A stretch of DNA of 28,652 nt from a virus, in the IMG/VR virus record IMGVR_UViG_3300025133_000473, positions 1-28,652 of that record. One strand, 5' to 3'. Below are positions 1 to 28,652 of this stretch, piece by piece (position 1 is the first letter of the stretch; the number at the start of each line of letters is the position of its first letter). A model generated the notes under the pieces. The model saw nothing but the letters and a program-made list of their open reading frames with translations. It was not told the origin of the DNA and searched no databases. Made by a program: the position numbers and the translations under genes.

Positions 1-537
1 AGAGCCATTCAGCAACTACAGGAAGCCTCACAGCAGGTTATTCGTGCTAAGGAGCGTGAGGTTGGAACGGATGCTATTATAGATGCGTATAAAATTACAC
101 TTCAGATGCTAGCACAGAACTTCTCCAAGGTTATCCCTATTCGTAGGTTCGCTGAGGATGGTTCCGGATATGAGTTTAATCATATTGCTCCCTACGATAT
201 TGACCCTGATATGGACTTTAGATACATACCGGGCTCCTCTCTACCGGAGTCAAGAGCATCCAGATTCGACCAAGCTATCGACCTAGTTCAGATGGGCTTG
301 ATAGACCAAGAGCAATTCTGGAGATGGACTCAGAAGGATATATCAAAAGAAATTCTAGAGGGGCTTATACAGCAGAAACAAGCCCAGATGCAACAAATGC
401 AAGATGAGATGGATGTGATGCAGAACTCAACCAATGAGGATGAGATAATGGATGCTATCCTAAGACAAAGAGAGGGGAGTGGAATTGGCCAAGAAACAGA
501 CGCAAACGCCCAAAACCCTAAGCCAGTGGTGCAGTAG
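1..537 (+). CDS. Phage portal protein, C-terminal part (5' end outside window)
   Basis: The reading frame is open from base 1 and stops at 537, so only the last 178 residues are present. The portal forms the dodecameric ring at the capsid vertex through which DNA enters and leaves. The stretch RYIPGSSLPESR followed by helices (QMGLIDQEQFWRWT) and a Gln/Met-rich coiled-coil tail (QQKQAQMQQMQDEM) is what the C-terminal part of phage portals typically looks like. The position directly upstream of small genes, scaffold and capsid supports the call. Inference from pattern and synteny; the diagnostic clip and stem domains lie upstream of the window. Confidence 0.72.
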   Translation, partial: RAIQQLQEASQQVIRAKEREVGTDAIIDAYKITLQMLAQNFSKVIPIRRFAEDGSGYEFNHIAPYDIDPDMDFRYIPGSSLPESRASRFDQAIDLVQMGLIDQEQFWRWTQKDISKEILEGLIQQKQAQMQQMQDEMDVMQNSTNEDEIMDAILRQREGSGIGQETDANAQNPKPVVQ

Positions 538-682
538 GAACGGGTACCCCGGTGTAACTGAGGAGTGTATCCTCTCAGCCTTTGGGTCTAATATCCCCGA
601 GGTTCAGAAATTAGCTAAGAACGAGAAACTTAAAGGAATTGCAAGTGGCGGAAAAAAAGAAAAACTCTACGGGCGAAAGTAA
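485..682 (+). CDS. Small hypothetical protein between portal and paralogous pair
   Basis: This 65-residue protein overlaps the end of the portal gene by 53 bases. I place the start at TTG 485 because AGAGGGGAG (471-479) lies 5-7 bases ahead; a GTG at 479 in the same frame would sit inside the ribosome binding site. The product begins MAKKQTQTPKTLSQWCSRNGY, is basic, and ends in a Lys/Gly-rich tail. Its 3' end overlaps the next gene by 38 bases in another frame. Function not recognised; small genes here in other phages are often head accessory proteins, but nothing in the sequence proves it. Confidence 0.55.
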   Translation: MAKKQTQTPKTLSQWCSRNGYPGVTEECILSAFGSNIPEVQKLAKNEKLKGIASGGKKEKLYGRK

Positions 683-968
683 GCAACGCTCAGTAAGAAA
701 TATTGCTAAGGCAGGTTTTGTTGGTCCTCACCCTAGAGGACAATATATGAGGTATGGTGATTATAATCCCTCAGAAGTGCACGAGGGCACTGCAACCTAC
801 AGAGGAAGCACCCTTCCAGATAGCTCTGTAACAAACAGAAATATGTTTGCCAGATACGTTAGGCGTGGGGATGGTGGGTCTAATCGCAAGGGGTTTATTT
901 TAAACGGTAAGCTATATAAATTCACGGGTAGTGCTTCAAGTGATGCCCATGTACCGGTTGAATCATAA
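645..968 (+). CDS. Hypothetical protein, first of a tandem paralogous pair
   Basis: A 107-residue basic protein. GTG 645 is preferred over an in-frame TTG at 639 because AAGGA (633-637) is 7 bases from 645 and only 1 from 639. After a Lys/Arg-rich N-terminus it carries YMRYGDYNPSEVHEGTATY and ends with a short beta-rich segment (GFILNGKLYKF). The core recurs in the next gene: YGDY, VHEGTA, Y.G.T..DS..TN, RG, FI and LY align in order. Lying between portal and scaffold suggests a virion or head-assembly role, but no family is recognised. It overlaps the next start (TAATG at 966-970), so the pair is translationally coupled. Confidence 0.6.
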   Translation: MAEKKKNSTGESKQRSVRNIAKAGFVGPHPRGQYMRYGDYNPSEVHEGTATYRGSTLPDSSVTNRNMFARYVRRGDGGSNRKGFILNGKLYKFTGSASSDAHVPVES

Positions 969-1231
969 TGTCCCGCAAGAAAAAATTACAAAGCATAGCT
1001 AGAAGCTCTCAAGCCAAGTATCTTAAGTACGGTGACTATAAGGAGGGTGATGTGCACGAAGGCACGGCATCATATGGAGGAAATACATATGCTGATTCGC
1101 CTATGACAAATAAAACTCAATATTCTTCTGCGGTTAAGCGTGGGCACCAGAAGGATGCATTTATTTTTCAGAAACAATTATATCAAATTAATAATACTAG
1201 TGGCACTAGTTATTCAGAAGTACAAGTTTAA
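968..1231 (+). CDS. Hypothetical protein, second of a tandem paralogous pair
   Basis: An 87-residue basic protein starting at the ATG of a TAATG overlap with its paralogue. It contains YLKYGDYKEGDVHEGTASYG and FIFQKQLYQI, the same core as the preceding gene, but is 20 residues shorter (shorter N-terminus and a compressed middle). The similarity is clear at protein level and weak at DNA level, so the duplication is old. Function unknown; coupled expression just ahead of the scaffold gene suggests a head or connector accessory role (inference). Confidence 0.6.
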   Translation: MSRKKKLQSIARSSQAKYLKYGDYKEGDVHEGTASYGGNTYADSPMTNKTQYSSAVKRGHQKDAFIFQKQLYQINNTSGTSYSEVQV

Positions 1232-1261
1232 TTAACAGACCAACCCGAAAGGAGCGTCTAA

Positions 1262-2116
1262 ATGAATAAAGCGTATAATAACGTAGAGATAACGCCTGAA
1301 GAAATGGCTAATCTCGAAACACCCGATGAGACCACAGCGTCAGAAGCATCGGTTAATGAGTCCACCGAGACTCAACCAACAGAAACAGAGGAAACTTCAA
1401 ATGAAGTAACTGAAACTGAATCTGATTCGCAGGGAATTGAGATAGATGGTGAAAGCTACGATGTTGACACTATCAAGGAGTGGATGTCTGACTCTCAGAA
1501 TAAATCTGAATGGTCAAAGACAAACACCCAGAAGGCTCAGGACCTAGCGAAGTGGACTAAGCTCGTTGAGAAAATTGACGAAGACGATGAATTCCGTGAG
1601 CACATGAAGGACTACTTCTTCGATGATGACTCCATGGCTGATAAATTGGGCTTAAACGACAAGTTTCCTGAATTAGGGGTAGATGCTCCGGATGAGGAAT
1701 TGTCGCCAATGGAACAGCGTATAGAGGCATTAGAGGGAGTAGAGTCAGAGCGTGTTATGGAAACCCGTGTTGATACTCTCAATTCGCAGTTGACCGCACT
1801 TGAGGATGCAAACCCACTCATATTAAATGAGGAAGGGGTGAAAGACTTCCTAACATTCACAGAGGAACACGCAGAGCGTTTTACCGTGGATGGTATGCCT
1901 AGTCTTGAGCGTGCCTTTAAGGAGTGGTCATACGATGCGATAAACGACCAGCTTACCCACTTTAAAAAGTTGGCTGGGAATAAGTCTCGCAACGAAGGTA
2001 AAATTGTAGGTACGTCCGAGCTGGGTGCTAAGGAGACTAAATCTCCTAAGAAGTACACCAGCTTCAAGGAAATGTCTATGGATGACCCTGATATTGCGAA
2101 GTACTTTAATGAATAG
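1262..2116 (+). CDS. Probable capsid scaffolding protein
   Basis: A 284-residue, very acidic protein immediately before the major capsid gene, the classic scaffold position. The first ~70 residues are low-complexity and rich in Glu/Thr/Ser; then comes IEIDGESYDVDTIKEW, a small motif common in phage scaffolds; the middle is helical and acidic (LSPMEQRIEALEGVESERV) and the C-terminus is mixed-charge, as scaffold coat-binding tails often are. The start has AAAGGAG (1248-1254) 7 bases ahead. Scaffolds guide procapsid assembly and then leave or are degraded. Assigned by composition and position, since scaffolds diverge strongly in sequence. Confidence 0.72.
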   Translation: MNKAYNNVEITPEEMANLETPDETTASEASVNESTETQPTETEETSNEVTETESDSQGIEIDGESYDVDTIKEWMSDSQNKSEWSKTNTQKAQDLAKWTKLVEKIDEDDEFREHMKDYFFDDDSMADKLGLNDKFPELGVDAPDEELSPMEQRIEALEGVESERVMETRVDTLNSQLTALEDANPLILNEEGVKDFLTFTEEHAERFTVDGMPSLERAFKEWSYDAINDQLTHFKKLAGNKSRNEGKIVGTSELGAKETKSPKKYTSFKEMSMDDPDIAKYFNE

Positions 2117-2148
2117 GTCCGTGTAAACGGAAGAAAGGATAAAGTAAA

Positions 2149-3255
2149 ATGGCTTTATCTACAACTGTCTCCGCATTGACGAGAGACAAATTTATGCCTG
2201 TTCTTGTGGATAACATTTTTAATTCCAATGTTTTATGCTATAAGCTTCTTAAGAATGCTGAAAAGATAGACGGTGGTGCAAAAATTGTAACTCCTATAGA
2301 ATATGCAGAGAACGATTCAGATAACTCTGGATGGTTAACACATGGTAGCATGAGTTCTACTGGTCAAACATTAGAAAATATTGCTCAGAAAGCTGAATGG
2401 GATTGGGCAACAGGGTATAACTCTATTGTTTTGTCTGGTGAAGAACAGTTCGTTAATGCAGGGTCTGCACAAGTGTTGTCAGTATTAAAAGCTCGAATGA
2501 GTAATGCTGAAAAAACATTTAAAAACCTTATTGGCAATGGGTTATTTAATGATGGAGCAGTATTACAAGGGATTACTTCTCTTAATGGTGCTGGAACTGT
2601 TGTTAGTGGAGATTATTCTGCTGTAACAGACCTTATGGATACTCCAACTGATACTTCACTATTTCACGCTCCGGGTAATATCGATAACTCTGTTTGTGGG
2701 TATGACCGCTCATTAGGTGGGATTAACTCAGACTCTCAACATTGGTGGGATGCCCAAATTGGGTCATTCTCAACAATGCTTGCTGATGCTGATAACGCTG
2801 TAGCTCCAACATTCACTGAGTGGACATCCACTACTAATGGTGTTGCTGATGGTGTTAAGAAAATGACTCAGATGTATGGTGCTTGTTCTATTGATAGCGA
2901 CCAACCTGACTTAATCGTAACTACTCAAGTTATATACGATGCTTATGAATCTTCATTGCAAGGTAATAAGCGTTTTGATGGTGATGCATCATTAGGTGAC
3001 GCTGGGTTCCAAAGCTTACGATTCAAGGGTGCATCTGTTGTTGTTGACTCACATTGTCCAGCTGGGCACATGTACATGCTTAACACTAAGTACCTTGACT
3101 TTAAAGTTCACAGCAAAAGAAATTTTGCATTCGAGGACTTCAAGGCTCTTGAGGCTAAAGATGGTATCCAAGCCAGAATCTTCTGGATGGGTCAGTTAGT
3201 TTGTACTAACCCACGTATGCAAGGTCTACTTGTAGGTGGTCCAACAGGCTACTAA
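2149..3255 (+). CDS. Major capsid protein
   Basis: A 368-residue protein following the scaffold gene; the length suits an HK97-fold coat protein. The start ALSTTVSALTRDKFMPVLVD resembles phage coat proteins whose N-arm precedes a helix followed by a beta-rich P-domain (GGAKIVTPIEYAENDSDNSG). A helix with KTFKNLIGNGLFNDGA and a late segment with DLIVTTQVIYDAYESSLQG and MYMLNTKYLDFKVHSKRNF fit the A-domain and C-terminal region. Codon choice is smoother and more T-rich than in the scaffold, as for a highly expressed gene. AAGGA lies ahead of the ATG. The hairpin at 3274-3297 directly follows. The call is robust from context; the exact capsid family was not checked. Confidence 0.85.
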   Translation: MALSTTVSALTRDKFMPVLVDNIFNSNVLCYKLLKNAEKIDGGAKIVTPIEYAENDSDNSGWLTHGSMSSTGQTLENIAQKAEWDWATGYNSIVLSGEEQFVNAGSAQVLSVLKARMSNAEKTFKNLIGNGLFNDGAVLQGITSLNGAGTVVSGDYSAVTDLMDTPTDTSLFHAPGNIDNSVCGYDRSLGGINSDSQHWWDAQIGSFSTMLADADNAVAPTFTEWTSTTNGVADGVKKMTQMYGACSIDSDQPDLIVTTQVIYDAYESSLQGNKRFDGDASLGDAGFQSLRFKGASVVVDSHCPAGHMYMLNTKYLDFKVHSKRNFAFEDFKALEAKDGIQARIFWMGQLVCTNPRMQGLLVGGPTGY

Positions 3256-3273
3256 GCTGTAAGTTAAACTTTT

Positions 3274-3297
3274 AAGGGGGCTCTTCGGAGCTCCCTT
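3274..3297 (+). terminator. UUCG-loop hairpin behind the capsid gene
   Basis: AAGGGGGCTC-TTCG-GAGCTCCCTT forms a 10-bp stem with one G:U pair and the extra-stable C(UUCG)G tetraloop, 18 bases after the capsid stop. Only ATT follows, so there is no real U-tract: it may terminate partially or protect the 3' end of capsid mRNA. The ribosome binding site of the next gene lies just behind it. Confidence 0.7.
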
Positions 3298-3316
3298 ATT
3301 GGGAAAAGGAAAAATA

Positions 3317-3958
3317 ATGACCGGCAACGAAATGATTACCAGTATGGGACTCCGAATGGAGGACCCAGCTCAAACTGTTTTTACTCAAGCAACTGTTTTA
3401 GACGCTTTAAATATTGCCCAAAAAACTGTAGTTAATTTAATAGATAATAGATACTTACAGGAACTGGAGACTATCGCAAATAATAAAACAGCAGGTGCTG
3501 GTGCCCGATGGAGCACATGTACCTATGCGACTGCATTTGGGTCAGCTCTCCCTGTCCGAAATGGGATTACAGGGGTATTTGATGAAACCAATGATAAATG
3601 GTGTACCTTAATTGAGCATAAGGATATAAAGGACCTTGAAAATACATATCTAAGTGGAACAGCAACAAATCCAGTTGCATTCTCTTTTGATGAAACAATT
3701 TATGTACAGCCGACTTCATGCGTTTTAATTGACGTATGGTATATAAAGGCTCCAACAGATTTAACTGCAAGTGGCACCGAATGTGAATTGAATATAGCTC
3801 TTCAGGAAATGGTGCTTGATTTTGCAGAAGCCCAACTATGGAGAATGGATTCTAAGCCTAATAGGGCGACTAGTGCGTATAATAGTGGGCTTAATATAGT
3901 AAAGACTTTAAATGAAAGATATCTATCTGACCAAGTTATTGGGACGGAGAGTAAGTAG
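3317..3958 (+). CDS. Head-tail adaptor-like protein (first of two)
   Basis: A 213-residue protein placed directly after the capsid gene. ATG 3317 is chosen because AAGGA (3306-3310) is 6 bases away; an in-frame TTG at 3299 overlaps the upstream hairpin. The N-terminus is helical (TVLDALNIAQKTVVNLIDN), a beta-rich middle ends in IYVQPTSCVLIDVWYIKAP, and a C-terminal helix pair includes LNIALQEMVLDFAEAQLWR. That helix-beta-helix order, with PTxxxxIxVWYIKxP before the last helices, is typical of podovirus adaptor proteins that dock under the portal and hold the nozzle. The stop overlaps the GTG of the nozzle gene. Moderate confidence; another connector role is possible. Confidence 0.6.
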   Translation: MTGNEMITSMGLRMEDPAQTVFTQATVLDALNIAQKTVVNLIDNRYLQELETIANNKTAGAGARWSTCTYATAFGSALPVRNGITGVFDETNDKWCTLIEHKDIKDLENTYLSGTATNPVAFSFDETIYVQPTSCVLIDVWYIKAPTDLTASGTECELNIALQEMVLDFAEAQLWRMDSKPNRATSAYNSGLNIVKTLNERYLSDQVIGTESK

Positions 3959-6813
3959 TGGGAATCCAGCAAATACCTTTAAGTAGCGGATTAATTACTC
4001 AGGCTGATGGAGAGGATGTTGGTATAAACGGATGCACTGAGCTTATTAATGCAGAATTTGATAAACCGGGCATAATATATAAGCGGAAAGGGGCTGAGAC
4101 CGCTGTTGATACTAATAAAACTTTTATAGCAATTTTTAGATGGGTTAATTCACGATTCACAAACGATATTGCTTGGATTGCCTTGGATTCGGCAGGAGAG
4201 GTTTGGTATAGTGCTGGAACCTCTGCCAATCTAGCATCTTGGACTACACTTACGGATTTAAATGTGTCTGATGCACGGATATATAACCATGGGACCTTTT
4301 TGAGGGTTGCTGGTGGCACAACGGTACAACCTAGAATTATTCAAAGTATAGATAGGAATTTTTTTTACACAGATACAACTACTTCTTTACATAGCTACGA
4401 TGCTTTAAATGTTGGTCTGCCACCAAAGTACCCAACTACATTTACAATTATTGCTGATGCAACATATACAAAACTAAATCAAGGTGGTGGTGGTAATCTT
4501 CCTTTTGCAACAACTGCTAAAACTTGCTATTATAAGATTACTCCAGTTTTTGATGGTAACCAAGAACTTCCATTTAGGGATGAATATAAGGCTTTTAGCT
4601 TAACTGCGAACGACCCGCCAAATTCCAATGTTCAAATTAGATTAGGGTTTAATGACGGTGTTGGGAATTGGGACCCACGCATAACTTCAATCAATTTATA
4701 TAGAGCAATTACAGATGGCCATGTCCCAGAGGATTCGCTATATCAAAGGATTAATACATTTGAGACTACTCAATCAACTGCAACTGATTGGATAAATGGA
4801 ACTGGTGAAACTGGCAAACAGGTATTTAGTGGTGGGGTTGCAATAGATGCTGATGCAACCACCTCACATAAATTATATTGGCACGCTACCCAATTAACTT
4901 TAGAAGCTACAACTCCATTGTGGGGTAGTGGCAGTAAGCATACAATTTCAGAGGTGCATACAAATCACCTTTATATTGCAGATGATTTTGATGGGTCCAA
5001 TGATTATTGGGGAGCCACAAAATATTGGCATATAAGAGACGAAACCAATTTAGTAGCAAATGATAATACTTATACACGTGAGTGGTCGTTTGAATCAGAT
5101 ATGACGGGCTGGACCGCACAAACCGATGCGGATGAAACTGCTACGGCTGTTGGTGATTCAACTCAATTAACTATAGAAACGTCTGGTAGTAAGACTGGCT
5201 CAAACCATTTAAAATATGTTGGTAGTAGTGCTGGTGGGCAAGATGAGAGCTTGCAAATGGTTAACTATATCCCAGCGACTGTTGGTGAAAAATTTGTTGT
5301 GTCAGTTTGGCTTAAAGATACTGGCACGATTACTGGGTATAAGATGGAGGTATGGTCAACCGCTGATAGTTCAGCCTCAAATACAGTGACTAAACATCTC
5401 TCTGGCACTTGGCAACAGTTTTCTTGCGTTTATGAGCACACTGGAGGAACTGGGTTTAAAATAGTTTTCCCAGAAAATTTTGGAGGTAGCAGTGCTGTTC
5501 ACTTCGATGCTATAGAGGTGACTAAAATTATCCAATCTGGAAGTGCTGTATATTCTGGTGATAATGTGTTCGCTCTAGAAGGGTCTGTGAGTGGTACAGA
5601 TGGAGCTGTAGATAAGGTTGCTAAAGTTGGTGGAACTGGCGACCATATTATTGTGAATAATATTACAGATGTATTCAAGGTTAATGCCACTCCGTTTTCA
5701 ACTCCATCTTCAGCCATTTTAATAACTTCTGCTGGCGACCAGTGGAGTCAACCGGCTGGTGATGCAATAGCTTTAGATACTTTTGATACTGGATTTGTTG
5801 CTGGAGCTTACCATCCATTGGCTGGTGTTGGCTCGACTGAGGTTAATTATAAATATTCTGTAATTACAGATGGTAGGCAATTTGTGGCTGGTGTTAGGCT
5901 TGACCCAAATGCATATACTGGTTCTTATGAAGACCATGATAATTGGGTTATTTTTTCAGAGTTAAATCAATATGATATCCTTCCAATATCAAATTATATC
6001 CAGCTAAGAGATATGCAAGGCGGTGCAATTGTAGGGTTGTCATCACTTATGGGAGACTTGGTGGTGTTTATGGAGCGTGGTATTTATAGATTATCAGTTC
6101 CATCCTCAGACCCGACAGCGTGGTCCTTAAGTGAGTCAGAGGAAAATATTGGATGTATATCTGACAAAAGCATAACTCCTTGGGAAAGTGGAATTTTCTT
6201 TGCTGGAAAAGACCATTTATATTTTTTAGATTCAAATTTTAGAGCAACTCCAGTAACTAAATCAATAAAGGATGCCTATCAAGCAGTAAATCCCTTAGTT
6301 ACTACATTCTATGATGTTAAGAAGAATCGTTTGTTAATGGAGTTTGGGGCTTACTATGATGATAATTACAGTTTAGATTTATCATTATTCCCAGAAGAGA
6401 GGTGGACAAAGGTTTCAGGGGATATGGATATGTTTACTCTGGATGAAAATTTAAACCTATATTCATACGATGGGGCCACTCAACTTATAAAGAAACATGA
6501 TGGTTCTAAGGATGAAACAACTTCCTTTAAAAGGACTACAGGTTGGATTTCTCAAGCAAATCTAGATAAGAGTGGAGTCTTGAGGAGGCTTAACCTGAAG
6601 TATAAGTCCGGGGATGCAATAACGGCCAAGATTTACATAGACGGAGATGACTCGACTGTTGTAGCAACTGTTGCAATTCCGGTGGATACATCTGGTGCAG
6701 ATTGGTATAAATGGAAGCCAAATGTTAGATGTAGAAGTTATAAGATAGAGTTATCAACATCAGCCTCAACTAACGATGTTGAAATCAGAAGAATAGAGGT
6801 TGAATTTGAGTAA
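3958..6813 (+). CDS. Tail nozzle (tail tubular B-like) protein with inserted carbohydrate-binding-like domain
   Basis: A 951-residue protein starting at GTG 3958 (overlapping the upstream TAG; GGAGA 7 bases ahead). The N-terminus MGIQQIPLSSGLITQADGED, then INAEFDKPGIIYKRKGAE, matches the opening of podoviral nozzle/stabilisation proteins, which form a beta-propeller-rich hexamer below the adaptor. LMGDLVVFMERGIYRLS and WESGIFFAGKDHLYFLD (~700-760) look like propeller blades. Residues ~372-524 look different: WSFESDMTGWTAQ at the start, a jelly-roll-like middle, and VHFDAIEVTKI at the end, the signature of CBM_4_9-type carbohydrate-binding modules. I infer a glycan-binding module inserted in the nozzle. 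The end overlaps the next small gene by 8 bases. Confidence 0.75.
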   Translation: MGIQQIPLSSGLITQADGEDVGINGCTELINAEFDKPGIIYKRKGAETAVDTNKTFIAIFRWVNSRFTNDIAWIALDSAGEVWYSAGTSANLASWTTLTDLNVSDARIYNHGTFLRVAGGTTVQPRIIQSIDRNFFYTDTTTSLHSYDALNVGLPPKYPTTFTIIADATYTKLNQGGGGNLPFATTAKTCYYKITPVFDGNQELPFRDEYKAFSLTANDPPNSNVQIRLGFNDGVGNWDPRITSINLYRAITDGHVPEDSLYQRINTFETTQSTATDWINGTGETGKQVFSGGVAIDADATTSHKLYWHATQLTLEATTPLWGSGSKHTISEVHTNHLYIADDFDGSNDYWGATKYWHIRDETNLVANDNTYTREWSFESDMTGWTAQTDADETATAVGDSTQLTIETSGSKTGSNHLKYVGSSAGGQDESLQMVNYIPATVGEKFVVSVWLKDTGTITGYKMEVWSTADSSASNTVTKHLSGTWQQFSCVYEHTGGTGFKIVFPENFGGSSAVHFDAIEVTKIIQSGSAVYSGDNVFALEGSVSGTDGAVDKVAKVGGTGDHIIVNNITDVFKVNATPFSTPSSAILITSAGDQWSQPAGDAIALDTFDTGFVAGAYHPLAGVGSTEVNYKYSVITDGRQFVAGVRLDPNAYTGSYEDHDNWVIFSELNQYDILPISNYIQLRDMQGGAIVGLSSLMGDLVVFMERGIYRLSVPSSDPTAWSLSESEENIGCISDKSITPWESGIFFAGKDHLYFLDSNFRATPVTKSIKDAYQAVNPLVTTFYDVKKNRLLMEFGAYYDDNYSLDLSLFPEERWTKVSGDMDMFTLDENLNLYSYDGATQLIKKHDGSKDETTSFKRTTGWISQANLDKSGVLRRLNLKYKSGDAITAKIYIDGDDSTVVATVAIPVDTSGADWYKWKPNVRCRSYKIELSTSASTNDVEIRRIEVEFE

Positions 6814-6940
6814 GATTGGAATTAAGCCAGATAATAAGGTTGTGGGTAAGGGAATGATAAGATTACAAAAGCTCGTGGATGATTTAAGACGTGAAAACGA
6901 ACTGTTAAAAGCACGAGTTAAAAAATTAGAGGATGCATAA
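6806..6940 (+). CDS. Small coiled-coil protein (44 aa)
   Basis: A 44-residue frame beginning at TTG 6806 with AGAGGT (6794-6799) 6 bases ahead, overlapping the nozzle end by 8 bases and ending with TAA directly against the next ATG. The second half (LQKLVDDLRRENELLKARVKKLE) has a leucine-zipper heptad pattern. The good ribosome binding site and gap-free packing argue for a real gene. Function unknown; a small oligomeric virion or assembly factor is conceivable. Confidence 0.6.
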   Translation: MSKIGIKPDNKVVGKGMIRLQKLVDDLRRENELLKARVKKLEDA

Positions 6941-7768
6941 ATGGAAATGTCATGGGATAAATTAGCTGATAGATGTCAGCTATTTGTAGATACTAATAAA
7001 GGATTGTTGATTGAACTCTTAAAAGAGGCAGAAATGGAGATGGCCCGCCAGTGTGATTTAGTTGAGGAAACTCAGAAATATACTATGCCCACCCCAGCGG
7101 GGAGTCAGAATCTTATTCTTCCTCAAGACTATAAGAGAATGACCGCTGTATGGTACAATGGTAGTAGACTACACCCAATGGCTGATGTGGAGGTTTCTTT
7201 GAATAACTCCAATAACTTTGAGAGTGGCACTCCTTCACATTTTTCAATACAAAGACACCCACACGGGGAGTATCTTGTTCTAGACAGAATACCCACCAGT
7301 GGTGATATTAAAATTTCATATAGCTCTACCCTTACCGGGAAGCTCAATGCTAATAAATTTTTATGCATATTCCACTCTGGTAGTGGTTTTTGGATAGATA
7401 CATCTCTTGGGTCAGCCTTAAATGGATTAAATGGGAACTCATATATTGATGGCGTTGGGCCAACTTCTTTTACGAATATGCAATACGAACTATCATCAAA
7501 TAATTCCGGACAAAAATTTACCATTGAATCGGGGACATACCCTACTACCAGTGCGATGATTGATATCCAATACTATAGAAATGTAGCCCCAATTATCCCC
7601 GGACAGTACCACAAAGATTTATGCGATTATGCAATCGCAATAGCAAGTGCAAAAGCTAATCCAGAAATGCACAATAAACATCTATCATTATGGTTAAATA
7701 ATATTGAGAAAATTAAAAATGAAGATGCGGACAGAGAATTGATACATCAGATTAGGAGTGAGATTTAA
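6941..7768 (+). CDS. Second head-tail adaptor-like protein
   Basis: A 275-residue protein. It begins MSWDKLADRCQLFVDTNKG with helices (LLIELLKEAEMEMARQCDL), then a beta-rich region including LPQDYKRMTAVWYNGSRL and GEYLVLDRIPTSGDIKISY, and ends with helices containing HKDLCDYAIAIASAKANP. The helix-beta-helix plan and the LP.DYKRM...WYNG.RL motif are typical of podovirus gp4/gp11-type adaptors linking portal to tail. With the protein at 3317-3958 there are thus two adaptor-like proteins on either side of the nozzle gene. A beta insertion (~135-200) could carry a decoration role. Stop and next start overlap (TAATG). Confidence 0.62.
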   Translation: MEMSWDKLADRCQLFVDTNKGLLIELLKEAEMEMARQCDLVEETQKYTMPTPAGSQNLILPQDYKRMTAVWYNGSRLHPMADVEVSLNNSNNFESGTPSHFSIQRHPHGEYLVLDRIPTSGDIKISYSSTLTGKLNANKFLCIFHSGSGFWIDTSLGSALNGLNGNSYIDGVGPTSFTNMQYELSSNNSGQKFTIESGTYPTTSAMIDIQYYRNVAPIIPGQYHKDLCDYAIAIASAKANPEMHNKHLSLWLNNIEKIKNEDADRELIHQIRSEI

Positions 7769-8433
7769 TGAGTATACCTTTGATTATGGGAGGCCTTGGC
7801 CTTGCAAAAGGAATTGCTGGGGCAATAGGTGCTGGAAAATCCCGAAGAAATCAGATAGCTGGACTAAGAAAGCTTTCTGAAGTAACCGATTCAGAGCGTG
7901 ATTATGAAAAGCGTAGGCAAGATATTATAAAGGGCGGAGACCCACTTATAAATCAAGCTGGCAGGAGTGCTATTCAAACTATTCGTCAACAGGGTCGATT
8001 TAATCAACAGTCTGCCATAGGACAATCTATTCAGCAGGGTCTTGAAAATTCAATAGTAGCACAAGAATTGAGAAGGAAAGTAGATGCCGACACACTTAGA
8101 AGTGTTGCGGAGCAGGCTCGACAAATGGCTCTTGCAAATGCTGAGGCAAAGCGAAGAGCTGAGGCTGAGATAGAGGCTCTTAAAATGGGGCAGGATGCAA
8201 GAAAGCGTGATTCTGAAGCAAAAATAGCAGGTATTGGTGGGTATGGTTGGGAAGATAGGCTCGGTTCTCTTGTGAATATAGCAGGGGCTGGCCTTAGTGC
8301 ATATACAAGTGCTGGGGGAGACTTTAATGGAGCTATAAGTAACCCTAGTGCAATGCAGGCCTATGGCGGTGGGTATATAGATGTAAACACTGGAATACAG
8401 TACGACAAAAATATGATTAAATGGGGAGAGTGA
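7768..8433 (+). CDS. Probable internal virion / ejection protein
   Basis: A 221-residue protein starting MSIPLIMGGLGLAKGIAGAI, a Gly/Ala-rich hydrophobic N-terminus, followed by a long charged helical segment (~85-150, rich in Ala/Glu/Arg/Gln) and a Gly/Ser-rich C-terminus (LVNIAGAGLSAYTSAGG). This layout is common in short-tailed phages for proteins packed in the head and ejected with the DNA, and it sits between the adaptor and the giant polyvalent protein as such genes often do. No enzymatic motif visible. Assigned by composition and position. Confidence 0.55.
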   Translation: MSIPLIMGGLGLAKGIAGAIGAGKSRRNQIAGLRKLSEVTDSERDYEKRRQDIIKGGDPLINQAGRSAIQTIRQQGRFNQQSAIGQSIQQGLENSIVAQELRRKVDADTLRSVAEQARQMALANAEAKRRAEAEIEALKMGQDARKRDSEAKIAGIGGYGWEDRLGSLVNIAGAGLSAYTSAGGDFNGAISNPSAMQAYGGGYIDVNTGIQYDKNMIKWGE

Positions 8434-8437
8434 AGTA

Positions 8438-9256
8438 ATGGCCTATGAAATTCAAGAGGGTGTTCATGCTAGCGGAACCCCTGTATTTAGAACCAAGAAT
8501 AAGAGCGGTGACTGGAAGGTCTTTAGAAGCAAAGAGGAAGCTCAGAAATTCATTGAAACCATAAAACCTAAACCTAAGAGTTTTAATCCTAAAACTGGAG
8601 TATACAAGTCCTTTGATACTGAGGAAGATAGAAGTCAATATATTTCCTCGAATACTACATCTGATAAACCCTTCGAGGCTCTTAACGAGAGTACGGGTAA
8701 GTATCTCAGGTTTAAAACTGAGGCCGATAGAGATAGGTTTCTAGTAAGGCAGGGTACAAAGAACGCCCCAAAGAAAACCAAGGAAGAAAAACTTGCGGAT
8801 GAGAAAGAGGAGCAACGCCTCAAAGACGAGAGGGACCCAATAGGACATATAACTCGACTAAGGAAGGAACAGGAAGAAATAGTGGACCTTTCCAAAGGAA
8901 CTGGTGGTATTAGCAGGGATGAAATGAATAAACTAAGAGCTATTAAGCAGGCTGAAATTGATTCGGTTTATAACGCAAGCAATTTCTTTAAGCTTGTAAA
9001 TAACTTTAATCAAGCTGTAAATAAGGCATCTGGTGCTAATACCACCACGACACCACCACCCGTTACACCACCACCCGTTACACCACCACCCGTTAAAGGA
9101 GCAAAAATAATACCTGCATCTGAGGTTATGAAAAGCTTAAGTCAAAAGGAAAGAAAAATAGTTAGGCGAAAGGCTAGACAAATTCAATTATCGGAGCCGG
9201 GATTATCAGGGGCAGAGAGATTGGAGAAGGCCTTAATAGAATCGGGGTACATGTAA
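8438..9256 (+). CDS. Repeat-containing probable virion protein with TPPPV linker
   Basis: A 272-residue protein with three visible parts. Residues 16-40, 49-70 and 79-102 are three copies of a ~22-residue unit with the pattern F...t.Gxyk.F.teeDR..fI, where a short beta pair and a helix alternate. Residues ~110-160 are Lys/Glu-rich and helical. A linker with three TPPPV units (DNA repeat at 9050-9094) precedes a basic C-terminal helix region (LSQKERKIVRRKARQIQLSE). It lies directly upstream of the giant protein with no gap, so the two are probably co-expressed and co-packaged. Function not recognised. Confidence 0.55.
   Translation: MAYEIQEGVHASGTPVFRTKNKSGDWKVFRSKEEAQKFIETIKPKPKSFNPKTGVYKSFDTEEDRSQYISSNTTSDKPFEALNESTGKYLRFKTEADRDRFLVRQGTKNAPKKTKEEKLADEKEEQRLKDERDPIGHITRLRKEQEEIVDLSKGTGGISRDEMNKLRAIKQAEIDSVYNASNFFKLVNNFNQAVNKASGANTTTTPPPVTPPPVTPPPVKGAKIIPASEVMKSLSQKERKIVRRKARQIQLSEPGLSGAERLEKALIESGYM
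9050..9094 (+). repeat. Three perfect 15-bp tandem repeats encoding TPPPV
   Basis: The unit ACACCACCACCCGTT occurs three times head to tail with no mismatch (9050, 9065, 9080), encoding TPPPV x3, a stiff Pro-rich linker. Perfect identity suggests recent expansion by slippage, so copy number may vary between related phages. Confidence 0.95.
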
Positions 9257-12200
9257 ATGTCACAGGCTATTATAAGTTCGGCCAAGGAATTATTAGACTA
9301 CGCACTTGCACATCCAGATGAAATGGAGTCAAGGGGTGTTGATATAGATGAAATTCAGGCCCTGTATAATTCAGCAATTCAAATGTATCCTCAGGAAGAG
9401 AAAATAGACCCTCAGGAATTATTAAAAATCCCAGAGTTTAATCCACAAATATCTCAAAATGATATACCTCAGACGGAGGCAGTAACATCCTCAACCGCTG
9501 TTGAGAGCATCTTAAATAAACCACCGTTGGATAGGAGGTTATTTAAAGTTAAGGATACTAAGCTCAATGTAAATGGTAGCAGAAAAAACATGGGTGTTAT
9601 CCAGAAGAAGTTAGTTCCTACAGAAAGTAATGGGCATGACTGGGATACTAGTATTATTAACGATAAGAAAATCCTAGAAACTCTCCAAACACCAATTCTT
9701 ATGACTCGTGATATGACTGATGAAGAGATTGAGGTTTATGCTAAAAAGACAAAAGAGAAAAAAGAATTAGAGAAACAGGGGTATTCATTAATTGATATAG
9801 ATTCTGATGATTATAGTAAGATAAAAACTCCAGATTCCATAGGAGACCCTTTAAGGAGAGGTATTGTTCTGGCTCAAACAGCAGTAGGAGCTGGATTAAA
9901 TACAATCCCTTTAGTTATTCAATCACCTCAATTAAAATGGATTCAAACAAGGACGAATCAACTTCTACAGGATGAAATATTTATTGACGAGACGAAGACG
10001 GTTGAAAATAGGTACGAGGAAGCTAGGCGTAAAGCTAACGCTGAATTTCAAATGATGGCCATTGAAGGGACCCTACCAGATAATGTTAAGGATGCTTTAA
10101 AAGATAGAGATGATTTAGAAGATTTCTTTTATAATACAGGAAAAGAGATTGGAGATTTTTGGGCAGAATGGTGGGACCCAAAAGAGGCTACAGGGGAATA
10201 TGCAGAGCCACCAGAGAATTTTCTTGGATACCTAGACCCAGTTAGAATGTATATGGTTGGGGCAGAAACTGCTCCAATGATGGGGATGTTTGTTGCGACA
10301 ACTATAGCTAACCCAATTGCTGGAACAGCGACTATGTTTGCTATTGAGGCAGGTTCTTCTAAAGAGGGTATTCTTGAGTATGAGAAGACTACAGGGAAAC
10401 GTGTGCCTGAAGAATTAAGAAACACTATTCCAATTTTAGTAGGTTCCTTTAATGCAGTTCTAGAGAAATTTGGTTTAGATAGAGTTATGAAGGGAGCGGG
10501 AGTAAGGAGCCGTTTACTTAATATCCTTGTGGGGGCTATCTCAGAGGGTACTACTGAAGGATTTCAAGAGGTCTCTCAGATTATTGGTGAACAATTGACT
10601 CAAGAGGAGAAAAAATTATTTAAGTTTACAGAGCAGGATTGGGAGAGAACTGTTGCATCATTTTATGCTGGAACTATTATGGGTACAGCAGGAACCACTA
10701 TATCAAACACTCTTGATGTAGAGGGCAGGCTTGTGCATGATATGCAGAAAGAGGTTGATAAGTATGCCTCTGATAATGATATGTCAAAGAATGATTCATG
10801 GAATGAAGTTAATCGTGCTGTAGATAACAATGAAATAGATTCTGATATGGGAACATGGATTAAGCATTTCCTAATAAAAAACCCAGACTTTGATAAGTCC
10901 AGTGTGCTCGCTATCACAAAAGAGACCCGTATACTTCTTAAGGATGAATATATTCAAAACCTTATTGAAAACGAGGAACATACCCCAGAGGAGGCTGAGG
11001 ATGCATATCGTATTTGGGCTGAGTCTGAGCAACTTGGAGACACAAAGGCTCCCGGAGCATTTATTAAGGGGTCAACTAAAATTGACACTGACCTTCGCAA
11101 AATAGTTTTAAGTTTATATGGGGGTGCTGATAAAACTACTGTAATTGAAGAAATGTATGGAGCTCTATATAAAGGACTAACTGCCGAGGAGAGGAAGGCC
11201 GTTGAGGATGAATTTAGAGAAAATAATCCAGATAGAGTAGCGGACCTTGATAATGAACTTAAGCGAAACAATGGATGGTCTCAACTCTTAAATGAACATT
11301 TCCAGAAGCGTGGACTGAAGTGGTATCAGGAAGAGGGAGTTAAGATAAATCAAGATGTAGTTGATAGAGCCCTTACTCGTTTTGGTCAAAAGATTAAAGA
11401 TTTCTTTATAGGTGTGGATGAGGTGTCTCCTCTTGGGGATAAAACCATGGAGTTTATAACTCAGTTTGGACAGGGGACAAAAGGAATTTCTGAAATATAC
11501 TCAACCAAAGATGGTGAAACCATGCAGGCAGAGGTTCTGGACTACTCGAATAAGTTGTCTGAAATTAAGGAATCAGACCCTAGAAAGTACTGGTCAGTAG
11601 ATAATGTTCCTCCTGAATCAAAGGGTACTCCGATAGAAACTGAGCGTGGTGTTGCTTTTGTAGGTGAAGATGGTGATATTAAGGGATTAGCTAGTAAAGT
11701 TGGGGCAAAAGAGGGTGGTATTGCAGATGAACTTCTAGAGAAAGCTATTGAGGCTGGTGGTAATAAATTAGACAATTTCGATATTTATCTTACCGAAATT
11801 TATGAAAGAAATGGATTTAGAGTTGTAGCCAGAACCCCGTTCAATGAGGAATTTGCTCCAGATGGATGGGAGCCTGAGATTGGGAAGCCTGATGTTGTAG
11901 CTATGATACATGACCCAAATAGCATAGCTGAATTTGAAGAAAAAATGTTCGAGAGCCCTGATACTGGTTACGATGATATGATAGAGTATCGTGATAGTGT
12001 TCAGGAAACCATGCAGGCCGAGCCCCTAAAGGTAGATGAAATAGCACAAAAGTATTCCTCCAAGGAACCTATCACAAAGGGAATGGGGAGAGCTGGAGTT
12101 GCTACCGACAAGGGTTTGAGTGAGGTCCTTAAGGTACTAGCCGATGATGGATTCGATATAAACGGAGCTCTTGAGTGGTACGATGAGGCTGTATCCGAGG

Positions 12201-15200
12201 CGAAGGGCATTGGTTCTGTTGAGGTCCCCGCAATTAAGTCTCATAAAAATGGAGATGCCCTGTGGGATATTTTTATGGGTATGACAAGCCTAGGTACTAA
12301 GATACCTCCAAACTATGATAGTGGTATTAGTATTCTAAAAACCTATCTTGAAACCGGTAAAATAAATTATGTTCAGAATGATAAGGGTACTACCCTAATT
12401 GAATATGAAAATTCCGATGGTATTCCTAAGAAAGTAAGAATGCCTGTAATAGCGGATATGTTCAAGAAGTTTGAGGGACTTGTCTCTGAGCTTGGCGAGG
12501 ATGGGGCTATTGAGTGGCTTATGACTCCTCATAGCGGGCTAGAAATTGCGGAGCTTAACGCTAAATTAGCAGGGCAGAAGCCCGGGGCTAAGAAGAAACC
12601 ATCCGGTATTACACTTAATGGTGAATACTATGGTGCACGAATATTGGGACCGAAGATAGGTCGCTATATTATGAATCTTCATGGTGTCCACGGGGAAGCC
12701 ACCTACGATATATGGTGGACCAGAACATGGAATAGGTGGATGGGAACCCCCTTTACAGATAAAGGTGAACTTAAAGCCTCTCCATCTTGGGGAACAGAGT
12801 CTCAGGCTATGGATGAGGCCATGGAAAATATAAAGAATAAGCTTAATGAACTAACCGACAGAAAATGGAATGTTGCTGAAATTCAGGCGGTCCTGTGGTA
12901 CTATGAGAAACAAATATATGTTAGGCATGGCCAAAAAGATGATGGTTTAAACTATGGAAATGTTGCTAAATTAAGGGCAGAAAAGAAAGGTTATTATGAA
13001 GAATATGCCACACCCGTCAGTGATAAAGGCACTGGACAAATTGAAGAGGGACGGAGTTCTGAACAACGAGAGGTTGATGCCGATACTGAAGGCCGAACTG
13101 AAGAAACTCGAGAAGAAACTAAACAAAAAAGTGGTCCTCTAGAGCAGGAAACAATGCAGGCTATCCCTCTATGGGAGAGCAAGATACTCAAGGCCGTAAA
13201 TAAACTCGGTTCGGATAAATTCGGAAAAAAATATGATAGAAAAACCATACCCATTAGAAGTGTAAAGAATTTCCTTCTCAACCAAGGCGTAAGTGAAGAG
13301 GAAATGAAGTGGGCTGGTATGGACATAATATTTAATATGCCATTCGGTGAGAAGAGTATTAGCGTCAAGGTATTACAGGACCACATAAAGAACAACAACC
13401 TTCAGATGACCGAGATTGTTCGTGGAGGTAACCCAGAATATGACAAGGTAAGAGCTGATTGGCTAGTTGCTGAATCACGAATGGAAGATTTAAGGCTGGA
13501 ATTGCAGGAAAAAGTTGAGGGTGATTTGTCACGTAATGGGCTCAATAAGTTAAGAAAAGAATTTCAGGACTCAATAATGAGAGAAGGGGAGTTATATTTG
13601 GCTATGTCAAAGCTAGAGGCGGATATAGACTATAAGAAAGAACCTCGCCACGATGCCTACAAGGTCCCCTCAAGAAGCCAAGAATTTGACGCTCCCCCTA
13701 AAGACTATAAGGAAATGGAAATTACCATTCCCGATGATGCCACTACCGGTATATTCAAGGTAGAACATCACTTCCCAGATAATAATATTATTGCCTTTGT
13801 CCGATTCGATACCCGTATGAAGGATGGTAAGAAGGTTCTATTTATTGAGGAGATTCAATCCGACTGGCACCACAAGGGTTCCGCTGAGGGATATCAAGGC
13901 TATCTCAAAACATTAACCGAAATTCCTGATGACTATAGGGTAGTCAGGGTGAACAATATAGAGGGACAGAGGAAGAAGGCGGATATTCTAGATTCTGATG
14001 ATAAGTTTGAAGACAGATATGAGGATACTCGATTTGATGTGGCAGATGGTTATGCTGGATATATTTTAGAGTACAAAAGCGAAGAGACTGGTGAATGGGT
14101 TACGGTCAGAACCCTAAGCGAAAGGGCTATGAGCGAGGATACTATGGAGAGAGCTGAGAAGTTTTTCCTTAGAACAATGAATGACAAGAACCTAAACCTC
14201 GAGAGACGTAAGGTTCCTGATGCTCCATTCAAGCAGAGCTGGATGAGACTCGCTCAGAAGAGAATGCTCAGATATGCCGTTGATAATAAGTTTGACTCTA
14301 TCGAGTGGGCAACCGGAGCAGAGTCCGCTGACATGTACGATATAAGAGATAAATTCGACTCGTTGGAATATAGAAAGACAGCCACCGGTCGGTACCACTT
14401 CCAAACTTTTGAGGGTGAGCAACTTACAGGCACATCAAAAACCTTTGAGGCTGATGAGGTAGACATTAAAAATTATTTTGGTAAGGAAATTGCTAACCAA
14501 ATTATTCAAGGCGAGGGCACAAAGGGGGACCATGGATATGTCACCTTGGAAACAAAGGATATGGTTATGGGCGGTGAGTTTCACAAGGAGTTCTACGATG
14601 TCCGAGTACCGCAAGCATTTAAGAAAGTAATTAAACCATTCGGTGGCAAGGTTGTTAGTGGCGAGTATAGGAACTCCATTGAGCTAACCAGTGAAATGAA
14701 TGAGGCCTTCGCTAGACCTCAGGAAACATTCCAAGCTGAGGTAATGCCTGCGGAAACTACTCCAGAGGCCATACAAAGAAAGATTCAAGATAAGCTTAAC
14801 AGACTAAAGAAAGCACAGGATATTCTTAAGATTGATGATGAGGAAATGGATGCCTATCTAGACACAGAACTATATCTTTCAAAGGTAAGACATCAACTAG
14901 ACCTTAATGATAATGAGGTTAATGATTTTATGAAAGAGATGAAAGATGGTGCCTTTGAAATTGATGACATTGGAACCTTCCTCTACGCCCAGCACGCTAG
15001 GGAGAGGGATGCTGTTATTAAAGACAGGGACCCTAAGATTGACTTCGATGCCTCCGGCTGGGATAATGAAGCTATGGGAGGAACCCCCCAGAGTTATATG
15101 CCCGGTGGTAAAAATTACAAGAAGGGTACCAAGGCTCTAGCTAATAAGTTTAGAAATAAGTTTATAAATAAAAGGCTTAAGTTTTTATATGAGAGCGGGT

Positions 15201-17320
15201 TAATAACGGAGGAAGCCTACAATGACTTTAAGTCCGGCAAGGTCTACTCTCACTATGTTCCCCTAAAGGGAATAGCTAGCTCAGAGGAGTATACCGGTAC
15301 GGGTCGAGGATTTAATCTTACGGGTAAGGATATCAAGAGGGCCAAGGGTCGCTCAACTCTAGCAAATAACCCTTTCTCTCAGGTTCTTTCGGATATGGAA
15401 CAGACAATTATCAGGGCAGAAAAGAACCGTGTAGCACAGAGTCTATATAATTTAATTAAGAATAATGAGCTCCTTATGCCTGATGGCACACCATACTGGG
15501 AGGTTAAGAATATAAGATATAGACCAAGCTTTGATAAGAATGGTGAAATGCAGAGCCTTATTCCAGAGAACCTTGATGGGACAAAGGAGATGATAGTTTA
15601 TTTTAATGGGAAACCAAAGAAAATTATTATTCACGATAAAACCTTGTATGATAATCTTAATAATTTAGGTCAAGGAAAGGGTGTTAAGTTTCTATCAACA
15701 GCTATAAATGTTATGAGGAATTTATACACAACCCTTAGCCCAAAATTCTGGATAACAAATTTCCAGAGAGATAGTTTAATGAATGCTCTTATGCATGTAG
15801 GTGAGGGTCGCTCAGATATAGCTATAGGAACACTTAAGAATATTCCAATGGCAAAGTGGGGTATCTTTCAAGCCCTAACAGGGGGCAAGGGTGAGTGGAC
15901 TGATATTTATAATGACTTCCTTGAAAATGGTGGTAAGATTGGGTGGATAGAACCTCAAACTATTGAGGAGAGAACAGCTAATCTCGAGAAACGCCTTAAT
16001 AATATGCAGGGGAAGAACCCTATGAGGGTTGCCGTTAAGGGAATATTTAGCACCATTGAGGGAATTAATACTATATTTGAGAGCTCAACAAGGCTAGCAA
16101 CATACAAGGCCCTGCTTGATGCTGGGTACTCAAAGAAGAAGGCCTCCCAAATAGCTAAGAATATTACCGTTAACTTTAATAAAAAGGGTGAGCTTGGACA
16201 CACCTTAAACACAGCATATCTATTTGCCAATGCTTCAATTCAGGGTGGATTTAATGTTGCAAAAATGCTATACACTACCAAGAGGGGATTGATGATGCAT
16301 GGAGCCCTAATGACCGCTGGCTATGCTATGGCCTCAATAATGAGAGCTGATGATGAGGATGAATACGATGGTATTAATGATTATGAACGCTTTACTAAAC
16401 TTATGGTACCCAAGTCCGGTGGAGGATATTTCCCTATACAGTTACCATATGGGTTAAATTGGCCATATGCACTGGGAATTATTGCGGAGGAGGTTAACAA
16501 TGGAGATATAACCGTTGAGGATGCTGGAATAAAAGCTCTTTATTTACTTACCACAACATTCAGCCCAATACAGGGACATGACCTTATTGATGCCGTAACT
16601 CCTACAGCAGGTAAACCTGTTTCCCAGTGGATTAGGAATAAAAAATACCATGGTGGAAATATTAAGCCTGAGGGGGAGGAAGCTGAGAGCATGGCTCCAT
16701 CAAGGAACTACTATGATAGTGCTAATCCATTAAGCATTAAGTTCTCTAAAATGTTGAATAAGGCTACAGGAGGCACAGATATAAGAGAGGGAGTAGTATC
16801 AGTATCCCCAAATAATATAGATGGCATAATTGAGTGGTTTGGGCCCGCCATGAATAGTATGTATGACCTTATTGGTGGCAAAGAGTTTGATAATATGAAC
16901 ATGAAAAAATTAATTCATATTGAGCCCGGAGACTATAAACCTAAGAGTATTGTATTTGATATTATAAATGACTCTAAAACAAATAAGCTAACCGATACTG
17001 ACCTTAGAAGATATAGTAGATACCTAGAAATAGCTATAGATTCCGGGTCCCTTAATGAGGATGATGCTGATAAATTTGCAAAGGAAATCAAGGCCAATCA
17101 GGATAGGGTTAACCTTTCCCCGGAGGATGCAACCATTAGGGTTAATGCAAAGGTGGGCCATAAAAAACTAAGAGGCAACAAGTTTACCGAGGAAGATATT
17201 AAAAATTATACCGATATGCTTGAGGATGCCTATGATAGAGATATTATTACCAAAGGTGAGTATAGCTATAGATATAATTTTATAGACAGAGCATGGGAGA
17301 AACTTGAAGAAAACGATTAA
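9257..17320 (+). CDS. Giant polyvalent protein (2687 aa) with LPD38-like C-terminal region
   Basis: One uninterrupted 8-kb frame. Such polyvalent proteins combine many domains and are thought to be delivered with phage DNA. Visible regions: helical N-terminus with hydrophobic segments (~330-365, AETAPMMGMFVATTIANP); a segment at ~790-890 with GGNKLDNFDIYLTEIYERNG, perhaps related to acetyltransferase folds; ~1125-1260 with LGPKIGRYIMNLHG and WNRWMGTP; ~1500-1690 with EEIQSDWHHKG and VPDAPFKQSWMRLAQKRM, a pair recurrent in phage polyvalent proteins; and ~2150-2440 (LYTTLSPKFWITNFQRDSLM) matching my memory of Large Polyvalent Domain 38. Four linkers with T(M/F)QA (Gln 757, 920, 1301, 1826) separate these regions. 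Domain names are from memory; activities are not shown. Confidence 0.8.
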   Translation: MSQAIISSAKELLDYALAHPDEMESRGVDIDEIQALYNSAIQMYPQEEKIDPQELLKIPEFNPQISQNDIPQTEAVTSSTAVESILNKPPLDRRLFKVKDTKLNVNGSRKNMGVIQKKLVPTESNGHDWDTSIINDKKILETLQTPILMTRDMTDEEIEVYAKKTKEKKELEKQGYSLIDIDSDDYSKIKTPDSIGDPLRRGIVLAQTAVGAGLNTIPLVIQSPQLKWIQTRTNQLLQDEIFIDETKTVENRYEEARRKANAEFQMMAIEGTLPDNVKDALKDRDDLEDFFYNTGKEIGDFWAEWWDPKEATGEYAEPPENFLGYLDPVRMYMVGAETAPMMGMFVATTIANPIAGTATMFAIEAGSSKEGILEYEKTTGKRVPEELRNTIPILVGSFNAVLEKFGLDRVMKGAGVRSRLLNILVGAISEGTTEGFQEVSQIIGEQLTQEEKKLFKFTEQDWERTVASFYAGTIMGTAGTTISNTLDVEGRLVHDMQKEVDKYASDNDMSKNDSWNEVNRAVDNNEIDSDMGTWIKHFLIKNPDFDKSSVLAITKETRILLKDEYIQNLIENEEHTPEEAEDAYRIWAESEQLGDTKAPGAFIKGSTKIDTDLRKIVLSLYGGADKTTVIEEMYGALYKGLTAEERKAVEDEFRENNPDRVADLDNELKRNNGWSQLLNEHFQKRGLKWYQEEGVKINQDVVDRALTRFGQKIKDFFIGVDEVSPLGDKTMEFITQFGQGTKGISEIYSTKDGETMQAEVLDYSNKLSEIKESDPRKYWSVDNVPPESKGTPIETERGVAFVGEDGDIKGLASKVGAKEGGIADELLEKAIEAGGNKLDNFDIYLTEIYERNGFRVVARTPFNEEFAPDGWEPEIGKPDVVAMIHDPNSIAEFEEKMFESPDTGYDDMIEYRDSVQETMQAEPLKVDEIAQKYSSKEPITKGMGRAGVATDKGLSEVLKVLADDGFDINGALEWYDEAVSEAKGIGSVEVPAIKSHKNGDALWDIFMGMTSLGTKIPPNYDSGISILKTYLETGKINYVQNDKGTTLIEYENSDGIPKKVRMPVIADMFKKFEGLVSELGEDGAIEWLMTPHSGLEIAELNAKLAGQKPGAKKKPSGITLNGEYYGARILGPKIGRYIMNLHGVHGEATYDIWWTRTWNRWMGTPFTDKGELKASPSWGTESQAMDEAMENIKNKLNELTDRKWNVAEIQAVLWYYEKQIYVRHGQKDDGLNYGNVAKLRAEKKGYYEEYATPVSDKGTGQIEEGRSSEQREVDADTEGRTEETREETKQKSGPLEQETMQAIPLWESKILKAVNKLGSDKFGKKYDRKTIPIRSVKNFLLNQGVSEEEMKWAGMDIIFNMPFGEKSISVKVLQDHIKNNNLQMTEIVRGGNPEYDKVRADWLVAESRMEDLRLELQEKVEGDLSRNGLNKLRKEFQDSIMREGELYLAMSKLEADIDYKKEPRHDAYKVPSRSQEFDAPPKDYKEMEITIPDDATTGIFKVEHHFPDNNIIAFVRFDTRMKDGKKVLFIEEIQSDWHHKGSAEGYQGYLKTLTEIPDDYRVVRVNNIEGQRKKADILDSDDKFEDRYEDTRFDVADGYAGYILEYKSEETGEWVTVRTLSERAMSEDTMERAEKFFLRTMNDKNLNLERRKVPDAPFKQSWMRLAQKRMLRYAVDNKFDSIEWATGAESADMYDIRDKFDSLEYRKTATGRYHFQTFEGEQLTGTSKTFEADEVDIKNYFGKEIANQIIQGEGTKGDHGYVTLETKDMVMGGEFHKEFYDVRVPQAFKKVIKPFGGKVVSGEYRNSIELTSEMNEAFARPQETFQAEVMPAETTPEAIQRKIQDKLNRLKKAQDILKIDDEEMDAYLDTELYLSKVRHQLDLNDNEVNDFMKEMKDGAFEIDDIGTFLYAQHARERDAVIKDRDPKIDFDASGWDNEAMGGTPQSYMPGGKNYKKGTKALANKFRNKFINKRLKFLYESGLITEEAYNDFKSGKVYSHYVPLKGIASSEEYTGTGRGFNLTGKDIKRAKGRSTLANNPFSQVLSDMEQTIIRAEKNRVAQSLYNLIKNNELLMPDGTPYWEVKNIRYRPSFDKNGEMQSLIPENLDGTKEMIVYFNGKPKKIIIHDKTLYDNLNNLGQGKGVKFLSTAINVMRNLYTTLSPKFWITNFQRDSLMNALMHVGEGRSDIAIGTLKNIPMAKWGIFQALTGGKGEWTDIYNDFLENGGKIGWIEPQTIEERTANLEKRLNNMQGKNPMRVAVKGIFSTIEGINTIFESSTRLATYKALLDAGYSKKKASQIAKNITVNFNKKGELGHTLNTAYLFANASIQGGFNVAKMLYTTKRGLMMHGALMTAGYAMASIMRADDEDEYDGINDYERFTKLMVPKSGGGYFPIQLPYGLNWPYALGIIAEEVNNGDITVEDAGIKALYLLTTTFSPIQGHDLIDAVTPTAGKPVSQWIRNKKYHGGNIKPEGEEAESMAPSRNYYDSANPLSIKFSKMLNKATGGTDIREGVVSVSPNNIDGIIEWFGPAMNSMYDLIGGKEFDNMNMKKLIHIEPGDYKPKSIVFDIINDSKTNKLTDTDLRRYSRYLEIAIDSGSLNEDDADKFAKEIKANQDRVNLSPEDATIRVNAKVGHKKLRGNKFTEEDIKNYTDMLEDAYDRDIITKGEYSYRYNFIDRAWEKLEEND

Positions 17321-17753
17321 GCAACTTATTAAAGATGTACTCGAGATACTGGATGAGTGTGGTATTAAGTACAGCGATGATGCAGTGGAGCTTGTGTATG
17401 AAACAGGAATGGCGGAGACCGGATACAGACACCTTGAGCAGATAGGTGGTGGCCCGGGGATTTCCTTTTTTCAAATTGAGATAGGCACCCTAGAGGATAA
17501 CTGGGAGAACTACATAGTCTACCGAAAACCTCTAATAGAGTGTCTATATAGACTAGGATACATAGAGAAGGACCCTGTATTTAGTGCGTTAACTAACATT
17601 GCGGTAGCCATAGCTATGTGTAGAATATACTACTGGAGACAACCGGGTTCAATACCTGTATCTATAGGTGGAAGAGCTGAGTACTGGAAGAAAAACTACA
17701 ATACAGTTTTGGGAGCGGGGACCGTTGAGCATTACCTTGAGGCGAATGCATAG
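17304..17753 (+). CDS. Lysozyme-like (transglycosylase-type) endolysin or virion hydrolase
   Basis: A 149-residue protein starting at TTG 17304 inside the end of the giant gene; GGGAGA (17295-17300) lies just ahead. Residues 35-70 (GMAETGYRHLEQIGGGPGI, then FFQIEIGTLEDNWENY) match a phage family with lysozyme/transglycosylase-like organisation: an AE(S/T)G motif with candidate catalytic Glu38, a Gly-rich turn, then Q-[MI]-E. The C-terminal part with CRIYYWRQPGSIP and WKKNYNTVLGAGT also belongs to that pattern. No signal peptide, so release would need a holin, and holin-like genes follow directly. It may cut peptidoglycan at lysis or entry. Catalytic role inferred, not proven. Confidence 0.68.
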   Translation: MKKTIKQLIKDVLEILDECGIKYSDDAVELVYETGMAETGYRHLEQIGGGPGISFFQIEIGTLEDNWENYIVYRKPLIECLYRLGYIEKDPVFSALTNIAVAIAMCRIYYWRQPGSIPVSIGGRAEYWKKNYNTVLGAGTVEHYLEANA

Positions 17754-18013
17754 TGGACCTAAACCTTATCGACCAATACGGTTTGCCAATAGCTATGCTT
17801 GTAGGCTTCGGATGGTATATCATACAGCGTACAAAATTTTTAGAGGAAACTCTAACAAGGGAAATGAACGAGGACTTTGGTCGATTGGAGGCCATTATAG
17901 TTCAGTTAATATCCCAGATAAAGCTAGCACAACTTAAGGTGGAGGAGGTTAAGGGATACATTGAGGGCCTTAACGATATCCTCGCCAAAATAGAAACCAA
18001 GAAAGACAAATGA
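17753..18013 (+). CDS. Holin-like protein: one membrane segment plus coiled coil
   Basis: An 86-residue protein starting at GTG 17753, overlapping the TAG of the lysozyme-like gene by one base. Residues ~7-25 (DQYGLPIAMLVGFGWYIIQ) form one membrane segment, followed by a long charged helix or coiled coil (~28-80) and a Lys-rich end. This resembles BhlA/YvrJ-type small holin-like proteins. The position directly after a putative endolysin supports a lysis role; a spanin or other membrane accessory is the alternative. The stop overlaps the next ATG (ATGA). Confidence 0.6.
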   Translation: MDLNLIDQYGLPIAMLVGFGWYIIQRTKFLEETLTREMNEDFGRLEAIIVQLISQIKLAQLKVEEVKGYIEGLNDILAKIETKKDK

Positions 18014-18183
18014 GAGTGGATACATTAAAAACCCTTTCTGTAGGGGTAAGCGGAGTGACAGTAACTTGGATAGAGTGGATACCATGGGGCATACGCCTTG
18101 CCGTGGCTATAGTATCGCTTATGTATATGTGGTTCAAGGCACTGAACGAGCGAAAGAAATTTTACAGGGAGTGGGATAAATAG
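18010..18183 (+). CDS. Small membrane protein, possible second holin (57 aa)
   Basis: A 57-residue frame starting at the ATG of an ATGA overlap and ending with TAG whose last base begins the next GTG. The centre (WIPWGIRLAVAIVSLMYMWF) is one clear membrane segment, followed by a basic, aromatic tail (KALNERKKFYREWDK). Tight coupling on both sides and position in the lysis cassette suggest a holin or antiholin. No family recognised with certainty. Confidence 0.55.
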   Translation: MRVDTLKTLSVGVSGVTVTWIEWIPWGIRLAVAIVSLMYMWFKALNERKKFYREWDK

Positions 18184-18338
18184 TGCTACCGATACTGAAA
18201 CTTTTAACCCCCACAATAATTAAAGCCATATCAAAGTATGTCTTTGAGGAGAATGACCTTGACCGGAAGGTTAAGGAGTTAGAGGATACCCTAGATAGGG
18301 TTAGAGAACGATTAATTAAACTGGAGAAACCCCAATGA
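18183..18338 (+). CDS. Small protein with C-terminal coiled coil (51 aa)
   Basis: GTG 18183 overlaps the preceding TAG; the stop TGA at 18336-18338 overlaps the next ATG. The N-terminus MLPILKLLTPTIIKAISKYV is amphipathic or hydrophobic; the rest (DRKVKELEDTLDRVRERLIK) is a short coiled coil. Small proteins of this plan are frequent in phage lysis regions. Possible role: membrane-attached partner of the holin-like proteins (inference). Confidence 0.5.
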   Translation: MLPILKLLTPTIIKAISKYVFEENDLDRKVKELEDTLDRVRERLIKLEKPQ

Positions 18339-18508
18339 AAGAGATGATAGCGAGCTATATTTTTAACGATAAAATGAGAGCTAAGATAATTAGTGCCCTA
18401 AATGAGAATGTTGATATTCCAATTATCAGCGAGAAAACTGAGGCTAAAATTATTGGTGCAATTTACGATACCGTTGAGGAAGTTGTTAAGAAAGAAATAT
18501 TGAAATAA
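18335..18508 (+). CDS. Small hypothetical protein (57 aa), last gene of the late block
   Basis: ATG 18335 sits in an ATGA overlap with the previous gene; the frame stops at 18508. The product is helical and mixed-charge (MKEMIASYIFNDKMRAKIIS, ending EEVVKKEILK), with no membrane segment or metal site. Its reality rests on the overlap and good coding character. It is followed by the only intergenic gap above 100 bases on the plus strand, so it probably ends the late transcription block. Confidence 0.5.
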   Translation: MKEMIASYIFNDKMRAKIISALNENVDIPIISEKTEAKIIGAIYDTVEEVVKKEILK

Positions 18509-18623
18509 CCCTCGGAGAAGTACCTGTAGGTTGAATTTATTTTAAATTGTTCTTGCGTAGGTTTTGAGAAACAGCTAAATTAATAGCAGTTATTTTAATA
18601 CAAATACGTTAAGGAGAACAAAC
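18509..18623 (+). promoter_or_regulatory. Intergenic region before the recombination module, candidate promoter
   Basis: A 115-base AT-rich gap with no frame. A weak sigma70-like pair is visible: TTGCGT, 17 bases, TAAATT; further A/T runs follow. The end holds TTAAGGAGAAC, a strong ribosome binding site shared with the leader at 22449-22459. No convincing terminator hairpin was found here. Promoter call is weak. Confidence 0.3.
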
Positions 18624-19277
18624 GTGAATAAAAAAACCTACACTGATATATGGAATACACTTTCCAATGTAGATGTCAGCCATTTAACCGAAGATAAGAA
18701 CAACCTTACATACCTCAGCTGGGCTAAGGCGTGGGGCGTTCTTATGGAATACTATCCTGAGGCAACCTATATGTTCTATGATAACACTATAGAGGCCGAT
18801 GGAAGCGTAACCGTGCACTGCTCTGTAACAATTAAGGATGCGTGCAGAACCATGTGGTTGCCTGTAATGAACTATGCCAATAAGGCAGTACCTAACCCCT
18901 CATCAAAGGATGTCTCTGATAATAAAATGAGATGCTTTGTTAAGTGTTTAGCAATGTTCGGCCTTGGGCATAACATTTATACCGGGACAATATTCTCCGG
19001 TGGCTCCTCTCCGACTACCGGGACCGAGATAGCTCCTCAGGTTGAACCCCTTTCGACTGGGGAGCCTGTCTCACCAACGACAATTCCATGTGGTGCCCAT
19101 AAAGACAAAACCTACCCGGAAGTATTCGGTGATAACCTTGAGCAAATTGACAAGGCTATTAAATATTACCAATCCCACGCAAAGGATGATGCCGTTAAGA
19201 ACCAGCACCTTAGGTTCCTGAGAGCTTACCGGGTTCGGGTTAATACATCAATCACATCAAACGGCGTTCTAGCGTGA
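18624..19277 (+). CDS. DUF1071/Sak-type single-strand annealing protein
   Basis: A 217-residue protein starting at GTG 18624 behind AAGGAG. The segment LTYLSWAKAWGVLMEYYPEA (~28-47), then VTVHCSVTIKDACRTMWLPV and NKMRCFVKCLAMFGLGHNIY (~98-117), are hallmarks of DUF1071-type phage annealing proteins of the Sak/Rad52-like group, which coat single strands and anneal homologous DNA. The C-terminal third (PCGAHKDKTYPEVFG) is a separate small motif seen in phage proteins of this class. The stop overlaps the start of a RecB-like nuclease gene (GTGA), giving the annealing protein plus exonuclease pair typical of phage recombination systems. Confidence 0.78.
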   Translation: MNKKTYTDIWNTLSNVDVSHLTEDKNNLTYLSWAKAWGVLMEYYPEATYMFYDNTIEADGSVTVHCSVTIKDACRTMWLPVMNYANKAVPNPSSKDVSDNKMRCFVKCLAMFGLGHNIYTGTIFSGGSSPTTGTEIAPQVEPLSTGEPVSPTTIPCGAHKDKTYPEVFGDNLEQIDKAIKYYQSHAKDDAVKNQHLRFLRAYRVRVNTSITSNGVLA

Positions 19278-20086
19278 GTCTCCCAAAAATAGTACCAAAC
19301 ACAACCTACGGGCGAGTGTACGAGGTAGAGGAGGGGATATTTTTCCCCTCTGTATCCACTATTTGTAAGTATGGACTACCTATGGATGAGTTTTTGTTTA
19401 AGTGGTTTCTTGAGCAGTCTCGTGGAGACTATGATAGACACATCCGCCACAACGGAGAGGCCTCGGAGATTGGGACATATGTTCACGATGTATGCGAGCA
19501 GTTGGTTAAGGGTGAGTCAATTACTATCCCCAGTGACCCAATGGATATAGTTTCAGGGAGAGGATACTATCCAACCTTCAGAACCTCTGTTGCAGTAAAG
19601 AAGGCAGTACTTTCCTTTGTTTCTTGGTTCAACACAATTCAACCAAATATAATTAATACGGAGATGATGCTATTCTCTACAGATAGAATGGATAAGCAGT
19701 TTAAGTTTCCATTTGCGGGTAGATGTGATATGGTTGCCGAGATTAATGATGAGCTCTGGATGCTTGATATAAAAACATCCAAGAAGGTTGAGGGAGTTAT
19801 ATCAATTCAAGCACAGCTATCTATGTATGTTATGCTCTACAATGCAACTCACGAGAGAAAGATAGATAGAATGGGTGTTATCTGGGCCAAGAAAGACTAT
19901 CGCTCAAATACCCCACCTCGCTCTGTTATAAAAACATATGAGTATAAGTATGATGAGGAATTGGTGAGAGATATTTATCGAATGTTTAACCGCTTCTTTG
20001 ATGGGTTTAGCTTCGGTATCCCAAAAACCAAGACCCCTTTACAGAGTCATTTTGAGCTTGATATAAAGGAGCCTATCCATGCCTAA
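19274..20086 (+). CDS. PD-(D/E)XK exonuclease of RecB/Cas4 type
   Basis: A 270-residue protein starting at GTG 19274. Conserved nuclease residues appear in order: His71 (GTYVHDVCE), Glu130 (INTEMML), Asp152 in GRCDMVAE, Asp165 and Lys167 in LDIKTSK, and Gln181 in IQAQLSMY. That is the RecB-family PD-(D/E)XK core (H, GxxD, DxK, Q). With the upstream annealing protein it would resect DNA ends for phage recombination or for generating replication intermediates. The gene overlaps the next by 8 bases. Motif set is complete, so an active enzyme is expected. Confidence 0.82.
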   Translation: MSLPKIVPNTTYGRVYEVEEGIFFPSVSTICKYGLPMDEFLFKWFLEQSRGDYDRHIRHNGEASEIGTYVHDVCEQLVKGESITIPSDPMDIVSGRGYYPTFRTSVAVKKAVLSFVSWFNTIQPNIINTEMMLFSTDRMDKQFKFPFAGRCDMVAEINDELWMLDIKTSKKVEGVISIQAQLSMYVMLYNATHERKIDRMGVIWAKKDYRSNTPPRSVIKTYEYKYDEELVRDIYRMFNRFFDGFSFGIPKTKTPLQSHFELDIKEPIHA

Positions 20087-20309
20087 AGCAGATAGACCCT
20101 CACAGAATAAATTGTCTGAGCTTACTAAACTAAGAAACTCAGGCCCGGGAAGTGGTGGCAATAGATTCGTTAGAAAGGACCTTATAGGATATGGTCCAAC
20201 GGATACTCGCTACAGACGGGCTGTAGACCTAGTGGCAACGGAAGAAAAATGTTGGTGGGTTAATAGATGGTTAATCGGGAACCGCCCACTGAATGAGAGG
20301 CCAAGATGA
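20079..20309 (+). CDS. Small basic hypothetical protein
   Basis: A 76-residue Arg/Lys-rich protein (MPKADRPSQNKLSELTKLRN) starting at ATG 20079 within the end of the nuclease gene and overlapping the next ATG (ATGA). The C-terminus contains TEEKCWWVNRWLIGNRPLN. Basic character and the place between exonuclease and initiator suggest a nucleic-acid-linked role, but no domain is recognised. Confidence 0.55.
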   Translation: MPKADRPSQNKLSELTKLRNSGPGSGGNRFVRKDLIGYGPTDTRYRRAVDLVATEEKCWWVNRWLIGNRPLNERPR

Positions 20310-20935
20310 TTAAGGATGGAGACTATATTCTTATTCCAACATCAGTGCTTCGCCACAGTGGATTAAAGGGTACCGCTCGTGAGATGTTTTGTAAGATAGC
20401 GAGCCTTTCTTTGGCAAATGGATGTACCGCCAACAATGAATACTTTTCAGGGCTTCTAGGGGTATCTACGAAGCGGATAGGAAATATTGTTGCGGACCTT
20501 GAGCAGAGAGACCTTGTTGAGAGAGATGTTATTAATGGGTTTAAGCGTATAATTAAGCTTACCTGTAGGGGGGTGGAAGTTTACGGGGGAGGGGGTAGAA
20601 CAAAAGTTCCAACCCCTACGAACAAAAGTTCCATGGGGGGTAGAACAAAAGTTCCAACATATAATAGAGTTAATAATAGAGATATAATAGAAATAGAAAA
20701 ACACTTTGCGTGTGAAGTAAATTCCTATACCGATATTGATTCAACTATAAGGGAAGTATTTATATCCTACTGGACCGAGCCTAATAAGGGGAAGACTAAA
20801 CTAAAGTTTGAAATGGAACGCACATGGGACCTAGGTCGAAGACTTAAAACATGGGAGTCTAATAGTAAGACTAACTTTGGCCGGAACAAGGATGAGCCAA
20901 CTCAAACAGAGGAGCTAAAGAGAAAATATGGCTGA
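20306..20935 (+). CDS. Replication initiator / replisome organiser with winged helix
   Basis: A 209-residue protein. Residues ~10-75 (YILIPTSVLRHSGLKGTARE, then FSGLLGVSTKRIGNIVADLE and LVERDVINGFKRIIKL) form a winged-helix DNA-binding domain like those of phage replisome organisers. The middle (~95-125) is low-complexity (GGRTKVPT repeated) because this DNA encodes three iteron-like repeats, as in lambda O-type initiators whose origin lies inside the gene. The C-terminus has a small domain (FISYWTEPNKGKTKLKFEME) similar to helicase-loader-binding ends of such proteins. The downstream zinc-finger protein is a candidate partner. Confidence 0.72.
   Translation: MIKDGDYILIPTSVLRHSGLKGTAREMFCKIASLSLANGCTANNEYFSGLLGVSTKRIGNIVADLEQRDLVERDVINGFKRIIKLTCRGVEVYGGGGRTKVPTPTNKSSMGGRTKVPTYNRVNNRDIIEIEKHFACEVNSYTDIDSTIREVFISYWTEPNKGKTKLKFEMERTWDLGRRLKTWESNSKTNFGRNKDEPTQTEELKRKYG
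20598..20654 (+). repeat. Three iteron-like palindromic repeats inside the initiator gene
   Basis: GAACAAAAGTTCCA occurs at 20598, 20620 and 20643; the core GAACAAAAGTTC is an imperfect-centre palindrome (GAAC/GTTC around AAAA). Start-to-start spacing is 22 and 23 bases, about two helical turns, so all copies face roughly the same side. Copies 1 and 3 also share the flank GGGGTA or GGGGGTA. These are candidate binding sites of the encoded winged-helix protein. Confidence 0.85.
20598..20702 (+). other. Candidate replication origin (iterons plus AT-rich unwinding element)
   Basis: Directly after the third iteron the sequence turns almost pure A/T with a little G (20659-20702, including ATATAATAGAGTTAATAATA), as expected of a DNA-unwinding element next to initiator sites. 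The lambda-type plan of iterons inside the initiator gene followed by an AT-rich strand-opening region is known; applying it here is inference. Confidence 0.65.
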
Positions 20936-21446
20936 GACAAGAACCGAAATAATACAGGATATGTTTTACGCATTCAATAGGGACCCCCATTCATGTAGTG
21001 GGTTGGTGGAAAGTTTCTGTAAGAAGGCTATACACATGGACCCGGTCTACATGAGGAAGGCTGTATCTATGCTGGAGTCTACATCACAGTACCTACCTAA
21101 ATTCAAGGACCTAGAGAACGCATACGCTACGGTCATTCCTAGGAATGATAATATCCAGAGCGAGAAATGCTTAGAGTGTAGGGAAACGGGATTGGTGCAT
21201 ACCATTTTTAAAAAAACCGACACGGGAAAGCGTGAATTATATGGCTTGGAACAAAGTCCCTCAGGGATGTATTATACCTTCGTGATTGGGAGCTGTAAGT
21301 GTCTGAATGGACAGGCCTACTCAAGGTCATACCCTCAGGTAAATATGCCAAACTGGATATCACGGCTAGCCCAATCAAGGGGAAGTGACTGCTTAACAAC
21401 AATAGAGAAAATGCAGGAGTACTGCAATACGGAGGCAAGAAAATGA
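20928..21446 (+). CDS. Zinc-finger protein, possible helicase loader or replication partner
   Basis: A 172-residue protein starting at ATG 20928 inside the initiator's end. Residues 1-70 are helical (YAFNRDPHSCSGLVESFCKK, then SQYLPKFKDLENAYA). Cys81, Cys84 (CLECRETG) and Cys123, Cys125 (GSCKCLNG) form a likely zinc site. This helical domain plus CxxC...CxC site, right behind an initiator gene, is a frequent phage arrangement in the position of loaders such as lambda P, although no direct similarity to P is visible. Its stop overlaps the next ATG (ATGA). Confidence 0.58.
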   Translation: MAETRTEIIQDMFYAFNRDPHSCSGLVESFCKKAIHMDPVYMRKAVSMLESTSQYLPKFKDLENAYATVIPRNDNIQSEKCLECRETGLVHTIFKKTDTGKRELYGLEQSPSGMYYTFVIGSCKCLNGQAYSRSYPQVNMPNWISRLAQSRGSDCLTTIEKMQEYCNTEARK

Positions 21447-21649
21447 GTGCAATTAGTGGTGGACCGCTGTGGGTAGAGAACTTCTATAAGAAACAGTTGG
21501 TGATGATGCGAATGCGAGGACTTGGGAATACAACTATTGAAACCGGGGTTGTAATAACTCCAGCCCTAATTGAGATAACCAAGAAACGAATGAAGGAACT
21601 TGAGTTTAAGAGAATTAATTCACTGAAGGGCCACCGGGGAAAGTATTAA
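21443..21649 (+). CDS. Small basic hypothetical protein (68 aa)
   Basis: ATG 21443 overlaps the previous stop (ATGA) and its own TAA overlaps the next ATG (TAATG). The protein is basic and helical at the end (LIEITKKRMKELEFKRIN) with a VVITPALIEI strand-like segment. No family recognised. Translational coupling on both sides supports a real gene. Confidence 0.55.
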   Translation: MSAISGGPLWVENFYKKQLVMMRMRGLGNTTIETGVVITPALIEITKKRMKELEFKRINSLKGHRGKY

Positions 21650-21804
21650 TGGAGGGTGAGCTTGGTGAAACTACAATAATTGACACCGAAGAGCTAGATG
21701 ATATGAAGCACGCTCTCCAATACTACAGGACCCAGTACAAGCACATGAAGAGTGAGGTTGCCAGACTAACCCTGAGGCTACACAAATTTGAAGATAGTAA
21801 GTAA
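21649..21804 (+). CDS. Small coiled-coil protein (51 aa)
   Basis: Starts at the ATG of a TAATG overlap. Acidic start (MEGELGETTIIDTEELDDMK), then a heptad-like helix (YYRTQYKHMKSEVARLTLRL). It overlaps the following gene by 17 bases. Function unknown; small coiled-coil genes of this size occur repeatedly in this module (23276, 23546). Confidence 0.5.
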   Translation: MEGELGETTIIDTEELDDMKHALQYYRTQYKHMKSEVARLTLRLHKFEDSK

Positions 21805-21994
21805 GCTAAGGGACAAGGAATATGGTGAGTGTATGCTGTGCAGGAAGCGTAAGAAGAGCAGGTGGTACACATGGCACAATATATATTTCCCTGACCGCCC
21901 AAAGGTTAATCTAGAGCAAATATGCTACGCATGTGCGGAGTCGGTTGTGGGAAAGAAAAATAAAAAAAAGGGGGAGCTTCTGGATGCTAAATAA
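21788..21994 (+). CDS. Small zinc-finger protein
   Basis: A 68-residue basic protein starting at TTG 21788 (GAGG at 21774-21777 is the nearest ribosome-site-like sequence, 10 bases away). Cys15/Cys18 (CMLC) and Cys46/Cys49 (CYAC) form a treble-clef or zinc-ribbon type site around YTWHNIYFPDRPKVN; the tail is Lys-rich. Such proteins in phage replication modules often bind nucleic acid or act with recombination enzymes. Start codon uncertain. Confidence 0.55.
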   Translation: MKIVSKLRDKEYGECMLCRKRKKSRWYTWHNIYFPDRPKVNLEQICYACAESVVGKKNKKKGELLDAK

Positions 21995-22406
21995 GGACTG
22001 GGAGAATAAGGAATTTGACCTGACCTCAAATAATAAATTCATAAGGTCAAAAAAGTCTGGAGATATTGGGGAGGAGTGGGTAGACAAAAGATTAGATTCC
22101 CGTGTTGAGGTTAAGACCGAATTGGATATTAAGGGTGTAAACTGGAGAACCAGTGGAAATATAATAATAGAAATAAATGGTTACAATGGACGAAGGTCAG
22201 GGATTAGTATAACAGAGGCTGATACATGGGTTCAGGTTTTAACTGTCAATGGTAGGCCCCTGTTCTCTATTATGTTTGATGTAGCTACTCTGAAGGAACT
22301 GCTTAGGAAATACTGGAGTGAGCTAGACATAGTACAGGGAGGAGACGGCAACAACAGTAGAATGATTAAGCTTCCACTAAAAAAACTTTTTGAAATGACC
22401 CTGTAA
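21984..22406 (+). CDS. PD-(D/E)XK-type nuclease, possible Holliday junction resolvase
   Basis: A 140-residue protein; ATG 21984 is chosen since GGGGGAG lies 8 bases ahead, although the frame is open further upstream. KSGDIGEEWVDKRL (~24-37) is a nuclease-type first helix with Glu30/Glu31; VEVKTE (Glu42-x-Lys44) is the E-x-K core; SGNIIIEI (~57-64) and SGISITEADTWVQVL (~72-86) match the pattern TGN..IE...SGi..T.AD.wv found in small phage and plasmid nucleases of this fold. Resolvase or structure-specific nuclease in recombination is likely; a restriction-type role is possible. Confidence 0.6.
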   Translation: MLNKDWENKEFDLTSNNKFIRSKKSGDIGEEWVDKRLDSRVEVKTELDIKGVNWRTSGNIIIEINGYNGRRSGISITEADTWVQVLTVNGRPLFSIMFDVATLKELLRKYWSELDIVQGGDGNNSRMIKLPLKKLFEMTL

Positions 22407-22461
22407 TCAGTATAAATTAACACCAGATTTAAACATTAAATGTCAATAGTTAAGGAGAACT
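22407..22461 (+). promoter_or_regulatory. Short AT-rich leader, candidate promoter before the Nmad1-like gene
   Basis: A 55-base gap. TTGAAA (22390-22395) and TATAAA (22411-22416) are sigma70-like but only 15 bases apart, which weakens the call. TTAAGGAGAAC precedes the ATG, the same leader motif as before the gene at 18624. These are the only two clear gaps in this module, so both may start transcripts. Confidence 0.35.
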
Positions 22462-22866
22462 ATGAAAGAAGGACTAGCAGTAATGGACCCACTCAAGGGG
22501 ACAATAAGAGAGGTTGTTAAGAAGGCCTCTAAACTGGATAGCATTGCCAAATGTGAAGCTTTATATCCGGAGACCACAAAAGCATTCAAAAGAAATCAGC
22601 ACGAGGGATACCAATTATTCTGTGAGAAGCAGTTGGATTACGGGCCTGAAAATATCAAGGCAAGGACCCCGCTTCTAACCAGCACGGATAGAAACTGGGC
22701 TCTTACCGGGTTAAGCTTTAGAATAGATGATAAGGTTACTAGGTTAATTAACCTTTTAAAAACAAAGAACAACCCTAATAATGAAAGCATTGAGGATACC
22801 TTAACCGACCTCAGTAACTACGCTATCATTGGGTTAATAGTTAAGGAAGGGAACTGGGACAAATGA
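22462..22866 (+). CDS. Nmad1/DUF1599-like nucleotide-associated protein
   Basis: A 134-residue helical protein. Residues 86-100 (FRIDDKVTRLINLLK) and 108-123 (ESIEDTLTDLSNYAII) match the pattern R..DK..RL.NL...ESi.DT..DL.NYa of the nucleotide-modification-associated domain 1 (DUF1599), a MazG-like all-helical fold common in phages and suggested to act on nucleotides. QLDYGPENI (~57-65) is also typical of the family. The enzymatic reaction is not established for the family as far as I know. Located right upstream of the SSB-like gene with an ATGA overlap. Confidence 0.68.
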   Translation: MKEGLAVMDPLKGTIREVVKKASKLDSIAKCEALYPETTKAFKRNQHEGYQLFCEKQLDYGPENIKARTPLLTSTDRNWALTGLSFRIDDKVTRLINLLKTKNNPNNESIEDTLTDLSNYAIIGLIVKEGNWDK

Positions 22867-23276
22867 AAATTGTATCCATGAGTAATGTAGATTGGGAAAA
22901 GTCTCCCAATATAAAGGCTATCGCCACCATTGAAACAGGTGACGGTGTGCAGATTAAGGAATGTAAGGTTATTATGGGTGAGTTTGGTGTGTTTGTAGCA
23001 TCCCCATCAAAGAAGTCAAATAAACCATGGACCAAAACCATGAAGGACGGTAGCACAAAGACAATGAACTACGATGACTTGGTCTATTTTCCGAAAGAGA
23101 TTCAGGCGGTAATGTCGGATATTGTTACGGATTGCTATGACCCAACAAAACCCCTGCATAAGGCCTACACTTCTACGGGTGAAATGGTTACCTATAGTAA
23201 GCCTGCCACGGCAACAACAACGGAGAAAACTACGGCCAAGGCCCCTGAGTTTTCTGATGAGGATATTCCCTTTTAA
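22863..23276 (+). CDS. SpoVG-like protein with SSB-type acidic C-terminal tip
   Basis: A 137-residue protein starting in an ATGA overlap. Residues ~17-90 resemble the SpoVG fold: IKAIATIETGDGVQIKECKV, then IMGEFGVFVASPSKK, a loop with aromatic and Lys residues, then VYFPKEIQAVMSDIV. The last third is Thr/Ala/Lys-rich and ends EFSDEDIPF, which matches the acidic DDDIPF tip by which bacterial SSBs recruit partner proteins. I infer a single-strand-binding role filling the SSB slot of this replication module, since no OB-fold SSB is seen in the window. Confidence 0.6.
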   Translation: MKIVSMSNVDWEKSPNIKAIATIETGDGVQIKECKVIMGEFGVFVASPSKKSNKPWTKTMKDGSTKTMNYDDLVYFPKEIQAVMSDIVTDCYDPTKPLHKAYTSTGEMVTYSKPATATTTEKTTAKAPEFSDEDIPF

Positions 23277-23473
23277 TGGAACATCTGTTAAATGAGAACC
23301 GCAGATTGGGGGAGGAAATTATCCTCCTCCGTAGGCGGGCTGATGCATATAAGAAATTATTTGAAATGTCCCTAGGGGTAGTTGAGAGTTTTAGTCATAT
23401 GCTCCCTGATGTAGCGGACAAGTATAAAGCAGAGGTTAGGAAGCAGTTAGAAGAATTTTCAGTAGACCTGTAG
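23276..23473 (+). CDS. Small coiled-coil protein (65 aa)
   Basis: ATG 23276 overlaps the previous TAA by one base (TAATG). N-terminal heptads (LLNENRRLGEEIILLRRRAD) form a coiled coil; a second helix (VADKYKAEVRKQLEEF) follows. No known domain. Co-translated with the SSB-like protein. Confidence 0.5.
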   Translation: MEHLLNENRRLGEEIILLRRRADAYKKLFEMSLGVVESFSHMLPDVADKYKAEVRKQLEEFSVDL

Positions 23474-23497
23474 TCGGTACAGGTTTGCTTATCACGA

Positions 23498-23529
23498 GTG
23501 GGGAGGTTTAATCCTATTTTCTTCCCCAC
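23498..23529 (+). other. Hairpin in the gap before a small gene
   Basis: GTGGGGAGG (23498-23506) pairs with CTTCCCCAC (23521-23529) as a 9-bp stem with one G:U and a 14-base loop. No U-run follows on either strand, so it is not a canonical terminator. It lies just ahead of the ribosome binding site AGAGG (23536-23540), so it may affect translation or mRNA stability. Confidence 0.45.
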
Positions 23530-23545
23530 AAAATTAGAGGTACAG

Positions 23546-23680
23546 ATGGCGGACCACAGATTAAGAACGAAGAGTGAACCAGAGGATTCATACGTAAAGA
23601 GAATGGAAGCAATTATCGAGGACCTTAAGATACAGGTCGCATTCTATAAAAATGAACTGGAGCTGGTAAACGATGATTAA
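23546..23680 (+). CDS. Small charged helical protein (44 aa)
   Basis: ATG 23546 has AGAGG 5 bases ahead; an in-frame GTG at 23498 lacks a ribosome site and lies in a hairpin. The product (MADHRLRTKSEPEDSYVKRM, then IEDLKIQVAFYKNELELV) is one helix with heptad character. Overlaps the next small membrane gene by 8 bases. Function unknown. Confidence 0.5.
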   Translation: MADHRLRTKSEPEDSYVKRMEAIIEDLKIQVAFYKNELELVNDD

Positions 23681-23810
23681 TGTGCTCAACCAGATAGCCC
23701 CCCTTCTTGGGGCTTTTGTGTTATTTTTAGCTATACTAATTGGAATATATATTTCCATGGGTAACTACGTTGATGAGTTTAGGTTTGAGGATGATAATGA
23801 GATAGTATGA
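23673..23810 (+). CDS. Small single-span membrane protein (45 aa)
   Basis: ATG 23673 overlaps the previous gene and the TGA at 23808-23810 overlaps the next ATG (ATGA). Residues ~7-28 (QIAPLLGAFVLFLAILIGIY) form one membrane segment; the end is acidic (DEFRFEDDNEIV). A terminator-like hairpin lies in its 5' part, which lowers confidence, but two tight overlaps favour a real gene. Unknown function. Confidence 0.42.
   Translation: MINVLNQIAPLLGAFVLFLAILIGIYISMGNYVDEFRFEDDNEIV
23696..23718 (+). terminator. Terminator-like hairpin inside a small gene
   Basis: AGCCCC (23696-23701), loop CCTTCTT, GGGGCT (23709-23714), then TTTTGTGTTATTTTT. The G+C stem and T-rich tail resemble a rho-independent terminator placed 15 bases behind the stop of the preceding gene. 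As it lies in the start of the 45-residue membrane gene it could be a partial terminator or attenuator. Confidence 0.45.
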
Positions 23811-24019
23811 ATGACGAACAGGTACACAAGGCTAAGGAAAATGCAAAGCGTCAGGCCAAGAAGTCCTGCAAGCCAACAGACTCCCGGGTTGTTACTGGGA
23901 TGGAGGGATTGAGGCAGTCGGGTAAGGGTGATAAATATAGGAATATTGAGGGGTGGTACTCTCAGGATATGACCGATAAATTGGAACGAATTTTTGGCAA
24001 AAAGAAAACAGCCGACTAA
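23807..24019 (+). CDS. Small basic hypothetical protein (70 aa)
   Basis: Begins at ATG 23807 in an ATGA overlap. Lys-rich helical N-terminus (VHKAKENAKRQAKKSCKPTD), then GMEGLRQSGKGDKYRNIEGW and a short helix (DKLERIFGKKK). It overlaps the NinG-like gene by 26 bases, a spacing typical of coupled genes. It may be a nucleic-acid-binding accessory to that nuclease (inference from charge and position). Confidence 0.5.
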   Translation: MNDEQVHKAKENAKRQAKKSCKPTDSRVVTGMEGLRQSGKGDKYRNIEGWYSQDMTDKLERIFGKKKTAD

Positions 24020-24485
24020 GAAGCGAATGAAGGTCCGTCTTGATAATGCTGTCAGGCTATACATCAAGGAGCGGGACAGTGACACATGTGTGACTTGTGG
24101 CCAGCATAAGTTATCGACAGTTTCCAAAACACTGGATTGGTCTCATAAAGTCTCCCGAAATAACCTTTTCCTTAGGTGGGATGAGCGGAACTCCTTAGCT
24201 CAGTGCAGGGGGTGTCATAATAAATGGGGATGTGGTATAAATACTCCAATGAATAAGGCAATAGATACTATGTGGGGCCCGGGAACAGCGGAGAGATTGG
24301 AGCAATTTGCGACACGAAACACAACCATTAAAGGAACAGAGCTTGACCAAGTTGAGTATAGGTTGAAGCTTGAGTCCTTCTATAAGAAAAAATTAAAGGC
24401 CCTACAGGAGGGGCATATAACTCCTGAGCAGAGTAGATTAAACTTATGGGAAGAGTACACAAACCTAAGTAGCCAAACACCATGA
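23994..24485 (+). CDS. NinG/Rap-like recombination endonuclease
   Basis: A 163-residue protein starting at TTG 23994 (MAKRKQPTKKRMKV); an ATG at 24027 is a possible alternative. Zinc and catalytic residues are visible: Cys32/Cys35 (CVTCGQ), LDWSHKVSR with His51, RWDERNSLAQC with Cys71, then CHNKWG (Cys74, His75, Asn76). The spacing CxxC ... W.H...R ... RWdE.N...QC..CH..K is that of lambda NinG (Rap), a structure-specific endonuclease acting on branched recombination intermediates, with an HNH-like core. The C-terminal helix (YRLKLESFYKKKLKALQE) also fits. Confidence 0.78.
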   Translation: MAKRKQPTKKRMKVRLDNAVRLYIKERDSDTCVTCGQHKLSTVSKTLDWSHKVSRNNLFLRWDERNSLAQCRGCHNKWGCGINTPMNKAIDTMWGPGTAERLEQFATRNTTIKGTELDQVEYRLKLESFYKKKLKALQEGHITPEQSRLNLWEEYTNLSSQTP

Positions 24486-24685
24486 GCTCATCAAAGCACT
24501 TTAGAATAAACAAACTACACGAGAAAATTGATATAGCCGTACGCAATGCAGAGATATGTACTATCTGGCATACACTTGGGCTAGTTACTGAAATGTCTTA
24601 TAAGGAAAAGCAGGACTTTCTCTCAAAAGAATATTACCTATCACAGAGTCGGATAGAGGATATTATTAGAGAGAATGAGTTATAG
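24482..24685 (+). CDS. Small hypothetical protein with possible helix-turn-helix
   Basis: A 67-residue protein starting in an ATGA overlap with the NinG-like gene. Residues ~38-62 (SYKEKQDFLSKEYYLSQSRI followed by EDIIR) could be a helix-turn-helix, suggesting a regulatory or DNA-binding role, but no family is recognised. It overlaps the next gene by 11 bases. Confidence 0.48.
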   Translation: MSSSKHFRINKLHEKIDIAVRNAEICTIWHTLGLVTEMSYKEKQDFLSKEYYLSQSRIEDIIRENEL

Positions 24686-24908
24686 GGAATTCCTGATAGT
24701 AGCTATAGTTTCGGCCTTTATCTTTTGGGTTATGAACAATGCAGAGAATTACAATTCAGAGTACTATAGCTGTCCGGAGCACTGTTCCGTAGAGCATGAA
24801 CATATGGGGGTGAAAGGCTTCGATTGTGGATACGGCTCGAAAGAGCCTCCTCAAGATGGCAGTTCGACTCTGCCCACCTCCACAAATCAAAGGAGAAAGA
24901 ATGAATAA
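24675..24908 (+). CDS. Small membrane protein whose reading frame runs into the tmRNA-like element
   Basis: A 77-residue frame starting at ATG 24675. Residues 5-20 (EFLIVAIVSAFIFWVM) are one membrane segment; the next ~25 are polar with two Cys. From residue ~45 onward the codons come from the structured RNA at 24806-24882 and give an unusual Gly/Pro/Ser-rich tail (YGSKEPPQDGSSTLPTSTNQ). Either the gene lost its stop when the RNA element arrived, or the tail is functional. The N-terminal part looks like a real gene. Confidence 0.42.
   Translation: MSYREFLIVAIVSAFIFWVMNNAENYNSEYYSCPEHCSVEHEHMGVKGFDCGYGSKEPPQDGSSTLPTSTNQRRKNE
24806..24882 (+). ncRNA. Compact tmRNA-like tRNA-like domain (about 77 nt, no tag region)
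   Basis: Direct reading: GGGGGTG (24806-24812) pairs with CACCTCC (24875-24881) as a 7-bp acceptor stem with a single G:U at the third pair, G3:U70, plus A at position 73 (24882); together these are the alanyl-tRNA synthetase identity elements. AAAGGCTTCGA (24813-24823) matches the conserved tmRNA 5' segment GGnTTCGA. TTGTGGA (24824-24830) pairs with TCCTCAA (24848-24854), one T:T mismatch, like tmRNA P2; inside, GGCTC-GAAA-GAGCC is capped by a GNRA loop. GGCAG-TTCGACT-CTGCC (24858-24874) is a perfect T arm with consensus loop. No anticodon arm, no tag-coding insert and no encoded CCA (CAA follows). Expression is not shown. Confidence 0.72.
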
Positions 24909-25206
24909 TGACAGTAAGATTGTTATGGTAGTCGCTGAACTTGAAGATGGAAGGGAGCATATCCATTCTAAAAACCACAAGCCGTTGGAATATGATTTAA
25001 ACGACAAGAAGGATTTAGGCTTTATTGATGATTACTATAGAATGTATATTGAAGATAAAACAATGTGTTATAGTAAAGATTTAACAAGGATTCTCCCGAC
25101 AAAAGGAACTCCCCATAAAAATAGGGTTTTAGTCAAGGCTATCAGATATGAGAATTATGACAACGAGTTAAGGATTCCCTATAGAACCTTCGCTATAATG
25201 CAATAA
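24901..25206 (+). CDS. Hypothetical protein (101 aa)
   Basis: ATG 24901 has AGGAG 5 bases ahead; the frame is open further upstream into the RNA element but without a ribosome site. The protein starts with a beta-like segment (SKIVMVVAELEDGREHIHSK) and has many charged and Tyr residues (DDYYRMYIEDKTMCYSKD). No known domain recognised. Its leader AAAGGAGAAAGAATGAAT recurs before the next gene. Possibly an accessory (moron-like) gene. Confidence 0.55.
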   Translation: MNNDSKIVMVVAELEDGREHIHSKNHKPLEYDLNDKKDLGFIDDYYRMYIEDKTMCYSKDLTRILPTKGTPHKNRVLVKAIRYENYDNELRIPYRTFAIMQ

Positions 25207-25217
25207 AAGGAGAAAGA

Positions 25218-25397
25218 ATGAATTATAAATCAATAATAACTGTATGGCTTATATTCTCTGCATCAGTTATCTACTGGGATATAAATAGATTAAAGGATGA
25301 TATCCCTTTAAGTGATTGCCATTTAGCCGAGATAAGAATGTACCACGACAGACCCATGTGTACTGAATGTAAATTATATTGTGAGGTAAATAAATAA
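25218..25397 (+). CDS. Small membrane-anchored Cys-rich protein (59 aa)
   Basis: ATG 25218 behind AAAGGAGAAAGA. Residues 4-20 (KSIITVWLIFSASVIYW) form one membrane segment or an uncleaved signal anchor; the rest is polar with Cys34, Cys48, Cys51 and Cys55 (MCTECKLYC), a possible metal or disulfide site. No family recognised. Such small membrane proteins in phage accessory regions often affect host envelope processes (weak inference). Confidence 0.5.
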   Translation: MNYKSIITVWLIFSASVIYWDINRLKDDIPLSDCHLAEIRMYHDRPMCTECKLYCEVNK

Positions 25398-25406
25398 TGT
25401 TTATAA

Positions 25407-25829
25407 ATGCATAGTGAACAAAAGATGCTTGGAACGGCGGGTGAATATATAGCAATGGCGGATGCCTTGGAGCAGTATATTTCCTGTCAGCATATCCACG
25501 GTGAGCCATTTGACCTTTTGATATTTGTGGATGGGGAATTTGTGAAGGTTCAGGTTAAGGTGGAGCGTTGTGGGAGACAGGGACGGAACCCCTCATTCAG
25601 ACCGATGAAAGGAAGGCTTAATGCGAGATACTATACTGAGGAGGAGGTGGATGTTTTTGCGTTTGTTCGCATGGGGGATAGGACAGTAGCTTGGGTTCAT
25701 ATTGCCGAGACATCATTATCACGGCACACCATTGATAGGGAGCTCTTCCGAGAATTTAATCTAGAGAGAGCTCTATCAACTCACTTCTCGAGGTCGGTAA
25801 TGTCGGGGATATCATCAAACTCCTCGTAG
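25407..25829 (+). CDS. PD-(D/E)XK endonuclease-like protein
   Basis: A 140-residue protein. GTAGEYIAMADAL (~9-21) holds Glu13 of the first helix; PFDLLIFVDGEFVKVQVKVE (~34-53) holds Asp36 and the Q-x-K core (Gln49, Lys51); VDVFAFVRMGDRTVAWVHI (~81-99) is the usual following strand pair. This is the pattern of small PD-(D/E)XK endonucleases found in archaeal and phage genomes (PDDEXK_5-like). No clear ribosome site precedes ATG 25407; ATG 25425 is an alternative. The last 49 bases overlap the end of the opposite-strand gene at 25781-25987. Confidence 0.6.
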   Translation: MHSEQKMLGTAGEYIAMADALEQYISCQHIHGEPFDLLIFVDGEFVKVQVKVERCGRQGRNPSFRPMKGRLNARYYTEEEVDVFAFVRMGDRTVAWVHIAETSLSRHTIDRELFREFNLERALSTHFSRSVMSGISSNSS

Positions 25830-25987
25830 GATAGCTTGGTGGCATCTATACCCTGAGCTTTTGCTTTAGCCCTAAGTCCAGCCCGATGAGCTGTAAGCTC
25901 TGCATTCTGACGGTATTTAGGGTCGCTCTCATACTTAGCACCAATTCTCTTTCTTAGGGCCCTATGGCTATGAGATTTATTCTTCAT
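25781..25987 (-). CDS. Small basic hypothetical protein, last gene of the minus operon
   Basis: A 68-residue protein whose ATG (25985-25987) lies behind a GGGGGG run; an in-frame upstream ATG lacks a ribosome site. It is basic in the first half (NKSHSHRALRKRIGAKYESD) and acidic at the end (EEFDDIPDITDLEK). It overlaps the upstream Xre-type gene by 11 bases and the convergent plus-strand nuclease gene by 49 bases. Unknown function; may be a nucleic-acid-binding partner. Confidence 0.5.
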   Translation of the reverse strand: MKNKSHSHRALRKRIGAKYESDPKYRQNAELTAHRAGLRAKAKAQGIDATKLSYEEFDDIPDITDLEK

Positions 25988-26264
25988 TATTACCCCCCAC
26001 GAAAACAGGCACAGGTTTAACATGTGGCTTTATTTGTCCTTCAATGCTCCACAATGTAAACACATACTGCATACACTTCACAAGAGTACGAGAGAAATTT
26101 TGTCTCCCGCTCTCAAGGTTGGATATGTAGGTGTAGGATGATAGTCCTAGAACCTCAGCCATCTCAGATTGAGATAAGCCCATTAGATTCCTAACCTCAT
26201 AAAGGTAGTGAGCCTCCATTCCTCTTTCCTTAATTGCTTGCGGTAGGTCTGTTCGAGACATCAT
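25977..26264 (-). CDS. Xre-type helix-turn-helix regulator
   Basis: A 95-residue protein. Residues ~22-58 (YEVRNLMGLSQSEMAEVLGL followed by SSYTYISNLESGRQ) form a clear Xre/Cro-type helix-turn-helix with the LSQSEMAEVLG and I.NLE.GR signatures. The C-terminus is basic and Val/Pro-rich. GGAGGAG lies just ahead; ATG at 26264 and 26261 are both possible. It sits in the promoter-distal part of an early-type operon, so it may regulate its own operon or a host gene. No partner repressor or integrase is visible, so a lysogeny role is not supported. Confidence 0.75.
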   Translation of the reverse strand: MMSRTDLPQAIKERGMEAHYLYEVRNLMGLSQSEMAEVLGLSSYTYISNLESGRQNFSRTLVKCMQYVFTLWSIEGQIKPHVKPVPVFVGGNNEE

Positions 26265-26458
26265 TTCTCCTCCTTACCACAGCAGACCCCATCCTTAAGC
26301 ATAGCCTTTAGTGCATCTATCTGTTGTTTCATATCTTCAACCCTTGCCCTAAGGATACCGTTCTCAATTTGAACTGTTTTATACAGCTCAACTACCTTAT
26401 CTGCAATAGGGTCAAATTCTTCCTTTGCCTTTTCATTACTTAGCCATTTATCAGCCAT
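26261..26458 (-). CDS. Small coiled-coil hypothetical protein (65 aa)
   Basis: Starts at 26458 behind AAGGAG within the variant coupling cassette AGGAGAAAGTATAATG. The product has a helical charged body (VELYKTVQIENGILRARVED then MKQQIDALKAML) forming a coiled coil and ends CCGKEEK. Its stop overlaps the regulator's ATG. Unknown function. Confidence 0.52.
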   Translation of the reverse strand: MADKWLSNEKAKEEFDPIADKVVELYKTVQIENGILRARVEDMKQQIDALKAMLKDGVCCGKEEK

Positions 26459-26724
26459 TATACTTTCTCCTTTTCATATCCAGCATTACTCAATTTCTCT
26501 ATTCTTTGGTCTTGCTGATGTGATTCACAATTAGAAACTCCATCTACTCTATAACTAAGATGATGCTCCATACGATAGACACTTATGGTGTATCCACAAC
26601 CATTACACTTAACACTTTTCATAGCTCTCCTAACTATTCTACGGTGATATTCCTTAAGGGCGGACCTCGTGTCCACCCACCAACAATAAAGCTTAAATCT
26701 GAGGGGGGTGGGAATGTGGGTCAT
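26458..26724 (-). CDS. Small zinc-finger-like basic protein (88 aa)
   Basis: ATG 26724 is chosen for GGAGGG 9 bases upstream. Strongly basic N-terminal half (STRSALKEYHRR-like segment, VRRAMK), then CNGCGYTISVYRMEHHLSYR with Cys40, Cys43, His54/His55 and Cys66, a plausible zinc site. It ends EKV through the coupling cassette, and its start lies inside the upstream gene (32-base overlap). Probably nucleic-acid or protein-binding; no family recognised. Confidence 0.5.
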   Translation of the reverse strand: MTHIPTPLRFKLYCWWVDTRSALKEYHRRIVRRAMKSVKCNGCGYTISVYRMEHHLSYRVDGVSNCESHQQDQRIEKLSNAGYEKEKV

Positions 26725-26905
26725 TATCTGTGCCCTCCTTCCCATGTTCGCATGGGTCACAGATACGGATAAACTCATCCTCTACCCCATGGATATATTC
26801 TAGTACAGTGTAGTCATCTCTACCACTTAGAGAGTCTCCACATATATCGCACTCCTGCTCAACGGATGAGCTTAATAGCCATTTCCCATCTTTTGTATTA
26901 GCCAT
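26693..26905 (-). CDS. Small zinc-ribbon protein (70 aa)
   Basis: Starts at ATG 26905 in the cassette GGAGTATGTGTAATG. Cys19/Cys22 (CDICGDSLSGRDDY) and Cys49/Cys52 (CDPCEHG) form a zinc-ribbon; the C-terminus is Asp/His/Pro-rich. The pattern CdiCg..l.g.d.y ... iCd.Ce is common in small phage proteins of unknown role. Overlaps the downstream gene by 32 bases. Confidence 0.55.
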   Translation of the reverse strand: MANTKDGKWLLSSSVEQECDICGDSLSGRDDYTVLEYIHGVEDEFIRICDPCEHGKEGTDNDPHSHPPQI

Positions 26906-27114
26906 TACACATACTCCTTCTTGTTATTCCACCACTCCAAACCACCATTATCTGCAAATACTTTTTTAACTACTTTGTAAGGGCAGTCCATAGCATATTT
27001 AATATTTTTATAATCTCTTAAAAAAGAAATCATCTGATACTTTAAAGGTGCTTTTCTTTTATTCGTTCTTTTAGGTATATAGCCACCAAATGTTCTTGGT
27101 AATTCATTTTCCAT
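26905..27114 (-). CDS. Small basic hypothetical protein (69 aa)
   Basis: Starts at ATG 27114 in the cassette GGAGTTAGTCTGATG and ends KKEYV through the next cassette. Lys-rich N-terminus (YIPKRTNKRKAPLKYQMISF), then aromatic and acidic C-terminus. No domain recognised. Confidence 0.5.
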   Translation of the reverse strand: MENELPRTFGGYIPKRTNKRKAPLKYQMISFLRDYKNIKYAMDCPYKVVKKVFADNGGLEWWNNKKEYV

Positions 27115-27272
27115 CAGACTAACTCCTTCTTGGCTTTTAATATTTTTTCTAATTCTTGTACAGTTAAAGAGATTTGGTTTACCATTCCACTAAATTCATC
27201 TTGCATCACTATAACCTGATTATCTGTATGAGTATAAACTTTTAATTTGTCTTTCCAATAAATCTGTCTCAT
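27114..27272 (-). CDS. Small hypothetical protein (52 aa)
   Basis: The start is set at ATG 27272 because it lies exactly 8 bases behind GGAG of the coupling cassette; the frame is open upstream but inside the previous gene. The product (MRQIYWKDKLKVYTHTDNQV ... VQELEKILKAKKELV) has beta-like and helical halves and ends ELV through the next cassette. Unknown function. Confidence 0.5.
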   Translation of the reverse strand: MRQIYWKDKLKVYTHTDNQVIVMQDEFSGMVNQISLTVQELEKILKAKKELV

Positions 27273-27276
27273 TACA

Positions 27277-27471
27277 CTAACTCCTAAATTTTCTATTAAG
27301 TTTATTTGCAGAAAGTTTTGAATCTCTATTACAATCACCATCATATAATTCTCTAAGTTCATCGCACTGTTTTTTGTGTTTTTTCTGATGCTGTTTTATA
27401 TTATTAGTAGTAACCCCACACCTATCGCATTTAAGCCAAGTGCTACTTTTATCTTTGTTGAATTTAGTCAT
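27277..27471 (-). CDS. Small C2H2-like zinc-finger protein (64 aa)
   Basis: Starts at ATG 27471 in a perfect cassette. LKCDRCGVTTNNIKQHQKKH places Cys15, Cys18, His28 and His32 as a compact C2H2-like finger; the rest is basic. Its stop (TAG) lies inside the next cassette read in another frame, so it ends KFRS rather than ELV. Likely a DNA- or RNA-binding protein. Confidence 0.52.
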   Translation of the reverse strand: MTKFNKDKSSTWLKCDRCGVTTNNIKQHQKKHKKQCDELRELYDGDCNRDSKLSANKLNRKFRS

Positions 27472-27704
27472 TACACTAACTCCTTATGACATTCAGGACA
27501 AATATAATGCCACGATTTAGCATATTTAAAACTGCTATTACATTTAGAACAAATATCTCCTAAATTGTAAGATGACATTTCTGCATCATAATCTGAACCT
27601 TTGCATTTACATTTTATGGTAGAATGGTCATCTACATATCTCCTTTTTTGTTTAACAGGCAGTATATGAGATGTTCCTTTTACGCAAGTTTGAAAGAAAT
27701 TCAT
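27471..27704 (-). CDS. Small multi-cysteine zinc protein (77 aa)
   Basis: Starts at ATG 27704 in a perfect cassette, not at the open codons further upstream. Cys32/Cys34 (CKCKG), Cys52/Cys55 (CSKC) and Cys69/Cys72 with His73 (CPECH) could bind one or two zinc ions. It ends CHKELV, where ELV is encoded by the next cassette. Function unknown. Confidence 0.52.
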   Translation of the reverse strand: MNFFQTCVKGTSHILPVKQKRRYVDDHSTIKCKCKGSDYDAEMSSYNLGDICSKCNSSFKYAKSWHYICPECHKELV

Positions 27705-27880
27705 TACACTAACTCCTCTTTCCATTTTAAAAACCATTTATAAATATGGTCTTGCATTATAAATTCAGTTTTGTCATAAGGGTTAAGAAATACATTTCTC
27801 CTAATCTCCCAATCCTTACAGGTTTCAAACCATTCTTCTTGCTGAATTTTGACAGGTCTATTATCAACTGATATTTCCAT
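27704..27880 (-). CDS. Small hypothetical protein (58 aa)
   Basis: Starts at ATG 27880 in the cassette GGAGTTAGTGTGATG. Aromatic and charged (MEISVDNRPVKIQQEEWFET; end KWFLKWKEELV). The WKEELV end resembles the RWLEELV end of the upstream protein. No domain recognised. Confidence 0.48.
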   Translation of the reverse strand: MEISVDNRPVKIQQEEWFETCKDWEIRRNVFLNPYDKTEFIMQDHIYKWFLKWKEELV

Positions 27881-28125
27881 CACACTAACTCCTCTAACCA
27901 TCTTTTAAAAAACATACAGCGGAATAGAAATTCCTTGTCAAAGGAGTGAAGGGTTATATCATTATAAATAACGCTCCACATCCCGAGATGCTCACCAGAT
28001 TCAAACACGGCCTCATCAAAGACTTTGCGAGCGAGGAACTCCTCTATTTGCATGGCGGTCTGCTCATCGACATCCCCACCCTTGCCCTCTTTATTCATTG
28101 CTACTATAGTTTCTAAACTATGCAT
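27880..28125 (-). CDS. Small hypothetical protein (81 aa)
   Basis: Starts at ATG 28125 behind AAGGAGTTAGTATT. Less AT-rich than its neighbours. Acidic, helical N-terminal half (EQTAMQIEEFLARKVFDEAV), then a beta or aromatic part (LGMWSVIYNDITLHSFDKEF) and the end FFKRWLEELV. No family recognised. Ends with TGATG overlap to the next gene. Confidence 0.52.
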   Translation of the reverse strand: MHSLETIVAMNKEGKGGDVDEQTAMQIEEFLARKVFDEAVFESGEHLGMWSVIYNDITLHSFDKEFLFRCMFFKRWLEELV

Positions 28126-28143
28126 AATACTAACTCCTTTGTG

Positions 28144-28311
28144 TTATTTTACTTTACTTTTATCTACCTTAGATAAAATTTGATTAAATTTAAATTCAGA
28201 GTTATTCCTCTTATTGAAGATATCTCTACAAGTGTTACAAGTGAATAAATCACATTCTACCAAGTGGTCAACTTCTTTTAAATATTCTTCTCTATCTCTT
28301 AAAAATTTCAT
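28144..28311 (-). CDS. Small hypothetical protein with Cys motif (55 aa)
   Basis: ATG 28311 lies behind AGGAGAATCGAGTAGTGTG, a degenerate form of the cassette. Product MKFLRDREEYLKEVDHLVEC, then DLFTCNTCRDIFNK: Cys20, Cys25 and Cys28 may bind zinc with another ligand. The stop is 18 bases before the next start, so unlike its neighbours it does not overlap. Confidence 0.48.
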   Translation of the reverse strand: MKFLRDREEYLKEVDHLVECDLFTCNTCRDIFNKRNNSEFKFNQILSKVDKSKVK

Positions 28312-28431
28312 CACACTACTCGATTCTCCTATTTAATTAAACTCGACTCTGCATTTATACGGACTTGTCACCGCCACGCCTTGTGGTTGCATTAGAGTGG
28401 GGGATATCGCTCCCCCAAGCGTTATAACTGG
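28312..28431 (-). promoter_or_regulatory. Leader of the minus-strand small-gene operon
   Basis: A 120-base gap on the minus strand. TATAAA (28359-28354 on the minus strand) is -10-like, but no good -35 sits 16-18 bases away. A hairpin at 28398-28417 and CCACGCCTTGTGG, a small inverted repeat on the plus strand, lie upstream. A/T-rich DNA follows down to the start at 28311. Plausible promoter or processing region; weakly supported. Confidence 0.35.
28398..28417 (-). terminator. Hairpin after the gene at the right edge
   Basis: TGGGGGA (28398-28404) and TCCCCCA (28411-28417) form a 7-bp G+C stem with a 6-base loop, 14 bases behind the stop of the minus-strand gene ending at 28432. No U-run follows on the minus strand, so it is a weak or factor-dependent terminator, or an RNA-protecting stem. 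Confidence 0.45.
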
Positions 28432-28652
28432 CTAAGGTTTGAACCTTATAATCCCCTTTTTATCTGTTGGGCCACTTGTGACCTCATCAGACTCCAGATA
28501 GTCAATCATACCTTGGTATCGGTCCTTGATAACTTGGTCGGTAGCCACCATTACCTTTGTAGCATCTTTCTTGTAATATCGTATTTCACAAGTAAGAAGG
28601 CACTCATTCGTAGATAAAGGATGCTCATCCTTCAATCTCTTTAACCACTTAA
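28432..28652 (-). CDS. Hypothetical protein, 5' end outside window
   Basis: The frame is open from the window edge to a TAG at 28432-28434. A TTG at 28635 could be a start, but codons before it (KWLKRL) are open with no stop, so the gene probably continues beyond the window. It contains LLTCEIRYYKKDATKVMVAT, then RYQGMIDYLESDE and a beta-like end. No domain recognised. Confidence 0.5.
   Translation of the reverse strand, partial: KWLKRLKDEHPLSTNECLLTCEIRYYKKDATKVMVATDQVIKDRYQGMIDYLESDEVTSGPTDKKGIIRFKP

Follow-up and report, generated by a model that had tools for sequence, protein, structure and literature searches.

The stretch of DNA analysed here, referred to as the window, comprises the 28,652 nucleotides of the viral record IMGVR_UViG_3300025133_000473. 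Lying within a series of genes on the plus strand, a complete stand-alone tmRNA tRNA-like domain (TLD) is found at 24806–24882 (+), with a mature core of 77 nt when the discriminator base A73 is counted. The sequence gives an acceptor stem with the 5' strand GGGGGTG (24806–24812, +), which carries G3 of the G3:U70 pair at 24808 and pairs at 7/7 positions with 24875–24881, and the 3' strand CACCTCC with U70 at 24879, followed by A73 at 24882 (24875–24882, +). The D arm is replaced by the tmRNA D-segment signature GGCTTCGA (24816–24823, +). Next to it, RNA folding places a P2 helix (TTG-T-GGA / TCC-T-CAA) with a GAAA-capped 5-bp hairpin (24824–24854, +), which stands where the whole mRNA-like and pseudoknot region would be and is irregular, having a U.U mismatch and a 3-nt bulge (UAC) before GGCTC-GAAA-GAGCC. 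The linker GAT (24855–24857, +) leads into the T arm GGCAG-TTCGACT-CTGCC with 5/5 pairs (24858–24874, +). CCA is not encoded (24883–24885 read CAA), and the next open reading frame begins about 19 nt past A73, where the sequence and the ORF list show a ribosome-binding-site-like AAAGGAG and the ATG at 24901 (24888–24905, +).

The original prediction had named every part of a TLD, that is, acceptor, G3:U70, A73, D segment, P2-like stem and T arm. All of them are present, with the motif GGCUUCGA standing beside G3:U70, A73, the capped P2 and the T arm. It was also right in describing P2 as closed by a GNRA-capped hairpin and the tag region as missing: the cap is GAAA, the 31 nt from GGCTTCGA to the linker are all P2 hairpin and hold no tag reading frame, resume codon or stop codon, and the region of pseudoknots PK1–PK4 is missing from the element by sequence and by the Rfam match.

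The Rfam tmRNA model RF00023, proposed with the prediction as a check, matches along its full length, the mRNA-like part being the only deletion (47.2 bits, E 6.4e-16), which narrowly passes the gathering score of 47 bits, and it is the best clan match of the element. ARAGORN, proposed as well, called nothing anywhere in the window. A covariance model (R1) built from nine equal-length elements, the window excluded, recovers the window element with 54.3 bits (E 4e-10). In the comparison with shuffled sequence, on which the prediction had been staked in part, the fold proved more stable than 199 of 200 shuffles (MFE -31.7 vs -22.9 +/- 3.3, z -2.7), and a degenerate TLD pattern gave one match in the window and none in 100 shuffles. 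The match to RF00023 is the only one in the 28.7-kb record, which may be a fragment, and no full-length tmRNA overlaps it or lies nearby. A sigma-70-like promoter was sought near the element and not found.

The insert and its site in related phages

Together with two short ORFs of 77 and 101 aa, for which Pfam and PHROG searches gave no match, the element makes up a lineage-specific insert (24675–25206, +) that is absent from the relative G003 (locus L043). The ORFs with a family match near the element encode NinG/HNH and PDDEXK nucleases, and no integrase was recognised among those adjoining it. The element occurs in 0/27 capsid-relative records of the window phage, most of which are fragments. 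Two relatives cover the site, both without the element. In G003, a 67-aa gene is directly followed by the PDDEXK gene, and in locus L005 of G002 the same site holds an AsxRS/AsnA-like class II synthetase gene (1973–2797, +; PF00152, E 3e-17). This position serves as a cargo site, at which the TLD is a recent or often lost passenger in the window lineage. Because it is variable there, selection on the window copy is not readable from its own lineage, and the case for it has to be made from the identity bases, which are intact, and from the class. A megablast search of window positions 1–24000 against phage records gave no match, and a search for relatives by the exonuclease-like protein of the window returned none.

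Weak matches to RF00023 and R1 in relatives of the window phage turned out not to be TLDs: a tRNA-Ser-like fragment (L020), a hairpin that follows the capsid gene (L245), and a small acceptor/T-arm-like hairpin (L021). The last is a 42-nt element (L021 1483–1525, G005 11489–11530) consisting only of a 7-bp acceptor-like stem, an 8–10-nt linker and a T arm with a TTCGAGT loop, far below TLD size. Other small RNAs were seen in this phage group as well. A Twister-P1-like self-cleaving ribozyme candidate lies in the window at 28341–28398 (-) (47 bits, E 1e-7, below the Rfam cut-off of 67) and is kept in a relative phage (L022 4565–4622, -), and the relative G003 has a Hammerhead type II ribozyme whose score passes the Rfam cut-off (L025 544–605, +).

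Conservation and carriers of TLD-only elements

Viral contigs were scanned with three patterns. Scan 1 described an unpermuted TLD with 16–46 nt from GGnTTCGA to the T loop, thereby leaving out full tmRNAs, with G3:U70 fixed and base 73 free; at least 120 contigs matched, and 120/120 of the elements listed had 7/7 acceptor pairs, 5/5 T pairs and A73. Scan 2 left the acceptor unconstrained and fixed the linker GGAC. Among the matches listed, the acceptor formed in 119/120, pair 4 varied between G-C, C-G, A-U and U-A, and pairs 4–6 changed with compensation. G3:U70 and A73, claimed earlier as AlaRS identity elements, are both found in the window and were kept in 118/119 and 119/119 of these acceptors, respectively. 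Scan 3 fixed the linker GA in its pattern. Over the three scans, at least 147 distinct viral TLD-only sequences were collected, a number to be read as a lower bound, and G3:U70, A73 and the linker adenine were present in 147/147 of those listed. Conservation across the class is partly due to shared descent and at some positions set by the search patterns; independent counts are those for A73 in scan 1, for G3:U70 and A73 in scan 2, and for the linker adenine in scan 1 (94/94 representatives).

In some 85,000 species genomes of bacteria and archaea, the pattern of scan 1 matched 45 stretches; about half of these do not pass the pairing test and are put down to chance. Two matches of the initial TLD pattern (L001, L002) were likewise discarded as chance matches within coding sequence. 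At three viral elements, ARAGORN made spurious 'tmRNA' calls with a far-upstream 5' end and unrecognised tags.

R1 recovers all 79 representatives tested in addition to the window. Because the acceptor strand is shifted in an ordinary MAFFT alignment (A1), covariation was assessed in alignment A4, which is based on the model. In A4, 95.1% of cells are paired vs 65.4% after shuffling, both sides have changed in 19/24 pairs, and the covariation score of 0.684 (vs 0.144 shuffled and <0.09 slid) was reached by 0/500 shuffles. The acceptor and T stems are gap-free with 100% of cells pairing; the P2 helix is paired in 88.9% of cells (79 homologues), a value somewhat favoured because A4 was fitted to the structure. 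The covarying homologues that had been hoped for in related phages exist in large numbers in other phages, but none was found in the 27 records of the window's own group, most of them fragments. In the commonest form of the class, P2 has about 8 pairs and is topped by (U)AAARCC-G-CAYG-C-GG, and in a shorter subclass of 58–69 nt it is closed by a small loop. The window element with its GNRA-capped five-pair hairpin is a divergent member.

E. coli tmRNA receives SmpB Trp122 in a pocket made up of A15, U17 and A334, and it requires G19 to bind SmpB (PMC8363625). By alignment of landmarks, the equivalents in the window are C24818 (A15), T24820 (U17), A24856 (A334) and G24822 (G19), so that U17, A334 and G19 are kept and A15 is not. 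The adenine equivalent to A334 is invariant across the TLD-only class. At the level of sequence, the retention of G3:U70, A73 and the bases for SmpB says that the RNAs of this class are probably held to recognition by both AlaRS and SmpB. No SmpB gene was found in the 19 phage records tested, and host SmpB would therefore be used.

Seven cultured phages are matched by R1, namely Stenotrophomonas phage Jojan60 and the Streptomyces phages Shaeky, LuckySocke, GiJojo, pSt2308, BRock and Alone3, the match to Alone3 being weaker than the others; Streptomyces phage Riptide (W08) has a degenerate TLD copy. In none of the cultured carriers is the element annotated as a tmRNA, and in GiJojo a hypothetical protein is placed over it. 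Among the cultured Streptomyces phages, it occupies gaps in tRNA arrays, which is where an expressed tRNA-like RNA would be expected. In a set of 18 large phage records, 16 have the TLD element as their only strong tmRNA match, and both G059 (98.8 kb; locus L052) and Riptide carry a full-length tmRNA plus a TLD-only or degenerate TLD element. In one phage group (16 loci, several near-identical), the HK97 capsid gene follows 85–123 nt downstream of the element. On its other side, the TLD of this group (L050, L063, L074, L124, L149 and others) is flanked by portal/prohead-protease genes, and a short repeat comes after it in several of the loci. The 136-kb record G053 holds two TLD-only copies (L093 and L121) about 67 kb apart. 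No common partner gene was found across the class.

A chromosomal version is present in Poribacteria, where the TLD-only element adjoins the same PLP-dependent decarboxylase gene in seven MAGs (L164, L166, L174, L176, L186, L196 and L203). It was found in 9/59 genomes sampled across the phylum, and most of the genomes bearing it also have a full-length tmRNA.

Relation to known tmRNAs and possible function

The original prediction knew of no described class of this kind, which does not stand. A TLD-only tmRNA (tmID 11587) of mycobacteriophage DS6A is described in PMC4131195 and PMC11915505, citing Mao et al. 2009, and CDS-less tmRNAs are known from mitochondria of jakobids and oomycetes (RF02544) and, with about 65 bp, from plastids of Mallomonadaceae (PMC11915505). 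Nine of 97,179 tmRNAs are entered as 'standard, no CDS' (PMC11915505). The kind is already known, and the window element is a member of it and not a new class. The phage genes of DS6A, compared here by description only, and of the window are both little more than an unpermuted TLD, but DS6A belongs to another phage group, and in the window element P2 ends in a hairpin capped by GAAA and CCA is not encoded. The organelle RNAs have likewise retained the TLD and lost the mRNA-like region, whereas they are organelle genes, the mitochondrial ones mostly permuted, and the window gene is an unbroken phage gene in standard order. With canonical one-piece tmRNA (RF00023), the window RNA shares all TLD features; the former has about 350 nt with tag frame, resume and stop codons and pseudoknots, which the 77-nt window RNA does not have. 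Full or two-piece tmRNAs of mycobacteriophages, Streptomyces phages and Melnitz, which are thought to support rescue (PMC9004378), are phage ssrA copies as well; they carry a tag, and the window RNA cannot tag. The literature examined, in which Mao et al. 2009 is represented by citation, gives no account of the spread of the class, its conserved apical hairpin, an independent test of the identity elements, the cultured carriers or the Poribacteria copies.

According to PMC4131195 and PMC11915505, again citing Mao et al. 2009, an RNA similar to that of DS6A strongly inhibits tmRNA whether chargeable or not, 'perhaps acting by titrating SmpB'. In a crystal structure, alanyl-TLD.SmpB.EF-Tu was bound to a stalled ribosome without the mRNA part (PMC3968760). 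By analogy with the published inhibition, the window RNA may inhibit tmRNA too, and the phage TLD-only tmRNA is rather likely to inhibit trans-translation as a dead-end mimic that can be alanylated and binds SmpB. The decoy idea put forward earlier is the best-supported of the readings, with its function argued from that analogy. The window RNA would be transcribed as part of an early transcript, cut out as a 77-nt RNA by tRNA-processing enzymes and provided with CCA. Host AlaRS would then charge it with alanine via G3:U70 and A73, and the charged TLD would bind host SmpB and EF-Tu. The resulting Ala-TLD.SmpB.EF-Tu complex might enter ribosomes stalled at mRNA ends, or SmpB might be soaked up beforehand; having no resume codon, tag or stop codon, the TLD would compete with host tmRNA and block or divert trans-translation in infection. 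Since the published inhibition reportedly worked with chargeable and non-chargeable RNA, the retention of G3:U70 and A73 exceeds what titration needs and suggests more than SmpB titration, favouring a charged dead-end substrate on the ribosome. A pure anti-tmRNA role poorly explains G059 and Riptide with their full tmRNA and TLD-like element.

The main rival to the decoy reading is a productive rescue without tagging, an idea put forward for the CDS-less tmRNAs of mitochondria. Ala-TLD with SmpB would take over the nascent chain and help to recycle the stalled ribosome untagged, and the phage would have its own ribosomes rescued faster. The strict retention of G3:U70 and A73 implies that charging matters and would fit such a role, as would the CDS-less tmRNA kept together with SmpB in some mitochondria (PMC11915505) and the full tmRNAs of other phages (PMC9004378). 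Nevertheless, it has no stop codon for release of the chain, and the published TLD-like molecule inhibited tmRNA, which makes this rescue unlikely. The kept identity elements could also serve an alanine acceptor for a non-ribosomal use, such as an Ala-tRNA-dependent peptide or lipid ligase, and its constant position ahead of the HK97 capsid gene in one lineage (16 loci, some near-identical) could point to a punctuation mark for RNase P processing of the transcript in that lineage. The AsxRS/AsnA-like gene in the same cargo site of L005 would agree with an acceptor role, but this gene and a TLD never occur together in the loci examined, a partner gene common to the class is missing, and the SmpB-specific bases, useless for such roles, are invariant, leaving both uses slightly less probable than untagged rescue.

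An element that is now functionless, either a captured tmRNA gene decaying after a deletion or what is left of an ssrA attachment site, would explain why only the window record has the element in its phage group while the two relatives covering the site do not, and it finds parallels in the degenerate copy of Riptide and in the 3' tRNA fragments that occur at integrase att sites (L020, L212). Such fragments hold the 3' part only and lie beside an integrase, whereas the window element has the 5' acceptor, D segment and P2 with no recognised integrase adjoining it. With acceptor, T arm and all identity bases intact in the window and covariation throughout the class, we regard a functionless remnant as improbable, to the same degree as the acceptor or punctuation roles; the 'deleted tmRNA' considered in the original prediction is, as a mere relic, disfavoured by the conservation of the class. 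A truncated or armless decoding tRNA-Ala would account for the alanine identity elements and the T arm. It is contradicted by the structure and hardly credible: the window RNA has neither a D arm nor an anticodon arm with a 7-nt loop, P2 is capped by loops of 3–5 nt in many members, GGnTTCGA is tmRNA-specific, and ARAGORN finds no tRNA.

For the class as a whole, we tentatively propose, at somewhat less than an even chance, that TLD-only tmRNAs are a large unrecognised class of phage small RNAs, spread over many phage groups and far commoner than DS6A, which would be selected to be alanylatable and SmpB-binding, enter stalled ribosomes as charged dead-end substrates, thereby switching trans-translation off or re-routing it, and have later been domesticated on some Poribacteria chromosomes. 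In print, the kind is represented by a single phage isolate and a few CDS-less sequences, next to which there now stand the viral sequences collected here, at least six cultured phages (Shaeky, LuckySocke, GiJojo, pSt2308, BRock and Jojan60) whose element was never annotated as tmRNA, and the chromosomal version in Poribacteria. ARAGORN does not call TLD-only RNAs correctly, which leaves a gap in annotation. Two questions become testable, namely whether phages commonly suppress tmRNA rescue by an RNA mimic, and why the alanine identity is kept though SmpB titration alone needs none. If the proposal is true, an RNA-based strategy against ribosome rescue would be far commoner than the single published case of DS6A. 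The spread of the class and its kept marks for alanine charging suggest that many phages block ribosome rescue or turn it to another course.
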